This document shows positions 1 to 64,000 of a DNA stretch of 64,000 bases, one piece after another. The stretch covers positions 2,589,001-2,653,000 of the forward strand of contig CP054184.1 in the NCBI GenBank assembly GCA_015709715.1, in the 5' to 3' direction. The position numbers were made by a program, and so were the translations under genes. The notes below the pieces were generated by a model. It was given only the letters and a program-made list of their open reading frames with translations. It had not been told where the DNA came from and did not search any database. This DNA is from Nitrospira sp. (GTDB taxonomy: Bacteria; Nitrospirota; Nitrospiria; Nitrospirales; Nitrospiraceae). Each line of letters starts with the position of its first letter. The stretch's first letter is position 1.

Positions 1-1
1 G

Positions 2-1066
2 CTTGTGGAATTGATGATCGCCGTTCTGATCACGGTAGTCATTGTGGCGGCCACCCTGACGATGGTCGTCACATCGAATCGCGCCAATGTCGTCAATACT
101 CAAGTTGCGGATGCGCAACAAAATGTTCGATTGGGCATTGATCTGATCGCGCGTGACATCAAGCTTGCCGGTTATAACTACAACGCCACCGATCCAGGGA
201 CAGCAGCTGTGGGTGCGTGTAACACTACGATCGGCGCTATCGTAAGGCCAGTCGGTTTGCTGCCTCAGGACCAGGCTCCGGCAGCCGCTGATACCGGCCC
301 GGACGGTGTGTCCATGGTGCTTCCAATCAACGCGACCGGATGGACGCTGACTGCGGCGGTAGGGGGGACGCAGAATGCGCCTGCTCAGGACAATTCGATC
401 ACTCTCTCGAGCACGGCCATTGCCGAAATGAGTGCCCGCGGGCTTGGCGTCGGATCAACAATTTCGATCGGAGGGGCGCTGTCCAAGACTGTGGCATCTG
501 TGGGCGCCACCTCAATCGGCTTTGGAACAAACAACTATGTCGATGGGAAGTTTCCCATCGGCACACCTATTTATCTCATGCAATGCGTTCGGTATCAAGT
601 CGTAACCAACACGCCGGCGACGTGCGGGGGTGATGCGCCATGCCTGGTCAGAGACAATGTGCCGATAGTCGACGGGGTTGAAGATCTCCAAATTACCTAT
701 GCCTGCGATGGGTGCAATCAAACGGCTCCAAATCCACTTCTGCCAGATGGGGTTGTGGACAACCAAGACGGGTCGTCATCCATGGGATTGCCTACCTTCA
801 CCCAAGGAGATTTCATTTCGAACAACTCGTGGGCCGTCACTCCGTGGACGCCGGACAAGATTAAGATGGCGCAGGTCAGCCTCGTCGTTCGGCAAACCAA
901 GGAGGACCAGGGGTTAAACGAAAGAGGCACGCGTGGTATTAACACCACCGGCCCCGTCGTGGTCGGCGACCACGACCCTTCTGCAGATCCCACCTATAAC
1001 GAAACGACATATCAGCAGCAGCGACGGCGCGTCTTGGTCAGGACCATACAACCACGGAATCTGTAG
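2..1066 (+). CDS. PilW-like type IV minor pilin (5' end outside window)
   Basis: The reading frame is open from the first base, and the visible residues begin LVELMIAVLI, the hydrophobic pilin helix that normally follows a prepilin peptidase site (G/FTLVEL). The real start is therefore a few codons upstream of the window. The first 25 residues form the membrane/assembly helix; the rest (about 330 residues) is a Cys-containing periplasmic globular domain. Length and position directly before a PilX-like gene and pilY1 fit PilW. In this family the protein joins the minor pilin complex that primes pilus assembly with PilY1. The family is clear from the helix and gene order; the exact subfamily is inferred. 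Confidence 0.8.
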   Translation, partial: LVELMIAVLITVVIVAATLTMVVTSNRANVVNTQVADAQQNVRLGIDLIARDIKLAGYNYNATDPGTAAVGACNTTIGAIVRPVGLLPQDQAPAAADTGPDGVSMVLPINATGWTLTAAVGGTQNAPAQDNSITLSSTAIAEMSARGLGVGSTISIGGALSKTVASVGATSIGFGTNNYVDGKFPIGTPIYLMQCVRYQVVTNTPATCGGDAPCLVRDNVPIVDGVEDLQITYACDGCNQTAPNPLLPDGVVDNQDGSSSMGLPTFTQGDFISNNSWAVTPWTPDKIKMAQVSLVVRQTKEDQGLNERGTRGINTTGPVVVGDHDPSADPTYNETTYQQQRRRVLVRTIQPRNL

Positions 1067-1111
1067 CGGGCTGGCGTAATACGTGTGAAACACGAACGAA
1101 TCGAGATTGGC

Positions 1112-1696
1112 ATGCAGGATCAGCGTGGGATTGCCTTACTGACGGTGCTCTTGATGCTATTGATCCTCACCGTCTTGGGCATTGCTGCCATTACGGTGAC
1201 GGGTTTGGAGAATCGCATGGCTGGGTTCTTTCGCGGCACTGAAGCCGTGGTTGCAGCGGCGGATTCGTGCGAAGGTCTTGCGGCAAACATTATTCAGCAG
1301 ACGCTGGCCCCTCCTGGCGTGCTTCCGCCTTCCTTTGTTGCTCCGGCCGGTCCGGTTCCCACGGCCAATGCAGCTACGCTGTATGCGGAAATCTATGGGT
1401 ATGACCTGCCTTCTCCGCCGGCTGCGTCGAACACGCCTGCCTATAACCACTCAGACACTGCCAGCATCACACCAAATTTTGTGATGGATAACCTGCCCGG
1501 ATTTACGGTGAATGGCGACATTGATCTCCTCTACACCCATCAAAAGTACGGTCAAGGGGCAGGAGGGACAGGGTCTGTTGAAAAGGTCTACAGAATTACC
1601 TGCATGGCAAGCAACCCTGCGACCGGGTCGAATAGCACCGTCACGTCGGTGTATGGGTGCCTAGAGGGTGAAACGTGCGTGAAGAAAATCAACTAG
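1112..1696 (+). CDS. PilX-like type IV minor pilin
   Basis: The protein starts MQDQRG then IALLTVLLMLLILTVLG, a short charged leader followed by a long hydrophobic helix as in PilX N-terminal domains; Glu at helix position 5 is replaced, as is common in PilX. The remaining 160 or so residues are a Pro/Ala-rich domain with several cysteines (CEGLAANI, CMASN, CLEGETC). I prefer ATG 1112 because it gives a normal short prepilin leader; a GTG at 1085 in the same frame would add nine residues. It lies 45 bases after the PilW-like gene and precedes pilY1, so it probably belongs to the PilY1-priming minor pilin complex. Confidence 0.75.
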   Translation: MQDQRGIALLTVLLMLLILTVLGIAAITVTGLENRMAGFFRGTEAVVAAADSCEGLAANIIQQTLAPPGVLPPSFVAPAGPVPTANAATLYAEIYGYDLPSPPAASNTPAYNHSDTASITPNFVMDNLPGFTVNGDIDLLYTHQKYGQGAGGTGSVEKVYRITCMASNPATGSNSTVTSVYGCLEGETCVKKIN

Positions 1697-1721
1697 GCGA
1701 ACGGAATCAACGAGGTATGTC

Positions 1722-2042
1722 ATGAGCCACCAAGGCATGGTGCTGCGAGTGGTCCTGACGATGGCGCTCGGCTGCCCGCTGATGGCAGTTGTCGTGTCGG
1801 CTCAGACAACAGAGGGCGTCCTGCCCTTTTCGACTGTCGGGTTCCAGTCCGGTGTTGTAGACGAACTACAGAGCGCAACGATCCGTATCGACGGGCGGAG
1901 TTATGTGTTGAAGCCTAACGTCCTGGTGATCGACCACGAGGGCCAGCCCTTGGAGTTGGCGCGAATCGTGCGCACCTCACTGGTGTACTTTCATCTCAAG
2001 GAAGGCCACATCGATAAGATGATGGTCAAGTTACCTCAATAG
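1722..2042 (+). CDS. Small secreted protein in the pilY1 operon (PilY2-like position)
   Basis: A 106-residue protein with an N-terminal signal peptide (hydrophobic stretch about residues 8-27 ending VVSA-QTT). The mature part is a small beta-rich sequence that mentions no known catalytic motif. It sits between the pilX-like gene and pilY1, the place and size occupied by pilY2 in Pseudomonas. I cannot show homology to PilY2 by eye, so the link is positional. It overlaps nothing and is probably translated as part of the pilin operon. Confidence 0.7.
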   Translation: MSHQGMVLRVVLTMALGCPLMAVVVSAQTTEGVLPFSTVGFQSGVVDELQSATIRIDGRSYVLKPNVLVIDHEGQPLELARIVRTSLVYFHLKEGHIDKMMVKLPQ

Positions 2043-2114
2043 TGTTGGAAGGGGAAACTTATCTCACTCTCTGCCGAGTCTATGTGTGCGTGGTGTTGAG
2101 ATGAGGAGGCCAAT

Positions 2115-5100
2115 ATGATGCGTCGTATAGTGGTCGCGTTCGCGTTGATGGCGGGAAGCAGCATGGTTGTCGCCCTGGGGACAAGCAGGTGGGCGGAGGG
2201 TGCGGTTTCCAATGCGGACTATACTGCGGTCCCTCCCTTCGTCTCCAGCGCTACGACTCCGAACATCATCGTGGTCATGGATAACTCCGGCAGTATGAGC
2301 AATCGAGCCTGTGAGTCGACCTCCTGTGGGACCTTAGCCGATGGGAGCACTTCTACAACCACGACGTTTACGGACACGACGAGATACTCCGGTTACTTCG
2401 ATTCCTTGCGCTGTTATCTCTACGATACGGCAGATACTAGATTTGAAGAGGGGGCTGCGAAGACTGCGTTAAGTACACCATGTTCGGATACGGAATGGGA
2501 CGGAAATTTTCTGAATTGGGCTACGTTGCGCCGGTTTGATGCTGTAAAGCGAGCAATGATCGGTGGCGACTGTTTTGCAGCAAGAGCGGCCGATGGAACG
2601 TGTCCAGCGACGGGTACTCCTGCGCTTAAAACGGTTCGTGCTCAAGCGAGCGGTGTGTCGAGAGAGACTGTCAGTGTGGCGTCTGGTAGCGGGGCAAACG
2701 GCTATGAAGGGCGAATTCCATTAGCTGATCGCGGGAGCAATCCAAACCCGATATACATTCACACCGATGCAGCCTACTTCTGCGTCGAAAATGACAACAG
2801 TTTTGATAGCAACTGTGGAGACAGCTTCAGTCTTCGAAAATATCTCCTGAAAATTGGGTATGCGACTGAACCGACGGGTGTCATCCAGCAGATCGGAAGC
2901 AAAGCACGATTTGGATTGGTCGAGTTCAAGTCCAGTAGTGAAGGGGCCAGAATGTTGGTCGGTGCAGGCTCACGTCAGTCCATTGACTGGTCTGGGAGCA
3001 GCGTCGAGACCTTCAATACCAACATGGCTGCGATGGTGGATGCCGTGCAGGAATCCTATCCTTCAACCTGGACTCCTCTGGCGGAATCGCTATATGAGAC
3101 CGCTCGCTATGTGGCACAGATCCAGTCCACTTTCTCTTCTGGATATGTATATCCGATTGCCTTTTCTGGCGGTGTCTCCAATGGAGTGAACTTTGCGACG
3201 AGCGGGGCAGGATCCATCGGGATGAGCGAGATCAGTGCGCTAGGGGCGAGTGAGACGTGCCCGGCTGGTTATATAGCCAGTGCCTGCGGGCGCGACCCCT
3301 ATTTCTTTGGAAAGAACCATACACCGCCGTGGGCCTCGACCTCTCAGGTTGTCAATTGTTGTCGAACATTCGTCATCATTTTCACGGATGGTGAGCCGAC
3401 ACAAGATCAAAATATCCCAGCTGCCATTCAAGACCATGGTCATGCGCATCACGGGCAGCACTGCACCGGTAGCGATAATCTCGCTCCTCCGCGACCGATC
3501 GACTCCACGTGCAACACGCACTCGTTGACCCCATTTAGTGATTTGCTCTCCGAACACAAGACCTCCTATGCGGACAGTGGCAGCCATTACTTGGATGATG
3601 TCGCCTATTGGGCCCACACAAACGATCTCCGTCCCTGTAACGGAACCGCTGATGGAACGATTGCGGGTCTTGGTGTGACAGGACATTGTTTGCCTGGGAC
3701 CCAAAGCCTAACGGTATATTCATTCTTTGCGTTCGGCAATATCAACGGGCGAGGGATTTTGGCGCAAACCGCTCGATTGGGTGCGTTTGAGGATTCAAAT
3801 GGGGACGGGATCCCACAAACCAATGAGTGGGACCGGGAGAATAACTACACCGGCGCCGCCGTACCGGACGGCATCCCCGACGCGTATTTCGAATCATCCA
3901 ATGTTGATGACTTGCAGGATAAGCTCTTGGCCACGATCGCAAGTATTTTACGGCGTAGCTCGTCAGGCTCTTCGGTATCCGTGCTCGCCACTGCGTCCAC
4001 AGGTGAAGGAGCCTTATACCAGTCGTACTTCTATCCGAGTACGATCGAACCGTCCACATTAAGCGATGTGAAATGGACGGGCTATACGCAGGCTCTCTTC
4101 ATCGATACGTTTGGCAATACCCGTGAGGATACCAATCAGGACGGTCGCCAAGATTACAAGGTCGACAAAATCATTAAGACGCGATTCGATACGGTGTCCA
4201 ACTCGGTCAAAGTCGATAAGTATGTCGACAGTGACGGCGATGGAATGCCGAACGATCAGAATGGGGACGGACAGATAACCGTTGCCGACTGTAATCCTTG
4301 CGGTCAGCTACTTAGTGATATTCTTCCTATTTGGGAAGCGGGGAAGCAGCTTGCCCTGAAAGATTCTTCGACTCGAACGATCTTGACTTGGGTGGACTCC
4401 GATCACGATGGTTTTGTCGATGCCGGTGAACAGATTCCGTTTACGACAGCGAATGAAGCGGTGCTGCGACCATACCTTCGTGCTGCGTCCAGCGCTGAGG
4501 GGACCAAGATCATCAACTTTGTGCGGGGGTGTGAACCAGCGACCTGCGCCGAGCAGGCCACCACCAGAGATCGGCGCTTGCAGGTGCCAGCTGGAAGCTC
4601 GGCCTTAAAGGTATGGAAATTAGGCGATATCATTCACTCGACTCCTACCGTGGTGGCGGCGCCGAAGGACCGTCATGACGCGGTATACGGAGACCAGAGT
4701 TACTCGGCCTTTTTGCAGCTGTACCACAACCGTCGTCAGGTCGCTTATGTGGGAGGAAACGACGGTATGCTGCACGCATTCAATGCTGGATTCTATCATC
4801 CTGGCGACGACACCGGCGCCTCAGCTCCCGCGAATACCACCGAGCATGGCTGGTTTACCAAAAATCCAAACGATAATTCGACGGGGCAACCACTTGGAGA
4901 CGAGTTGTGGGGGTTTGTGCCATATGAACTGCTCCCACAATTAGAGTTCCTGTCGCGAGCTGACTATCAACACACCTACTATGTTGATTTGCCCTTGAAG
5001 GTTGCCGATGTCCGCATTTTTACACCGGATGCGGACCATCCAAACGGATGGGGCACGATCTTGATCGGTGGATTTAGGATGGGAGGCAGCTGCGGCGCAT

Positions 5101-6524
5101 GCACGGCGGGAACCGGAGCGCCGCCCATGACAGTCAACATCGGCGGAACAGACTACACCTTTTTAAGTTCCTACTTTGCCCTAGACGTCACGAATCCCGA
5201 GGTTGCGCCGAAACTCCTCTGGTCATTCAGCAGTTCAAATCTGGGGTTGGCCACCAGTGTCCCGGCGATCGTTCGCGTCAATCCCGGAGCCGATGCAATG
5301 GCCAGTCATACGAATGCCAAGTGGTACATGGTCGCTGGATCTGGTCCGACCGGTTATGACGCGAGCGTGACCCAAAGCGCAAAGGTGTTCGTGGTCGATC
5401 TTGCGACCGGCCCGGGTACTTCCAACAGTCTCGTCACCACCTTCTCAGTAGGTAGTTGGAATTCATACATCGGTGATATCACCGCGTTCGATCGGAATTT
5501 GGACTATCGCCATGACGTGGTGTATTTCGGTCGCGTGATTCACGATGGCTCGCTTCCTTGGCGAGGCAAGATTTATCGGCTCACGATGGGCGCCGGTGGG
5601 GCGACGGCTCCATTTGGTACGGTCACAAATCCTAATCAGTGGGGGATTTTGTCGGGAGCTTCCCGTGTGCCCACCGAAATGTTGGATACTCTTCCATCTA
5701 GCGCTGAGATGGGACCGGTTGCATCCGCACCCTCGGTAACGGTGGATGATGCGGCCAACGTGTGGGTATTTGCGGGCAGTGGCCGGTATTACAGCGGGAC
5801 GGATAAAACCGATCTCTCGACTCAATATTTCGTGGGCATGAAGGACTCCGTGCTGAATTCGGGATGTAATCAAACCGTCAGCGCTCTCAATTGCATGGAA
5901 AATAACCTCGTTGATGTCTCGAACGCGACCGTTTGTGTGGTCGGGGTGGGTGATTGCGGGTTACCGAGTGGTACGACGCAAGTGTCCGGTGTGACTGGCG
6001 CCACCAGTTTTACCCAGTTGATTGGGCTTGTCCAAAGTAAGGATGGCTGGTTCACGAAACTGGTCGAACCAGGCAGTCCTCCGTCGATTCCTCCATATGG
6101 GATTGGTGAGCGAGTGGTGAATAGCCCGACAGTGTTCGGAGGAGTCGTCTTTTTCCCAACGTTTACCCCTACGAATGATATTTGTGTGTCATCTGGGACG
6201 AGCCGACTGTGGGCGCTGTTTTACAAAACAGGCAGTGCCTATCAAGAGGCTATTATTGGAACGGCCACATCCGGAGCCAATCAGATAGTCAATAGGTTCG
6301 GCTCACTGGGCGAGGGGTTGGCCTTCGGAATTGTCGTCCATATGGGCTCTGGGAGGGATGGTGGGAGCCCATTTGGTCTATTGATCAACATGAGTCAAGG
6401 AAACTTTGGTGACTGCCCAACCTGTGGATTGGGAGGAAGCTCTGGAGGCCTTCCGAGTTCAAACATCGGGGCCAATGTAGCGGTCGACCCACGAAGTCGA
6501 TTCTTCTCATGGACCAGTTTATGA
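2115..6524 (+). CDS. pilY1: PilY1 pilus tip/biogenesis adhesin
   Basis: A 1469-residue secreted protein. After a signal peptide (residues 1-30) comes a von Willebrand A-like domain with the metal-site motif DNSGS (56-60) and a later IIFTDGEPTQD. The C-terminal half reads as the PilY1 beta-propeller (VAYVGGNDGMLHAFNAG, ELWGFVPYELLP). At least four acidic Asp/Asn-Gly loops of EF-hand or dockerin type occur: EDSNGDGIPQ, EDTNQDGRQD, DSDGDGMPND followed by NQNGDGQ-like sequence, and DSDHDGFVDAGE. PilY1 binds calcium through such a loop, caps pili and acts in adhesion and twitching. A strong Shine-Dalgarno GAGGAGG lies at 2103-2109; ATG 2115 and ATG 2118 are both possible. It is the largest gene of the pilin operon. 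Confidence 0.93.
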   Translation: MMRRIVVAFALMAGSSMVVALGTSRWAEGAVSNADYTAVPPFVSSATTPNIIVVMDNSGSMSNRACESTSCGTLADGSTSTTTTFTDTTRYSGYFDSLRCYLYDTADTRFEEGAAKTALSTPCSDTEWDGNFLNWATLRRFDAVKRAMIGGDCFAARAADGTCPATGTPALKTVRAQASGVSRETVSVASGSGANGYEGRIPLADRGSNPNPIYIHTDAAYFCVENDNSFDSNCGDSFSLRKYLLKIGYATEPTGVIQQIGSKARFGLVEFKSSSEGARMLVGAGSRQSIDWSGSSVETFNTNMAAMVDAVQESYPSTWTPLAESLYETARYVAQIQSTFSSGYVYPIAFSGGVSNGVNFATSGAGSIGMSEISALGASETCPAGYIASACGRDPYFFGKNHTPPWASTSQVVNCCRTFVIIFTDGEPTQDQNIPAAIQDHGHAHHGQHCTGSDNLAPPRPIDSTCNTHSLTPFSDLLSEHKTSYADSGSHYLDDVAYWAHTNDLRPCNGTADGTIAGLGVTGHCLPGTQSLTVYSFFAFGNINGRGILAQTARLGAFEDSNGDGIPQTNEWDRENNYTGAAVPDGIPDAYFESSNVDDLQDKLLATIASILRRSSSGSSVSVLATASTGEGALYQSYFYPSTIEPSTLSDVKWTGYTQALFIDTFGNTREDTNQDGRQDYKVDKIIKTRFDTVSNSVKVDKYVDSDGDGMPNDQNGDGQITVADCNPCGQLLSDILPIWEAGKQLALKDSSTRTILTWVDSDHDGFVDAGEQIPFTTANEAVLRPYLRAASSAEGTKIINFVRGCEPATCAEQATTRDRRLQVPAGSSALKVWKLGDIIHSTPTVVAAPKDRHDAVYGDQSYSAFLQLYHNRRQVAYVGGNDGMLHAFNAGFYHPGDDTGASAPANTTEHGWFTKNPNDNSTGQPLGDELWGFVPYELLPQLEFLSRADYQHTYYVDLPLKVADVRIFTPDADHPNGWGTILIGGFRMGGSCGACTAGTGAPPMTVNIGGTDYTFLSSYFALDVTNPEVAPKLLWSFSSSNLGLATSVPAIVRVNPGADAMASHTNAKWYMVAGSGPTGYDASVTQSAKVFVVDLATGPGTSNSLVTTFSVGSWNSYIGDITAFDRNLDYRHDVVYFGRVIHDGSLPWRGKIYRLTMGAGGATAPFGTVTNPNQWGILSGASRVPTEMLDTLPSSAEMGPVASAPSVTVDDAANVWVFAGSGRYYSGTDKTDLSTQYFVGMKDSVLNSGCNQTVSALNCMENNLVDVSNATVCVVGVGDCGLPSGTTQVSGVTGATSFTQLIGLVQSKDGWFTKLVEPGSPPSIPPYGIGERVVNSPTVFGGVVFFPTFTPTNDICVSSGTSRLWALFYKTGSAYQEAIIGTATSGANQIVNRFGSLGEGLAFGIVVHMGSGRDGGSPFGLLINMSQGNFGDCPTCGLGGSSGGLPSSNIGANVAVDPRSRFFSWTSL

Positions 6525-7546
6525 TAGCGAGCCGTGCAATCGCCGATGCGGGGAAGGTCCGGCTAGTTGGCTGCCTGACTTTCCCCCAGGCAGCACTCTC
6601 TGCAATCCTAACCCTCCTATTGGCGGCCCAGACCGGTTGCACATCATCACTCCAGGACGAGTCAGTCACAGTGGATCCTGCGAAATCTGGACAGCGCCCC
6701 GAAGTGCGTTTCGTCACAATTGTGCCGAATCCTCCGACTCTGGCGGCTCCAATTGGAGCTCATGTGGTTGTGAATAGTAGATCCGATGCGTCGCTGGTTA
6801 AGCATTTTCAGTGGATTGTGAATGGCACTCCACTCCTTGGTGCGACGGACTATGAACTCAAACAACAATATTTAAAGCGAGGCGATTCTATCGCCGTTGA
6901 GGTCGTTGTTGCGGATGGTGAGTTAGAAAGTCTTCCCTATCGTACTGAGCCTGTTGTTGTGACCAATACTCCACCTCTCGTCACGAGCGTGACTATTGAA
7001 GCAGATCCCGCCTTGCCAGCAAGTGGTCTTCTTGCAAAGGTCGACGTTGTCGATCCTGATCGCGACGACCTCCACTACCTGTATCGGTGGTTGCGCAATG
7101 GAAAATTGGTACAAGAGGGAGAGGAGAATAGACTCGACACTGCAGGATTTAGCCGAAAAGATACGGTGGCGGTGGAGGTGATTATTCGGGATGAGGAGGT
7201 CGCTACGTTACCAGTCCGAGCCGCGCCTATTGTGCTGGGGAACTCGCCCCCTCGTATTACTTCAACCCCCGCTGCAGTTGGTGGCCGAGAAGTATATGAG
7301 TATGTGGTGCAGGCGGATGATCCGGAGAGGGATGCAATCACCTTTGTGTTGGAAACAGCCCCGCCGGGCATGACTATTGATCGGAACTCCGGGCGTATCA
7401 GCTGGAGACTGATCCCTGGACCAGCTGGAACACATCGGGTTAAAGTCCTGGCGGATGATGGACAAGGAGGGATGGCTTGGCAAGAATTTGAACTCACTAT
7501 CCCATCTGCTTCTGATCTTGCCGTAGCCCCAACCTCTCGGGGGTAG
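6509..7546 (+). CDS. Putative lipoprotein with Ig/cadherin-like repeats, overlapping pilY1
   Basis: A 345-residue protein that begins 16 bases before the pilY1 stop, so it is very likely translationally coupled. After a hydrophobic segment (LSAILTLLLAAQTGC) there is a Cys near residue 44 that could be a lipidation site, although the lipobox is weak. Two repeated units follow (each with a WIVNG or WLRNG strand and a GDSIAVEVVVADGE or KDTVAVEVIIRDEE strand) and then a He_PIG/cadherin-like domain (DRNSGRISWRLIPGPAG). This points to an extracellular or periplasmic Ig-fold protein. The partner is probably PilY1 or the pilus; that is inferred from coupling alone. An in-frame ATG at 6521 is an alternative start. 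Confidence 0.75.
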   Translation: MDQFMIASRAIADAGKVRLVGCLTFPQAALSAILTLLLAAQTGCTSSLQDESVTVDPAKSGQRPEVRFVTIVPNPPTLAAPIGAHVVVNSRSDASLVKHFQWIVNGTPLLGATDYELKQQYLKRGDSIAVEVVVADGELESLPYRTEPVVVTNTPPLVTSVTIEADPALPASGLLAKVDVVDPDRDDLHYLYRWLRNGKLVQEGEENRLDTAGFSRKDTVAVEVIIRDEEVATLPVRAAPIVLGNSPPRITSTPAAVGGREVYEYVVQADDPERDAITFVLETAPPGMTIDRNSGRISWRLIPGPAGTHRVKVLADDGQGGMAWQEFELTIPSASDLAVAPTSRG

Positions 7547-7591
7547 TCTTCGTACGGTAGCCATCGGAATTCTTGCAGGCTTTTTGCGGCC

Positions 7592-7621
7592 TTGTTCCGG
7601 GCTTTCCGGTTTTGCTACAAT
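7592..7621 (+). promoter_or_regulatory. Sigma-70-like promoter of phoH-ybeY-ftsY
   Basis: A -35 like TTGTTC (7592-7597) and a -10 TACAAT (7616-7621) are spaced by 18 bases. Transcription would start near 7628, which makes any start codon before that point impossible on this transcript and supports GTG 7661 for phoH. The -35 is weak, the -10 good. Confidence 0.45.
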
Positions 7622-7660
7622 CCAGCTTCGAGTCTGCTGAAAGGAGTTCTCATCCCAGGC

Positions 7661-8716
7661 GTGCGCAAGATCAAATTACCTGAAGATACCAACACGGCTG
7701 TTCTCTTTGGGCACCATGATCGCCACCTCAAGCTCATTGAGGAAGAGTTCGGGGTGCGGCTGTCGGCTCGCGGCGAGGAAGTGACTTCAGAAGGGCCCAT
7801 TGCCGAGGTAAAGCAAGCGGAACGCCTGCTTCACGAACTTGCTGGACTGGTTAACGAAGGTTACGACCTCAAGCCGGATGATATAACCCACGCCCTGACG
7901 GCTGTCCGCCACAATCAAGACGTTCCGCTCAAGGACATCCTCGCGAGTTCTTCTCCCATCGTCACAAGAAAACGGTACATTGCGCCCAAGACTCCGACGC
8001 AGAAAAAGTATATCGATGCAATTGAAAAGCACGATATCGTGATCGGAATTGGTCCAGCCGGAACAGGGAAGACGTATCTGGCGATGGCGATGGCGGTCAA
8101 TGCGTTGCTGAGAAAGGATGTGAATCGCATCATTCTCGCCCGCCCGGCTGTGGAAGCAGGAGAGAAGCTGGGTTATCTGCCTGGCGATATGTACGCCAAG
8201 GTTAATCCGTACCTCCGGCCTCTCTACGATGCCTTGTTCGATATGATGGATATGGAACGAGCCAACCGTTTGATCGAGCGAGGAGATATTGAAATTGCAC
8301 CGCTTGCGTTTATGAGAGGACGTACCCTGAACGATTCCTTTGTGATTTTGGATGAAGCACAGAATGCGACCGCCGAGCAAATGAAGATGTTCCTCACCCG
8401 GTTGGGATTTCACTCAAAAGCTGTCGTGACCGGAGACATTACGCAGATTGACCTGCCGTCGGACCGAGCGTCCGGGCTTATCGAAGTAAGAGAGATTCTC
8501 AAGGGTATTCCCGGCATCGAGTTTGTGTACTTCAACGAGCGAGATGTCGTGCGTCACCGCCTCGTTCAAGAGATCATCAAGGCATATGATCGGCATGAGG
8601 CGGGTCAGCCGCCCTCCTCCCAGGCGCGCACTCATGAGTCTCCCTTCCGTGGGCATCGGTCCTCTCCTAAGAGTGTCCGTCCTTCCTCGACAGGCTCAAT
8701 AGGCCAGTCTCATTAA
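7661..8716 (+). CDS. PhoH-like ATPase
   Basis: A 351-residue PhoH family protein: an N-terminal KH-like part (about residues 5-60), then a P-loop ATPase with Walker A GPAGTGKTYLA, Walker B FVILDEAQNA and a conserved FMRGRTLNDSF stretch. PhoH proteins are cytosolic ATPases linked to RNA metabolism and often encoded with ybeY, as here. The GTG at 7661 has AAGGAG at 7641-7646 upstream and lies after the predicted promoter; the longer open frame from 7592 would start within the -35 element. The stop overlaps the ybeY start by one base (TAATG), so translation is coupled. Confidence 0.93.
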   Translation: MRKIKLPEDTNTAVLFGHHDRHLKLIEEEFGVRLSARGEEVTSEGPIAEVKQAERLLHELAGLVNEGYDLKPDDITHALTAVRHNQDVPLKDILASSSPIVTRKRYIAPKTPTQKKYIDAIEKHDIVIGIGPAGTGKTYLAMAMAVNALLRKDVNRIILARPAVEAGEKLGYLPGDMYAKVNPYLRPLYDALFDMMDMERANRLIERGDIEIAPLAFMRGRTLNDSFVILDEAQNATAEQMKMFLTRLGFHSKAVVTGDITQIDLPSDRASGLIEVREILKGIPGIEFVYFNERDVVRHRLVQEIIKAYDRHEAGQPPSSQARTHESPFRGHRSSPKSVRPSSTGSIGQSH

Positions 8717-9231
8717 TGGTCGTTTTCATCGGTATGCGGCTTCGGACATGGCGCTTGCAGAGGGGCGCGCTGCGGAAGCTTGCGTGTCACGTGTTGGAGG
8801 GAGTCGGTGAACCCCAGGCTCTGCTGAGTCTGGAGATTGTCGGCGACGATCGAATGCGGCGACTGAATCGGATGTTTCGACGTCGTGATAAGACGACGGA
8901 TGTTCTGGCCTTCGCCAGCCGGGAAGCGCCGGGCCCTCCTACGAGGTTGCTCGGCGACGTGGTGATCTCGCTCCCGCAGGCGATCCGGCAAGCCAGACGC
9001 CATCAGCATGGCTGTGATCGCGAGTTCGCCCTGCTTCTGATTCACGGTATTCTGCATCTGTGTGGCTATGACCATGAGCGGAGCCAGGCAGAGGCACGAC
9101 GAATGGCTCGGCGCGAACGGGATCTCCTCAGGCGGATCAGTCCGATTCCGCCACTGATTACGAAGAGGGTCGAAAAGATGCCCAATCCAGGTAAGACACC
9201 TATGGATTCGGGCGATAGGGGAAGAGGTTAA
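8716..9231 (+). CDS. ybeY: YbeY endoribonuclease (rRNA maturation factor)
   Basis: A 171-residue protein with the zinc-binding signature HGILHLCGYDHE; H110, H114 and H120 are the metal ligands. YbeY is a single-strand-specific metallo-endoribonuclease acting in 16S rRNA 3'-end maturation and ribosome quality control. Length matches the family, with a tail of about 25 residues after the domain. Its start overlaps the phoH stop by one base, and ftsY begins two bases after its stop, giving a tight three-gene operon. Confidence 0.95.
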   Translation: MVVFIGMRLRTWRLQRGALRKLACHVLEGVGEPQALLSLEIVGDDRMRRLNRMFRRRDKTTDVLAFASREAPGPPTRLLGDVVISLPQAIRQARRHQHGCDREFALLLIHGILHLCGYDHERSQAEARRMARRERDLLRRISPIPPLITKRVEKMPNPGKTPMDSGDRGRG

Positions 9232-9232
9232 G

Positions 9233-10147
9233 GTGGGGTGGTTTCAGAAACTTAGTGCAGGGTTGTCAAAAACACGTGATGCGGTGACCGGTCAGTTGGA
9301 TCGGTTGCTGGGGCGGGCGGCTGATCCAGCGTTGCTCGATGAGCTTGAGGCGGCCTTGATCGGCGCGGATCTTGGAATGCCGGCGGTCGGCCGAATTATG
9401 GACCAACTCCGCACACAGATGCGTGGTGGAAACTTTTCTTCTGCCGACCGGGTCAAAGAGTTATTGCGACAGTCTCTGTTAGACATTCTCCTTCCAATCC
9501 AATCCTCCTCGCTCGAGCATATGGTAGCCCATGGGCCTCGACCTTTTGTGATTCTGGCAGTCGGCGTAAATGGCGTTGGAAAGACGACCACTGTGGCAAA
9601 GCTGACTCAGCGTTTTCGCCGGCAGGGGAAAACCCCGCTTCTCGTTGCGGCCGATACGTTCAGAGCCGCGGCTATCGATCAACTTCAAGTGTGGGCTGAC
9701 CGTGTTCAGGTGGATCTGATCCGCCATAGACCGGGGGCGGACCCCGCCGCCGTGGCCTATGATGGGATGACGGCAGCCAAGGCGCGCGGCTCGGACGTGG
9801 TACTTATTGATACTGCGGGACGACTCCATACCAAAACCAACCTGATGGATGAACTGCGCAAGATCAAACGAGTCGTCGCGCAGGAGTGCTCGGGGGCGCC
9901 TCATGAGGTGCTGCTGGTGCTGGATGCGACCGTCGGGCAAAATGCTCTTGCGCAGGCCAAACAGTTTCATGAAGCCGTGGGTGTGACTGGAATTGCCTTG
10001 ACGAAATTGGACGGCACCGCCCGTGGCGGCATCGTAGTGGCTATTGCTGAAGCCTTGAAGCTGCCAGTTCGATTGATAGGGGTCGGAGAATCGGTCGAAG
10101 ACCTTCAGGATTTCAACGCGAAAGCCTTCGTCGACGCCTTATTCTGA
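9233..10147 (+). CDS. ftsY: Signal recognition particle receptor FtsY
   Basis: A 304-residue SRP GTPase: N domain (about 1-85), then G domain with GVNGVGKTTTVAKL, DTFRAAAIDQL, DTAGR and TKLDGTARGG. FtsY docks SRP-bound ribosomes at the inner membrane for cotranslational insertion. The long acidic A domain of E. coli FtsY is missing; the protein begins MGWFQKLSAGL, which could form the amphipathic membrane-targeting helix seen in short FtsY proteins. GTG start at 9233, directly after ybeY. Confidence 0.96.
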   Translation: MGWFQKLSAGLSKTRDAVTGQLDRLLGRAADPALLDELEAALIGADLGMPAVGRIMDQLRTQMRGGNFSSADRVKELLRQSLLDILLPIQSSSLEHMVAHGPRPFVILAVGVNGVGKTTTVAKLTQRFRRQGKTPLLVAADTFRAAAIDQLQVWADRVQVDLIRHRPGADPAAVAYDGMTAAKARGSDVVLIDTAGRLHTKTNLMDELRKIKRVVAQECSGAPHEVLLVLDATVGQNALAQAKQFHEAVGVTGIALTKLDGTARGGIVVAIAEALKLPVRLIGVGESVEDLQDFNAKAFVDALF

Positions 10148-10278
10148 TGCCATCCCGGGTTCACTCGAACCCGCTTCCTCCGGTATTCTTGCAATTCCTT
10201 CTCATCATCGTAGGCCCATGTTAGGCTCCTTGCACGTTCCAGTTCAGAGAGCCGCGACAGTTCTATCAAGGGACGGCC

Positions 10279-11064
10279 ATGAATCGGTTGCTGGTAATCG
10301 ACGATGATCGACTGCACTGCGACCTTTTGCAGTTGGCATTGGTTCGATACGGTTATCAGGTGACGACGGCGATCCGTGGCGCGGACGGGGTTGCCCTATT
10401 CCGGCAGCATCATCCGGTCGTCACTCTCCTCGACTTACGAATGCCGGAGATGGATGGATTGACTGTGCTGCGGGAGATCCGCGCACTCGATCCTTGTGCC
10501 GGGGTGATCCTCCTAGGAGGAGGTGCGACCGAGGAGGAGGAGAATCGCGCGCGTGAGTTGCAGGTCACCGAGTTTTTTCGGAAAGGGCTTTCCCTGGATG
10601 TGCTCATTGCGATGGTGCAGCGAGTCGCGCAACGAGCCGGGATGGAGACGAAGTCGATGACTGGTTCATCGATCGACGAGATGGGACAAGCCAACTCTGA
10701 GCGCATTTTGGTGGTTGACGACGATGTCATGGCGAGAGATCTCTTGGTACGTTTCCTCTCGCTAAGGGGATATGACGTTCGTGGGGCTTATGATGGGCGA
10801 GAGGCGTTGCGCTTGATCAACGAGTCGCCCCCCGACTTGATCATTCTGGATCTGGCCATGCCGGAAGTGAATGGGGTTGAAGTGTTGCGCCATCTTTCAG
10901 AGAGCGGATATTCCGGCGGAACGATCATCCTGAGTGGCCATCAGAGCGACGCGTTACTTGCGGACGCCTGGGCGTTGGGGCCCCACGAGGTATTAGACAA
11001 ACCGCTGGACCTGGAACGGGCTCTGATGACCATCCAGCTTGTGATGGTCTGTCGGGAGTGCTAA
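10279..11064 (+). CDS. Two-receiver response regulator without output domain
   Basis: A 261-residue protein made of two CheY-like receiver domains. Domain 1 (about 1-120) has acidic DDD 8-10, phospho-acceptor D52 and K102, but the usual Thr/Ser after strand 4 is Gly (ILLGGG). Domain 2 (about 141-258) has DDD 147-149, D191, S219 and K241, so is complete. There is no DNA-binding or enzyme domain. Such proteins usually work as phosphate relays or by protein contacts. No histidine kinase is adjacent. The start ATG 10279 follows an AAGGGA sequence. Confidence 0.88.
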   Translation: MNRLLVIDDDRLHCDLLQLALVRYGYQVTTAIRGADGVALFRQHHPVVTLLDLRMPEMDGLTVLREIRALDPCAGVILLGGGATEEEENRARELQVTEFFRKGLSLDVLIAMVQRVAQRAGMETKSMTGSSIDEMGQANSERILVVDDDVMARDLLVRFLSLRGYDVRGAYDGREALRLINESPPDLIILDLAMPEVNGVEVLRHLSESGYSGGTIILSGHQSDALLADAWALGPHEVLDKPLDLERALMTIQLVMVCREC

Positions 11065-11096
11065 GCTTCACCTCCACGTTCAGTGGTCGGTGAAGG

Positions 11097-13289
11097 GTGA
11101 ATTCCGTACAGCGACTCCTTTGTGTCGGCTTTGTGGCAGGGCTGGCGGCCCCGGCCCTGGTGTGCGCAGATCCAACCTCCTCTCCTGTATCAATCCAGCA
11201 TCATCAGCTCGCTCTGGAACTGGTTCCCGAGAGCCATGCCCTCGCGGCGGTCGACCGAATCACGCTTAGCGGTGGGCGGCCCGGCGAAAGCGTCGTTTTT
11301 TCACTCGCGCCGACTCTGCAAGTCGATCGTATCGAGGACGTCACGCAGTGCCAGGGGGCCTGTGAGGCTGCTCCCTCCGTGTTGTTCGAACGAAGTGAGG
11401 GGGATGATAGGTCTGGTCTGAGGCCCTTGATCGCCACATTGCCGACGACGATGTCCCAGAACGGCTCCATGCAGTTGCGCATCGTCTACCGCGGCACGAT
11501 CAATGATCCCCCGCGTGATCCCCGCCATCTCCGCTTCGTCACGCCGAGCGAAACCTCCGGGCATATCGGTCCGGAAGGGGTGTACTTGAGCAGCGAAAGC
11601 CAGTGGTATCCGGATGTGGAGGGCTCATTGGCCACGTACGACGTGGCTATCACTGTGCCGGAGGGGTGGACGGCAGTTACCCAAGGCTCGCCCCAACCCG
11701 ATTCGACCCAATGGGTAGTTGCCAGTCGAAGCGAAGCCTTAACGGTCGTGGCCAACCGGTTTGTCGTCAAGACCCGATCATGGCGTGCCGCGTCCGGCCA
11801 AGCAATACAACTCGCCACCTACCTGTTTCCTGAGGAGGCGGCGCTGTCCGACGAGTACCTCGATGCGTCAGCTCGCTATTTGGACGCATATATTCCGATC
11901 CTCGGACCGTACCCCTTCTCACAGTTTGCCGTCGTCGAGAATTTTTTTCCCAGCGGGCTCGGTATGCCGTCATTTACGCTATTGGGCAGCGGCGTGATCA
12001 AGCGTCATTACATACAGCCCTATGCCCTTGGGCATGAAATTGTGCACTCCTGGATTGGAAACGGGGTGTTCAATCGAGTGAACGAGGGAAATTGGGTGGA
12101 GGGGTTGACCACCTATTTGGCCAACTATTACTACCATGAGCTTACGGGGGATCAGGCGCAAGCTCGTGAACAGCGACGTCACATGCTGCTGGGATATTCC
12201 GTGTACATTCGATCGGGCGATGATTACCCTGTGGAACGTTTCAGTCAAAAGCATGATGAAAAGGACAACGCCATCGGCTATCAGAAATCTGCCATGGTGT
12301 TTCATCTGCTCCGGCAGGAATTGGGTGATGCCACGTTTTGGCGCGGCATCCGGCAGCTCTCGGATCGATACCTTGGGAAGGTGGCGGGATGGAAGGAACT
12401 GGAGCGCCTCTTTGAAGAGGTGGCAGGCCTGGATTTGCGATGGTTTTTTGCGCAATGGATAGAGCGGGCTGGTGCGCCGGAATTGGCGATTACTGGGCTA
12501 CAGCTGTATCCCCTGCATGGGACTGCCGGAGATCCCCGAACGATCGAGGCTGTCGTTCAGGTGCAGCAGGCGGGCGATGCCTATCAGGCGCCGGTCGATC
12601 TGGAATTCGAATTGGCGGGGGGGCGACGCCATGTGGTTCGGGTCCGGGTGCGTGAGGGACAGGATAGATGGGTGGTTCCGCTGTCGGAACGTCCGTTGGC
12701 CGTCAGACTGGATCCAGACATTCATCTGTTTCGTCGCGTGGCTCGAAGCGACATGCCGCCTATGTTGAACCTCTATGTGACCGATGGGGTACGGACGGTC
12801 GTCCCCCCTTCGATGCCATCGACGGAGCACACCAGCCCGTTCACGGAGCTGGTGCAGCGGATCATGACGCAAGAGCAGGCCAAACCGAGTATCTCGCCGA
12901 CGACCATCTTTCCGTCTGAGCGCCGAGAGGGCCAACTCCCTAATGGGTCAGTCCTGATGCTGGGCGGGCCGCTGGACAACGTGGTGGCGATGGACGCCTT
13001 GCGGGGGTGCGGGGAGCGCATTCGGGTCACCGAGAGCGGGTTTACGGTGCAGGGGAAAACTTATGATGGACCGGGTATGGCGCTGTTGGTTTCCTGTCGG
13101 CGTGACGACCAGCCGGACAGCGTGGTGACCATGCTTTACGGGACCTCACCTCAGGCGCTGGGGCGAGTCGCGCGGCTCTTGTTTTTTTACGGATGGCAGA
13201 GTTATGTGGTGTTCCAGGATGGTGCCGTCGTGGCACGGGGAGATTGGGAGGACAAGATGAGTCCAGAGGTGCGATTTGACCAGCCATAA
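11097..13289 (+). CDS. Secreted M1-type metallopeptidase-like protein
   Basis: A 730-residue protein with a signal peptide (about 1-24, ending VCA-DPT). The zinc motif is HEIVH (H313, E314, H317) followed by WVEGLTTYL, with E335 as likely third ligand. The gap between the second His and this Glu is 17 residues, one fewer than the usual M1 spacing of 18. M1 peptidases remove N-terminal amino acids; here the protein would act in the periplasm or outside. The last 200 residues carry no motif I recognise. The GTG start is supported by the signal peptide directly after it. The 3' end overlaps the next gene by 14 bases. Confidence 0.82.
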   Translation: MNSVQRLLCVGFVAGLAAPALVCADPTSSPVSIQHHQLALELVPESHALAAVDRITLSGGRPGESVVFSLAPTLQVDRIEDVTQCQGACEAAPSVLFERSEGDDRSGLRPLIATLPTTMSQNGSMQLRIVYRGTINDPPRDPRHLRFVTPSETSGHIGPEGVYLSSESQWYPDVEGSLATYDVAITVPEGWTAVTQGSPQPDSTQWVVASRSEALTVVANRFVVKTRSWRAASGQAIQLATYLFPEEAALSDEYLDASARYLDAYIPILGPYPFSQFAVVENFFPSGLGMPSFTLLGSGVIKRHYIQPYALGHEIVHSWIGNGVFNRVNEGNWVEGLTTYLANYYYHELTGDQAQAREQRRHMLLGYSVYIRSGDDYPVERFSQKHDEKDNAIGYQKSAMVFHLLRQELGDATFWRGIRQLSDRYLGKVAGWKELERLFEEVAGLDLRWFFAQWIERAGAPELAITGLQLYPLHGTAGDPRTIEAVVQVQQAGDAYQAPVDLEFELAGGRRHVVRVRVREGQDRWVVPLSERPLAVRLDPDIHLFRRVARSDMPPMLNLYVTDGVRTVVPPSMPSTEHTSPFTELVQRIMTQEQAKPSISPTTIFPSERREGQLPNGSVLMLGGPLDNVVAMDALRGCGERIRVTESGFTVQGKTYDGPGMALLVSCRRDDQPDSVVTMLYGTSPQALGRVARLLFFYGWQSYVVFQDGAVVARGDWEDKMSPEVRFDQP

Positions 13290-14400
13290 CGCAATTATCA
13301 CGGGGATAGCGGGCCTGCTGCTGTGTACTCTGTCGATCACGGCAGAGGCAGCGGAAACCAAACAGCCCAAGGCGACGAAGCCCGCTGTTTCGGCAGAACG
13401 GCATCTGACCAATATCCGGCAGTTGACCTTCGGCCGCCAGAATGCCGAGGCATATTTTTCCTTCAATGGAACCAAGCTGATCTTTCAGTCCACCAACAAC
13501 TGGATGAAAGACACCTTTGCGGCGGCAATGAAACCGGCCGACGAACCGCTCGGGTGCTATCAAATGTACGTCATGGATCTCGGGAGCGGTGCGATTCGCA
13601 TGGTCAGCACCGGGGTAGGGGCGACGACCTGTGGATATTTCTTTCCTGGAGACCGGCGCGTCTTGTACTCGTCCACGCATTTGCGCGGACCGAATTGCCC
13701 TCCAAAACCTAAACGGGATGGGGCCTATCGGTGGGCGCTGGATGATTATGATCTCTTCTCGGTCCGTCTCGACGGGCAGGACCCGCAGCGCCTGACCACT
13801 ACGCCGGGGTACGATGCGGAGGCAACGGTGTCCCCGGACGGCAAGACCATCGTGTGGACTTCGATGCGCGATGGTGACCTCGATATCTATGCCATGAATC
13901 TGGACGGCACGCACGCTCGGCGCCTGACCCAGGAAGTGGGCTATGACGGTGGTGCGTTTTTCTCCCCCGACAGCAAACGCATCGTCTATCGTGCGCAACA
14001 TCCCGGCAATCAGGACGAGTTGGACCACTATCGGGCGCTACTAGCTCAGAACCTGGTGGAACCAGGACAGCTCGAACTGTTCATTATGAATGCCGACGGT
14101 TCCGGCAAGCAGCAGGTGACGAAAAACGGGGCGTCTAATTTTTCGCCGTATTTTCATCCGGACGGGCATCGCCTCATCTTTTCCTCCAACGTTGAGACGA
14201 GGAACGAAGGCGGGCGACCGGATTTCCACCTGTATTTGGTGAATGAGGATGGTTCCGGGTTGGAGCGCGTGACGTTCGAGGGATCGTTCAATAGCTTTCC
14301 CATGTTTGCGCCCGACGGAAAGAGCCTCGTATGGGTGTCCGATCGTGGGGCCAAAGAGCGTGGAGAGTTCAACGTCTTCCTCGCCGATTGGGTTCCATGA
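13276..14400 (+). CDS. Periplasmic TolB-like (PD40) beta-propeller protein
   Basis: A 374-residue protein with a signal peptide (about 1-25, TAEA-AET) and four or more PD40/WD40-like blades, for example VSPDGKTIVWTSMRDGDLDIY, FSPDSKRIVYRA, FHPDGHRLIFSSN and FAPDGKSLVWVSDR. These repeats occur in TolB and in secreted peptidase propellers; TolB's N-terminal domain is not evident. The TTG start at 13276 overlaps the peptidase gene by 14 bases and its stop overlaps the PAP2 start (ATGA), so the three genes look like one translation-coupled unit. A role with the M1-type peptidase in handling extracellular peptides is possible but inferred. Confidence 0.8.
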   Translation: MTSHNAIITGIAGLLLCTLSITAEAAETKQPKATKPAVSAERHLTNIRQLTFGRQNAEAYFSFNGTKLIFQSTNNWMKDTFAAAMKPADEPLGCYQMYVMDLGSGAIRMVSTGVGATTCGYFFPGDRRVLYSSTHLRGPNCPPKPKRDGAYRWALDDYDLFSVRLDGQDPQRLTTTPGYDAEATVSPDGKTIVWTSMRDGDLDIYAMNLDGTHARRLTQEVGYDGGAFFSPDSKRIVYRAQHPGNQDELDHYRALLAQNLVEPGQLELFIMNADGSGKQQVTKNGASNFSPYFHPDGHRLIFSSNVETRNEGGRPDFHLYLVNEDGSGLERVTFEGSFNSFPMFAPDGKSLVWVSDRGAKERGEFNVFLADWVP

Positions 14401-15482
14401 CCGAAACAGGTGACGGGTCGGCTGCGCCCTGGGTGGCGCAGCCGATGCCCCCACCGGCCCGCCCCTCCGGGTGGGCCGTCCTCTTGTCCACGCTGGCCCT
14501 GCTCGGGTCCTTTGCCACGCTCCTGCACATCGACATTCCGATCCTCTGGTTTCTCCGCTCCCACAATCTGGCGGCCTGGCAGCGGGTGGGCGACCTTGGG
14601 GAGAAACTCGGCAATGGCGGAACGCTGGTGGCGATCAGTCTCGTGATCGGAGCCACGGGACTGTTGCTCAAACGGCAGGCGCTCACGCGGCTGGCCTTGG
14701 ACAGTCTTCTGGCGCATGGGGTCGTCGCGCTCGTGGTCAATACGCTGAAACACGTCATCGGCCGGCCCAGACCTCGTCTCACGCATTCAGGCGGATGGCA
14801 GTGGTGGCCGTCTCTCGATTCGGGGTTGGATTCTTTCCCGTCAGGACATACTTCGGCGACAGTGGCAGTCGTCACTGTCTTGGCGCGAGCCCTTCCCCGC
14901 ATGAAGTGGGTCCCCTTTGCCTTGGCTGCCTGGGTTGGAGCGAGCCGGATCTGGCGGGGGTCTCATTTCCTCAGCGACGTGGTGGCCGGTATGGTGACAG
15001 GCTTTATCATCGGCTCAGTCTTCAACGGTCCGTTGCGCTGGTGGGCACGGTCCTGTGTTGTCGCGCTGATCCGGATCGCACCGGCCGCTGTGGCGCTTGC
15101 CGCACTGTTTTGGATCTTGACGCATCGCATTGCCGACCCGGCGACCGATGCCGCTTTTCTTCTGTCAGGAACGGGCTTGGTGATCGGTGGCCTCGTCCTT
15201 CCGTGGGTCCGATCGCGCCGGATCGGAGCGAAAGGCAGCTCGATGTGGCAGTCCCAGGGGGACTGTCTAGTCTGGCTGGGGATGGGTTTCGCGTCCGGGG
15301 CGTCGGTGATTATCGGGTTGACCGGCCTGGTTTGCCTGGCCCGATGGATCTTTACTGCGTCCGGCGCGATGGAGGTTCCTGTCCCCGCGTACTCATGGCG
15401 CCGACAGTTTGTGTTTGGGGTGGGGGCAGGGGTGACGCTCGCACTGCTGCAATCGCTGAAGGGGCTTGTCCCTTTGCAATGA
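14397..15482 (+). CDS. PAP2 superfamily membrane phosphatase
   Basis: A 361-residue multi-spanning protein carrying the three PAP2 motifs: KHVIGRPRP, FPSGHTS and SRIWRGSHFLSD, which supply the catalytic His-Asp set. Family members dephosphorylate lipid phosphates or undecaprenyl pyrophosphate. About eight hydrophobic segments are visible; the last four lie after the PAP2 domain and are extra. The ATG at 14397 overlaps the preceding stop in an ATGA. A longer frame start at 14331 lies inside the upstream gene and is not needed. Confidence 0.85.
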   Translation: MTETGDGSAAPWVAQPMPPPARPSGWAVLLSTLALLGSFATLLHIDIPILWFLRSHNLAAWQRVGDLGEKLGNGGTLVAISLVIGATGLLLKRQALTRLALDSLLAHGVVALVVNTLKHVIGRPRPRLTHSGGWQWWPSLDSGLDSFPSGHTSATVAVVTVLARALPRMKWVPFALAAWVGASRIWRGSHFLSDVVAGMVTGFIIGSVFNGPLRWWARSCVVALIRIAPAAVALAALFWILTHRIADPATDAAFLLSGTGLVIGGLVLPWVRSRRIGAKGSSMWQSQGDCLVWLGMGFASGASVIIGLTGLVCLARWIFTASGAMEVPVPAYSWRRQFVFGVGAGVTLALLQSLKGLVPLQ

Positions 15483-15503
15483 ACAGGCGCTGCACAGGCC
15501 TGG

Positions 15504-17300
15504 CTAATGGCCGGGAATGCGGATCGGCGGCTGCTCGGCTTCCTCTGGCACGTTGATCATCTGTCGATTGGCTAACAGCACGTAGCCGAATCGTTCGAGC
15601 ACGATCGGATAGTCCATCGTCTCGAACGGCAGCCTTCCCCGCAGGGCATTCGGAAGCAAGATCATCGTCCGCCCCGGTTGGGTCAGGTAGGGCTTGATGT
15701 TCGCCTCCTCATTCAAGGGAATCATGATGGCGTTCCGCTTGGCATAGAACACCAACGAGGGGCGAGGCTGACCATAAATGATCAATCGATCATCCGGGCC
15801 AAGGTTTGCTCCTGCGACCTCGGCTAGTCGTTGCGGCGGCTCAATGACAAAAAAGTTGACGATCGGGAACACCAGTTGTGTGACGGCCAGGACGACGAGA
15901 GCCAGTGATCCTCCGGCAGCCCAGAATGCGGCAGGACGTCTGGATTCGCTCAAGCCGAAGTAGGCGACGAGTCCCATCCCCAGCAGAAAGATGGATGCGA
16001 TGGTGTAGGGACCGGGTCCGAGTCCCACTTGGCCTGCCAGGGGGAATTCGTTGGCGAGTTTGGGGGCAAACCGTGCGTACAGCGGAGGCAGTAATGCAAA
16101 CGCGATCGCCAAGAGGCAGCCGACGGAGATCATGGTGTGCAGTGCGGCGCGGGCTCCAGGCGCATCAGGGTCGGTCACGCAGCGATGCCAGAAGGAGGCC
16201 GTCAAAATGGCTGCCGCAGGAAACAGCGGGGCGATGTAATGAGGGAGTCTGGTCGAGGAGAGGCTGAAGAAGATCAATCCGCCGATAAGCCAGACCGCAG
16301 CAAACCACTCCAACGCCCGTGGCGAGGCTGACATGGCCTCCGCAGAGGAGGCCTCGGCGAACAGCCCCTCGCGATTGGCGTTCCGCCAGCTCTTGTAGGC
16401 GTGATACCAGGCAAACGGCAGGAAGCCGCTCCAAGGGAAGAACCCGAGCAGGAAGATGGGCAGGTAGAACAGCGGTGTCCCGCCGTGGCCCTCCATAGCG
16501 CCGAAGAACCGACCGATCGTATCGCCTTGTGCGGAGGTCGTATAGCGCTCTCCGTGGATACTCCACATGGTCAGGTACCAGGGTAAGGTCAGCGTCAAGA
16601 GGACCAGCAGGCCGGCGATGGGGTGCCCACGCTCCCGGAACAGTGACCACGAGCGGGTCAACCACAAATAGCCGCCCGCCGCCAATATGGGGATCAAGAA
16701 GCCGATGGGCCCTTTGGTCAGGGTAGCGAAGGCCATGCCGACGTAGAAGAGCCATAGGGCATGACGTTCCCGCCCCGAGCCATAGAGGCCCAGCCAGAAC
16801 CCGTAGAGTGCGAGGGTCGTGAAGAAATTCAGCACGCTGTCGGTCAGGGCCATGCGGCCGAGGCCGATGATTTCCAGGTTCAACAGCAGCATCGCTGCGC
16901 CGAACAGTCCCATTACCGGGCCTCGACAATGGGTCAGGAAGAGGTACTGAAGCAGAATCAGTCCGAGCCCGAAGAGGGCCGAGGGGAAGCGCGCGGCGAA
17001 CTCAGTGACCCCGAAGGCGTGGTAGGAGAGGGTCATCAGCCAATAGACGAAGACCGGCTTGGCGAATCGTGGCTCATAGTTGAAGGTCGGACTGATGTAA
17101 TCCCCTGTTTCGAACATCTCGCGTCCCGCCTCGGCGTTCCGTCCCTCATCGCGGTCCGTGAGTCCGAGCGAGCCGAGGCCGACGAAGAACAAGACGGCCG
17201 CCATGGCCAATAGGAGCAGCAAAGCCGGCGGTTGGATCGATCGATCCGCCGGCGTCGGCGCTGCGGGGGGGGCGGGTTGTCCGTTCAATTCCGGTTCCAT
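15504..17300 (-). CDS. ArnT-like glycosyltransferase family 39 membrane protein
   Basis: A 598-residue integral membrane protein with about 11-13 hydrophobic helices and the ArnT/PMT hallmark after the first helix: LTDRDEGRNAEAGREMFETG, with acidic D/E pair, then FAKPVFVYWL. These enzymes move a sugar from a polyprenyl phosphate to lipid A or other acceptors on the periplasmic side. The C-terminal soluble part (about 480-598) is as expected. It follows GT2 and LAB_N genes with overlaps, so the three probably make and transfer one lipid-linked sugar. The donor sugar cannot be told from sequence. Confidence 0.85.
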   Translation of the reverse strand: MEPELNGQPAPPAAPTPADRSIQPPALLLLLAMAAVLFFVGLGSLGLTDRDEGRNAEAGREMFETGDYISPTFNYEPRFAKPVFVYWLMTLSYHAFGVTEFAARFPSALFGLGLILLQYLFLTHCRGPVMGLFGAAMLLLNLEIIGLGRMALTDSVLNFFTTLALYGFWLGLYGSGRERHALWLFYVGMAFATLTKGPIGFLIPILAAGGYLWLTRSWSLFRERGHPIAGLLVLLTLTLPWYLTMWSIHGERYTTSAQGDTIGRFFGAMEGHGGTPLFYLPIFLLGFFPWSGFLPFAWYHAYKSWRNANREGLFAEASSAEAMSASPRALEWFAAVWLIGGLIFFSLSSTRLPHYIAPLFPAAAILTASFWHRCVTDPDAPGARAALHTMISVGCLLAIAFALLPPLYARFAPKLANEFPLAGQVGLGPGPYTIASIFLLGMGLVAYFGLSESRRPAAFWAAGGSLALVVLAVTQLVFPIVNFFVIEPPQRLAEVAGANLGPDDRLIIYGQPRPSLVFYAKRNAIMIPLNEEANIKPYLTQPGRTMILLPNALRGRLPFETMDYPIVLERFGYVLLANRQMINVPEEAEQPPIRIPGH

Positions 17301-17599
17301 CAGGATTTCGTCGCGGGCGAGGTTGCACCGGGATCGGCGTGACCAGGGCGGTGGATGAGCATGAGGTTCCGCAGATAGACGATACTACCGATGCTCTGGC
17401 CGGCAATGAAGACGGGATCCTCACGATAAATGGCGTAGGCGAGCGTGATCAGACCGCCGATCAGACTCATGTACCAAAAGGCCGTGGGGACCCGGCTTTC
17501 GGCGTGGCGTTCTGAGGCAATCCATTGGACGACCCAACGCATGAAGAAGATTCCCTGGCCAAGGAACCCGATGATGAGCCACAGGGTTTCGATGGTCAT
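17300..17599 (-). CDS. LAB_N (lipid A biosynthesis N-terminal domain) membrane protein
   Basis: A 99-residue protein with three hydrophobic helices and the sequence FLGQGIFFMRWVVQWIASE followed by PTAFWYMSLIGG and YLRNLML, which is the LAB_N domain found as a free protein or at the N terminus of some LpxB-like proteins. Function is not established; it is regularly encoded beside ArnT-like and GT2 genes. Its start overlaps the GT2 stop by four bases and its stop touches the start of the ArnT-like gene. Confidence 0.8.
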   Translation of the reverse strand: MTIETLWLIIGFLGQGIFFMRWVVQWIASERHAESRVPTAFWYMSLIGGLITLAYAIYREDPVFIAGQSIGSIVYLRNLMLIHRPGHADPGATSPATKS

Positions 17600-18369
17600 A
17601 GGGGTGTGGACGTCGGAATAGAGGGAGATGGCGTCGGAGCGGTGCGATAACGGTATCGGAGACAGCGATGTTGCATCCAGCGCACGGCGATCAAGTCGTA
17701 GAGTCCCTTGAACAGACGATTGCCGACACCATACTTCGACGTGCCGCGCGTGCGGGGGGAATGGCGCACCGGGACTTCTGTGACGGTAAATCCGTGCATC
17801 AAGGCGAGGGCCGGGAAAAATCGATGCATGCCCTCGAAAAGCTGCAGTTTATCTACCACCGTGCGGCGGAACAATTTGAGCGAGCAGCCCGTATCGTGGA
17901 CGCGGTCTCCGGTGACCGCGCTGCGTACGGCGTTGGCGATACGAGACGACACCTTGCGCGTCAGGCTGTCATGCCGATTCTTCCGCCAGCCGCACACGAG
18001 ATCGTACGTGTGAATGTAGGGGAGCAGCGTGGCGAGATCTGCCGGATCGTTCTGGAGATCTCCGTCGATGGTCATCACCAACTCTCCAGTCGATTGTTTG
18101 AACCCCGCATCGAAGGCGGCGGACTGGCCGTAGTTCCGATCGAAATGGAACACCTTCACTGGGGCATATTGGTTGGCCAAGCGATCCAAGAGATCCGAAC
18201 TCCCGTCGGTGCTCCCATCGTCGATGAACAACAGCTCGAACGGAGCCGATCGCGACTCTTCCCGGCCATCCAGGACCTGCATGAGTTGCTCCGTCAAGGG
18301 AATCAAGTTGTCGTGTTCATCCTTGATGGGGATGACCACGGAAGCCCATGGGCGGGTCACCACAGTCAT
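17596..18369 (-). CDS. Family 2 glycosyltransferase (DPM1/ArnC type)
   Basis: A 257-residue GT-A enzyme with SVVIPIKDEHDNL at the start, LLFIDDGSTDGS, the metal-binding MTIDGDLQNDP and the acceptor region HDTGCSLKLFRR. Enzymes of this type attach a sugar to undecaprenyl or dolichyl phosphate on the cytosolic face. It lacks the two C-terminal membrane helices of ArnC/GtrB, so the LAB_N protein encoded next could help anchor it or flip the product (inference). A good promoter lies 50 bases upstream. Confidence 0.87.
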   Translation of the reverse strand: MTVVTRPWASVVIPIKDEHDNLIPLTEQLMQVLDGREESRSAPFELLFIDDGSTDGSSDLLDRLANQYAPVKVFHFDRNYGQSAAFDAGFKQSTGELVMTIDGDLQNDPADLATLLPYIHTYDLVCGWRKNRHDSLTRKVSSRIANAVRSAVTGDRVHDTGCSLKLFRRTVVDKLQLFEGMHRFFPALALMHGFTVTEVPVRHSPRTRGTSKYGVGNRLFKGLYDLIAVRWMQHRCLRYRYRTAPTPSPSIPTSTPL

Positions 18370-18420
18370 GGAGCGGGATCGGATCCTTCGCGCAGGGGTT
18401 CGTCGATCGTCACGGGCGAC

Positions 18421-18450
18421 ATTCTACAAAAGGCATGGAGGAGTGGTCAA
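18421..18450 (-). promoter_or_regulatory. Sigma-70-like promoter of the GT2-LAB_N-GT39 operon
   Basis: On the minus strand, TTGACC (18445-18450) and TAGAAT (18421-18426) are separated by 18 bases; each matches consensus at five of six positions. Predicted transcription start near 18414 leaves a leader of about 45 bases before the GT2 start. The promoter sits between the end of the ABC gene and GT2, so this operon can be expressed separately. Confidence 0.6.
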
Positions 18451-18486
18451 ACGGTGCCGGCCTCCGGGGCCGCTGACGGACAGCGC

Positions 18487-20190
18487 CTACTCGATCAACA
18501 GCCGCCGGTCCGTATAGTCGGCGATCTGCGGATCCTGCGAGAGGAAGAGGATCGACCAGAGTTCGTCTTTCGCGCAGAGCCGCCGGAGGATGGTCTCGCG
18601 CGTGGCCGGCAGCATGTTGTGAAGGGTGCCGTCGAAGATCAGCAGCTGCGGGCGAGTCACGATGGCGCGCGCCACCAGCAATCGCAGGGTTTGGCTCAAC
18701 GACAGGGGCGACCGGTACCCTGAGATCCAGGTGTGCAACCCCTGCGGCAACGCGTCGATCTCCTTGTCGAGTTCCACGAAGTGAATCGCCCATTGCAGCT
18801 GCTCGTAGGCGATGTCCGCTCGGCCGAGGGTGATATTGTCTTCGACCGTGCCGTCCAAGAGCGTGGGGAGGGAATCCAGCACCACTCCTCGAACGCGACT
18901 GATCGATGCCCGCTGCACCTCGACCAAGTTCATCCCGTTGTACCGCACGAATCCGGCGGTCGGGGGGCGAAGGCCCGCCAACACCATCGCCAGTGCTGTC
19001 TTGGTATGGTTGGAGGCACAGAGCAGTGCGACCTTTTCCCCGGGTGCGACGTCCAGGCAAACGTTCTCAAAGAGGACGGCCCCGTCCGTCGCCTTGTCGG
19101 AGAGGTTGCGGCAGGTCAGGTGGATGCCGGATGAGCCGAACGCCGCTGCCGGCACCTCGGCCCTTGTTCCCTCATCCTCCGTGGGCAACGAAAAGACGGC
19201 CGCGATCTCACGGCAGGAGACAAACGCGAAAAACATCGCCACCATGCGCCGGGCCAGGGTGTCCATGTTCAGCAGGAGATTGCCCACCAGCACCTCGGCG
19301 GCGGCGAATTGTCCCACGGTCAATTGCCCGTCGACTACGAGCAGCCCCGCCGTGACGATGAGCCCGCTGTGGCCGGCGACCTGCCAAAGCGCTGCGGCCT
19401 TGTATTGACGGCCGGTCAACGTGTCGGACCGGCGCTGCCGGATCCTGGCGTAGATGCGCGTCAGTGCGTCGGTGCGCGTGAGCAGGTAGGGGCTCTCTCC
19501 TGCCGCCCGCAGATGGGGGAGGTTGTGAGCGATGTTTTGAATCCACCCGAAGATCTCATAATGCAGGCGCGACATCTCCAGCGTGATGAAGAAGCCTCCG
19601 CGGCCGAATATGGTGAGCAATCCCACGAATCCAAGCAACAGCACCAGGATATAGACCACGAAGAGCGGATGGAACAGGATGAGCATGGTGATACCGATGG
19701 TGCCGACCACGGCGACGTTGAAGAGGTCCGCCACCATGGCCACCAGTGCGCGCGTCAGCAGGTCCGCTTCCATGAAGCGATGGGCCTGTTGAGGGTGGAA
19801 GGTATCGTCGCGCAGGCGGGGCAGGAGCAGCGTGAAGGCGAGGGCAATGCGGGTATAGAGCCGTTGCTGGAATGTCTCTACGGCGCGCGCTTGGAGCACG
19901 CGAAACGCGGCCACGCCGGTCAGGGAACTGGCCACGAAGAGGGTCAACGTGAAGATCATGCGCGGCTCCATGGCGAAGGAGAACGTGCTGACCAATTCTT
20001 GAACGGCAATGGGTACGCAGAGGAGGAAAAGTCCGATGCCGACGGCATAGGTCGCAATGATGCCCAACATCTCTCGCTCAGCCTTCAGAAGGAAGCCGAC
20101 GTGCGTTAGGATGTCGCGAAGGACGTCGACGAGACGGTATTGAGGGAAGGTATCGTGGTCTGAGGTAATGGTGGTGTTGGGAAGGGCCAC
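18487..20190 (-). CDS. ABC exporter-like fusion protein with decayed ATPase motifs
   Basis: A 567-residue protein laid out like an ABC exporter half: membrane domain (about 40-330, five to six helices) and nucleotide-binding domain (about 355-567). Every catalytic motif is altered. Walker A reads CASNHTKT (391-398), keeping Lys-Thr but none of the glycines; the Q-loop Gln is D439; the signature LSGGQ is LSLSQ (496-500); Walker B keeps D520 but the catalytic Glu is G521; the switch His is Q552. Fold-level motifs such as LLDGTVEDNI are kept and the frame is intact, so it is not simple decay. It probably does not hydrolyse ATP normally and may have a structural or regulatory role. The start is GTG 20190 with AGGAG seven bases upstream. 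Confidence 0.85.
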   Translation of the reverse strand: MALPNTTITSDHDTFPQYRLVDVLRDILTHVGFLLKAEREMLGIIATYAVGIGLFLLCVPIAVQELVSTFSFAMEPRMIFTLTLFVASSLTGVAAFRVLQARAVETFQQRLYTRIALAFTLLLPRLRDDTFHPQQAHRFMEADLLTRALVAMVADLFNVAVVGTIGITMLILFHPLFVVYILVLLLGFVGLLTIFGRGGFFITLEMSRLHYEIFGWIQNIAHNLPHLRAAGESPYLLTRTDALTRIYARIRQRRSDTLTGRQYKAAALWQVAGHSGLIVTAGLLVVDGQLTVGQFAAAEVLVGNLLLNMDTLARRMVAMFFAFVSCREIAAVFSLPTEDEGTRAEVPAAAFGSSGIHLTCRNLSDKATDGAVLFENVCLDVAPGEKVALLCASNHTKTALAMVLAGLRPPTAGFVRYNGMNLVEVQRASISRVRGVVLDSLPTLLDGTVEDNITLGRADIAYEQLQWAIHFVELDKEIDALPQGLHTWISGYRSPLSLSQTLRLLVARAIVTRPQLLIFDGTLHNMLPATRETILRRLCAKDELWSILFLSQDPQIADYTDRRLLIE

Positions 20191-20196
20191 GCAAGC

Positions 20197-20226
20197 ACTC
20201 CTACTGTGCGATGTGCCAGTAGGAGT
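20197..20226 (-). promoter_or_regulatory. mRNA hairpin covering the ribosome binding site of the ABC-like gene
   Basis: Perfect 10-base inverted repeat, arms 20197-20206 and 20217-20226, with a 10-base loop. Read on the minus strand, the downstream arm contains the AGGAG Shine-Dalgarno (20198-20202) seven bases before the GTG start. The hairpin would block ribosome access unless melted. Confidence 0.55.
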
Positions 20227-20383
20227 TATCAGCCGTCCATGTGCATCGTGGACCGGCGGTTCTCGGTGAACTCCATCACCTGTTGAAGCGGCTGTCGATG
20301 GCGGGAGTCTAGACCGAGTCTCGCCCGTCCGTCAACCAGACGAGAGTTTCCCGACGGCTCCCCTGGCGGACCGCTTCAGGTCG

Positions 20384-21112
20384 TTATAGGAACAGAGACT
20401 TTGCAATCAGCGCGAGGCCGGAGAAAAAGAGGAAGGTTGCAAAGCTGGTTCGGTACCGCGCGCTATCGAGGCGACCGTATAAAAAGCGATCGCTCAAGAG
20501 GAACGTGCCGACCCCCAGCGCCATGTAGGCCGTGGCTGTGGTGGACAGGATGGCGGCAGGGCCCAATGAGAGCCCCAAGGTGATGAGTTGGAACAAGGCG
20601 AAGGTGCCGTAAGCGGCGGCCGTCGTGGCGCGCGTGCGGTCCTTCTCATAGTGGCGAGTGTGGATGATGGCGGTCAAGAGCGAGCCGCCCAGGTTGGTCA
20701 GGCCGTGAACGATCCCCATTACCATGAAATAGATCCGTTCCCACCGGACGAACGATTCGATCCATTGATTGAACGGCCCGTAGACGCTCTTCAGCGCTGC
20801 GACAATCAAGAAGAGCCCGACCAAGCCGCCGATGTTCAAGCGGAACTTCGCCACCAACAGGAGGCACAGGATGACGCCCGGAATCGTAAGGGTAAGGATT
20901 TGCCGGTAGAAAGGCCGGTCCACATGCCGTGTGTCCTTCGCCACTTGCAGGATATTGATGGTGAGCGAGATCGGCAACAAGATCGTGAGGACCGTGAGGA
21001 ACTCATGCCCCAGGACGAGCAGAATGGGGGTGCCGAACAAGAGCACCCCGACGCCGAAGAGCGACTGAATCGTCGCGGTGAGAAGGACGGTGGCCAGAAT
21101 GTCCCACTGCAT
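20384..21112 (-). CDS. TauE/SafE family membrane transporter
   Basis: A 242-residue protein with about seven to eight hydrophobic helices and the TauE/SafE style: FGVGVLLFGTPILLVLGHEF in the first repeat and GIVHGLTNLGGSLLTAI in the second, the family's two-fold repeat. Members export sulfite, sulfoacetate or other small organic anions. Substrate unknown here. It ends with SLFL and starts eight bases after the stop of the secreted-protein gene upstream, so the two form an operon. Confidence 0.85.
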   Translation of the reverse strand: MQWDILATVLLTATIQSLFGVGVLLFGTPILLVLGHEFLTVLTILLPISLTINILQVAKDTRHVDRPFYRQILTLTIPGVILCLLLVAKFRLNIGGLVGLFLIVAALKSVYGPFNQWIESFVRWERIYFMVMGIVHGLTNLGGSLLTAIIHTRHYEKDRTRATTAAAYGTFALFQLITLGLSLGPAAILSTTATAYMALGVGTFLLSDRFLYGRLDSARYRTSFATFLFFSGLALIAKSLFL

Positions 21113-21119
21113 AAGGAGC

Positions 21120-21689
21120 CTAGCGGGGTGATTCAGAAACCGTGGCGTCCGCCGCCGCGATGGTAAAGCGCATGGTGCCCATCAGGCTCATCTCGTTAAC
21201 CTCTTCGCCGGCGTGAATTTCGACCCTGTAGCGTCCCGGCCGCCAGTCACCCTGAGTGGGAAACAACTTCAGGTAGCCCGTGTGGTCCTCAAGGGCGATG
21301 AACATGGCGTCTTCCGCAACGAGGGCGGTGGTTTCAAGGCCGGCGACCTGCTCGGGGTAGCAGCGCCCGAAGATTTGGAAAGATTGGTAATGCTGGTGGA
21401 GTTCGAACACGATGAAGACCGGCTTGGAGCCGGACGGAAACCGTTGGGTGGGTTTGACCGGCACGATCTCATGGGTTCGCTGGAACCCCAGTTCCTCTTC
21501 GAATCCCTCCGCGAGCACGATGGAGCGAAACATCCCTTCCGGAGGCGCATCGAAGTTGTAGGGTTTGGTGTGCTCCGGGCGGTTCTGGTATTCCGGGATC
21601 GGGACATTACGGGTGAGCGGAAGGTCTTCCGCCTGAAGCAGAGAGGGAAGCAGCAGGAACACACACAGCAGCCCGCAGGGTGGCCTCAT
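21120..21689 (-). CDS. Secreted protein of unknown function
   Basis: A protein of 189 residues with a clear signal peptide from the internal Met (MRPPCGLLCVFLLLPSLLQA-EDL). The longer open frame adds 12 residues without a reason. The mature part contains a strand-rich segment (FIVFELHQHYQSFQIFGRC, then RPGRYRVEIHAGEEV) that resembles a small beta-sandwich, possibly a ligand- or polymer-binding domain. Two Cys residues. It lies eight bases before the TauE-like gene and probably works in the periplasm with it. Confidence 0.7.
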   Translation of the reverse strand: MRPPCGLLCVFLLLPSLLQAEDLPLTRNVPIPEYQNRPEHTKPYNFDAPPEGMFRSIVLAEGFEEELGFQRTHEIVPVKPTQRFPSGSKPVFIVFELHQHYQSFQIFGRCYPEQVAGLETTALVAEDAMFIALEDHTGYLKLFPTQGDWRPGRYRVEIHAGEEVNEMSLMGTMRFTIAAADATVSESPR

Positions 21690-21817
21690 ACCGCCTTGGT
21701 ACACTCCCTCGATCAGGCCTGTCAAGAAACCCGTTTCGTCGGATCAGAGGCCCTAGTCGAGTTGCGGGGGAAATTTCCTTCCTGTTAGAATTTCGCCTTT
21801 CCTAGAGGGGGGATGGA

Positions 21818-23296
21818 ATGGATCAACAACTCATGACGAAGCCCGATGACCTTGACGCCTTGCCCCAGCCGCTCGGGGAGTATAAGCCGGTCGATCACTG
21901 GCAGTCCCACATCAATGTCTTGTTCTATCAATTGCGAGGCGACCAGCAGCGTAATTTCTATCAGACCTTCGCTTCGGCCGACTATCGCCTCGCCCATGCG
22001 TTGGCTGCGGACTATTATGAGCAGGTCACCAAGCGCGACAAGAAAGTCGCCGCGAAACGAGCGTCGTCCCCCGCTGCCGAGCCCTCGAAGGAGCCGGCTT
22101 CGCCGCCTCAATTGACCGTGATGGAATGGGGGCCCACCAACGGGAACCTGGCCGCCTGTTTTCTGAGCCATCTTCAGTGTCTCGATCAGGGGGGCACGGT
22201 GTATCCGCGAGTGCGCTACGTGCTGGTGGATTCTCAGGCCCATGCGTTGGAACTGGCGCGTGCCCATCCGGACCTCGTTCCCCATATAGGCCGGGTCGAG
22301 ACCCTCTGTGCCGATGTAAGCAATCTAGCTACAGTCGCGGACGGCACGGTGGATCGCATTTTCTGCAATGAGTTGTGGAACGAATTGTCGACGAAGCTGT
22401 TGGTCAAGAAGGCCGGTGAGTTTGAGGAGGAACATCTCCGCCCGAATCTCAGCGAACGCAAGGCGCTGTCGATCGCTGATTGGTCGGGATTTCTGCGGGC
22501 CTTCGAGGCTAAGGATGTCGAGCGACTCAAGCAGTTTCCGCCCTTTCTCGACGATCTGATCTGGGAGCGTGAATACCATAAGGTGGACTGGAAGGAGGTC
22601 CCCTATCGCAAGACGATCACCGAGTTCATGAAGGGCATCGACGACGAAGTCTTGATGCCGGTGAATCTAGGCGCCTGTGCCTCCATCAAGGAAGCGAAGC
22701 GGCTGCTGGCGTCCGACGCGGTGGGATTCAGCAGTTTCGACGCCGGAACGGCGGATATGCAGGTCCTCCAGGACCCGGACAAACCCTGTTATGGACAGTT
22801 CGGCGGCCAATACAGCTTCATGGTGAATCTGGCCTTGATCCAGGCTGTGGCCAAACACATGGGGATCAATACCTCCACGATCGAGACCCAGCGAGAGTTT
22901 GTGGGGAGCCGGCTGAACACCAACGTGATGACGCTCATGGATCTCTTGGCCTGTCATCCGATGGTCGGCTCCAAGGTCCAACCGTGGGAGTTGGATCGAT
23001 TGACCCTGCAAACCATCCGTGCCCTCAACGAAACGTACGAGAGTCCCTACCAGCGCAAGATCGAGTTCCCGCTGCGCAGCGAAATGCCCGCAGAAGAGCG
23101 AGAAACGGCGCAGGGGATTCTCTTGTCGCTTAAGCCAAGCGGCATTCCTGACACCATTGCGTATGTGACCGAGGAGGAATTGAGTCAGGCGCAACCGGAG
23201 TTGGAAAAGCTAGGGTATGAACGCGAGGCATGGCTGATGGCACTCGGGGCGCCTCCCAGCCCCATCGAGTATTACCATTTCTCCTTCCGTCCGTAA
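21818..23296 (+). CDS. SAM-dependent methyltransferase-like protein (possibly MidA/NDUFAF7 family)
   Basis: A 492-residue cytosolic protein. It has a Rossmann-like start LTVMEWGPTNGNLAACFL (a GxGxGxL-type SAM loop in which the glycines are partly replaced), followed by RYVLVDSQAHALELA with an acidic residue at the end of strand 2, and FCNELWNELSTKLLVKK, similar to the NE motif of MidA/NDUFAF7. The domain order fits that family, but similarity is moderate and the SAM loop is unusual, so the assignment is tentative. NDUFAF7 methylates an arginine in a respiratory complex I subunit. GAGGGGGG-type Shine-Dalgarno just upstream. Confidence 0.55.
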   Translation: MDQQLMTKPDDLDALPQPLGEYKPVDHWQSHINVLFYQLRGDQQRNFYQTFASADYRLAHALAADYYEQVTKRDKKVAAKRASSPAAEPSKEPASPPQLTVMEWGPTNGNLAACFLSHLQCLDQGGTVYPRVRYVLVDSQAHALELARAHPDLVPHIGRVETLCADVSNLATVADGTVDRIFCNELWNELSTKLLVKKAGEFEEEHLRPNLSERKALSIADWSGFLRAFEAKDVERLKQFPPFLDDLIWEREYHKVDWKEVPYRKTITEFMKGIDDEVLMPVNLGACASIKEAKRLLASDAVGFSSFDAGTADMQVLQDPDKPCYGQFGGQYSFMVNLALIQAVAKHMGINTSTIETQREFVGSRLNTNVMTLMDLLACHPMVGSKVQPWELDRLTLQTIRALNETYESPYQRKIEFPLRSEMPAEERETAQGILLSLKPSGIPDTIAYVTEEELSQAQPELEKLGYEREAWLMALGAPPSPIEYYHFSFRP

Positions 23297-23574
23297 GGCC
23301 TCCTGCCTAACGAACGGCGCGAAGGTGTCGCTCCCATGCCGCGGAAAATGCGGGAGAAAGAGCTTGACTAATCAAGTTCGTTTCTATAGCCTTTCCCGCG
23401 ATTTCTGAAGGGAGACTCGTCGGCCGCCACCATGGCGTCGAAAGCGATGAGGTACGGTATCCCGGTCCCGGTCATCACAGACGCCTTTCTCCACGATAGC
23501 GGTTGCGGGGTGCAAGTGCCTGACCGTGCGTCGTGCGAATAATCGCACAGCTGTAACAAGGAGCATACAGTACC

Positions 23575-23859
23575 ATGTTTGGTTCGTTCGGCTGGATGGA
23601 ACTGCTGCTGATTCTCATCATCGTGCTGATCATTTTCGGTGCGGGCAAGATTCCGCAACTCGGCGAGGGATTGGGCAAAGCCATCAAGGGGTTCAAGAAG
23701 TCGGTGCATGAACCGGATGCCATCGATGTCACGGCGTCGGAGGCCGATTCGCCGACTCCCCAGCCGACGGCACAAATCCAGCAAGCCGGACAGCCGGCTG
23801 CACCGCCGCCTCCGCAGCAGGCTGCAGCGGCTCCACCGCCACGGGAGACGCAGGGGTAA
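23575..23859 (+). CDS. TatA/TatE-type twin-arginine translocase subunit
   Basis: A 94-residue protein: short N terminus, one membrane helix (about 7-23, [18 protein letters not shown]), the hinge [22 protein letters not shown] amphipathic helix, then a Pro/Gln/Ala-rich tail of about 40 residues. This is the TatA architecture for proton-driven export of folded proteins. No tatC is in the window. A second tatA-like gene follows 90 bases later. Confidence 0.9.
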
Positions 23860-23948
23860 CTTGCGGGACTGAGAAAGCACACTGAAGACCGAGAGGCGCG
23901 GCAGCGGGTCGCCCCTCCTTCAGCAGAATCGTCTCAGCAGGAAACACC

Positions 23949-24248
23949 ATGTTCGGTCTTGGCGCCGGCGAAATTCTCATCATTCTGGTGATCGCGTTTC
24001 TGTTGTTCGGGCCGAAACAGTTGCCCGAGATCGGTCGTCAGGTCGGGAAAGCCGTGAAGGGTTTCAAGGAAACGGCCGACGACCTCAAGAAGACGGTTGA
24101 GCCGGAGCTCAACATGATTCAGCAGGAAATGAAGATGGTGGAGCAGGATTTCGAGGCGTCGATGAAAGAAGCGGAAGAAGAAATCAACCACGCAACGTCG
24201 GGTGCGGAGCGCGCGGCAGAAGAATCGGGCCTGCCCAAGCAGGCCTAG
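23949..24248 (+). CDS. TatA/TatB-type twin-arginine translocase subunit
   Basis: A 99-residue protein with helix GEILIILVIAFLLFGPKQLPEIGRQVGKAVKGFKE and a longer charged coiled-coil tail than its neighbour (TVEPELNMIQQEMKMVEQDF). The FGPKQLPE hinge suits TatA, while the acidic helical tail is more TatB-like. In many bacteria the two paralogues share or divide these roles; sequence alone does not decide. Confidence 0.88.
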   Translation: MFGLGAGEILIILVIAFLLFGPKQLPEIGRQVGKAVKGFKETADDLKKTVEPELNMIQQEMKMVEQDFEASMKEAEEEINHATSGAERAAEESGLPKQA

Positions 24249-24501
24249 GATCAGTTCATTGACCGCTCTGCGACTGTGAAGGGAGGTGAAGGCCGTAAGA
24301 TGACAACATGCTTGGTGGGGTGGCGTTCGTCTCGGGATTGGGACGGGCAGCGGAGCCGGATGGTGGGCACCATCAGGTCTGGCCGACACCGCACCAGACA
24401 AGATTTGTAGCTTCATAGTGCAATAGCGGTTGGATGTACATGCGGCGCCCTGCGTGCATGGGTACACAACGGGTTGCCATCCAATTCACAGGAGGAACGC
24501 T

Positions 24502-26172
24502 ATGAAACGCATCCATGGACGGATGAGATGGGGTCGATTGGCTGCCATCTTTGGCGCTGCAGTGGTTTCGGCGCTGCAGTGTCTGACGGTCCCGGCCTTT
24601 GCCGGATTTGAACTGCCCCCGGGCGAACGTATCACCAACCTTCCCGCCATTCCTCGCAACATGCCACAAAAGGAAGCGTACGAAATTTACGATCCGGTCA
24701 TCGGACGCAATTTCGACGTGAAGAATCTCTGGATGCGCGCCGACCTGCGCGTGCGGCCGGAAATGCGGAACAACGGCTGCTTCGGTATGGCGATGAACGC
24801 CAACGGCTCCTGTAATACGTTCGGAACCAGGGGTAACGCCGCGGGTGGCGGAAACAAGGGTAACGACTTCTTCGTGCAGCAATGGATGCGCTTGGGCATT
24901 GGGTATGACCTGTCGCCGGATGTGAACTTCTACCTGGAAATCATCGACAGTGCTACCTGGGGCGGTAACGGTACCGCGACGAACGCGGGTAACGGCGGCG
25001 ACCCCTTGAACCACAACTGTTCGGCCACCGCCACCGGTTCCTGCCGTCTGGGCGTGCGCGCGGCCTACATGTTGGTGAGGAACCTCGCCGATATTCAGGG
25101 CTTGAGCATGAAGGTCGGTCGTCAGTATGTGATATTCGGCAACCACTCGTTGTTCGGCCACTTCGACTGGGCGAACACCGGCTATTCCCATGACGGTGTG
25201 ATGTTCGCCTACCAGACCAAGAATTGGGACAGCTACTTCGGTTGGTTCAGAAATTCTGAGTCTGATCTCAACCAGGCGGCGGCCGTGGGCAGCGGATCCG
25301 GAAACATCGCCGGCAATGCGAGCGGCAGTGATGCCAACCGCGATGCGGACATGTTCATTTTTTATAACCAGATCAAGGTGGTTCCGGGCATGATTATCGA
25401 GCCGTTCTATGTGTATTACAAGAACAACTACGGCTCTTCTGCCACGGCGGGTGTCGGGAATCAAGCGTTCGGCTTGGGCACCGCGAAGCATGCCAACCAG
25501 ACTCGGCACATGATCGGTAACCGAATCGAGATCCGCAAGGGTGGATTCGACTTCAGCAACGAAATCGCCTGGCAGTTCGGTCAGATGGGACAGGCCGGAG
25601 CCTGCGCCGGAGACCAGAAGTGTTTGCACATCAATGCTTGGGCGACCAGGAACTGGATCGGCTATACGTTCTATGATACGGCTTGGAAGACGCGTATCGC
25701 GTTCAACTTCGACTACGCCTCCGGCGACGGTCGGAATAACACCTGCGGTGCGACCCCTGGGTCTTGTAGCACCGCCAACACGTTTGAAAACTTCTTCCCG
25801 ACCAACCACATCCACATGGGGTATATGGATGTGCAGGCTTGGAAGAACATGCTATCTCCCTCGGTCAACCTGCAGGCCCGTCCAACGGCTCGCGACCACA
25901 TTGAGCTGTGGTACACGAACTTGAACTTGGCCAGTTCGAAGGACTGCTGGTATCGAGGTGCGCAGGGCTGTTACGTGCTCTCCAACGCCAACAACACGAA
26001 GACCCACATCGGTGACGAAATCGACGTGGCCTACACCAGAATGTTCGCCGACGGCAAGGTGGCCCTGCAGGCCGCCTACGGCACGATTTTCAGCGGCGGC
26101 TATCTGACGAGCACGTTGAATCAGCAGGTCAACCAACACTGGGCCTACATGTCACTGTGGATGAACTTCTAA
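24502..26172 (+). CDS. Outer-membrane beta-barrel porin (alginate-export type)
   Basis: A 556-residue protein with signal peptide (to about residue 35, VPAFA-GFE). The mature protein is rich in alternating aromatic and polar residues, repeated Asn/Gly/Thr turns and ends WAYMSLWMNF with a C-terminal Phe, all typical of outer-membrane barrels. It has the WMRADLRVRPEMR start seen in alginate_exp-type porins, which are common in Nitrospira. ATG 24502 follows AGGAGGAACGCT; the open frame from 24430 includes non-coding leader. Six Cys suggest disulfides in loops. The solute is unknown. Confidence 0.82.
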   Translation: MKRIHGRMRWGRLAAIFGAAVVSALQCLTVPAFAGFELPPGERITNLPAIPRNMPQKEAYEIYDPVIGRNFDVKNLWMRADLRVRPEMRNNGCFGMAMNANGSCNTFGTRGNAAGGGNKGNDFFVQQWMRLGIGYDLSPDVNFYLEIIDSATWGGNGTATNAGNGGDPLNHNCSATATGSCRLGVRAAYMLVRNLADIQGLSMKVGRQYVIFGNHSLFGHFDWANTGYSHDGVMFAYQTKNWDSYFGWFRNSESDLNQAAAVGSGSGNIAGNASGSDANRDADMFIFYNQIKVVPGMIIEPFYVYYKNNYGSSATAGVGNQAFGLGTAKHANQTRHMIGNRIEIRKGGFDFSNEIAWQFGQMGQAGACAGDQKCLHINAWATRNWIGYTFYDTAWKTRIAFNFDYASGDGRNNTCGATPGSCSTANTFENFFPTNHIHMGYMDVQAWKNMLSPSVNLQARPTARDHIELWYTNLNLASSKDCWYRGAQGCYVLSNANNTKTHIGDEIDVAYTRMFADGKVALQAAYGTIFSGGYLTSTLNQQVNQHWAYMSLWMNF

Positions 26173-26246
26173 GCATGCGCGAAGCGTGACACGTCAGGCA
26201 ACAAGGCGAGGCCGTTCCTGGCGATGAACAGAAAAGGAGACACGCA

Positions 26247-26675
26247 ATGAAGACACTCATGTTCGTAACGCTGAGCGTGGCAGCGTTTGCGATCGGCAGC
26301 GGGCCGGTCGTGGCGCAGGCCCAGGTGGCGGATGCGATTCAAGCGGTGAACGATGCCATCGTCGAGTTGACCGACGCACCGGCACTCGGCAGGCGGACCA
26401 CCGTCGATGTGACGAAGCGTTGGGGGGCTGATCGATCGGTCATCGACAGCGCCACGGCGAAATTGCAGGATGGACTCAGTAAAGCCCAGTCAGGCGGCGT
26501 CGGCGCCGATGCCATGCGTCAACTGAAGATGGCGGTGGATTACGGCAAGGCGCGCTTGCACAAGGAGGCTCGCTTGTCGGCCCAAGGCGCGCTGTATTAT
26601 CTCTGTCAAGCCAATCAGAGCCAGGGGCCAGGCTGCGACACCGTGCCGAAGTACGGCAGCTACACTGCCCCATAG
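26247..26675 (+). CDS. Small secreted helical protein of unknown function
   Basis: A 142-residue protein with signal peptide (to about residue 25, VAQA-QVA). The mature part is mostly helical with heptad-like spacing (AIQAVNDAIVELTDAP, AMRQLKMAVDYGKARLHKEA) and a C-terminal pair of Cys (YLCQANQ, GCDTVPK) that could form a disulfide. Not recognised as a known family. It follows the porin by 75 bases, has its own GGAG ribosome site, and is closed by a terminator, so it likely shares the porin transcript. Confidence 0.7.
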   Translation: MKTLMFVTLSVAAFAIGSGPVVAQAQVADAIQAVNDAIVELTDAPALGRRTTVDVTKRWGADRSVIDSATAKLQDGLSKAQSGGVGADAMRQLKMAVDYGKARLHKEARLSAQGALYYLCQANQSQGPGCDTVPKYGSYTAP

Positions 26676-26724
26676 GCGATTCATTTCGGGTTCGTGAGGG
26701 GCAACCCCCGCACGTCCCACATGG

Positions 26725-26758
26725 GCCCCGCCGAGTGATCCTCGGCGGGGCTTCTTAT
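26725..26758 (+). terminator. Intrinsic terminator after the porin/secreted-protein genes
   Basis: Perfect 11-base stem GCCCCGCCGAG / CTCGGCGGGGC (26725-26735 and 26741-26751) with a five-base loop, followed by TTCTTATT. It separates the porin unit from recQ. Confidence 0.8.
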
Positions 26759-26814
26759 TCCATGCCTCCGCTGGATCTCGCGCCGATGCCCCCACACGAG
26801 GCGAGTCCGATGTC

Positions 26815-28392
26815 TTGTCCGACGGAAGTCGCGCAGCATATACTCGCGCAACCGTGACTCACGACGACCTTCCTGCCGCCGTACGACTCCCCGCGGACGA
26901 CCTCTCGCATCGCCTCACCCATACATTCGGATTTCCGACCTTCCGGCCAGGACAGCGTGACGTGATCACCGCCGTGATGGCTCGACGGGATGCGATGGCA
27001 GTGATGCCGACGGGCCAGGGAAAGTCCTTGTGTTACCAGCTGCCGGCGACGTTGCTGCCGGGATTGACGCTGGTCATTTCTCCTCTCATCGCCCTCATGC
27101 AGGACCAGGTTGCCGCCCTCACACAGCGGAAGGTCGCGGCGGCGGCCTTCCATTCCGGCTTGTCGGAGCAGGAGCGGGAGCGGGTGGTGCTCGATCTCAA
27201 GTTGCGGCGGCTGCGATTGCTCTATCTCGCTCCGGAGCGTATGCAGCACGAGCGGTTCCTTCGGTTATTGCGTTCGCTCTGGGTGTCGTTGCTGGTGGTG
27301 GATGAGGCCCATTGCATTTCGCAGTGGGGGCATGACTTCAGGCCCGACTATCTCAAGATCGGCCGACTGCGCCAGGAACTGATGCATCCGCCCTGCCTCG
27401 CTCTGACGGCAACGGCTACCGCGCGTGTTCAAGCGGATATCTGTGAACGGTTGTCGCTCCGAGACCCGCTCTGTCTGGTGACGGGCTTCCGGCGATCGAA
27501 CCTCGCCCTGTCCGTGCGCCCCTGCAGGACTCGCCGGGAGAAACTCATGCAGTTGGAGGAACTGATCCGTGAACAGGAGGCCGGAGCGGTTCTCGTCTAT
27601 TGCGCCACCCGACGTGCGGTCGAAGAGGTGGCGGCGTGGCTCGGACGGTCGCACTCCTCCGTTCTGTACTACCACGCCGGACTGTCGGATGACGATCGGC
27701 GGGCCGTGCATAACGCGTTCAGAACGGGAGCCATCCGGATTCTAGTGGCGACGAACGCCTTCGGGATGGGCATCGACAAGGCCGATGTGCGGCTCGTCGT
27801 CCACTTCGACATTCCCGGCAGTCTGGAGGCCTACTACCAGGAGGCGGGGCGAGCCGGCCGCGACGGCCACCCGGCCTCCTGCGTCTTGTTCTTTCATGAG
27901 TCGGACGTGACGACGCAAGAGTATTTTATCCGGCAGGCTTCAAGGGAAACCGGGCCGTCGGCGCGTGCCGACCGTATGAAGACGCTCCTCCAAGATGTGC
28001 TGGGGTATGTGTCGAGGACAAGCTGTCGGCAACTGGCAATCCTCGAGTATTTCAGCGATGAGGCCGAGCGGGCATTGGGACCCTGCGGCCTCTGTGATCG
28101 CTGTCGGCCGGAGCCCGCCTCATCCGGGTGGAGAGCGGCTTCCGTTTCAGCGCCTCCAGGGCCGGTCTCGGCCGATCCTCATCTGTTTGAGCAATTGCGT
28201 CGATTGCGCTTGGAGTTGGCGGAGGAGGAAGGTGTGGCCCCCTTCGTCATCTTTCACGACAAGACCCTGCGGACCCTCGCCGGCTTGAAACCTACCACCC
28301 TCTCGGCCCTGTCCGATATCCCCGGCATCGGCGACGTGAAGATCGAGCGGTATGGCCGCCGCGTCCTTGCGGTGCTGCGTGGCGACCGGTAG
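26815..28392 (+). CDS. RecQ-family ATP-dependent DNA helicase, shortened form
   Basis: A protein of up to 525 residues with the RecQ helicase core: PTGQGKSLCYQLPA (motif I), VVDEAHCISQWGHDF (DEAH), ALTATATARV, and motif VI QEAGRAGRDGHPASC. A four-Cys zinc segment follows (SCRQL, LGPCGLCDRC). The sequence then goes through a short linker straight into an HRDC-like domain, so the winged-helix part of RQC that E. coli RecQ has appears missing. RecQ unwinds 3'-tailed DNA in recombination and repair. The start is uncertain: TTG 26815 or GTG 26854 (VTHDDL). Confidence 0.88.
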   Translation: MSDGSRAAYTRATVTHDDLPAAVRLPADDLSHRLTHTFGFPTFRPGQRDVITAVMARRDAMAVMPTGQGKSLCYQLPATLLPGLTLVISPLIALMQDQVAALTQRKVAAAAFHSGLSEQERERVVLDLKLRRLRLLYLAPERMQHERFLRLLRSLWVSLLVVDEAHCISQWGHDFRPDYLKIGRLRQELMHPPCLALTATATARVQADICERLSLRDPLCLVTGFRRSNLALSVRPCRTRREKLMQLEELIREQEAGAVLVYCATRRAVEEVAAWLGRSHSSVLYYHAGLSDDDRRAVHNAFRTGAIRILVATNAFGMGIDKADVRLVVHFDIPGSLEAYYQEAGRAGRDGHPASCVLFFHESDVTTQEYFIRQASRETGPSARADRMKTLLQDVLGYVSRTSCRQLAILEYFSDEAERALGPCGLCDRCRPEPASSGWRAASVSAPPGPVSADPHLFEQLRRLRLELAEEEGVAPFVIFHDKTLRTLAGLKPTTLSALSDIPGIGDVKIERYGRRVLAVLRGDR

Positions 28393-28407
28393 CGGATCTC
28401 GCGTTGC

Positions 28408-29028
28408 TTACGACCTGAACCCCCCTGCCTTCGAAAATTGCTGTTGGAGTTCGGTGTAAGTCTGCGTCACGGGGAATTGAGGAAACTCTTTGGGAAGGTG
28501 GGCTGGGGGGCGGAAAAAGAACCCTGCGTGAGCCTCACCCAACATCGCGGTATCGTTGTAGGCGTCACCTGCCGCCATGACCCGGAAATTGAGATTCTTC
28601 AGCGCCGCCACCGCGTGTTTCTTTTGGTTGGGCTGCCGCAGCTTATAGTTCACGATGCGGCCGTTCTCGCCGATCTCCAGCTGATTGCAGAAAATCGTCG
28701 GATACCCCAGTTGACGCATCAACGGCAGGGCGAATTCGTAGAAGGTGTCGGACAGGATGATGACCTGGGTCCGCTCGCGGAGCCAGGTCATGAACTCGGC
28801 GGCCCCCTCCAAGGGGCCCATGGCGTCGATGACAGCCTGAATGTCGGTCAAGGTGAAGCCATGTTGATCGAGGATGGCCAAGCGACGCTTCATGAGCGCG
28901 TCATAGTCAGGCATTTCGCGCGTCGTGATCTTGAGCTCTTCAATGCCGGTCTTGATGGCAAAGTTGACCCAAATTTCCGGTACAAGCACACCTTCGAGGT
29001 CGAGACAGACAATCAGGGGATTCTGCAT
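28408..29028 (-). CDS. thrH: ThrH-like phosphoserine/homoserine phosphotransferase (HAD family)
   Basis: A 206-residue HAD phosphatase. The catalytic loop reads CLDLEGVLVPEIW, the DxE form typical of ThrH, with ILSDTFYEF (motif II Ser/Asp) and AAGDAYNDTAM (motif IV). ThrH dephosphorylates phosphoserine and can pass phosphate to homoserine, linking serine and threonine synthesis. Length matches ThrH. The stop lies 15 bases from the recQ stop (convergent). Confidence 0.88.
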   Translation of the reverse strand: MQNPLIVCLDLEGVLVPEIWVNFAIKTGIEELKITTREMPDYDALMKRRLAILDQHGFTLTDIQAVIDAMGPLEGAAEFMTWLRERTQVIILSDTFYEFALPLMRQLGYPTIFCNQLEIGENGRIVNYKLRQPNQKKHAVAALKNLNFRVMAAGDAYNDTAMLGEAHAGFFFRPPAHLPKEFPQFPVTQTYTELQQQFSKAGGFRS

Positions 29029-29086
29029 GGAGTCTCCTTTAGACGGTTATGCGGGATGCAATGCGTTCGGTTCAGGCCTCGCCTGC

Positions 29087-29881
29087 TCAGCGGACCTTCT
29101 CTTGACTGAGGTACCGCCAGACCTTATCGAGAGCCTTTTCGAATAATTCAGTGCCGGCCCATCGACGGGCTCGTTCGGCTTCATGGCGTTTGGCCCAGTC
29201 GATGGCGAGTGGAAGTGGGATCAGTCTGGGGATAGTCCCGGTCAGCTCGGCCCAGAGCAGGCTCAAGGCCGTGCTCATCCGCACCGCGACCGGGACCGAA
29301 GCCACCTGCGGGCTGGTCATGTCCTGACAGGCCGTGGCGGGGGACGTGACGGCCAATTCGCGACAGGCGGCCGGGCGATGCTCATAGATGCTGCAGGCTT
29401 CGTTCTTCAGAAAGGGGCAGGGCATCCGGAGGGCGTAATAGGATCGGTTCAACGGCTCGATGGCTTCGTCGTTGAGGGGCTCTTGGGAGTCCGCCAACGA
29501 GGACAACTGCTTCAACAACCCCGCTTGGGCCAACCGTTGAGCCGCCAAATCGAGCCGTGCTTGGAGACGAGTCCGTTCGGGCAGGTCGAGACGCTCAAAT
29601 GCTTCTGCCAGCGCAAAGGCTTCCGGTGCGGAGACGGGTACGAGCATGCGACAGCAGGCGGCGCAGCCCTTGCGACAAGAAATAGCCTGCCCTCCCTCCA
29701 CGAGCCGTTGCTGTTCCAGGCGCTGCGATTCTTCGTCCAGGCCTCGCAGGAGGGGAAGGATCGATGCGACCGGCACAAAACTCGTCGGGACCGCCACCGC
29801 GGTCGTGACCTCGCCGCTGGGGGTTTGCAGGGAAATCTCAAAGTGTTCTACGACTGGTTGGTGACTCGCCGGCGTCGACAT
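29087..29881 (-). CDS. YkgJ-type cysteine-cluster protein
   Basis: A 264-residue protein with the YkgJ Cys pattern: CRKGCAACC (residues about 69-77), then PCPFLKNEACSIYEHRPAACRE. These cysteines are thought to bind a metal or Fe-S cluster. The flanking parts are helical. The function of the family is not firmly known. A second, unrelated-in-place copy lies at 41457-42086. No clear operon partner; ThrH follows 59 bases downstream on the same strand. Confidence 0.8.
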   Translation of the reverse strand: MSTPASHQPVVEHFEISLQTPSGEVTTAVAVPTSFVPVASILPLLRGLDEESQRLEQQRLVEGGQAISCRKGCAACCRMLVPVSAPEAFALAEAFERLDLPERTRLQARLDLAAQRLAQAGLLKQLSSLADSQEPLNDEAIEPLNRSYYALRMPCPFLKNEACSIYEHRPAACRELAVTSPATACQDMTSPQVASVPVAVRMSTALSLLWAELTGTIPRLIPLPLAIDWAKRHEAERARRWAGTELFEKALDKVWRYLSQEKVR

Positions 29882-30011
29882 CGTTGCGGTTCGTGCATAG
29901 TGGGGTGGACAGTTCAGAACCTGTGGCTCAGGACGCTATCATAGAGAACCATGGAATCGGCGGTCAACCGAGCGCCTTGCAGGGGGAACCCGTTCTGAGT
30001 ACTCTGTCTCC

Positions 30012-30383
30012 ATGCAGATCTCAGGGCACCTCATCGGATTGCTGAAAAGTTACATGCAGGATCTGGTCGAGCAGGCAAGACAAGAGTCCCAAGCCCAGCA
30101 GGCGTTCGGCTTTTCGCCTCCGCCCTATCAGCCGGACCATGCCATCGCCGACCTGCTGGCGATTCTAGATGACCGCATCGAGTCGGAAGGGGTGCAAGTC
30201 GGGTTACCCCTTGAGTTTCTGCATGAGATGTGGGGGCGGTGCAATCAGGCGCGCGGTGAGATCGCCGACCGAGTCTGGCTTGAGACCAATGCCGGCTCCA
30301 TCGCCCCATCCAAAGCCCTCATTCGCGAACTGACCTACGCCGCCCTCATCGATCGGCTTGAAGAGGGCATCTCGGGCGAGTGA
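30012..30383 (+). CDS. Conserved-looking protein of unknown function
   Basis: A 123-residue, mostly helical cytosolic protein with an acidic tendency (ADLLAILDDRIESEGVQVG, WGRCNQARGEIADRVW). No motif is recognised. It stands alone between two minus-strand genes. No strong Shine-Dalgarno is seen before ATG 30012, so the start is less sure; codon content looks like the surroundings. Confidence 0.55.
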   Translation: MQISGHLIGLLKSYMQDLVEQARQESQAQQAFGFSPPPYQPDHAIADLLAILDDRIESEGVQVGLPLEFLHEMWGRCNQARGEIADRVWLETNAGSIAPSKALIRELTYAALIDRLEEGISGE

Positions 30384-30428
30384 CAAGCAGGCGATCGGCC
30401 TCCCTGAACGGGAGCGCTGGCCATGCCC

Positions 30429-31241
30429 CTAATCCCTCCCGACAAGCCGGTAGAAGGCGATGCCCACCACCTCCTCAACCGCGTCAGTTGTTACGGAAAG
30501 GGCTTTGGAATTGGGTAGAAGGTCGAACAGGGTGAACTGCTCCCATGTCTGTCCGGGGGTATGGGTGGCCTTGTACCCGCAAGGCGCCGGCGTGACGGAC
30601 AACCCTTGCTTGGCGAAGAACTCCACCGCGCGAGGCATGTGATAGGCATCGGTGACTAGGAGCACTCGGCTGTTTCCCAGGAGCGCGCGTGTCTGGATGG
30701 CGTTTTCATAGGTGGTCCTGGATCGATCTTCCAGAAGAATCGCCGATTCCGGCACGCCGAGTTCGATAGCCCACCATTTCATCTTGTGGGACTCCAGCAC
30801 ACCGGTTCGGCGGACGGTTGCATCGCCGCCTGACAGAAGCATCTTCGGCGCCAGGCCAGCCCGCCAGTAGGTGGCCCCACAGACCGTGCGCAGACGTGAT
30901 GCATCCATGAGTTCATCGACCGGGCGGAGAGAACCCTTCGGGAGGATGCCTCCTGCCAGCACGACGATGGCATCGAACTTCCTGGAGGGGTCGGCCCGAA
31001 AGGGAGGATAGTGCCCTTCCAGCATGGCCATGTAGCTATTCGAAAACAGCGGCGTCGCGGTCAGAAAAATAAGTAGCACCGTGCCGAGGGCACACCATCT
31101 GAGCCACGCCGTGCGCCGTGGCGTGACCGGCAGGCAGGCGATGACGAGCGTCGCCATTGCGGCCATGACGATCCACGACAGTGGATAGATTGCGAACTTG
31201 GCGAGCTTGTAGACCCCGAACCAGGCAGGGCTAAGATCCAT
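30429..31241 (-). CDS. YdcF/ElyC-type DUF218 membrane protein
   Basis: A 270-residue protein: two N-terminal membrane helices (about 15-35 and 50-65), then the DUF218 domain with VVLAGGIL, LLSGGDATVRRTG, LEDRSRTTYENA and VLLVTDAYHMPRA. This is the ElyC/SanA/YdcF family; ElyC is needed for peptidoglycan precursor recycling at the envelope and vancomycin resistance involves SanA. The active region faces the periplasm or cytosol depending on topology, not settled here. Confidence 0.85.
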   Translation of the reverse strand: MDLSPAWFGVYKLAKFAIYPLSWIVMAAMATLVIACLPVTPRRTAWLRWCALGTVLLIFLTATPLFSNSYMAMLEGHYPPFRADPSRKFDAIVVLAGGILPKGSLRPVDELMDASRLRTVCGATYWRAGLAPKMLLSGGDATVRRTGVLESHKMKWWAIELGVPESAILLEDRSRTTYENAIQTRALLGNSRVLLVTDAYHMPRAVEFFAKQGLSVTPAPCGYKATHTPGQTWEQFTLFDLLPNSKALSVTTDAVEEVVGIAFYRLVGRD

Positions 31242-31317
31242 TCTACGCCTCTTTACCCGACGACGGCCGCAGCATACACTGAGCGGCGCAGGACACCAAG
31301 CGGTCAGGAGGGACGCG

Positions 31318-31803
31318 ATGGCAGGGAAACGACAGTATTGGCTGATGAAATCGGAGCCGGATGTCTTTTCAATCGATGATCTGGCGCGTGCGCCGCGGCA
31401 GACTACGGCTTGGGATGGGGTCCGTAACTATCAAGCGCGTAACTTCATGCGGTCGATGCAGGTGGGAGATCAGGTCTTGTTTTATCACAGCAATGCGGAT
31501 CCGCCCGCCGTGGCCGGGCTGGCTGAAGTGGTGAAGACTGCGTACCCCGATGCGACGCAGTTCGACAAGCGCGATCCCCACTATGATCCGGCCGTCGATC
31601 CGGCGCGGCCTCGATGGTATGTAGTCGATATTCGGTTTCTCCGGAGGTTCGAGGTCCCGCTGGCGCTGGATTTTCTGCGTAAACAAGGGGCGTTGAAGGA
31701 CATGGAACTGCTCCGACGAGGATCGCGGCTTTCCGTGCAGCCGGTGCGCGAGTCGGAATGGCAGGAAATCCTTCGCTTGGCGCGCGGCCGGGCAGGTCAG
31801 TAG
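31318..31803 (+). CDS. EVE-domain protein
   Basis: A 161-residue single-domain protein with WLMKSEPDVFSIDDL, WDGVRNYQARNFMRSM, GDQVLFYHSN and the end RLSVQPV, diagnostic of the EVE (YTH-like) family. EVE domains bind modified bases in DNA or RNA and are frequent in antiviral and nucleic-acid-quality genes. Divergently oriented from the YdcF gene with a 76-base gap. Alone here, so it is more likely a housekeeping EVE protein. Confidence 0.88.
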   Translation: MAGKRQYWLMKSEPDVFSIDDLARAPRQTTAWDGVRNYQARNFMRSMQVGDQVLFYHSNADPPAVAGLAEVVKTAYPDATQFDKRDPHYDPAVDPARPRWYVVDIRFLRRFEVPLALDFLRKQGALKDMELLRRGSRLSVQPVRESEWQEILRLARGRAGQ

Positions 31804-31807
31804 GGCC

Positions 31808-32176
31808 TCACGTGCGGGCCTTTCCATCGTCCAAATAGCGGTGTTGCCAATCCAGCCACGCATGGCCCAACTCATGGGCCAAGATATACCGCCGTCTCGT
31901 GACCGGAAGTCGTTTGCGGATATAGATGGTTTTGGTTTCGTTGTCCCAAATCCCGTCGGCGTTCGTGTCTCGCCGGTCCATCTCGGAGTCCGTGAGCTGT
32001 CGAACCGTGATGTGGTATCCGAAGGGGAGGACGACTTTATTCGGTATGCGCACGTGATCCTCGTCTGTTGGGCAATGGGCGACCGCTGTCCCCAAGCTTG
32101 CGAGTAGCCTACCATATTTCCTCGGTGCGCTTCCGCTGACGAACAGGCACCATATCAAAGACTTAGCTGAGAACAA
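31808..32176 (-). CDS. Small putative zinc metallopeptidase
   Basis: A 122-residue protein with a hydrophobic N terminus and the zinc motif AHELGHAWLDWQH (HExxH with a further Asp and His four to six residues on) near the C terminus. Before it lies DTNADGIWDNETKTIYI, which resembles the strand preceding HExxH in ImmA/IrrE and SprT-like proteins. Its N terminus may be a signal peptide, so it might act in the periplasm. Substrate unknown. It ends five bases from the EVE gene stop, converging with it. Confidence 0.62.
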   Translation of the reverse strand: MFSAKSLIWCLFVSGSAPRKYGRLLASLGTAVAHCPTDEDHVRIPNKVVLPFGYHITVRQLTDSEMDRRDTNADGIWDNETKTIYIRKRLPVTRRRYILAHELGHAWLDWQHRYLDDGKART

Positions 32177-32229
32177 CGGGAGTGTGGAGAGGATTTCCTT
32201 TGAAAGAGCGGATAGTGTAAGATGCGCGC

Positions 32230-32982
32230 ATGGTAGACGGACTCTTAGCTCACGAACTGGCTCAGCCCTATCCCGCCGTCGTCAGGGTCGTCGGAGTCAA
32301 GATCCGTGACCGCGGCGAAGTGAAGAAATTCGACGCGGGTAATGCATGCCTCCGGGTGGGGGACCGTGTGCTGCTCGACGTGGCCGGGGAACTGAGTTAC
32401 GGAGTGGTCTATGGAGCCCCTCAGGTTGTGCCGTTCATTCCGCCGATGCGCGTGATGCAACCCATCACCAGAAAGGCGACCTCGGAGGATGATGCCACCA
32501 TCGAGCGGTACGAGCGGCTCTCGATCGATGGCTGGAAGGCCTGCCGGGAGCAAGCGGCGGCGCTCGGCTTGAGGATGAAGCTGGTTGAAGTGTTTTGCTC
32601 GTTCCAACGCAGGCAGATGACGTTTGTGTACACAGCCGACGAGCGGATCGATTTTCGTGAATTGGTCCGACAGCTCGCCCGCCGATTCGGCGGGCGAATC
32701 GAAATGCGCCAGGTGGGGGTTCGTGACGAGGCGAGTCGGTTAGGCGGCATCGATACGTGCGGCTTGGTCCTCTGTTGCGCCAGTTTCCTCACCGAGGTCA
32801 AGCCCGTGACCGTCAAGCAAGCGCGCCTTTTGGGCCTTCCCGTGGATGACCCCAAGCTCTTGGGTGTGTGTGGACGACTCAAGTGCTGCCTGCTGTTTGA
32901 GGCCATGGACAATCGAACGCCGCCTACCAAGACTTCTTCTCCCTTGATCACACCCTCCCGCCTCCGTCAGGCCTCCTCGTAG
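32230..32982 (+). CDS. PSP1-domain protein (YaaT/RicT type)
   Basis: A 250-residue cytosolic protein with the PSP1 C-terminal block: FRELVRQLARRFGGRIEMR, GGIDTCGLVLCCASFL and LLGVCGRLKCCLLFE; the conserved Cys set is present. YaaT/RicT in Bacillus belongs to an iron-sulfur-containing complex affecting RNA processing. In Gram-negatives the role is less clear. N-terminal 60 residues resemble the variable beta-part of the family. Confidence 0.82.
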   Translation: MVDGLLAHELAQPYPAVVRVVGVKIRDRGEVKKFDAGNACLRVGDRVLLDVAGELSYGVVYGAPQVVPFIPPMRVMQPITRKATSEDDATIERYERLSIDGWKACREQAAALGLRMKLVEVFCSFQRRQMTFVYTADERIDFRELVRQLARRFGGRIEMRQVGVRDEASRLGGIDTCGLVLCCASFLTEVKPVTVKQARLLGLPVDDPKLLGVCGRLKCCLLFEAMDNRTPPTKTSSPLITPSRLRQASS

Positions 32983-33063
32983 CGACACCTTCGCAGTTTC
33001 TGTCCTCTCCGTTCCGCATCGTTCCTGCACACCTGAAGGAGTATAATGACCGTGAGGTGACGA

Positions 33064-34155
33064 ATGCCTCAGGTATTGGTGCTCGGGGCGGGGAAAATCG
33101 GTTCTCTGGTCGCAGGGCTGCTGTCGGTCGAGGGACATTATGAAGTCCATCTTGCCGACCTGACTCTGGATGGCCCCAAGCGCCTGATCGATGAGTTGTC
33201 GCTGACGTCCGTGACCCCCTGCGCATTGGACGTGCGTCGAGCCGATTCCGTTGCAGCCTACGTCTCATCCCACCGATTCGATGCAGTGGTTTCCAGCCTG
33301 CCCTATTTTTGCAATCCTGCTGTGGCTGAAGTCGCACGCGCCCAGCGGCTTCATTATTTCGATTTGACGGAGGATGTAACCGTCACCGCTCGGGTACGAA
33401 CGATCAGTGCGGGCTCCGACAGGGCATTTATTCCGCAATGCGGTCTCGCGCCCGGATTTATCAGCATTGTGGCTAACGATCTGATCGGGCATTTTGAATC
33501 GGTGGAGAGTGTGAAATTGCGGGTGGGGGCTTTGCCGGTTCACCCGAGCAATGCCCTGAAGTATTCCCTCACCTGGTCGACGGACGGGTTGATCAATGAA
33601 TACGGGAATGTCTGCGTTGGGATCGAGGGGGGCCAGGAGGTTCGTCTGCAACCTTTGGAAGGGTATGAAACGATCGAATTGGACGGGCTGCTGTACGAAG
33701 CATTCAACACGTCGGGCGGGCTGGGCACGTTGGCCGATACGTACCGCGGCAGGGTCCGCACGATGAACTATAAGACCCTGCGCTATCCGGGACATTGCGA
33801 AAAAATTCAGTTCCTGATGAACGATCTCAAGCTGAACGACGATCGTGAGACGCTGAAGCGGATTCTGGAGCGGGCGATTCCCCAGACGCTGCAAGATGTG
33901 GTGTTGATCTATGCGGCTGTGACGGGCACGCGCCAAGGCGAATTGTTCGAAGAGACCTATGTGAAAAAAGTGTATCCGCAGGCGAGGCTTGGACGATTGT
34001 GGTCGGCCATTCAGGTCACCACGGCCTCTTCACTCTGTAGCGTTGTGGACTTGGTTCTGTGCAATCCTTCGGCCTATCGTGGGTTCGTGACGCAGGAATG
34101 TTTCCCGTTACGTTCTATCCTGGACAATCGATTTGGGATCTCTTTTCGATCGTAG
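33064..34155 (+). CDS. Saccharopine dehydrogenase-family oxidoreductase
   Basis: A 363-residue NAD(P)-dependent enzyme with nucleotide loop LVLGAGKIGSLV (GAGKIG at 8-13) and the family core QCGLAPGFISIVANDL. These enzymes form or cleave saccharopine, or oxidise lysine at its epsilon-amine to aminoadipate semialdehyde. The next two genes, an ALDH7-like dehydrogenase and a VOC-family protein, overlap or touch, so a lysine or aminoadipate route is likely. Lysine 6-dehydrogenase fits best given the missing saccharopine partner. Confidence 0.8.
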   Translation: MPQVLVLGAGKIGSLVAGLLSVEGHYEVHLADLTLDGPKRLIDELSLTSVTPCALDVRRADSVAAYVSSHRFDAVVSSLPYFCNPAVAEVARAQRLHYFDLTEDVTVTARVRTISAGSDRAFIPQCGLAPGFISIVANDLIGHFESVESVKLRVGALPVHPSNALKYSLTWSTDGLINEYGNVCVGIEGGQEVRLQPLEGYETIELDGLLYEAFNTSGGLGTLADTYRGRVRTMNYKTLRYPGHCEKIQFLMNDLKLNDDRETLKRILERAIPQTLQDVVLIYAAVTGTRQGELFEETYVKKVYPQARLGRLWSAIQVTTASSLCSVVDLVLCNPSAYRGFVTQECFPLRSILDNRFGISFRS

Positions 34156-34162
34156 GGATCAG

Positions 34163-35719
34163 ATGAATATAGGGGCGCTTTTCGATCTTTTGGGATGGCG
34201 GCCGGAGCAGCGGGAGACTCCCCTTTCTTCAATGCCATGGGAACCCGTCGAGCCTGCCGGTCTGATTACGTCCCATAATCCCGCCACAGGAGCGCTGCTA
34301 GCGCGGGTTCGTTGTTGCACGCAGGCCGACTATGAGCGTTCAATGCGAGACTTGCAGCAGGTACAAGCGGTTTGGAAAATCGTCCCGGCTCCCAGACGCG
34401 GGGAGATTGTGCGCCGCATCGGTCAAACTTTGCGGGACAGGAAGGACGCGTTGAGCACCTTGGTATCGCTGGAAGTCGGCAAGATCAAGAGTGAAGGTGA
34501 GGGGGAAGTCCAGGAGATGATCGATATGGCGGACTTCGCCGTCGGGTTGTCCCGCATGTTGTATGGACAGACCATGCACTCTGAACGTCCCCGACATCGC
34601 ATGTACGAGCAGTGGCATCCCCTTGGAGTGGTGGGCGTCATCACGGCGTTTAACTTTCCCGTGGCGGTGTGGGCGTGGAACGCGTTCATCGCAGCCGTCG
34701 CCGGCAATGCAGTGCTGTGGAAACCCTCGCCCAAAGCACCCCTCTGTGCCTTGGCCGTGCAGCGGCTGTGTCACCACGTCTTGCAGGAGGCGGGATATCC
34801 GGGGCTGTTCTCCCTGATGGTGACGAATGAAGTTGAAATGGCCGAGCGAATGGTGAGGGATGATCGGCTGCCGTTGATCTCCTTCACGGGGTCCGTGCCG
34901 GTTGGGCGTCGGGTTGCGGAGACAGTGGGGCGGCGCCTCGGCCGATCTTTGCTGGAGTTGAGCGGCAACAACGCAGTCATCGTGGACGAAACGGCTGATC
35001 TTGATCTGGCTACCAGGGCGATCCTCTTTGGCGCGGTAGGTACGGCGGGGCAGCGTTGCACCAGCACGCGGCGATTGATCGTCCATGAATCGCAATACGA
35101 GCAATTGATCGCGCGACTGGTCGCAGCCTATCGAGAGGTGAGGGTCGGCGACCCGTTGGAGCCGGGTGTCTTGATGGGGCCGCTCATCGATCGGGAAGCC
35201 GTGGAGCGATACCGGGAGGCGCTGGCGACGGTGATCCGGGAAGGAGGCGAAGTGCTATACGGCGGCCGGGTATTGACGCACCCCGGGCACTTTGTGGAAC
35301 CGACGATCGTTCGGGCCGAGAACCACTGGGCGGTCGTTCAGGAGGAGACCTTTGCGCCGATTCTCTACGTGATGACGTACCGATCGTTTGATGACGCGAT
35401 CTGGATGCAGAACGGGGTCCCGCAGGGCCTGTCCTCGTCTTTATTTACCCGCGATCTGAGAAGGAGCGAGGTGTTTCTGTCCGCCGCCGGCAGCGACTGT
35501 GGCATTGCTAATATCAACCTCGGCACGTCTGGGGCGGAGATCGGGGGGGCGTTTGGCGGCGAAAAAACGACAGGTGGGGGCCGCGAGGCCGGGTCCGATG
35601 CCTGGAAGGCCTATATGCGGCGGCAGACCAACACCATCAATTGGGGAACGGAATTGCCGCTGGCACAGGGCATCACGTTCGGGCGAACCGAAGGAGGGTA
35701 TGATGGGGCAAGAGGCTGA
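34163..35719 (+). CDS. ALDH7-like aldehyde dehydrogenase (aminoadipate semialdehyde dehydrogenase candidate)
   Basis: A 518-residue aldehyde dehydrogenase. Catalytic Cys lies in GTAGQRCTSTRRLIVHES and the general-base Glu in LLELSGNNAVIV; the GITAFNFP-type cofactor region reads GVITAFNFPVAVWAWN. The ELSGNNA and QRCTSTRRL signatures are those of antiquitin/ALDH7, which oxidises alpha-aminoadipate semialdehyde. ATG 34163 has AGGGATCAG just upstream; the longer frame from 34133 overlaps the previous gene and lacks support. The stop overlaps the following gene start region. Confidence 0.85.
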   Translation: MNIGALFDLLGWRPEQRETPLSSMPWEPVEPAGLITSHNPATGALLARVRCCTQADYERSMRDLQQVQAVWKIVPAPRRGEIVRRIGQTLRDRKDALSTLVSLEVGKIKSEGEGEVQEMIDMADFAVGLSRMLYGQTMHSERPRHRMYEQWHPLGVVGVITAFNFPVAVWAWNAFIAAVAGNAVLWKPSPKAPLCALAVQRLCHHVLQEAGYPGLFSLMVTNEVEMAERMVRDDRLPLISFTGSVPVGRRVAETVGRRLGRSLLELSGNNAVIVDETADLDLATRAILFGAVGTAGQRCTSTRRLIVHESQYEQLIARLVAAYREVRVGDPLEPGVLMGPLIDREAVERYREALATVIREGGEVLYGGRVLTHPGHFVEPTIVRAENHWAVVQEETFAPILYVMTYRSFDDAIWMQNGVPQGLSSSLFTRDLRRSEVFLSAAGSDCGIANINLGTSGAEIGGAFGGEKTTGGGREAGSDAWKAYMRRQTNTINWGTELPLAQGITFGRTEGGYDGARG

Positions 35720-36302
35720 ACTAGAGGCCGTGCTGACTCGTATGACCGCCGACTTTCTCTCCCGAAACTACGCAGGCCGACTGGTGCAGGAATCTCTGGA
35801 TGCGGTCGGAGTTGGCTTCGTGCCGGTGATCGATCATGTCACGATTCGCACGATGGATATCGATCTGCGCGCCCAGGAATTCGTATCTCTCGGCTACGCC
35901 TACGATGAGACTCTGCAGTATGACGACTGGTATGCCAAGGTGTATCGGCGGGCCGGATTCCCTGCCCTCTTCGTCGATCAGGCCTATCCGGATGAGCGTG
36001 GGAAGACCAGTATTATTCCCCGTTGGGTGCAGAAGTTCGGCGACCAGCTGTTCCACCACGTGGCGATTCGGGTGGAAGACATCGAGCAGGCGGTCGATCG
36101 CTTGAAAGCGCAGGGGATCGTCTTTGCCGGCGAAATCGTCGGGGCTCGAGGTGGGACCTTACGGCAGATCTTTACGGCGCCAGAAATGGTGGAAGGTCAT
36201 CCGTTCTCCGTGCTGGAATTGGCCGAGCGTCATCAGGGCTATCAGGGGTTCCTTCCACCGCAAGCCGACAGCCTCATGCGATCGACTGTGCACGGCCATT
36301 GA
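35703..36302 (+). CDS. VOC-superfamily metalloenzyme linked to aminoadipate pathway
   Basis: A 199-residue protein of two VOC modules. Probable metal ligands are H45 (IDHVTIRTMD), H118 or H119 (LFHHVAIRVED) and E172 (FSVLELAER). The VOC fold includes dioxygenases, isomerases and lyases; the HHVAIRVEDIEQAV strand and final LELAER match aromatic and 2-oxo-acid dioxygenase relatives. Start chosen as the second ATG of ATGATG because AAGGAGG (35691-35697) then lies five bases away. It begins 17 bases before the ALDH stop, so translation is coupled. It may act on 2-oxoadipate, as DUF1338/HglS does, but its length is less than half of that family. Confidence 0.72.
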   Translation: MGQEAELEAVLTRMTADFLSRNYAGRLVQESLDAVGVGFVPVIDHVTIRTMDIDLRAQEFVSLGYAYDETLQYDDWYAKVYRRAGFPALFVDQAYPDERGKTSIIPRWVQKFGDQLFHHVAIRVEDIEQAVDRLKAQGIVFAGEIVGARGGTLRQIFTAPEMVEGHPFSVLELAERHQGYQGFLPPQADSLMRSTVHGH

Positions 36303-36427
36303 CCCGCTGGCGGTGGTCTGTCCACGCACGAGAGTCTCGACCTCGACCGTCATCCTGAGTAGAATGCCGCAGGTGCCAATTCTGCGACAATTGGCTGATC
36401 CAGGGATTGCAAGAGGAGGTGACAATT

Positions 36428-37498
36428 ATGGTGCGACCCCGCTGCGCTCCGCGTACGGTCATGATGGGGGTGGTGTTGTGTATCGTCGGAGCTGGAACTG
36501 CTGTGGGCCAGGCCTCACCCTCCGCCCATGCTCCGCATCGGACGGTGACCCTCGACGGCATTACCGTCCCGGATATTGGGCCTCTCCCGTCGTCGGTTCC
36601 CATGCCTGGGACCAATTTAGGCTATGCTGCCAAGGTCGAATTGGGCAAGCAGCTCTATTTTGACGGACGCTTATCCAAGAACAATGCGATTTCCTGCGCG
36701 TTCTGCCACAACCCCGGAACAGGATTTGCCGATGCGCGCCAGACGTCGATCGGTGTGGGAGGCGGGATCGGCGGACGTCAGTCGCCGACGGTCTTCAATA
36801 CGGCGTTCAATCCCTTTCAGTTTTGGGATGGCCGTGCGCGGTCGCTCGAAGAGCAGGCGATTGGGCCCATTCACAACCCGATTGAAATGGCGGAGACCCA
36901 TGAACATGTCGTGGCCAAGCTGGGCAAGATTAAAGGATACCAGCAGCAGTTTCGTGTCGTGTTCGGCACCGATGTGAATTTGCAGGGCATCGCCGAGGCC
37001 CTTGCGGCCTATGAGCGCACGGTATTGTCGACCAATTCCGCGTTCGACAAGTATGTAGGTGGAGATCACCGCGCCATGAGCGACGCGGCGGTGCGGGGGA
37101 TGGCGCTCTTCAAGGGCAAGGCTCGCTGCATTCTCTGTCATAACGGGCCAAACTTTACCGACAATCAGTTCCACAACCTCGGTGTCCCGCAGGTCGGGCC
37201 GTTGAAAGAAGATCTAGGCCGTTTCCTCGTAACCAAGGCAGAAAAGGATAAGGGCGCATTCAAGACGCCGACTCTGCGCAGCATTGCCGAAACTGCTCCG
37301 TACATGCACGATGGTGTGTACAAGACGTTGGAGGAGGTGGTGGAGTTTTTGGACCAAGGTGGCGAGGCCAACCCCAATTTGAGCCCGATGATAAGACCAT
37401 TGGGGCTGACCGCGGAGGAAAAGGCCGACTTAATTGCATTTCTGCAGGCATTGACAGGAGAGCCCCTCAAAGTAGTCATGCCCAAATTGCCCCAGTGA
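36428..37498 (+). CDS. Di-haem cytochrome c peroxidase / MauG family protein
   Basis: A 356-residue periplasmic protein with signal peptide (to about residue 28, VGQA-SPS) and two c-type haem sites, CAFCH (90-94) and CILCH (234-238), as in bacterial di-haem peroxidases that reduce hydrogen peroxide with cytochrome c electrons. TVFNTAFNPFQFWDGRA and ETAPYMHDGVYKTLEEVV are classic family segments. ATG 36428 follows AGGAGGTGAC; the earlier TTG is not needed. A DUF1264 lipoprotein and a cytochrome c follow on the same strand. Confidence 0.9.
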   Translation: MVRPRCAPRTVMMGVVLCIVGAGTAVGQASPSAHAPHRTVTLDGITVPDIGPLPSSVPMPGTNLGYAAKVELGKQLYFDGRLSKNNAISCAFCHNPGTGFADARQTSIGVGGGIGGRQSPTVFNTAFNPFQFWDGRARSLEEQAIGPIHNPIEMAETHEHVVAKLGKIKGYQQQFRVVFGTDVNLQGIAEALAAYERTVLSTNSAFDKYVGGDHRAMSDAAVRGMALFKGKARCILCHNGPNFTDNQFHNLGVPQVGPLKEDLGRFLVTKAEKDKGAFKTPTLRSIAETAPYMHDGVYKTLEEVVEFLDQGGEANPNLSPMIRPLGLTAEEKADLIAFLQALTGEPLKVVMPKLPQ

Positions 37499-37671
37499 GG
37501 CTTGCGCAGGTGCGGTGGTCGACCATTGGGGCTCGAGAAAAAACTTAGAGGAGAGGAAGTTTTGCGAATCGTTTCTCTGAAACGGGACTCTAAGCTAGAG
37601 GTGCGTGAGGAGCAGTCGGTTGCAGAGACCGGCTTCGGTAACCAACCAAACCATAGAGGAGGCCACCTGTG

Positions 37672-38190
37672 ATGAAAAAAGGACTACTGGCTGTTTTGGC
37701 GGCAGCCACAATCGGATGCGCGGGAGTTGCTCCCCAAAAGGCCGTGAGCGGAGAACCGCAGTCTCCGGTTCAAGGTTTTGATATCCATGTGCAGGCCCCC
37801 CATCTCATGCCCAACGGGGAGCCGGGGGGCCCCTTCCATCACTACTGTAAGGGCATCTCAGACCAAATTCTGCAGTGTCTATTGTTCGATTCGCCGGATC
37901 CCAAAGCTAAATTGGTAGCGATCGAGTATTTCGTCTCGAAAGACCTCACCAGGAAATTGCCTCCGATTCAATGGCACCGGCACTTCCATGACCACAAGGT
38001 TGAAATTGCGACCGGTCGGGTGCAGGTGCTGGACCTTCCGCCGGACCAGGCAGCAAAGGTGGCGGAAGTGGCGGCGGGGACCGACGGCGTCATTTACCAC
38101 CTCTGGCAGGCTGGGCAAGAGTTCCCCGATGGAACAGTCTCGTTCCCGCAGTCCCTGGGGCATAAATTCCCCGGGCACTCTGAGAAGTAA
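37672..38190 (+). CDS. DUF1264/OBAP-like lipoprotein
   Basis: A 172-residue protein. It starts MKKGLLAVLAAATIGCAG, a lipoprotein signal with Cys 16 as likely lipid site. The mature part matches the DUF1264 pattern known from plant oil-body-associated proteins: HHYCKGISDQILQCLLFDSPDP, EYFVSKDLTRKLP and the His-rich WHRHFHDHKVEI. The His/Cys cluster suggests metal binding, though this is not proven for the family. ATG 37672 with AGAGGAGG 10 bases before. It lies between a di-haem peroxidase and a cytochrome c. Confidence 0.8.
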   Translation: MKKGLLAVLAAATIGCAGVAPQKAVSGEPQSPVQGFDIHVQAPHLMPNGEPGGPFHHYCKGISDQILQCLLFDSPDPKAKLVAIEYFVSKDLTRKLPPIQWHRHFHDHKVEIATGRVQVLDLPPDQAAKVAEVAAGTDGVIYHLWQAGQEFPDGTVSFPQSLGHKFPGHSEK

Positions 38191-38200
38191 AGCCGTCTTG

Positions 38201-38235
38201 GGCCGGGCCTCATCCTGCTGGGATGGGGCCTGGCC
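38201..38235 (+). other. Strong intergenic hairpin between DUF1264 gene and cytochrome c gene
   Basis: Near-perfect 15-base arms starting GGCCGGGCC and ending GGCCTGGCC, with a four- to five-base loop and two non-paired positions. No T-run follows, so it is more likely a processing or stability element than a terminator. Confidence 0.4.
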
Positions 38236-38281
38236 TCAACCGACGTGGCAAGAAGAGACATGGCCGGGTGCGGGGAACGCT

Positions 38282-38725
38282 ATGGTGCCAGAACGATGGA
38301 AGAGGCTGGTTTTCTGTTTTTTCATTCTTGGCGTTGGGGCGTGTCCAGCATTGGCAGCCGATCAAGCGGTCTTGAGGCCTCGCGTCCCGGCCGACAAAAT
38401 CGACGAAGCGAAAGCCTGGGCGAATCCCGTCCCAGCGACAGCTGACAACATCGAAAAGGGGAAAGCGCTCTTTCAAGGAAAGGCGTTTTGTGCGACCTGC
38501 CATGGCAGGGACGGGAAGGGGCTGGCCGACATCGAAGGGCTGCGCGGGAAATTGCCGAGAAATTTTACCGACAAAGTATGGCAAACTGCGAGAAGCGATG
38601 GAGAACTATTCTGGATCCTGAAGAATGGAAGTCCAGGAACCGATATGGCCTCCTTCGTTCCGCTCGTGCTGACGGAAGAAGAGGCGTGGCAGGTGCTCTT
38701 GTATGTGCGCTCGTTCGGCCGTTGA
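38282..38725 (+). CDS. Mono-haem c-type cytochrome
   Basis: A 147-residue secreted cytochrome with signal peptide (to about residue 26, ALAA-DQA), one haem site CATCH (70-74) and probable axial Met122 (GTDMASF). It resembles small class I cytochromes or cytochrome c-type subunits that pass electrons in the periplasm. ATG 38282 gives the signal peptide at once; the longer frame from 37988 lies inside the DUF1264 gene and is rejected. Likely electron donor or acceptor for the di-haem peroxidase upstream (inference). Confidence 0.85.
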   Translation: MVPERWKRLVFCFFILGVGACPALAADQAVLRPRVPADKIDEAKAWANPVPATADNIEKGKALFQGKAFCATCHGRDGKGLADIEGLRGKLPRNFTDKVWQTARSDGELFWILKNGSPGTDMASFVPLVLTEEEAWQVLLYVRSFGR

Positions 38726-38793
38726 TGCGATCTGTATAGGTCGTGCCTCCGGAGTACTCCCCTGCGGCCCTCCTAGAATACTCAGTTCCAGTG

Positions 38794-39171
38794 TCACCTT
38801 CCCTGGAGCGACTTGAGAAATGTCGCCAGGCGAGACTGCTCCTGCTGGGGGAACCGCAGAAATTCTACGCCCATGCGATCGCCGTCAACCCAACGCACCG
38901 CCGCCAGCTCGACAATCAGGGAGCGATGGTGGTCAGGCAACAAGATTCTGAGGGGCATATAACTGCCCTGCAGGACCGCGCGGTCACACTCGAGTAGGCA
39001 ACCGGCTTGCGAGAGGTTCCGCACGGTCCCTTCCGCAATGAAGAGTGTTCCGCTGAATAGAGCTGGGCATGTGATATTCAGCCGGTGATGCAGCCGGTCA
39101 AACGACAGTGTCGCTGTCGCATGGTCTGGCTTCTGATGTGCTGGAGCGGGTGGTGCGGCTTTGGGATGCAT
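38794..39171 (-). CDS. PilZ-domain protein
   Basis: A 125-residue protein with a PilZ-type core: FSGTLFIAEGTVRNLSQAGCLLE (the NxSxxG motif NLSQAG) and IVELAAVRWVDGDRMGVEFL. The upstream Arg motif that binds cyclic di-GMP is weak (LHHRLNI rather than RxxxR), so ligand binding is uncertain. PilZ proteins commonly control pili and motility. It is the last gene of the minus-strand series here. Confidence 0.75.
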   Translation of the reverse strand: MHPKAAPPAPAHQKPDHATATLSFDRLHHRLNITCPALFSGTLFIAEGTVRNLSQAGCLLECDRAVLQGSYMPLRILLPDHHRSLIVELAAVRWVDGDRMGVEFLRFPQQEQSRLATFLKSLQGR

Positions 39172-39259
39172 GGTGGGAGGATAGTGGTCGGACGGTTGAA
39201 ACGGTATCCTGCATTGGAGGGGCGGCGTGCTGTGGTGACAGCGCTCGCTCGTTCGGCAA

Positions 39260-39337
39260 TCACTCCTGCCACCACACCAACCGAATTAACCAAACTCCTG
39301 CCACATAGGTGCCAATGAGGACAATCATCACCAGCAT
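39260..39337 (-). CDS. 25-residue single-helix membrane microprotein
   Basis: MLVMIVLIGTYVAGVWLIRL then VWWQE and stop: one hydrophobic helix with a polar Trp/Gln/Glu end. A strong Shine-Dalgarno (GGGAGGG on the minus strand) lies about eight bases before the ATG. Its size and makeup resemble small subunits of terminal oxidases (CydX/CcoQ/CcoM style) or other membrane regulators, but no oxidase genes are nearby. The surrounding longer frame has no better start. Confidence 0.55.
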   Translation of the reverse strand: MLVMIVLIGTYVAGVWLIRLVWWQE

Positions 39338-39626
39338 GGTAGTACCCTCCCTTTTGACTTGGTGATCATGCGGCTGCTTAGCCCTATACCGGGAGAGGCA
39401 AGCAGCTAACATGCCAGCCATAAAATGGCTGATTTCGGTCAAAAAAGATGTGCCTAAGGGGATTGGGATTGGCCTGAGCGACTGCGAGGGCATAATGACT
39501 GTGTCTACTGTATCTGATGTGATACGGGTTGAATCGTTACGGATAAACGAAAAAATTGCGTCAAGGTCGGTTCAGGTGTGGGAGGCCGGTCTCGGCAGGG
39601 AGACGTGTGACGGCTTGGCACGTGCT

Positions 39627-39755
39627 TCAGCGGAAGGTAATTCGTGCCAAAGCAGCCGCAATCATCAAAAGGGACAGGATGAGGCTTACTGCTACAGATA
39701 AATTCTGTGGCAGTATGCGCTGGCCATGCTTCTTCGGAGTCATATCAGTCCCCAT
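39627..39755 (-). CDS. 42-residue putative membrane microprotein
   Basis: Sequence starts MGTDMTPKKHGQRILPQNL and continues with a hydrophobic helix SVAVSLILSLLMIAAALARI. On the minus strand GGAGG lies five bases before the ATG, so translation looks real. It has a cationic N terminus and one membrane helix. It is 12 bases downstream of the 51-residue gene and probably the next cistron. Function unknown; too short for general gene callers. Confidence 0.55.
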   Translation of the reverse strand: MGTDMTPKKHGQRILPQNLSVAVSLILSLLMIAAALARITFR

Positions 39756-39767
39756 GACGTCCTCCGG

Positions 39768-39923
39768 TCATGATGCGTGAGACGGTAGGGGATGATTTTG
39801 CAGTCGCTGGTCCATCGCTAAGGCCAGTGCTGTGATCGCGTAATTGCATTGATGGCAGGACAGGAATCCGCCGGTCGGGACTAAGCTCTGTTGGTTACAG
39901 CGTGGACAATCGTAGATCTTCAT
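39768..39923 (-). CDS. Small zinc-ribbon-like protein (51 residues)
   Basis: MKIYDCPRCNQQSLVPTGGF followed by LSCHQCNY: two CxxC pairs (CPRC and CHQC) that would bind one zinc, then a short helical tail. ATG 39923 is preceded by GGGAG overlapping the stop of the 72-residue gene, so translation is coupled. The role is unknown; small zinc ribbons often bind nucleic acids or partner proteins. Confidence 0.65.
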   Translation of the reverse strand: MKIYDCPRCNQQSLVPTGGFLSCHQCNYAITALALAMDQRLQNHPLPSHAS

Positions 39924-39936
39924 CGAGGCTCTCCCT

Positions 39937-40155
39937 CTAGTGACAGGTGTGCGGATGGATTGCGGGGAATGGATCGATCTGCCGCTCATGCTGCGATTGC
40001 TTGTACTGAGCGAAGAGATGAGCGACGGCTTCCGCGAACGCGGTAAATTCAGCCGGCTCAAAATGGAATGTGACCGAATCGTAGCTGAAGTGTAATTTGC
40101 CGCAGCTGCACAAGGCGAGGGCTGTCCTGCTCCGTCTAGGGCTTAACGTACGCAT
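39937..40155 (-). CDS. Small CxCG protein of unknown function (72 residues)
   Basis: Contains LCSCGKLHFSYDSVTFHF followed by EPAEFTAFAEAVAHLFAQY, a pattern of CxCG, LHFSY, TFHF and EF that looks like a conserved small domain, but I do not recognise a family with known function. The C-terminal CH dipeptide and His cluster may bind metal. Start overlaps the stop of the peroxiredoxin-like gene by 13 bases; AAGGAG lies about 11 bases before ATG. Second gene of the small-gene operon. Confidence 0.65.
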   Translation of the reverse strand: MRTLSPRRSRTALALCSCGKLHFSYDSVTFHFEPAEFTAFAEAVAHLFAQYKQSQHERQIDPFPAIHPHTCH

Positions 40156-40658
40156 GAAGTAAGAGCTCCTTTTGATCGCGGGACTTGGGGGAGGCGAGCC
40201 GGATGAACGGTTTGCGGTTGAGCGGCCGAGAGGACGATCTTCAATTCCTCAATTTCTCGCGCATTCAGGTCGTGGGTCAGGTGAAATCTGAGCGTGCCTG
40301 CTGGATCGACGAGTACGCTGCGGCAGCGCCCATCGGAGGGGTGTCGAGACAGATTGAGGGATCGATGGATGCGCATGAGGGGGTCAGCCAACATCGGGAG
40401 GCGCAGGGTGGGATAGAGTCGAATCCACTCAGCATGTAAGGTCGTGACCTCAGGGCAGAGCACGACGAGCCGCGCGCCGTCCCGTTCAAAGTCCTCCTGG
40501 TGACGGGCGAGAAAGGTGGCCTCGTGGAGGCCGAACGAGGGAATGGCGCAGAGAGCGAGCCACTGCCCTCGGAAACTGGACAAATCGCACAGCGTGAGGG
40601 TACCTCTCTTGAGCGCAGGCACGCGGAACGCGGGAATCTTCTGGCCGATTTCGATCAT
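40143..40658 (-). CDS. Peroxiredoxin-fold protein lacking the peroxidatic cysteine
   Basis: A 171-residue thioredoxin-fold protein with AhpC/TSA layout: MIEIGQKIPAFRVPALKRGT, LSSFRGQWLALCAIPSF, DGARLVVLCPEVTTLHAEW, RSVLVDPAGTLRFHLTHD. In active enzymes the sequence is PxxxTxxC; here P40 is kept, the Thr position is L44 and the Cys position is A47. Other Cys (24, 37, 68) are elsewhere. It therefore should not reduce peroxide by the usual mechanism. ATG 40658 has AAGGAGG six to eight bases away; an in-frame ATG at 40751 with GGGAGGG upstream would add 31 residues. Head of a four-gene small-protein operon. Confidence 0.75.
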   Translation of the reverse strand: MIEIGQKIPAFRVPALKRGTLTLCDLSSFRGQWLALCAIPSFGLHEATFLARHQEDFERDGARLVVLCPEVTTLHAEWIRLYPTLRLPMLADPLMRIHRSLNLSRHPSDGRCRSVLVDPAGTLRFHLTHDLNAREIEELKIVLSAAQPQTVHPARLPQVPRSKGALTSCVR

Positions 40659-40956
40659 ACGTTGGACCTCCTTGGTCGTGATATGGCGGGCATGCTCTGA
40701 CTTGAAGTACGGTGAGGCAGCATTGTTGCTCACATGCAATAACTCTGGCATGGCGCGGGCCCTCCCTGTCGACGGTGGACGGAAAGCCACTGGAGGGGAG
40801 TGTGGACGGGGCTCTCCCCGATGCCTCCCTCCAGCGGGTCCGTTTGCGCTGCCCGGTGCACTGATGGGCATGATCAGTGCTGTCATGCTTGAGCGAGGGA
40901 CGGGAACAATTGGTTCAGATCCGACTCGCACAGAGCATTACGGGCAGGACATTAGT

Positions 40957-40975
40957 GATATCAATTCTCAATATC
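40957..40975 (-). promoter_or_regulatory. Fur-box-like palindrome
   Basis: On the minus strand GATATTGAGAATTGATATC matches 14 of 19 positions of the classic Fur box GATAATGATAATCATTATC by my count. It lies about 300 bases before the peroxiredoxin-like gene, in the otherwise gene-free stretch 40659-41213. Binding by Fur is plausible but distance is large. Confidence 0.35.
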
Positions 40976-41019
40976 AATATAGCGTCGGCCCGGATTTTGG
41001 AGAATGTTTACTTTCCGGA

Positions 41020-41037
41020 TTCAGAAATAATTCTGAA
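41020..41037. promoter_or_regulatory. Perfect 7-4-7 palindrome, possible operator
   Basis: TTCAGAA-ATAA-TTCTGAA, perfect seven-base arms, about 60 bases from the Fur-like box. Size fits a dimeric regulator site; the regulator is not known. Confidence 0.35.
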
Positions 41038-41213
41038 GGCGTCGACGGCAAAGCTCGCTGGAAGTGGCGTTGCGATGGTCAGGGGGTGAGGGCAGAATTG
41101 ACCCTTGGCGATGAGGGAAATGCTGCTTGCTGCGAAGATACCGTGGAAACTGAAACAATGACTGCTTTAAATCAGCCTGGGGTAGGAATGACTGAAAACA
41201 TTCAGCGAGAGTT

Positions 41214-41289
<76 letters not shown>

Positions 41290-41333
41290 CACCGGTATGT
41301 GTGTTGTCGAATGCGAGTGCCTGACGGAGTGAA

Positions 41334-41409
41334 TGGCGCGCCTGACAGGATTTGAACCTGTGGCCCTCAGCTCCGGAGGCTGATGCTCTATCCACTGAGC
41401 TACAGGCGC
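41334..41409 (-). tRNA. tRNA-Arg (CCG)
   Basis: Minus-strand cloverleaf with acceptor GCGCCTG/CAGGCGC, D-arm TAGCTCAGTGGATAGAGC, anticodon loop CTCCGGA (anticodon CCG) and T-arm ACAGGTTCAAATCCTGT. CCA is encoded (41334-41336). Same strand as and 44 bases upstream of tRNA-Lys. Confidence 0.95.
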
Positions 41410-41456
41410 TCCAGCCGAACAGACCCGTCACATTAACACAGCATTTCTGTCGATGT

Positions 41457-42086
41457 CTAGGGAGTGGTGTCGAGGCTCACCAAGAAACCGTAAGGAAGCA
41501 GAATCTCTTCGCCGCTTGTCCGCTGGGTCTGGGTGAGGATCGACAAGCATACCGACTCTTCTGTCGAGAGTAGTCGTTCCTCCTGCCGTAGAGCTGCGGA
41601 AAGTCGCAGGATAGGCACCGCTGTTTGGACCGTACAAGCGCCTGCCACCGTGCCGCCGGCTTCAGTCGGAATACCCATCGTTCGGCAGGTGAAGGGGCGG
41701 AATCGATATATGCAACAACTGCCGTCCGTCGAAAGGGCCGGGCAGGGGAGATCGGAAAATCGTTCGACCATGATATCAATCGCCTCGTCGCGCCACTTAT
41801 CCAATGAAGGGGTGCTGCGGAGTGCGGGGTATGCCGTTTCGAGCAGCTCAACCTGGCGGCGTGCCGTGGCGACGATCCTGAGGCGTTTGGGTTCTGGGAG
41901 AGTCTGAAGTCCGTGCTGGAGTTCGAGCGCATCCAGGCACGTGATGGGGAACGGACCGATACAGCAGTGGGAGCATCCGCGCGAGCAGGGGAGCGTTTCG
42001 AGAAGAGCGGCGTGAGCGCGCTGGAACCACTGTTCCGCTTGCTGGAAGAGAGGTAAGGGGGCTGGAGAGGCCGGCGGCGCCCCCAT
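41457..42086 (-). CDS. YkgJ-type cysteine-cluster protein
   Basis: A 209-residue protein with CSRGCSHCC near the N terminus and LPCPALSTDGSCCIYRFRP then FTCRT, the Cys pattern of YkgJ proteins believed to hold a metal or Fe-S cluster. Start ATG 42086 lies five bases after the stop of the upstream gene (42092-42649), so the two are cotranscribed. The longer frame reaching 42206 lies inside that gene. Paralogous in type to 29087-29881 though only the Cys clusters look alike. Confidence 0.8.
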   Translation of the reverse strand: MGAPPASPAPLPLFQQAEQWFQRAHAALLETLPCSRGCSHCCIGPFPITCLDALELQHGLQTLPEPKRLRIVATARRQVELLETAYPALRSTPSLDKWRDEAIDIMVERFSDLPCPALSTDGSCCIYRFRPFTCRTMGIPTEAGGTVAGACTVQTAVPILRLSAALRQEERLLSTEESVCLSILTQTQRTSGEEILLPYGFLVSLDTTP

Positions 42087-42091
42087 CGCCG

Positions 42092-42649
42092 TTACTCCTG
42101 AGGCACGGACAGGTCGACGATCAGCTCGCCCTTCGGGGAGAAAAACCCCTGTCCGTCGATCTGGACGATACCGTTGCAATGTTCTTGGAAAAACTCCAGG
42201 ATCCAACCGTTGAAGTCGTAACCGTCCTCATTTACGTCTGCCTCGATCATGCGGGTGGTGAGAATGAATCGGGCACGGCGCACGTGTTCTTGGGCCAAAG
42301 TGGCTTCGATGTCGTCGTACGAAGACAGCGTCTCGAGAAACTGCGTTTGCTCCTGCTCGAATACGTCTTTGTACGAACCCCGGTCACGGACGCAGAACAC
42401 GTGAATCGGCTTCCGTTCCCGGGCATAACTCAACGTGATCTGTACCCAGGCCCATTCATCCAGCAAGGCGTCGTCCATGTCGGCTGGAAGGATGGGGAGT
42501 TGTCCCCGAGATTTCAAAAAATCGATGAGGAGCCGAAGCGGAGGGGCATTCTCGTTCTTGCAGAAGACTCTGGAATAAACGACCGCTTCCGTTGCGGCCC
42601 CTTCCGCCGGTTGAGCGGTCGAAGGAAGGATGGGCAGTTCTTTGGCCAT
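42092..42649 (-). CDS. Cytosolic protein of unknown function
   Basis: A 185-residue acidic protein (VNEDGYDFNGWILEFFQEHC, DDALLDEWAWVQITLSYAR). No membrane part or signal peptide and no motif recognised. It precedes the YkgJ gene, so may share its pathway. AUG start with a rather weak GAGGCG upstream. Confidence 0.6.
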   Translation of the reverse strand: MAKELPILPSTAQPAEGAATEAVVYSRVFCKNENAPPLRLLIDFLKSRGQLPILPADMDDALLDEWAWVQITLSYARERKPIHVFCVRDRGSYKDVFEQEQTQFLETLSSYDDIEATLAQEHVRRARFILTTRMIEADVNEDGYDFNGWILEFFQEHCNGIVQIDGQGFFSPKGELIVDLSVPQE

Positions 42650-42791
42650 GAGCGCGCCTCTTGATTCTGAGCGAGTTTCGAAAAGATCTAGGACGGCTTA
42701 CTGTACCCTCTGCCGCTTCCGAGGCGCAAGGCCGTTGGTTGATGGAGAGGCTGAGCTACAGTCCAGATGCCGCGATTCTCACGGACGGCTC

Positions 42792-42820
42792 TTGACAGCC
42801 CCCAGGGCTTTGGATACACT
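42792..42820 (+). promoter_or_regulatory. Sigma-70 promoter of the HU gene
   Basis: Consensus -35 TTGACA (42792-42797), 17-base spacer and -10 TACACT (42815-42820). Transcription would start near 42827, giving a leader of about 118 bases to the HU ATG. Confidence 0.65.
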
Positions 42821-42944
42821 CTCGCCCTGTTTTCGGCCTGTTCACGCTTGACCGACGCAGAATTCCGGCTCCACCTCTGCACAAACGAGTCCATAGACCG
42901 AACACATCAGTTCACCTTCATTCGCTGTTCAAAGGGAGGAACGC

Positions 42945-43232
42945 ATGGCCAAGTCGATGACGAAATCGCAGATTGCTGACCACCTCGCAGGAAAGGCGGG
43001 GATCACCAAAAAGACAGCCGTACAGCTGTTGGATGACCTTGCCTCGCTTGCCTATCGCGAGGCCAAGAATGCCTTCGTCGTGCCCGGCATCGGGAAGCTG
43101 GTGTTGGCCAACCGCAAGGCGCGCATGGGTCGGAATCCTCAGACGGGCGAGCCGATCAAGATTCCGGCAAAGCGAGTGGTGAAATTCCGCGTTGCCAAGA
43201 TGGCCAAGGACGCGATCCTCGGGAAGAAATAA
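42945..43232 (+). CDS. HU/IHF-family DNA-binding protein
   Basis: A 95-residue histone-like protein: helical dimer part (TKSQIADHLAGKAGITKKTA) and the beta-arm with RNPQTGEPIKIPAKRVVKF. The arm carries RMGRNPQTG, the Pro that intercalates into DNA in HU/IHF. It bends and compacts DNA. GGGAGG lies before the ATG, a near-consensus promoter upstream and a hairpin downstream. Confidence 0.93.
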   Translation: MAKSMTKSQIADHLAGKAGITKKTAVQLLDDLASLAYREAKNAFVVPGIGKLVLANRKARMGRNPQTGEPIKIPAKRVVKFRVAKMAKDAILGKK

Positions 43233-43267
43233 GCAGCCTGCGTTCTCATCACTCTGTTGCACAGCGA

Positions 43268-43307
43268 GGCCGACGCTCCCTCGAAGGGGCGCCGGCCTTC
43301 GTGTTTT
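43268..43307 (+). terminator. Terminator-like hairpin after the HU gene
   Basis: Twelve-base arms GGCCGACGCTCC / GGGGCGCCGGCC (43268-43279, 43286-43297) with one mismatch and one G-T pair, followed by a T-rich stretch TTCGTGTTTT. Confidence 0.6.
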
Positions 43308-43325
43308 GTGAGGTCGTTCGAAGGA

Positions 43326-43598
43326 TTAGAACGAAGGGGACAGGCCGCTGCCCCCTGCGCCGTCATGTCCGACGAAGCGCAAGGCATCGCCGTCTTGCAC
43401 AAGCGAATCTTCACTGGCGATACGTTTATTGATGGTGACGAGGACCTTCTTTTCCCGCAAGAGTTGCAGTACGTGGCGAAGACTGCGCCCCTGCCGTTGG
43501 ATGATCTGCCGGACGGTGAGAGGGGCCGGAAGGTCGCAGGCCAGGTCGCGTTCTCCGTCTGTCGTTTGAAGTTGTCCCATCAGTGTGATCGTAATCAT
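43326..43598 (-). CDS. MoaD/ThiS-like beta-grasp protein with residues after the GG
   Basis: A 90-residue ubiquitin-fold protein: MITITLMGQLQT start, VTINKRIASEDSLVQDGDAL as the MoaD/ThiS beta strands, then GHDGAGGSGLSPSF. Sulfur carriers normally end exactly at Gly-Gly; here G82-G83 is followed by seven more residues. It would need trimming to be activated, or it may not be a sulfur carrier. No moeB/thiF partner is next to it. Fold call is by pattern only. Confidence 0.65.
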   Translation of the reverse strand: MITITLMGQLQTTDGERDLACDLPAPLTVRQIIQRQGRSLRHVLQLLREKKVLVTINKRIASEDSLVQDGDALRFVGHDGAGGSGLSPSF

Positions 43599-43696
43599 GT
43601 GGCGTGTGCCCTTTCAGTACCTTGTCGTGCAGCTTGGAAGTGGCCTCGCAACCTGGGCGATTGACTCCGGGAGGGGGCGACCTGAATAATAAGTCC

Positions 43697-44092
43697 ATGC
43701 AATCACTCGATCTTCAGCACCCTGGAATGCCGGACTTGCAGTTCGTTCTCATGGTGTCGGCCCTGTGTACGTCTGAATTGTCGACCTTAAATGTTCCGGC
43801 TGAGGTGCGACGCAAGGTCTTCGATCGCTGTTGGGCCTTGGTGAGCACGGAACCACCGCCGACCGATCCCCCCAAACGTGTTCTCGACCTGAGGTTCGGG
43901 ACGGAGCTTACGTTGGAGGCCCTCGTTGCGGCCATTCGTGAAACGTTCGCCGCGGTCGGGATCTCCGTGCTCACGTGGGATCATCCGCCGAGCAATCCGA
44001 CTCAGAGCAGCAGTCCCGCTGCCCAACCCTTAATCGACCGACTACAGAAGCTCTATCCGGAGCCGCCGCCTGAACAAGCGGGCCCCGACTAG
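43697..44092 (+). CDS. Protein of unknown function
   Basis: A 131-residue cytosolic protein with a Pro-rich acidic C terminus (YPEPPPEQAGPD) and a helical N-terminal half. No motif recognised. ATG 43697 has no good Shine-Dalgarno nearby, so the start is uncertain; the frame stays open for at least 90 bases upstream. It is not in an evident operon. Confidence 0.5.
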   Translation: MQSLDLQHPGMPDLQFVLMVSALCTSELSTLNVPAEVRRKVFDRCWALVSTEPPPTDPPKRVLDLRFGTELTLEALVAAIRETFAAVGISVLTWDHPPSNPTQSSSPAAQPLIDRLQKLYPEPPPEQAGPD

Positions 44093-44326
44093 CCCTCGTT
44101 CCACAGGACTTTCCCGCAAAATCCGGCCCAACCACATTCATCATCCGCTTCAACGACCAGTTATGCTCCTCATAGGCGCTCAGTATGGCCGAGTCCTTTT
44201 GTGACATGCAAGGTCGCGAACCGGCATATCCCGCTATGTTACACCTCCAATGGGCGACGCTTTGCCGTTGGCCTGGAACCGGGTATGATGGGCGCGCACA
44301 AGCTCATCCCAACCCACGGAGGTGTC

Positions 44327-44884
44327 ATGCAGATTACGTCCACGCCCCTGCCGGGCCTGGTCCAAATCGAACCGGATGTGTTTCGAGATCCTCGCGGACG
44401 ATTTGTGGAACTTTACAGACAACCACGGTATGAGGCTGCAGGGATTGATCGACCATTCGTCCAGGATAATTTTTCCTGGTCTGTTCGCGGGACTCTGAGG
44501 GGCCTGCACTATCAACTCGGCCGTCCGCAGGGAAAGTTGGTGACTGTCATTAAGGGCACGGTTTTCGACGTCGCGGTGGACATCAGGCAAGGGTCGCCGA
44601 CGTTCGGGCAATGGTACGGAGTCGAACTTTCCGATACCAACATGCGGCAGTTGTATGTGCCGCCTGGCTTCGCCCATGGGTTTTGTGTGCTCAGCGACGA
44701 GGCCGGCTTCCTGTATAAATGCACGGATCTCTACTCTCCTCAGGATGAGCGAGGGATCGTGTGGAATGATCCCGCTTTGAGCATCGCCTGGCCGGTCACG
44801 GCTCCATTATTGTCCGCTAAGGACCAGGCGTATAAGTCTCTCACCGATATGACCACAGAGCTGCCTCGATACATTCGTCCGTAG
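44327..44884 (+). CDS. rfbC: dTDP-4-dehydrorhamnose 3,5-epimerase
   Basis: A 185-residue cupin enzyme with the RmlC signatures LRGLHYQLGRPQGKLV (catalytic His/Lys) and GFAHGFCVLSD (GFAHGF). It epimerises the 4-keto sugar on the way to dTDP-L-rhamnose for envelope glycans. ATG 44327 follows GGAGGTGTC; the longer frame from 44201 is upstream noise. No other rml genes are in the window. Confidence 0.93.
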   Translation: MQITSTPLPGLVQIEPDVFRDPRGRFVELYRQPRYEAAGIDRPFVQDNFSWSVRGTLRGLHYQLGRPQGKLVTVIKGTVFDVAVDIRQGSPTFGQWYGVELSDTNMRQLYVPPGFAHGFCVLSDEAGFLYKCTDLYSPQDERGIVWNDPALSIAWPVTAPLLSAKDQAYKSLTDMTTELPRYIRP

Positions 44885-44971
44885 AAACTGGGTGTGAAAG
44901 AAGCTCAGCCGACATCGCGGTGAGACAGGAGTGGTCATGAGGGCTCTTGCTGTGCGTCGAGGCGTCGTGCT

Positions 44972-44992
44972 ATTTAGGAATGATTCCTAAAT
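44972..44992. promoter_or_regulatory. Perfect 10-1-10 palindrome, probable PerR/Fur-type operator
   Basis: Arms ATTTAGGAAT and ATTCCTAAAT flank a single G. It ends nine bases before the ATG of the Fur-family gene and so overlaps its likely core promoter, as expected for self-repression. The layout (7-1-7 or longer, AT-rich ends) fits Fur/PerR boxes, though the bases differ from the E. coli Fur box. Confidence 0.65.
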
Positions 44993-45001
44993 TAGGCTGC
45001 G

Positions 45002-45421
45002 ATGAAATTAACCGAGCGGGAAATCAAAGAGCGGTTTCGTGAGCATGCCATTCGATGCACTCGCCAGCGGGCGGCCATTTATGCTGCGTTGGCCGAGACC
45101 ACCAGCCACCCGACTGCCGATGATTTGTATCGAACCGTGAGACGGGTCTGTCCCAGGATTTCTCGTAACACGGTCTATTACACGCTTGGGGCGCTAAGTC
45201 ATGCGGGATTGGTCCATGAAGTCAATATCGGGCATGATGGGGCGCGGTTCGACGCCAACCTCACGCTACACCATCACCTCATCTGCCGTGGCTGTCATCG
45301 GATTCTCGATGTGATGGACGAGGCGTTGGACCAGTTGCACGTCCCCCGTGAGCAGGCCAAGGGGTTCCGTATTTTCAGCCATCGTGTCGAGTTTCAAGGG
45401 TATTGCGTCGGGTGCCAGTGA
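45002..45421 (+). CDS. Fur-family regulator, PerR-like
   Basis: A 139-residue winged-helix regulator: LTEREIKERFREHAIRCTRQ and TADDLYRTVR / SRNTVYYTLG in the DNA-binding half; HHHLICRGCHRILDV and YCVGCQ carry the two CxxC zinc pairs. His and Asp in HDGARFDANLTLHHH are the regulatory metal ligands. The YxxLxxLxxxGLVxEv core is present. Followed by rubrerythrin, so PerR-type peroxide sensing is the best guess over iron-sensing Fur. Likely autorepressed through the palindrome at 44972-44992. Confidence 0.9.
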   Translation: MKLTEREIKERFREHAIRCTRQRAAIYAALAETTSHPTADDLYRTVRRVCPRISRNTVYYTLGALSHAGLVHEVNIGHDGARFDANLTLHHHLICRGCHRILDVMDEALDQLHVPREQAKGFRIFSHRVEFQGYCVGCQ

Positions 45422-45481
45422 TGCGGACTTTCTGACGCCGGGCCTCATCAATTCACCGTCAACATCTGCAAGGAGGAGCGC

Positions 45482-45907
45482 ATGGGAAACAGTTTGAAGG
45501 GGACGAAGAGTCATGAAAATTTGAAACATGCATTTGCGGGAGAGTCGCAAGCCAACCGGCGATATCTCTACTTCGCCAGGCGCGCCGATATTGAGGGGTA
45601 TCCCGATGTCGGGGGGCTGTTCCGGGACACGTCGGAAGCAGAGACCGGCCATGCCTTCGGTCACCTGGATTTTCTGAAGGAAGTCGGGGACCCGGCAACG
45701 GGCGTGCCTATCGGCAATACAGAGGCCAATCTGAAGTCGGCCATCGAGGGTGAAACCTACGAATACACCCAAATGTATCCCGGGATGGCCAAAACGGCAC
45801 GCGAAGAAGGTTTCGCGGAACTCGCCGAGTGGTTCGAAACTCTGGCTAAGGCAGAGCGCTCGCACGCAAATCGTTTTGCCAAGGGCCTCGAGAGCTTGAA
45901 ACAGTAA
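45482..45907 (+). CDS. Rubrerythrin, ferritin-like domain only
   Basis: A 141-residue four-helix protein with the di-iron residues in [17 protein letters not shown] (first ExxH-type pair), [27 protein letters not shown] and [10 protein letters not shown]. It lacks the C-terminal rubredoxin domain, so electrons for peroxide reduction must come from another protein. GGAGGAG precedes the ATG. Adjacent PerR-like gene upstream and the Fe-S protein and DUF3501 genes downstream form the known rubrerythrin cluster. Confidence 0.92.
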
Positions 45908-46008
45908 TTTCCGAATCACGATCGAACAGGCGGAGACGAGGGCGGGTCGGAGGCAGGTCCGGCCCGTTACCCGTTCCGCTGCCCCACGCGACGAGAAGGA
46001 CCCCGCCC

Positions 46009-47298
46009 GTGAAGCCATTGAATCTCCTGCAGCCTATCGAGCCGTCGGCACTTGAGAGGGAAACCCTTCGGATCTATGACGTCTGCGACGGCTGCCGCCG
46101 CTGCTTCAATCTCTGTCCTTCGTTCAATACGTTACTGGATCGAATCGATGTGTACGAGAGTGATGTGGCCAAGCTGACTCCGGCGGACCATCGCCGTGTG
46201 GTAGACGAATGCTACTATTGCAAACTCTGCTTCAATCACTGTCCCTACACGCCGCCGCATCAATACGGTATCGATTTTCCATTATTGATGGTGGTCTGGA
46301 AGAAACGGCTCGCGACCGAGCGGGGAACCAGGTGGCGCGACCGGCTGCTGACGAAGACGGACCTGCTGGGACGAATCAATGCCTTGGTTGCGCCGCTCGT
46401 CAACTGGAGCTTGAAGCAGCGGTGGTTCCGGACCTTGCTCGAAACGGTGATGGGGGTGCATCGGGATCGGCAGGTCCTGCCGTACCGGCGTGAGACCTTC
46501 AGCGGCTGGTGGGCTAAACGGTCGGCGCCTGAACAACCGTCGTCTTCGCGAAAGGTGGCGTTGTTTGCCGGCTGTCTGGTGAACTACCAAGCCACCGATG
46601 TCGGAAAGGCCACGGTGCAGGTGTTGGAGAAAAACGACGTGGAGATCACGCTGCCCGATCAGTCTTGCTGCGGCATGCCGTCGTTCGATATCGGGGATAC
46701 GGCGGCGATGATGGACGCGGCCAGGCGCAATGTCGCATCGCTGAGCGCATGGATCGATCGCGGATATGACGTGGTCATTCCGGTTCCGAGTTGTAGCCTG
46801 ATGGTCAAGCGCGAGTATCCGAACCTGATCGAGGGGGATAACGCCAAACGAGTATCCGAGCGTACCTATGATGTCTGCGAATATCTCATGAGACTGAAGC
46901 GTGAGGGAGCCTTGGCGGAAGATTTCACACGCAAGCCTGGCCGAGTCACGTATCAGGTGCCGTGCCATCTGCGGGATCAAAACATCGGCTTCAAGTCGAA
47001 GGAACTCATGGAGGCTGCCGGGGCGCAGGTCGAGGTGATCGAGAAGTGTTCCGGTCACGACGGCTCCTGGTCGGCCAAGACGGAGTTTTTTCCGCTCTCG
47101 ATGAAGATCGCCGCGAAGGCGGTAAGGCTGGTGGAGCAGACGCCTGCGGATGTGGTCGCGTCCGATTGTCCGCTGGCCGGGTTGCAACTCGACCAGGCCG
47201 GGGCCGCCGCTCACGTCGGGGGGAGGGCGGTGCGGCATCCCATCCAGATCGTTCGGGATGCGTATGGTCTTCCGGCCGATCCCCCTGCGGCAGGATGA
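46009..47298 (+). CDS. CCG-domain Fe-S protein (GlpC/HdrD-like)
   Basis: A 429-residue cytosolic protein with two 4Fe-4S motifs near the N terminus (CDGCRRCFNLCP, CYYCKLCFNHCP) and two cysteine-rich CCG domains (ALFAGCLVNYQA, SCCGMPSFDIGD; VPCHLRDQ, CSGHDGSWS). These modules occur in heterodisulfide reductase HdrD, GlpC and related electron carriers. Here it likely delivers electrons to the rubrerythrin, which has no rubredoxin. GTG start 46009. DUF3501 follows with 40 bases between. Confidence 0.88.
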   Translation: MKPLNLLQPIEPSALERETLRIYDVCDGCRRCFNLCPSFNTLLDRIDVYESDVAKLTPADHRRVVDECYYCKLCFNHCPYTPPHQYGIDFPLLMVVWKKRLATERGTRWRDRLLTKTDLLGRINALVAPLVNWSLKQRWFRTLLETVMGVHRDRQVLPYRRETFSGWWAKRSAPEQPSSSRKVALFAGCLVNYQATDVGKATVQVLEKNDVEITLPDQSCCGMPSFDIGDTAAMMDAARRNVASLSAWIDRGYDVVIPVPSCSLMVKREYPNLIEGDNAKRVSERTYDVCEYLMRLKREGALAEDFTRKPGRVTYQVPCHLRDQNIGFKSKELMEAAGAQVEVIEKCSGHDGSWSAKTEFFPLSMKIAAKAVRLVEQTPADVVASDCPLAGLQLDQAGAAAHVGGRAVRHPIQIVRDAYGLPADPPAAG

Positions 47299-47338
47299 GA
47301 TCCATCAGCACGATGATGACGAGGACCACGATACATCC

Positions 47339-47929
47339 ATGAAACCCCTCACGCGAGAAGATGTGCTGTCCCAGGATGAGTACGACCGGCAGCGGGATGC
47401 CTTCCGGCAACGGATCATTGCGCTGAAGCGTCGGCGTAGGATCGCGCTGGGGGACAAGATCACGTTGGTTTTTGAGAATCGCGAGACCTTGCGCTTCCAA
47501 ATTCAAGAAATGGTTCGTGTCGAACGGATCCTGGACTCCCAGAAGGTTCAGGACGAGCTGGATGTGTATAACGCGCTGATTCCGGCGCCAGGGGAATTGA
47601 GCGCGACGCTCCTCATCGAGCTCACCGATGCAGAGACGATGAAGGAGTGGCTCGATCGATTCATGGGTTTGGACCGCGGCCAACGTCTCGGGCTTCGGGC
47701 GGGGGGCGAAGTGGTCTATGCAGCGTTCGAAGGCGGGCACAGCCATGAAACCAAGATCAGTGCAGTGCATTTCGTTCGCTTCCGTCCGACCGCATCCATG
47801 GTCCGCGCGATCGGCGATCAGGCCGCCCGTGTGGCCTTGACGGTGTATCATGCCGGCTACGAGGCGGAGGCCGAAGTGCCGTGGGCGATGCGGCAAGAGT
47901 GGCTTGAGGATTTGGGCGCCGCCGGGTAA
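47339..47929 (+). CDS. DUF3501 protein
   Basis: A 196-residue protein starting MKPLTREDVLSQDEYDRQRD and containing LVFENRETLRFQIQEMVRVE and the H-rich FVRFRPTASMVRAIGD, as in DUF3501 proteins. The family is of unknown biochemistry and is regularly encoded after rubrerythrin and a CCG Fe-S protein, as here. ATG 47339 is 40 bases after the Fe-S gene; the longer frame from 47150 lies inside that gene. Confidence 0.85.
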   Translation: MKPLTREDVLSQDEYDRQRDAFRQRIIALKRRRRIALGDKITLVFENRETLRFQIQEMVRVERILDSQKVQDELDVYNALIPAPGELSATLLIELTDAETMKEWLDRFMGLDRGQRLGLRAGGEVVYAAFEGGHSHETKISAVHFVRFRPTASMVRAIGDQAARVALTVYHAGYEAEAEVPWAMRQEWLEDLGAAG

Positions 47930-47940
47930 GGTACACACAC

Positions 47941-48693
47941 ATGGCCGTCGTCCTTCTCACCAAACGTATCGAATTCGCCGCGTCCCACCGGTATCATCGG
48001 CCTGAATGGAGCGACGCGAAAAACCGTGCGACCTTCGGCGCCTGCAATAACGAGCCTGGCCATGGGCACAATTACATGCTGGAAGTGACGGTGGCGGGCG
48101 ATGTGGACCAGCGGACCGGCATGGTGGTCAATCTCTTCGATTTGAAACAAGTGTTGCTGCAGGTCTTGGAAGAATTCGACCACAAGCATCTCAACCTCGA
48201 CTTGCCGTATTTTGCGCGGCAAATTCCAACCTCGGAGAATCTTGCGCGTGTGCTCTGGGACAAGCTCGATGCCCAGCGGGATATCGGCACGCTCCGGCGG
48301 ATTTGTCTGTACGAAGACGAGGATCTCTGTGCGGATCTGACGGCGGAGGCTGGCCTTGAGGTGGGCTCGGTGACGAGGCGCTACTCATTCACGGCCGTGC
48401 ACGAGGGCCAGCGCGGCCACACATGGGATCTGTTCGTGACCGTTCATGGACGGATCGATGCGGACACCGGGATGGTCACCGACATCGTGGCCTTGGATCG
48501 ATTGGTCCAGGAGCGCGTGGTGACGGCCTTTGAGGGAAAGGATCTGCGCAGCGTCCTCGCGACGTCTCCCGTGACGGGTGAATACATGGCCAAGACGATC
48601 TGGGATCGCCTCGCTTCTCGGATACCAGCCGGAACGCTTCAGGGCGTCAAACTCGTTCAGACGCGAGATCTCTTCTACGAATACACCGGCTGA
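47941..48693 (+). CDS. Tandem PTPS/QueD-domain protein
   Basis: A 250-residue protein of two fused 6-pyruvoyl-tetrahydropterin synthase/QueD folds. Domain 1 (about 1-125) has the zinc and catalytic set: H16, C35 and H41/H43 in GACNNEPGHGHNY and the EEFDHKHLNLD catalytic region. Domain 2 (about 146-250) keeps H154 and H160 (GHTWD) but lacks the Cys and has FEGKDL where the catalytic DHKxLN is expected. So domain 2 probably is structural or regulatory. Starts 11 bases after the DUF3501 stop, in the PerR-rubrerythrin unit. Confidence 0.82.
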   Translation: MAVVLLTKRIEFAASHRYHRPEWSDAKNRATFGACNNEPGHGHNYMLEVTVAGDVDQRTGMVVNLFDLKQVLLQVLEEFDHKHLNLDLPYFARQIPTSENLARVLWDKLDAQRDIGTLRRICLYEDEDLCADLTAEAGLEVGSVTRRYSFTAVHEGQRGHTWDLFVTVHGRIDADTGMVTDIVALDRLVQERVVTAFEGKDLRSVLATSPVTGEYMAKTIWDRLASRIPAGTLQGVKLVQTRDLFYEYTG

Positions 48694-48772
48694 GCCGGCA
48701 GCCCTTCCTCTCGCTTCCAAGCGTCTGCCACCATTCCGCATCAGGCCGGCCACCCGACGGGGCCGGCCGTCG

Positions 48773-49099
48773 TTACGATCGAAACAGTAGGATCACGCCA
48801 AGGGACACCGAGAGCAGGACAGTTGCTGCAAGCACGCTCCACGCCATTGAGAGCGAGCGCTGTGTAGCGGCCAGCGTGAGGTGGAGCTGGTGGATGCGGT
48901 CGACTTGCGCGCGCATGGTTTCCTGATGGGCGTCGAGCTGCTCTTGCAATGCTGCGATGGCGGGATCCGGAGGGGCAGGGTTTGCCGGAGTCGGCGTGCG
49001 GCGTCGCTCGAAGGTCTTGATGAGGTCCGGAGCCTTGTCGATCACGACAGGGAGCAACTTCCTCGCGATCTGTAGCGCTGCTGTCCATGGAATGGTCAT
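48773..49099 (-). CDS. Coiled-coil protein with C-terminal membrane helix
   Basis: A 108-residue protein: N-terminal helical part, Pro-rich linker (RRTPTPANPAPPDPA), coiled coil (IAALQEQLDAHQETMRAQVD) and a C-terminal membrane helix (SVLAATVLLSVSLGVILL). It would be tail-anchored with its bulk in the cytosol. GGGG Shine-Dalgarno before ATG 49099. It is divergently oriented to the ZorA-like gene, 278 bases away, and may be regulated with it. No known family. Confidence 0.6.
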   Translation of the reverse strand: MTIPWTAALQIARKLLPVVIDKAPDLIKTFERRRTPTPANPAPPDPAIAALQEQLDAHQETMRAQVDRIHQLHLTLAATQRSLSMAWSVLAATVLLSVSLGVILLFRS

Positions 49100-49377
49100 A
49101 TTCCCCCGTTGGGTGTGTCTGGATATTAGACAGGAGTGGACGAGCGGCTGCAAGGGCGGGTAGCCGCGGCGATGTCGGATAGGAATTTGAACATTGGATT
49201 CGATGATACCCTGCAGAAATTTCTCGCGTACGGCAGTTCTTGCCCGGCGCCCGCCATGCGACTGCCGCATCGAAACATCGTAAGCCCATAGTTTCAGGTG
49301 CTTAGAACGCAGCTGATTTTGGCGTGAAAGTTGAAATTAGAAGGTCGGTCATCCAACGCGTAGGAGGTGCCGGCCCG

Positions 49378-50622
49378 ATGATGTCAATCTGGGAATTATT
49401 CAGTCAGGACGTAGCCCTCTTCGGGAGTCTCCATAGTCCCCTGTTAAGCTGGTTGGGCTCCTGCGGATTGGTGATATTTTTTTTGTGGCATGTGGGACGT
49501 CTGACCAGTGCCGTCTCGTCGGTGCAAAGTTGCTACACGCGTGTGTGGCCGATCTTGAACGCCCTTGCCGCTGCGCGCAAGGGCCTTCAGTCGCAGTGGT
49601 TGACGATTCCGGCCTTGAGCGACAGCAAACGTCCCGCCCAACAGCCTGGCTCACAGGCCGACCGGATCGATTTAGACGATCTTCAGGCTCTCGACAAGGC
49701 CCTGCGTCGAGAACCTCGACTGGAGCAGGCATGGTTGCGGTTTCGCAAGACGTTTGTCATCGAACGCACCGCCTGGTTTATCGAGCCCAGAGTCTTCGCC
49801 ACGAGGTCCGCAGCCGAGTTTTTCCCTCGTGACCTTCTCCAGAGCCGTCTGAATCTGGCGTTCTACCATCAGTTTCCGTCCTTGATTACCGGATTAGGGC
49901 TGCTCCTGACTTTTCTCGCCATCCTCATTGGATTGAGCAAGCTTCATGCGGACGGATCGCATATTGTGGGGATTCAGGGTCTGATCAACAGCCTCGCCGG
50001 TAAATTCCTCACGTCGATCGTCGGCCTCATCTGTGCCAACCTCTTCGTCCTCGTCGAGAAATCGGTGTTGCACCGTTTGGCTACCACTCAGCAGCAATTT
50101 GCCACCGTGCTCGACGAACTGTTCCCGCGCAAGACGATGGAACAGATGCTGGAGAATTTCACGCCCGGCCACGGCAGTGGGGTTGGTCCGACCTCAAACC
50201 CTGTCTTGGTGCCGGGCTCTCCGGATCTCGGCGACCGGTTGGCTGGAGCCCTCAGTGATCGCCTGAGCCCGACGGTCACGGCGCTTCGAGAAGCCGTGGA
50301 GGTTCTGAGTCGGCGAGAAGGAGGCGTGCGCTCGGTTGTTCCGGACCGTTTGGCGGAGGAACTGTCTCGGGCGATGCAAGAGACTATGGCGGGGCCGATT
50401 CAGGAATTGAATCAGGCGATTCAGACGCTGGCTCGCTCCGTCGAAGACCTCAAGCGAGAGCGCCGTGCGACGGATGTCGTAGAGGCCGCTGGCCCGACGC
50501 CTGAAGAGGCTGCAGTGAAAGCCGGCTTCGACGAGGAGGAGCCCGCCCCGGAGGCCGGCATGGTGGGGCTTCGCTGGTTCGCCAATTGGCGTCAAGGTAC
50601 GGAAATGAAAGGTGTCATCTGA
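49378..50622 (+). CDS. ZorA-like MotA/TolQ/ExbB proton-channel protein
   Basis: A 414-residue inner-membrane protein with three helices: TM1 about 22-40, TM2 about 167-187 (FPSLITGLGLLLTFLAILIG) and TM3 about 207-229 (AGKFLTSIVGLICANLFVL). The FPSLxTGLGLLxTFLxIxxGL stretch is the ZorA-type form of the MotA/ExbB core. The C-terminal cytosolic tail (about 250-414) is helical but much shorter than the long tails of Zorya ZorA. With ZorB it would form a peptidoglycan-bound proton-driven stator. AGGAGGT (49362-49368) supports ATG 49378; a second ATG follows directly. Zorya genes C, D or E are absent nearby. Confidence 0.82.
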   Translation: MMSIWELFSQDVALFGSLHSPLLSWLGSCGLVIFFLWHVGRLTSAVSSVQSCYTRVWPILNALAAARKGLQSQWLTIPALSDSKRPAQQPGSQADRIDLDDLQALDKALRREPRLEQAWLRFRKTFVIERTAWFIEPRVFATRSAAEFFPRDLLQSRLNLAFYHQFPSLITGLGLLLTFLAILIGLSKLHADGSHIVGIQGLINSLAGKFLTSIVGLICANLFVLVEKSVLHRLATTQQQFATVLDELFPRKTMEQMLENFTPGHGSGVGPTSNPVLVPGSPDLGDRLAGALSDRLSPTVTALREAVEVLSRREGGVRSVVPDRLAEELSRAMQETMAGPIQELNQAIQTLARSVEDLKRERRATDVVEAAGPTPEEAAVKAGFDEEEPAPEAGMVGLRWFANWRQGTEMKGVI

Positions 50623-50623
50623 G

Positions 50624-51370
50624 ATGAACCACGATCCGACGACGCAGGGGAGCGACCATACCTCTACCCTCACCATCGGTGTGACCGATCTCATGACCTC
50701 GCTGGCGGTCATCTTTATTCTGCTCTTCAGTGCCTATGTGACCAAGGTATCTGAAACGGAATCGCAGGCCAAGGTCCCGGTTCCGCCGCCGGCGCAACCG
50801 CTCGCGCGGACCACGACCGACGACATCAAGGGAGCGCTCCGCGAACATTTCCAACGGTTCAACCTGTCTCTGGAAGCAGATCCGGGTGATCGCGACGTGG
50901 TGCGGATCGTCGTGCCGGAGGCCTTGCTCAATTTTGAGTTTGGAAAGGGAACGTTGTCCCTCTCGGCTGATCGGTTTTTGACGGAGGCCATGCCGACCTA
51001 TGCGGGTGTGCTCTGCGGTGCATTGCGGGACCGTATCGAGTCCTTGGTCATCGAAGGCCACACCGATGATCGAGGGTCGGATATCTACAATCTGAAACTG
51101 AGCCAAGAGCGTTCGCTGAGCGTGATGGGCAAGGGGTTGCAGGTCATCAAGGAACGAGCGCCTTGGGCCTATCGCTGCTTTCACGAAAAGACGTCGGCGA
51201 GCGGGCGGGGGCGCCAAGATCTCATCGTCGATGAATGGCACCTGCCTGATCGGGAAAAGAGCCGACGGGTAGTGTTCAAAATCCGTCTCCGCTCTGCGGC
51301 AGAACCGGCCGACATGGGTCGACCTCTCGGGACCAGCAACGGCCAGGCGTTCGTCTCCGGCCTGTATTAG
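50624..51370 (+). CDS. ZorB-like MotB/OmpA-domain protein
   Basis: A 248-residue protein: one membrane helix (about 19-40) carrying the proton-path Asp in GVTDLMTSLAVIFILL (D22), a Pro linker, and an OmpA-like peptidoglycan-binding domain (VIEGHTDDRGSDIYNLKLSQ, about 141-165, then ERSLSVM). This matches ZorB and MotB partners of ZorA/MotA. ATG 50624 lies two bases after the zorA-like stop, giving a two-gene operon. Its 3' end overlaps the convergent FGE-type gene by four bases. Confidence 0.82.
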   Translation: MNHDPTTQGSDHTSTLTIGVTDLMTSLAVIFILLFSAYVTKVSETESQAKVPVPPPAQPLARTTTDDIKGALREHFQRFNLSLEADPGDRDVVRIVVPEALLNFEFGKGTLSLSADRFLTEAMPTYAGVLCGALRDRIESLVIEGHTDDRGSDIYNLKLSQERSLSVMGKGLQVIKERAPWAYRCFHEKTSASGRGRQDLIVDEWHLPDREKSRRVVFKIRLRSAAEPADMGRPLGTSNGQAFVSGLY

Positions 51371-52239
51371 CGAGTGCTCTGGTTGGGCGCATCCTTCGCG
51401 CAGCGAAACCCCACGTCGTTCCGCCTGGCATCCGGGGTATAGCCCGCGCGATTCGTCGATCGGATGGATTTGGCATCGTTGTTCCAGGCGCCTCCCCGCA
51501 TGACCTTGAGCGGACCGACGGAGGGGCCGGGAGGGTTGTCCCGAGGGCTGTACTGGTAGTAGGCCGGGTCGTACCAGTCGGCGACCCACTCCCAGAGGTT
51601 CCCCGCAAGATCGTAGACTCCGCTTCGGCTTTTCCCTAATTCGTACCGACCCACATTAGTCAAGGTGTCATACCCTCGCCACTTGGTTTGGCCGGCGTTG
51701 ACGTGGCCTTTGGTCGGGTGTTCATCTCCCCAGGGATAGAGCCGGCCTTCGGTTCCCCGCGCCGCCATTTCCCACTCTGCTTCCGTCGGCAACCGTTTGC
51801 CTACCCACCGACAATAGTCGCGGGCGTCGTACCAGTCGACGCCTGTCACCGGTTTGTTGCCATGTGGACCTGCGAGAGCTTCGTTCCACTTGAACGGCGG
51901 GTCTGGTTTTTGTGAGGCCAGAAACTCGGCATAGCGGGAGACGGTCACTTCAAAGGCATCGAGATAAAACGCTTTGATGACTATGCGATGGACTGGCTGC
52001 TCGTCGTCATCGCCTCGGTCACTCCCCATCGCCAACTCCCCTGCTGGGATACCCACCATGGGAACGGCGTTCCGCGAATCGAGTTGGGCCGCCGTGATTT
52101 GTGTGCCGGCGATCAGATGTCGGTCCGTGAGATCGGGACGAGGAACTGGAAGTCTCGGTTCGGCGGCGCCGGCTTGAGCGGTGATCAGGAAAGCGCTCGC
52201 AACGGCTATGGAAAAAAGGCGTATCCTGACTTCACGCAT
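51367..52239 (-). CDS. FGE-sulfatase (SUMF1/EgtB-type) domain secreted protein
   Basis: A 290-residue protein with signal peptide (to about residue 26, GAA-EPR) and a complete FGE-type C-lectin-fold domain: MVGIPAGELAMGSD, HRIVIKAFYLDAFEVT, GKRLPTEAEWEMAARG, GNLWEWVADWYD and VMRGGAWNN. The copper-binding Cys pair of true formylglycine-generating enzymes is not visible near the C terminus, so it is more likely a binding or other FGE-like enzyme. Periplasmic. Converges with the zorB-like gene. Confidence 0.88.
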   Translation of the reverse strand: MREVRIRLFSIAVASAFLITAQAGAAEPRLPVPRPDLTDRHLIAGTQITAAQLDSRNAVPMVGIPAGELAMGSDRGDDDEQPVHRIVIKAFYLDAFEVTVSRYAEFLASQKPDPPFKWNEALAGPHGNKPVTGVDWYDARDYCRWVGKRLPTEAEWEMAARGTEGRLYPWGDEHPTKGHVNAGQTKWRGYDTLTNVGRYELGKSRSGVYDLAGNLWEWVADWYDPAYYQYSPRDNPPGPSVGPLKVMRGGAWNNDAKSIRSTNRAGYTPDARRNDVGFRCAKDAPNQSTR

Positions 52240-52335
52240 AGGCGTATCCTTCTGCCCACCGTGGGGCGCAAGTACGAAGCTGTCTACGGCATTGTAACGC
52301 GTGAGAGGGAAGAAGTGGGGCCAGCTGACGGTTCT

Positions 52336-52668
52336 TTATTTGAGCAGGTGATCGGAGATGAGGGCGGAGAGTTCTGCCGGCTGGATGACGCCTTCTCTCG
52401 TCAGGAGGAGTTGTCCTCGCAGAAAAAAGTGCGTGGTGGGATAGGTCTCGAAGGTGTGGGTTTTCTTGATCTCGCGACAGCGACCAGGGACATGCATCTT
52501 GGCCTTACCGATCTTCACGGTCGGAAATTTGGCGGCGATGTCTTCCAAGATAGGGTCGTATTGTTTGCAGGGTTCACAGGTGGCAAGACCGTACGCGATG
52601 ACCGCGCCGTCGCTCTCGGTGAATTCCTTGTAGTTCTCGTCTCGGACGTCCTGCACTGTGCCGTTCAT
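52336..52668 (-). CDS. Thioredoxin-like protein (CxxC)
   Basis: A 110-residue thioredoxin-fold protein with redox site CEPC (31-34) in IAYGLATCEPCKQYDPI and the cis-Pro TYPTTHFFL. It lacks a signal peptide, so it is cytosolic. It may reduce the peroxiredoxin encoded upstream (52749-53219), 80 bases away on the same strand. ATG 52668 is preceded by GAGAGACGG. Confidence 0.85.
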   Translation of the reverse strand: MNGTVQDVRDENYKEFTESDGAVIAYGLATCEPCKQYDPILEDIAAKFPTVKIGKAKMHVPGRCREIKKTHTFETYPTTHFFLRGQLLLTREGVIQPAELSALISDHLLK

Positions 52669-52748
52669 GCCGTCTCTCTCCTTCGCATAAGATTGGGACC
52701 GAGCGAAGGATCCTTGTGCACCCACCGCTCGGCCCACAATCCCAGTGG

Positions 52749-53219
52749 TTAGCTCAGCTTGGAGAGGGCGGCGAGGATGTCTTTGTCATCCCGGGCCACC
52801 TTGATTTCCTGAACCTTCACATAGGCCACCTTGCCGTTCTTGTCGACGATGACGGTGGCGCGCTTACCGCAGTTCAGCGGCTCGAAGTACAGGCCGTACT
52901 TCTTCACAACTTCGCGATTGAAATCGGAAAGCAGACGATGCTTCAGTTCCAGGGAGTCCGCCCATGCCTTGTGAGAAAAAAAACTGTCGCAGCTGATGCC
53001 GAAGAGTTCGGCATTGGCATTTTGGAATTGCGGAAAGTCGTCGGTGAGGCACTTGTTCTCACCCTGACAGACCGGGCTCCAATCGAGAGGATAGAATGCC
53101 AGCACGACATTCTTCTTCCCTCGGAAGTCGCTCAGTTTGACGTCTTTCTGGTCTTGATCTTTTAATGTGAAATCCGGCGCGGTGTCGCCGACCTTGATTT
53201 CTGCAGCTACATCACTCAT
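52749..53219 (-). CDS. Peroxiredoxin (AhpC/TSA, atypical or AhpE/BCP-like)
   Basis: A 156-residue peroxiredoxin with active site [14 protein letters not shown]44, S48 and peroxidatic C51, with C57 and C76 as possible resolving cysteines. It reduces peroxides using thiols, probably with the thioredoxin-like protein downstream. GAGGAGG lies before the ATG on the minus strand. An IS30 element ends about 130 bases upstream, so promoter sequence could have been affected. Confidence 0.92.
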
Positions 53220-53349
53220 TGCAATCCTCCTCCTGGGTTGACATACCGATCCTGCGCAAACCTCTTGGTGGTACCACGCCCGGAAAAACCTTGTCAACGG
53301 GACCAGAAGACCTAAGGAAAGGCGGAATCAGACGATTTTTTGATTGGGC

Positions 53350-54418
53350 GGTTTCAAGTTCCAAGTGCAACGGGTGAATGATGGCGCAGCTGCGCATAGA
53401 CCTCCAGGGGCGTGGCAAAGTGGAGACATTTCCGTGGGCGGGTGTTCAGCCGATAGGCGATGGCGTTCAATTCCCGTTGGGTATAGCGCGACAGATCGGT
53501 GCCCTTCGGCAAATACTGACGCAGGAGTCCGTTCGTATTCTCGTTGGTTCCCCGTTGCCAGGGGCAATGGGGATCGGCAAAAAAGATACGGATCGTCAGA
53601 CGCTTCGCCAACCGTTCGTGAGCGGCCATCTCTTTGCCCCGATCATAGGTCAGGGTGGAGCGCAGCGCGGCTGGCACGTGCCGAAGCTTCTTGGAGAACC
53701 CGCGATAGGCCCTCTCGGCATCGGTGCCCTCCATTTTCGCCAACAAGACCAGGCGAGTAGTCCGCTCAACCAGGGTGCCAACGGCCGATCTATTGCGAGC
53801 ACCTTTGAGCAAGTCGCCTTCCCAGTGTCCGGGCACCGTCCGGGTCGCCACTTCAGCAGGGCGTGCGGCAATCGGGGTCATGTTGGGAATCTGGCCGCGG
53901 CGGTCGGCCCCCCGTGCGCGCGGCCGACGCGTCTTGCGTGCCTGACGCAGGGCCGCCAACAATTCGGTCCGCAAGGCGCCACGTGGCAGCACGTACAGGC
54001 CCGCATAGATGGTTTCGGCAGACAGCCGCTTCCTCATGTCGTCAGGATACATGCGGCGGAGGCGTCCAGCAATCTGCTCGGGCGAGCACCCTGCCGCCAG
54101 ATGCCGCTGGACGTACTGCCACAACCACGGGTCGAGGAGTTTTCGAAGCCGCCGTGGGTGATGCGCTCGGATGCCTGCGTGGCGCTGCGCTGTACAGGCC
54201 CGATAGGGACAGCCGCGTGTGGTGTTCCGGGCTACCTCGCGGCTCACGGTGCTCGGGGCTCGTCCCAAGATCCGCGCCATTGTTCGGAGCGAATGGCCAT
54301 GGGTCAGCCCCAGACTCAACGTCTCACGCTCTTCAGCACTCAGGTGTGTGTACGCTCTCGTGTGCATGGCAACACCGTAGCCCATTCGGGCTGGCAGTGT
54401 TGCACTTGGAGTTAGACC
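53350..54418. mobile_element. IS30-family insertion sequence
   Basis: One transposase gene is flanked by inverted repeats sharing the 12-base core TCCAAGTGCAAC (53360-53371) / GTTGCACTTGGA (54399-54410), with weaker matching outward to about 53350 and 54418. Exact ends and target duplication are unresolved, because the transposase stop lies six bases outside the core. The element sits between the peroxiredoxin and an unknown gene and breaks no recognised gene. Confidence 0.85.
53354..54367 (-). CDS. IS30-family transposase
   Basis: A 337-residue DDE transposase: N-terminal helix-turn-helix (LSAEERETLSLGLTHGHSL, APSTVSREVARN) and catalytic residues in GHWEGDLL (Asp), LTYDRGKEM (Asp) and GTNENTNGLLRQYLP (Glu). 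IS30-type. ATG 54367 gives MHTRAYTHLSAEE. Looks intact, so the element may be active. Confidence 0.95.
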   Translation of the reverse strand: MHTRAYTHLSAEERETLSLGLTHGHSLRTMARILGRAPSTVSREVARNTTRGCPYRACTAQRHAGIRAHHPRRLRKLLDPWLWQYVQRHLAAGCSPEQIAGRLRRMYPDDMRKRLSAETIYAGLYVLPRGALRTELLAALRQARKTRRPRARGADRRGQIPNMTPIAARPAEVATRTVPGHWEGDLLKGARNRSAVGTLVERTTRLVLLAKMEGTDAERAYRGFSKKLRHVPAALRSTLTYDRGKEMAAHERLAKRLTIRIFFADPHCPWQRGTNENTNGLLRQYLPKGTDLSRYTQRELNAIAYRLNTRPRKCLHFATPLEVYAQLRHHSPVALGT

Positions 54419-54465
54419 TCAAGTTGCAAAACAGCAGCTTAAGTCGATGAGAGTGAGCGCCGGGA

Positions 54466-55227
54466 TCATCCTTCGATGGAGACGTCTGCGATCTGCCGGA
54501 ACGCGCGCATCTGGCCGGTCGGGGCGGCAGTCCGGTGTTTGACGATCCGAACCGTCTGTGCGAGGTCGGGAAGGTCCAGGTTCTGTCCGACCTTGGGGTT
54601 GTGCCCTCCGCGCTGGACTTCGTCGACCGCCGACAGGAGAAGCTCGATGGTCTCACGTTCGGGCAATCCCCGCGGTTGAATCAATTCCAGTTCGTCGAGA
54701 CCGAATTTCGTGAGCCCCAACGTGTAGAACCAATCGGCTGCTCCGTCCTCTGTTTCCTGGTGTCGGATACTCACATGGTCTTGTATCATGAACATGTTGA
54801 GCGGCCGATCCTGCCAGTCTGATGGATTTAGATAGTCGTGACAGGTGAGGTCAAACGCAGTGCCCTGGGTCAGCAGCGTCAGTCCACGAGCGAGCCTGGC
54901 TGTGAGCAGGATCGTATCTACAATGATACCGGGTCCAACAGCGGTAGGAGCCACCGTTCCAAGCGCCTGATGCCCCCAGGCCAGGAGACGATGCCATTCG
55001 GCGGCATTCGCTTCCGGAAGCTTGGTCGCGATGTGAGCCTGCCATGGACCATGGCGAACGATTAGAGTGGGGCTGCCGCTCCCTTCCTGGCCGAGGAGGG
55101 GGCCGCCGTAGTGGAGGTCGTACCAGGCCTTCAGTTCCTCGATGGGAGGCGCCGTGCCGCGGTAGCCGATGAGATAGAGCGGTGGCTTGGTGAGGGCCGG
55201 CTTCGGCGCCTTTTTCCGAATTTTCAT
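54466..55227 (-). CDS. Protein of unknown function
   Basis: A 253-residue cytosolic protein with a basic N terminus (KIRKKAPKPAL). A segment TCHDYLNPSDWQDRPLNMFM followed by YTLGLTKFGLDELELIQPRG recalls the DUF4261 group, but that is a loose match. It begins 36 bases after the typA stop on the same strand, so is probably cotranscribed with typA. The IS30 element lies just beyond its 3' end. Confidence 0.6.
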   Translation of the reverse strand: MKIRKKAPKPALTKPPLYLIGYRGTAPPIEELKAWYDLHYGGPLLGQEGSGSPTLIVRHGPWQAHIATKLPEANAAEWHRLLAWGHQALGTVAPTAVGPGIIVDTILLTARLARGLTLLTQGTAFDLTCHDYLNPSDWQDRPLNMFMIQDHVSIRHQETEDGAADWFYTLGLTKFGLDELELIQPRGLPERETIELLLSAVDEVQRGGHNPKVGQNLDLPDLAQTVRIVKHRTAAPTGQMRAFRQIADVSIEG

Positions 55228-55263
55228 CTCGGCCCCGAGAGAGTGCCTGGATGAGCCATGGGC

Positions 55264-57120
55264 TTACTTGGCGCTCTTTTTCGCTTTGCGGCGATCCTCC
55301 GGGTTCAGGAGCCGCTTTCGAAGGCGGAGGCTTTTCGGGGTGACCTCGACGAGTTCATCCGGGCCGATATATTCCATGGCGAATTCCAAGGTCATTTCAC
55401 GCGGCGGCGTCAACACCAGGGCTTCGTCCGAACCTGCGGCACGCATGTTCGTGAGCTGCTTCTGTTTGCAGACGTTCACATCCAAGTCTTCGTCCCGGCT
55501 ATTCTGGCCCACCACCATGCCTTGGTAGACCTCGACCCCAGGACCGATGAATAACTCGCCTCGTTCCTGCGTCATGAACAGCGCGTAGGCCGTGCTGGTT
55601 CCGGCTTCAAAGGCCACCAGCGATCCGTGAGGGGCCACCAACAGAGCCTTTTCGTCGGCTGGCGCATAACCCGAGAAGACGTGGTGCAAAATCACGGTGC
55701 CGCGTGTCTTGGCCAGGAGTATGTTTTTCAGCCCGATGATTCCCCTGGTGGGGATGTGATACTCGATGTGCATCTCGCTCGCCGTGCCTTCGGAGTGCAC
55801 GAGCTTCATGTGTCGAAGTTCACCCTTGCGTTTGCCGATTTCTTCGATGACGGGGCCCTGATATTCCGACGGCACCTGCACCGTCAGGTCTTCGTACGGC
55901 TCCGTCACACTATCGCCGTCGCGGTGCAGAATGACTTCGGGTTGCGAGATCTGTAGCTCATACCCTTCGCGGCGCATTTGTTCGATCAGAACACCGAGAT
56001 GGAGTTCGCCGCGTCCGGCGACCAGGAAACGGTCGGCGCTGTCGGTCTCCTGGACGCGCAGGGAGACGTTGGTTTCCAGTTCACGAAACAGGCGTTCCCG
56101 GAGGTGACGCGAGGTGAGGAACTTGCCTTCTTTTCCGGCAAAGGGACTATTGTTGACGGAGAAGGTCATCTGCACGGTCGGCTCGTCGATCGTTACGCGA
56201 GGCAGCGCGACCGGATTGGTTGCGTCGGCGATCGTGTCGCCGATGTTCACCTCATCGAGGCCGGAGACGGCCACGATTTCTCCGGCGTCCGCCTGCTCGA
56301 TGTCGGTGCGCTCCAGACCGGAGAAAACCGAAAGGTCAGAGATGCGTCCCGCGACCTGACCGCCGTCTTTCGTGAGGGTGGCGACATTTTGGCGTCGTGC
56401 AATGGAGCCGGATTGAATCTTGCCGATTCCCATCTTGCCTTTATAGGAATCATACGTCAGGGCCAATACCAGGATTTGCAGTGGGGCATCACGAGTGATG
56501 GCTGGTGGGGGAATTTTGTCCAGGATCGTATCGAGCAGCGGCGTAATGTCGTTCCCCGGTTTGTTCACGTCCAACGTTGCGACGCCTTTGAGAGCCGACG
56601 TGTAGACGATGGGAAAGTCGAGTTGCTCATCGGTTGCCCCCAGGTGTACGAAGAGGTCGAACGTGCGGTTCACGACGTCGTCGATCACGGCGTCGGGCCG
56701 GTCGATTTTGTTGATGACGACGATTGCCTTGTGTCCGAGGGCCAGCGCTTTCCGCAGCACGAAAGTGGTCTGCGGCATGGGCCCTTCCTTCGCATCGACC
56801 AGGAGCAGCACGCCGTCCACCATGCGCAATGTCCGCTCGACCTCGCCGCCGAAGTCCGCATGGCCCGGGGTATCGACAATGTTGATCTTGACGTCCTTGT
56901 AGGTGACGCTGGCGTTCTTCGCGCGAATCGTAATGCCGCGCTCGCGCTCCTGGTCCATGGAGTCCATGATGCGTTCGCCCATGTCCTCGATCTTTCGGTG
57001 CACTCGCGTCTGGCGGAGCAGGGCGTCGACGAGGGTCGTTTTCCCATGGTCCACGTGGGCGATGATGGCGATATTGCGAATGTCGGAGCGGCGGTCGTGG
57101 GGAGCGCGTAGTTGTGTCAT
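55264..57120 (-). CDS. typA: Ribosome-associated GTPase TypA/BipA
   Basis: A 618-residue translational GTPase: [14 protein letters not shown] (G1), [14 protein letters not shown] (G3), NKIDRPDA (G4) and the C-terminal BipA domain ([35 protein letters not shown]). TypA binds 70S ribosomes and aids assembly and stress growth. It has its own promoter; the mRNA start coincides with a perfect hairpin. Confidence 0.97.
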
Positions 57121-57140
57121 GGTGTGGTCGTCTCGCGGTC

Positions 57141-57170
57141 AAAAAAAAGACGCCTCACCAGTGAGGCGTC
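57141..57170 (-). promoter_or_regulatory. Terminator-shaped hairpin in the typA leader
   Basis: Perfect 10-base stem GACGCCTCAC / GTGAGGCGTC (57149-57158 and 57161-57170) followed on the minus strand by eight T residues (57141-57148). It lies 20 bases before the typA start and immediately after the predicted transcription start, a place more suited to stabilising the 5' end or blocking initiation than to terminating. Confidence 0.6.
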
Positions 57171-57177
57171 GGGCTGC

Positions 57178-57207
57178 AGTATACCCGAAATTTCTGATCC
57201 GGCACAA
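57178..57207 (-). promoter_or_regulatory. Sigma-70-like promoter of typA
   Basis: TTGTGC (57202-57207) and TATACT (57178-57183) on the minus strand with an 18-base spacer. Transcription should begin near 57171, next to the hairpin. Confidence 0.55.
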
Positions 57208-57316
57208 GCGAAGCTCTGTTTCAAGTCGGAGCGTCCTTGCTTGAGTTTTGAGGGGATGCGTTGTAAGTTGACCAGACTACCCTCCTCAGTTTTCATTCCC
57301 TTGGGAGCTGGTTTGC

Positions 57317-59707
57317 ATGCCTGGTCATGATCGGTTTGCCCAAACGCCGCTCCCCCGCCGCCGCCGGCGTTGGTGGAAGATTGCCCTGATCGGAGTGCTG
57401 CTCGCTGTCCTGCTCGGCGGCGGTGGCGCGGCCGGCACGCTGTGGTATTTCTCCCAAGACCTTCCGTCGCTCGATCCCCTGCAAAATTACCAGCCCAGTC
57501 TGGTCACCCGCGTCTATTCCGAGGACCGGCAGGTGATCGGCCAGTTTTTCATAGAGCGGCGGTTCCTGAAGCCGCTTCAGGAGATGCCCAAGAGCCTGAC
57601 GCAAGCGGTGATCGCTACCGAAGATACGAGGTTTTTCGAGCACCCCGGACTCGACATCGTCGGTATCCTGCGCGCCGCCTGGACCAATATCCGCCACGGC
57701 GGGCGGAAGGTGGAGGGCGCCAGCACCATCACGCAGCAGTTGGCGCGGTCGCTCTTCTTGTCTGCGGAGCGCACGTTCGACCGCAAGCTTCGCGAACTGA
57801 TCCTGGCCTACAAGATGGAACTGGTCCTGACGAAGGAACAGATCCTGGAGATGTATCTGAACCAAATCTATTTCGGCCAAGGCGCCTATGGGGTCGCCGC
57901 GGCCGGACAGACCTATTTCGGCAAGGAACTCTCCCAGCTGACGTTAGCGGAATCCGCCTTTCTCGCCGGCCTTCCCAAGTCCCCCAGCCACTACTCCCCT
58001 TTCAAGGCCTATGACCGTGCCAAGAAGCGGCAGGAACATGTATTGGGCCGGATGGAGGAGGCGGGATTTATCACCCGAGCCGACCGGGAACAGGCGGTAG
58101 CCGAAAAGCTGAACTTCCGCCGACCGGGGAGCGAGCATCTGGGGCCCTATTTCGTGGAGTACATTCGGCAACTGCTGGTCGCCAAATTCGGCGAAACGAT
58201 GGTCTATAAGGGCGGCCTCGAAGTCTTCACCACGTTAAACGCCGATATGCAGAAGGCAGCCGAAGCCGCCGTGTCGAACGGACTCCGTGAATTGGATAAA
58301 CGCCAGGGCTGGCGTGGGCCGGTGCGCACCGTTGACCCGGCCACGTTGGAGGTGTCGGCGCCCGATCCTTCCGTGAAGCTGGCCGAGGGAGACATGATGG
58401 AAGGCGTCGTGACGAAGATCCAGAAGGATCACGTGCTGGTGCAGATCGGCGGCGGCACTGGCCGGCTCGCGTTTGACGATATGGCGTGGGCTGCCAAACG
58501 GTTGAAGGGAAAGGATCCGATCAAGGACGTCGTCCTGGTGAAAAATCTCAAGCAGCTCCTCGTGCCCGGCGACGTGATCGAGGTGGGAATCAAGAAGCTG
58601 GAGAAGGAGATCGTTCATCTTCGGTTGGAACAGACGCCGATCGCCGAAGGCGCCCTCATCGCCATCGATCCCAAGACCGGAGCCATTCGAGCGATGGTAG
58701 GGGGGTACGACTTTACGCGCAGTGAATTCAATCGCGCCGTGTTGGCTCGGCGACAGCCCGGGTCCGCGTTCAAGCCGGTCATCTATGCGACCGCGATGAA
58801 CCAAGGCATGAGTCCGGCCACGGTCGTGCTGGATGCGCCGGTTGTGTATGAACAGGAAGAAGAAGACAAGACCTGGAAGCCCGAAAACTACGGGAAGCGG
58901 TTCCACGGCATCGTGAGTCTGCGCGAAGCGTTGATCCATTCCCATAACCTGGCGACCGTTCGGCTGCTGGACAAGGTAGGTATCCGAAATGTGATCGATT
59001 TTGCGCGGACGGTGGGAATTGTCAGCCCGTTGGCGGCGGACTTGTCCTTGGCATTGGGCTCGTCCAGCGTCAGTATGATGGAGTTGGTCTCGGTGTACGG
59101 GGTGTTCGCCAATCAAGGGTTGCGGGTCGAGCCCTACGCGATCGCGAGTGTGCAGGACAGCGGAGGCCGGATGTTGGATCAGGCCTCGATCCAGCCCCGC
59201 CAAGTCGTCTCACGGGAGACGGCCTATCTGATCACCAACATGATGGAAGATGTCGTGCAGCGCGGGACCGGTGTGGCGGCGAAGGCGGCCATCGACCGGC
59301 CGGTGGCGGGAAAAACCGGCACGACCAATGACTTCACCGATGCCTGGTTCATCGGGTCGGCGCCCAATCTGGCCGCCGGAACGTGGGTCGGGTTTGATGA
59401 CCGGCGACCGCTCGGCGAAACCGAGTCCGGAGCCCATGCGGCCTTACCAATCTGGATCAGCTTTATGAAGGAAGCCCTCAAGCAGTTGCCCGTCGTGCCT
59501 TTTGAGATTCCTGATGGGGTGATGTACGTCAAGGTCGATCCTGCCACCGCGCTGTTGACGGATCAGGATGAACAGCAAGGGACCGTCGAACTCTTCACCA
59601 GAGGAACCGAGCCCACCAAAAGCGCGGGCTCGAAGATCGATCCGACCGATTTCTACAAGCTCGATCATATTCCAGAGAGCGCGCCTCCGCCGACAAGCGA
59701 ACCCTAG
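57317..59707 (+). CDS. Class A penicillin-binding protein 1A
   Basis: A 796-residue bifunctional peptidoglycan synthase: N-terminal membrane helix (about 21-45), glycosyltransferase domain with EDTRFFEHPGLD and GASTITQQLARSLFL, an OB-like insert, and transpeptidase with QPGSAFKPVIYA (SxxK Ser), SHNLATVR (SxN) and GKTGTTNDFTDAW (KTG). It polymerises and cross-links peptidoglycan on the periplasmic face. ATG 57317; the frame is complete. Confidence 0.96.
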   Translation: MPGHDRFAQTPLPRRRRRWWKIALIGVLLAVLLGGGGAAGTLWYFSQDLPSLDPLQNYQPSLVTRVYSEDRQVIGQFFIERRFLKPLQEMPKSLTQAVIATEDTRFFEHPGLDIVGILRAAWTNIRHGGRKVEGASTITQQLARSLFLSAERTFDRKLRELILAYKMELVLTKEQILEMYLNQIYFGQGAYGVAAAGQTYFGKELSQLTLAESAFLAGLPKSPSHYSPFKAYDRAKKRQEHVLGRMEEAGFITRADREQAVAEKLNFRRPGSEHLGPYFVEYIRQLLVAKFGETMVYKGGLEVFTTLNADMQKAAEAAVSNGLRELDKRQGWRGPVRTVDPATLEVSAPDPSVKLAEGDMMEGVVTKIQKDHVLVQIGGGTGRLAFDDMAWAAKRLKGKDPIKDVVLVKNLKQLLVPGDVIEVGIKKLEKEIVHLRLEQTPIAEGALIAIDPKTGAIRAMVGGYDFTRSEFNRAVLARRQPGSAFKPVIYATAMNQGMSPATVVLDAPVVYEQEEEDKTWKPENYGKRFHGIVSLREALIHSHNLATVRLLDKVGIRNVIDFARTVGIVSPLAADLSLALGSSSVSMMELVSVYGVFANQGLRVEPYAIASVQDSGGRMLDQASIQPRQVVSRETAYLITNMMEDVVQRGTGVAAKAAIDRPVAGKTGTTNDFTDAWFIGSAPNLAAGTWVGFDDRRPLGETESGAHAALPIWISFMKEALKQLPVVPFEIPDGVMYVKVDPATALLTDQDEQQGTVELFTRGTEPTKSAGSKIDPTDFYKLDHIPESAPPPTSEP

Positions 59708-59776
59708 CCGAGGGCAGCCGGTCGCTTCGGTCAACAGAGGTTCAATCAATACAGCGGAGGGCTGGGTGCGAGGGGG

Positions 59777-59989
59777 TCAGGACTGGGCGTCCTGATACTC
59801 CTCGTGCCAGGCCATTTGGATGGACTCCAGAATCTTCTCGTTTGACTTCTTGGGATCATCCTTGAATTCCGGCAGCGCCACGATCCAGCTGTGCATGTCC
59901 GTGAAGCGGACCGTCAAGGGGTCGGTCGTGGGGTGGGTTTCGACCAGGCGGATCGCGATTTCTTCGGTGTCATTCCATTTCAAGTCCAT
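59777..59989 (-). CDS. iscX: IscX (YfhJ) iron-sulfur accessory protein
   Basis: A 70-residue acidic protein with KWNDTEEIAIRLVETHPTTDP, VRFTDMHSWI and LESIQMAWHEEYQD, the IscX pattern. IscX binds IscS and adjusts iron delivery. Last gene of the isc operon, 23 bases after the hscA stop. Confidence 0.88.
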   Translation of the reverse strand: MDLKWNDTEEIAIRLVETHPTTDPLTVRFTDMHSWIVALPEFKDDPKKSNEKILESIQMAWHEEYQDAQS

Positions 59990-60012
59990 GCCGCTGCTCC
60001 CTAGAGCAGGCC

Positions 60013-61842
60013 CTACGCCTGCTCGGTGATCTCCGAGAGTTTCTTGTTTTCGAGCGCTTCCTTCAGAGAGGTATCCATCAAGAGTTCTGCAAAATGATGG
60101 GTGACTTTCTCCACCTCTTGAATGCGGCCACGGATGGCCTTGTGGTCATCGGCCTGTCTGGCCTGGCCGAGGGCGGTTAAGGCTGCCTGAATGTCGGCCA
60201 GTTCATCCTGGGCCAGCAGGTGCCCTCCTTGACCCAGCGCCTTTTCCGTCGCCTTCAGGATCGCCTCAGCTTCATTGCGGGCTTCGATCAGTTGCCGGGC
60301 CTTGAAATCCTGCGCGGCGAATTTGAAGGACTCGCCGATCATCCGTTCGACCTCTTCGTCCGAGAGGCCATACGAGGGCTTCACGGCGACCGACTGGCTC
60401 GCGCCGGTCCTGACATCCCGGGCCGAGACGTTCAAAATTCCGTTCGCATCGATGAGGAAGGTGACCTCGATGCGGGGTACGCCGGCCGGTAGCGGCGGCA
60501 TCTTCAATTGAAAGCGAGCCAGGCTTCGATTGTCCTTCACGAGTTCGCGTTCGCCCTGCAGAATATGGATATCGACTGAGGTCTGGCCGTCGACGTACGT
60601 CGTAAACATTTCCTTCGCGCTGGTGGGAATCGTGGTGTTGCGACGGATGAGAGAACTCATGACTCCGCCCATCGTTTCAATCCCGAGCGAGAGCGGCGTT
60701 ACGTCCAGCAGCAACATGTCGGTGGTGCCGCCGGAGAGGATATCCGCCTGCACTGCTGCCCCAAGCGCCACCACCTCATCGGGATTCAAATCGCAATGGG
60801 GGGGCTTTCCGAAGAGGGCCTGGACCTGTCGGCGGACCAGCGGCATTCTGGTGGATCCCCCCACCAGCACCACTTCGTCGATATCGTTGGGAGCAAGTCC
60901 GGCATCCTTCAGGGCCATACGGCAAGGGCCCAGGGATCGTTCGACCAGCGGCAGCGTCAGCTCGTCCAGCTGGCTGCGCGTGAGATCACGCCGGTAGGGC
61001 CCTTTGCCGTCGGGCAATTCCAGCATGATGGTGGCGGCTTGCGCATCGGAAAGCCGAATCTTTGTTCGCTCGGCTTCCAGTCGCAGGCTTTGCATCGAAT
61101 CAGGATAGAGCGAGATATCGAGGCCCTGTTTCTGGAGAATGTCCTTTGCCAGCAGATCCACGAGAACACGGTCGAAATCGTCGCCACCCAGGTGCGTGTC
61201 CCCATTCGTCGCCAAGACTTCAAAAATTCCGTTCTTCAACTTTAGGATCGAGATGTCGAACGTGCCGCCGCCCAAGTCATACACCGCGATGGTGCCTTGG
61301 GTGCGTGCTTGCAGGCCATAGGCCAGAGAGGCGGCCGTCGGCTCGTTGATAATCCGCAGCACCTCCAATCCGGCAATCATACCGGCATCCTTCGTGGCTT
61401 GACGTTGGCTGTCGTTGAAGTAGGCCGGGACGGTAATGACGGCCTTGGTGACGCTTTCCCCCAGGTACGCTTCCGCCCTCTGCTTAAGCTCCTTCAAGAT
61501 CATGGCGGAGATTTGGGGGGGAGAGTAACTCTTGTCGCCGATCGTGATGCGGATCACACCACCTTGCTCGTGCAGCTTGTAAGGGAAATAAGGGAGTTCG
61601 TTTTCGACATCCGCCAACCCCTTACCCATGAATCGTTTGACGGAGTAGATCGTGCGATTCGGGTTGCGGACGAGATGCTCTTTGGCCGAATCGCCGACGA
61701 TGAGGCCGTTGTCGGTTAAGGCGACGACGGACGGAACCATCGATCGTTCATTGCGCCCGTGAATGATTCGAGGCGCCTTGCCGTCCATGTAGGCGATGAG
61801 TGAATTGGTAGTGCCGAGATCAATACCGACGATTCGAGTCAT
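60013..61842 (-). CDS. hscA: Hsp70-type iron-sulfur chaperone HscA
   Basis: A 609-residue Hsp70: ATPase domain with [30 protein letters not shown] and [14 protein letters not shown], then substrate-binding domain. The 609-residue size and Isc context support HscA rather than DnaK. It releases Fe-S clusters from IscU with HscB's help. Confidence 0.93.
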
Positions 61843-61850
61843 GGGTGCGG

Positions 61851-62570
61851 TTATCCAACGGTTGCAATGAGATCGTTGACGATGTTGCGGACATAGGTGC
61901 GGTTGGACAGCAGTTCGCGCATCTCCTTGAGGACCGCTTCTTTCTTGGCCCGCACGGCCTCCGTGGGTTCTCCTTGCCGTTGTAAGCGGTCCCAGGTTTC
62001 GAAGAGGTCAAAGAGTTTGGATTCCATGTCCTGCTGCCGTCCCTCCAGCGTTTCCCGATCGGACTGGAGCTTCGCTTTCAGTTCTGTGAGATCCGTCGAA
62101 GGTTGGGTTGCCGCTGCTCGAAACTCTTCCAAATCATCCTGCAGGGAAAGGATCTCCTCGAAGAGGTCAGCTGGCGGTGAATTTCTGATCTCCTTGGCAG
62201 CGCCAGCCTCCAGGCGGACCAAGTATTCGGCTCGTTGAATGGGGTCCTTCAACGTGCGATAGGCCGTGTTCAGCAGGGCGGAGTTCCCTAAGCTGATGGT
62301 GCGCTCGGTGTCCGTCTTCGTCTGATAGAAGTCAGGGTGAAAGGAGCGGCTCATTTCATAGAACTTGTTTTCGAGGCTACTGGCATCGATCGTCAAGAAT
62401 CGAGGCAGGCCCAGGCAGGTAAAATAGTCCAGTTCCTTGGAGAGAGGCTGGACTTTCACGCAGCGGTCACAGAAATATTCCCCTGTGACTTCCGATTGGC
62501 AATGCCAGCACATGCTGCGCGCCATCTGGAGTTCGGTGCGAGAGCTTCCGACTTTCGAGGTCTGTTCCAT
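61851..62570 (-). CDS. hscB: J-domain co-chaperone HscB with N-terminal zinc site
   Basis: A 239-residue protein. N-terminal CWHCQSEVTGEYFCDRC holds two CxxC pairs, then a J domain (LPRFLTIDASSLENKFYEMS, with HPDFY carrying HPD) and a C-terminal coiled region for IscU. The zinc pair resembles human HSCB and is absent from E. coli HscB. It recruits HscA to IscU. ATG 62570 is preceded by AAAGGA; it runs into hscA with eight bases between. Confidence 0.9.
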   Translation of the reverse strand: MEQTSKVGSSRTELQMARSMCWHCQSEVTGEYFCDRCVKVQPLSKELDYFTCLGLPRFLTIDASSLENKFYEMSRSFHPDFYQTKTDTERTISLGNSALLNTAYRTLKDPIQRAEYLVRLEAGAAKEIRNSPPADLFEEILSLQDDLEEFRAAATQPSTDLTELKAKLQSDRETLEGRQQDMESKLFDLFETWDRLQRQGEPTEAVRAKKEAVLKEMRELLSNRTYVRNIVNDLIATVG

Positions 62571-62623
62571 CACGGGTCCTTTGCCGAGGCGCCTTGTGCC
62601 CACGTTCGAGCGGTCGCTGACGT

Positions 62624-62980
62624 TTAGGCCGAGAACGATTCGCCGCAGCCACAGGTCTTGTTGGCGTTGGGATTCACGAACTTGAATTGCCCGCCCATCA
62701 AATCCTTCTGGAAATCCAACTGAGTGCCCTGAAGATAGATGGCACTCTTCGCGTCGACGATGACCTTGATCCCTTCAATGTCATAGACGGCATCGTATTG
62801 CCCGATCTTGTCGTCGAAATTGATGGTGTAGCTGAGACCGGAACATCCGCCGCCTTTGACGCCCAGCCTGAGTCCGCCCTCCGTCATACCCTGCACATTG
62901 ATCAACCGCTTCACTTCCTTGACGGCCGATTCACTGAGCGTAACGACAGGGGCTGGTGTGGTCGTATCGGGAGTATTCAT
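62624..62980 (-). CDS. iscA: IscA-type Fe-S assembly protein
   Basis: A 118-residue A-type carrier with the three cysteines in GGGCSGLSY and KTCGCGESF. It accepts and passes on Fe-S clusters. Lies between iscU and hscB on the same strand. Confidence 0.93.
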   Translation of the reverse strand: MNTPDTTTPAPVVTLSESAVKEVKRLINVQGMTEGGLRLGVKGGGCSGLSYTINFDDKIGQYDAVYDIEGIKVIVDAKSAIYLQGTQLDFQKDLMGGQFKFVNPNANKTCGCGESFSA

Positions 62981-63009
62981 CGTACTGGCTCCTTGTTGGA
63001 CAGGATGTG

Positions 63010-63420
63010 TTACTTCGTTTGTCCTTCGGCTGCGGGTACCTGAGTTTCGGCCTTCTTCCTGTAATCAGCCAACGCGGCCTTGATGGCGTCTTCCGCCAGG
63101 ACCGAGCAGTGGATCTTGACCGGCGGGAGATTGAGCTCCTGCACGATATCCGTGTTCTTGATTTGGGCGGCCTCTTCAACTGTCTTTCCCTTCAACCACT
63201 CCGTGGCGAGGCTGGAACTGGCGATAGCCGATCCGCAGCCGAATGTTTTGAATTTAGCGTCCACGATTGTGTCGTTCTGCACCTTGATCTGCAGTTTCAT
63301 GACGTCGCCGCATTCGGGCGCGCCTACCATGCCTGTCCCGACACCTTCCTCATCTTTCTTGAAGCTGCCCATGTTGCGGGGGTTGTTGAAATGATCGACG
63401 ACTTTATCGCTGTAGGCCAT
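63010..63420 (-). CDS. iscU: IscU Fe-S scaffold
   Basis: A 136-residue scaffold with cluster cysteines in APECGDVMKL, FGCGSAIASSS and KIHCSVLAED and the HscA-recognition motif LPPVK before HCS. It assembles clusters with sulfur from IscS and iron. Confidence 0.96.
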   Translation of the reverse strand: MAYSDKVVDHFNNPRNMGSFKKDEEGVGTGMVGAPECGDVMKLQIKVQNDTIVDAKFKTFGCGSAIASSSLATEWLKGKTVEEAAQIKNTDIVQELNLPPVKIHCSVLAEDAIKAALADYRKKAETQVPAAEGQTK

Positions 63421-63465
63421 GGGGTCCTCCGAAATATTATGGGTGACGATTCGATTGAGTGTTGA

Positions 63466-64000
63466 TCAGTGTGCCGCCCACTGGACGGACTTCAAGTCGA
63501 TGCCTTCCTTCGCCATTTCATACAGGGGCGACATCTCTCGGAGCTTGGTCACGGTCTCAATAATGCGTGTGGCCGCGTAGTCAACTTCATCGTCCTTCGA
63601 AAACCGCCCTAGGCCGAACCGGATGGAGGAATGCGCCAGTTCGGTTCCGACGCCCAAGGCACGTAGCACGTACGAGGGCTCCAAGGTTGCAGATGTACAG
63701 GCGGAGCCAGAGGAAAGGGCAATCTCCTTGCATCCCATCAACAGCGATTCTCCTTCGACATACGCGAAGGACAGATTCAGGTTGTTTGGCAGCCGCTCAG
63801 TGGGATGGCCATTGAGATAGACATCCTCAAGCGCCGTGGTGATGGTCTTGTGGAGTCGGTCGCGCATGGTGGTCAAGCGGGCGGCTTCTTGCGCCATTTC
63901 TTGTTCACACAATTCGCAGGCTTTCCCGAAACCCACGATCAAGGGAACGGCGAGGGTGCCGGACCGCATGCCGCGCTCGTGACCGCCCCCATCCATTTGA
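63466..64000 (-). CDS. iscS: IscS cysteine desulfurase, 3' part
   Basis: The minus-strand frame stays open to the window end; about 178 C-terminal residues are present. Active-site Cys loop [16 protein letters not shown] and [19 protein letters not shown] identify IscS, which takes sulfur from cysteine. The PLP-binding N-terminal two thirds lie outside. Confidence 0.95.

What the first reader, a model, noticed from the sequence alone, without database searches (positions are those of the whole stretch)
49378..51370. Orphan ZorA/ZorB-like proton-channel pair
Two adjacent genes encode a MotA/ExbB-type protein with ZorA-like FPSLxTGLGLLxTFL core and an OmpA-domain partner with the channel Asp (GVTDLM). 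In Zorya antiphage systems these form a stator that activates ZorC/D/E effectors. Here no C, D or E genes are near; neighbours are a coiled-coil membrane protein and an FGE-type protein. ZorA's tail is also short. It may be a reduced defence module, a stator for an unknown partner, or a distinct envelope motor.
Basis: partly seen in the sequence, partly recalled or inferred. Interest (0 to 1): 0.7.

Follow-up and report, generated by a model that had tools for sequence, protein, structure and literature searches.

The report
Stand-alone ZorA/ZorB motor of Nitrospira
Nitrospira carry, as an ordinary core gene pair rather than a mobile defence island, the ion-driven motor half of the Zorya anti-phage system without any of its known DNA-attacking partners, which suggests that an immune motor lost its effectors and was kept for another job in the cell envelope.

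Summary
In detail: window 49378-50622 (+) and 50624-51370 (+) encode a ZorA and a ZorB homologue. Sequence and fold searches place them with ZorA/ZorB, not MotAB or TolQR; channel and peptidoglycan-binding residues are intact. No ZorC, ZorD or ZorE was found in this complete 4.16-Mb genome; the ZorC and ZorE searches worked on positive controls.

It occurs once in all 29 Nitrospira genomes searched (one as a fragment), in the same gene order at the loci compared, with dN/dS about 0.1, and recurs in related Nitrospirales. Across genera the flanks change; only zorA-zorB adjacency and, mostly, a short element upstream of zorA persist. No third partner recurs, so the coiled-coil and FGE-type neighbours are not partners.

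In a tree the pairs form one clade (support 99-100) beside complete Zorya I systems. Their ZorA tails are shorter than in every Zorya sampled, but two tail helices and, in Nitrospira, a near-invariant C-terminal RWFANW motif persist.

Best reading: a vertically inherited, wall-anchored 5:2 ion motor of Zorya descent that lost its nuclease partners and now has a core envelope role. That function is inferred; depolarising defence or an unlinked effector is not excluded.

The parts
49378..50622 (+). zorA-like gene (414 aa): three predicted membrane helices (within H22-74, H160-191, H198-248), then a short cytoplasmic tail (helices 284-314 and 322-370, variable acidic linker, conserved C-terminal RWFANWRQG)
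   Evidence: AlphaFold2, mean pLDDT 76; best folds 8qyd/8qyk ZorA, E 2e-8 to 5e-8; conservation by region
50624..51370 (+). zorB-like gene (248 aa): membrane helix with the channel Asp22 (GVTDLMTSLA) and a periplasmic OmpA/MotB-type peptidoglycan-binding domain (GHTDDRGSDIYNLKLSQERS)
   Evidence: D22, the TD of GHTD and the N-L-L-S-Q-R-S residues invariant in 27 sequences; 8vvi_A E 1.3e-9
49320..49335 (+). conserved element TGGCGTGAAAGTTGAA, 42 nt before the zorA start; resembles a sigma-54 -24/-12 promoter except at the -12 C
   Evidence: kept upstream of zorA in all 28 genus loci aligned and in most other-genus loci; only match to TGGCNYGNAANTTGWW in this genome; rpoN present
49364..49369 (+). 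ribosome-binding site AGGAGG of zorA
   Evidence: sequence; GGAGG conserved in the aligned loci

Best explanation
zorA and zorB encode a self-contained 5:2 ion-driven inner-membrane motor of Zorya descent, kept as a vertically inherited core module (upstream element, zorA, zorB) in Nitrospira and related Nitrospirales. By homology with solved ZorAB, five ZorA surround two ZorB helices; ions pass between ZorB Asp22 and a polar ring that includes ZorA Thr178 and Ser213; the ZorB OmpA-type domains anchor to peptidoglycan and probably gate the motor by the state of the cell wall. The lineage lost ZorC and ZorD and most of the ZorA tail, so the output is no longer recruitment of the Zorya nuclease. 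I think it most likely serves a core envelope function: sensing or servicing peptidoglycan, with the short tail and its C-terminal motif turning or recruiting a cytoplasmic protein encoded elsewhere. Shown: family, gene content, conservation, synteny, tree position, intact channel and wall-binding residues, short but conserved tail. Inferred: assembly, ion flow, gating, loss of defence, output.
For: Family. Core gene: once in 29 of 29 Nitrospira genomes, one of them a fragment; in 56 of 246 Nitrospirota genomes, nearly all Nitrospiraceae-level relatives and one other family of the order. Same gene order in the Nitrospira loci compared. dN/dS about 0.1 for both genes. Across genera only zorA-zorB adjacency is kept. 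No ZorC in 61 genomes (positive controls); no ZorD in this genome at 1e-30; ZorE only a 23-codon scrap (control 1.4e-86). Tree: stand-alone clade support 99 and 100, beside Zorya I loci L104 and L140. Tail 206-283 aa against 323-687 aa in the sampled Zorya, with conserved helices and C-terminal motif. The genome already has flagellar-type MotAB and three TolQR/ExbBD-type pairs, so this is an additional motor. Upstream element follows the pair.
Against: No function was tested; 'envelope role' rests on what the pair lacks and on its inheritance. A defence gene can be core. The pair is absent in many smaller Nitrospirales genomes and in some large ones of the same family, so it is not essential in the order. 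The tail is retained and partly conserved, which suggests an unknown cytoplasmic partner. Stand-alone pairs outside Nitrospirota were not surveyed, so origin by loss rests on 11-12 comparison systems and a tree whose root is uncertain.
Confidence: 0.55

Rival explanations
1. Minimal defence: the pair still protects against phage without a nuclease, sensing wall damage at infection through ZorB and opening the channel to depolarise the cell, as first proposed for Zorya.
For: Channel Asp, polar ring and wall-binding residues all intact. Clade lies beside complete Zorya I. The depolarisation idea is cited in PMC8565338.
Against: ZorAB alone does not protect in tested Zorya (PMC11890865; PMC8565338), and deletion of the ZorA tail abolishes defence. 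Single-copy core inheritance in fixed context with low dN/dS is unlike the uneven spread described for Zorya.
Confidence: 0.18
2. Zorya-like defence with an unlinked effector: the short tail recruits a nuclease or helicase encoded elsewhere in the genome, replacing ZorC/D/E.
For: Tail helices and the C-terminal RWFANW motif are conserved like a docking site; several Nitrospira genomes carry large SNF2-family helicases that match the ZorD helicase core (about 250 bits).
Against: No ZorC in 61 genomes, no ZorD at 1e-30 in this genome; the SNF2 hits cover only the helicase core and are missing from most genus members that have the pair. No gene recurs beside the pair.
Confidence: 0.15
3. An alternative stator for flagellar or surface motility.
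For: Ion-driven 5:2 architecture; the genome has a flagellar-type MotAB.
Against: Best matches are ZorA/ZorB by sequence and fold; MotA folds rank far lower; no MotB plug match; no flagellar genes seen near it.
Confidence: 0.05
4. Relic: the pair is a decaying, functionless remnant of a Zorya system.
For: Missing C/D and short tail.
Against: dN/dS of 0.07-0.23 over ten species pairs, invariant channel and wall-binding residues, conserved upstream element, presence in every genus genome searched.
Confidence: 0.02

Closest known systems
Zorya type I ZorA/ZorB (EcZorAB 8qyd; Shewanella 8vvn; complete system L104 in another Nitrospirota family)
   Same: Adjacent zorA-zorB; three-helix ZorA with GLxxTF and KF(L/V)(T/S)S polar positions; ZorB channel Asp and OmpA-type wall-binding domain; nearest relatives in the tree
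   Different: No ZorC or ZorD; tail about half as long or less; core gene in fixed context with its own upstream element; Ca2+-site glutamates E86/E89 of EcZorA replaced by R121 and K124 (alignment; the complete L104 also lacks them)
Zorya type II ZorA/ZorB (8vvi; Psychrobacter L123)
   Same: Shorter tail than type I; ZorB best PDB match by sequence and fold is 8vvi
   Different: No ZorE; has the N-terminal region and 98-158 domain shared with type I ZorA; falls beside type I L104 in the tree
Flagellar MotAB, TolQR and ExbBD
   Same: Wider family of 5:2 ion-driven motors; ZorB wall-binding domain resembles those of MotB, Pal and YiaD
   Different: Weaker fold matches (TolQ E 5e-3, MotA E above 0.2); the genome has its own separate MotAB and three TolQR/ExbBD-type pairs

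Membership tests
ZorA/ZorB protein families | profile match to ZorA and ZorB models better than to MotAB/TolQR | tested here: met
   NCBIfam ZorA/ZorB models match but below their curated cut-offs
ZorA/ZorB protein families | ZorB channel Asp and ZorA Ser/Thr ring | tested here: met
   D22 invariant in 27 ZorB; T178 and S213 invariant in 30 ZorA
ZorA/ZorB protein families | OmpA-type peptidoglycan-binding domain with NxxLSxxR motif in ZorB | tested here: met
ZorA/ZorB protein families | 5:2 assembly | not testable with these tools
   only single chains could be modelled
Zorya type I defence system | ZorC and ZorD present with zorAB | tested here: not met
   (ZorC control rings in G263 and a Klebsiella plasmid)
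Zorya type II defence system | ZorE HNH nickase present with zorAB | tested here: not met
   (control 1.4e-86; own genome only a 23-codon match, E 0.003)
Zorya type III defence system | ZorF and ZorG present with zorAB | not tested
   not searched genome-wide; no gene recurs beside the pair
Zorya defence systems | long ZorA cytoplasmic tail needed for defence | tested here: not met
   206-283 aa after GLxxTF against 323-687 aa; requirement of the tail from PMC11890865
Zorya defence systems | patchy distribution, on islands or plasmids | tested here: not met
   no plasmid match to ZorA
Zorya defence systems | protection against phage | not testable with these tools
   needs an experiment

The most novel reading that the evidence does not exclude
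A defence motor was domesticated: in the Nitrospirales a Zorya I ZorAB lost its nuclease partners, has its own conserved upstream element and became a core, wall-anchored ion motor with a new, non-immune output.
Probability: 0.5. Interest if true: 0.75.

Novelty: new variant of a known kind. Interest (0 to 1): 0.55.

Why it matters
ZorAB is known as the sensing motor of an anti-phage system. A core, effector-free version in an abundant group of nitrifiers would show that the motor has a use of its own, would separate the motor's function from its nuclease, and would offer a natural short-tailed, effector-free ZorAB for testing what wall-gated ion flow does. It also warns that ZorA/ZorB hits alone do not mark a defence system.

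Tried and rejected
Coiled-coil gene (48773-49105, -) and FGE-type gene (51367-52239, -) as partners: conserved only as part of the genus gene order, the first missing in several loci, neither recurring beside the pair in other genera. CBS-domain-like gene just upstream in some loci (seen in L034): not present here. MotAB/TolQR assignment: rejected. ZorD candidates in other Nitrospira: SNF2 helicase cores only. Regulon search with the upstream element: the other hits in five complete genomes lie inside long reading frames. Plasmid and phage collections: no close homologue. Sigma-70 promoter scan: nothing. Literature on stand-alone ZorAB or on Zorya in Nitrospira: none found in the held library; one structure paper was not held.

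Full report
What is there. At 49378-50622 (+) lies a 414-aa ZorA homologue, and one base after its stop codon, at 50624-51370 (+), a 248-aa ZorB homologue. PADLOC scores are ZorA1 1.7e-24 and ZorB1 7.9e-39. The PDB sequences matched by ZorA below E 0.001 are all ZorA-type chains, and the best for ZorB are ZorB chains. AlphaFold2 models (mean pLDDT 76 and 80) have ZorA and ZorB structures as best matches (8qyd_A 2.3e-8; 8vvi_A 1.3e-9); TolQ follows at 5e-3 and MotA far lower. The NCBIfam ZorA/ZorB models match only below their curated cut-offs, so the pair is divergent within the family.

Functional residues. ZorB D22, the TD of GHTD and the N-L-L-S-Q-R-S residues of the OmpA domain are invariant in 27 sequences. 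ZorA T178 (GLLLTF) and S213 (KFLTS) are invariant in 30 sequences and align with the equivalent Thr and Ser positions of Zorya ZorA (the Ser/Thr ring is described in PMC11890865). The driving ion cannot be read from this. The glutamates of the EcZorA calcium site are replaced by R121 and K124, but the complete Zorya L104 lacks them too, so this does not separate defence from non-defence.

No partners. No EH-signature/ZorC gene was found in the complete genome or in 60 relatives; the same ZorC profile finds the gene in a Nitrospirota Zorya and in a Klebsiella plasmid. The ZorD profile finds nothing at 1e-30 in this genome, and in some relatives only the shared SNF2 helicase core. ZorE gives only a 23-codon match at E 0.003, against 1.4e-86 in the control. 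ZorF and ZorG were not searched genome-wide. The genome has a flagellar-type MotAB and three TolQR/ExbBD-type pairs elsewhere, so this is an additional motor.

A core module. The ZorA gene is found once in each of the 29 Nitrospira genomes searched, 71-78% identical to the window copy (one genome holds only a fragment at a contig end). The loci compared share the order rfbC, fur, rubrerythrin, Fe-S protein, PTPS-like gene, zorA, zorB, FGE, thioredoxin, peroxiredoxin, typA, PBP1A (gene names by sequence reading, not all tested). In the phylum, 56 of 246 genomes have ZorB, nearly all in this family and one other of the order. In other genera the pair sits in unrelated surroundings, and the only gene that regularly accompanies zorA is zorB. 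dN/dS is 0.07-0.23 in ten species pairs. This is not how Zorya systems are reported to be distributed (PMC11890865).

Upstream element. In all 28 genus loci aligned, a block TGGC-N-Y-G-N4-TTG stands just upstream of zorA while the rest has diverged. Related forms such as TGGCACGGAAGTTGAG and CGGCACGGAAGTTGAG stand before zorA in most other-genus loci, at different chromosomal places; all 19 loci with a match to YGGCAYRNAANTTGAG, out of 131 searched, were fetched for this gene pair. In this genome TGGCNYGNAANTTGWW occurs once, at 49320. It resembles a sigma-54 promoter apart from the -12 C; rpoN is present. That it is a promoter is inference.

Descent. A tree of the ZorA core plus ZorB puts the stand-alone pairs in one clade (support 99; 100). 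Its nearest neighbours are L104, a complete Zorya I (ZorA 636 aa, ZorB, ZorC, ZorD) from another Nitrospirota family, and L140, a contig from the viral collection with ZorA, ZorB, an unassigned gene and ZorD (grouping support 88). The other sampled branches carry effector genes or unidentified candidates for them, so loss of the effectors in the stand-alone clade is the simplest account unless the root lies on its own branch. From the GLxxTF motif to the end, stand-alone ZorA have 206-283 residues and the sampled Zorya 323-687.

The tail. Within the genus the membrane-core regions are 95-98% conserved, the two tail helices 91% and 84%, the acidic linker 53%, and the C-terminal RWFANWRQG region 92%. 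Other genera end differently, some with a tryptophan-containing basic tip. A conserved tip behind a variable linker looks like a docking or membrane-contact site; this is inference.

Mechanism and rivals. In tested Zorya the wall-binding domain, the channel Asp, the ZorA tail and every partner gene are needed for defence, and ZorAB alone does not protect (PMC11890865; PMC8565338). With the motor and wall anchor intact, the tail shortened, the partners gone and inheritance like that of a housekeeping gene, the most likely role is a wall-gated ion motor for the cell envelope with an unknown output (0.55). Depolarising defence (0.18), an unlinked effector (0.15) and motility (0.05) are less likely; a dead relic (0.02) is contradicted by selection. 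Nothing here shows ion flow, assembly or phenotype.

Noticed in passing
window 49320-49335; also genus loci and most other-genus loci: Conserved sigma-54-like element (TGGCGTGAAAGTTGAA here) that travels with zorA and occurs once in this genome in that form.
   Followed up: partly
L104:769-7850 (another Nitrospirota family): Complete Zorya I system (ZorA, ZorB, ZorC, ZorD), the nearest complete relative of the stand-alone pair.
   Followed up: yes
L140:3063-10405 (IMG/VR contig): ZorA-ZorB followed by a 551-aa gene with no PADLOC match in the ZorC position and a ZorD, on a contig classed as viral.
   Followed up: partly
window 53354-54385 (-): Transposase-like gene (IS30 type by eye) in the gene block downstream; no homologue in the related loci compared, so probably a recent insertion.
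   Followed up: partly
L034:9363-9802: CBS-domain-like gene (by eye) between the coiled-coil gene and zorA in at least one Nitrospira; not present at this place in the window.
   Followed up: no
window 48773-49105 (-): Small coiled-coil protein with one C-terminal membrane helix, 50-59% identical across many Nitrospira but absent at this place in several.
   Followed up: partly
L125:3268-8365 (Prevotella plasmid): ZorAB-like pair followed by a hypothetical gene and an FtsK-like gene rather than known Zorya effectors.
   Followed up: no
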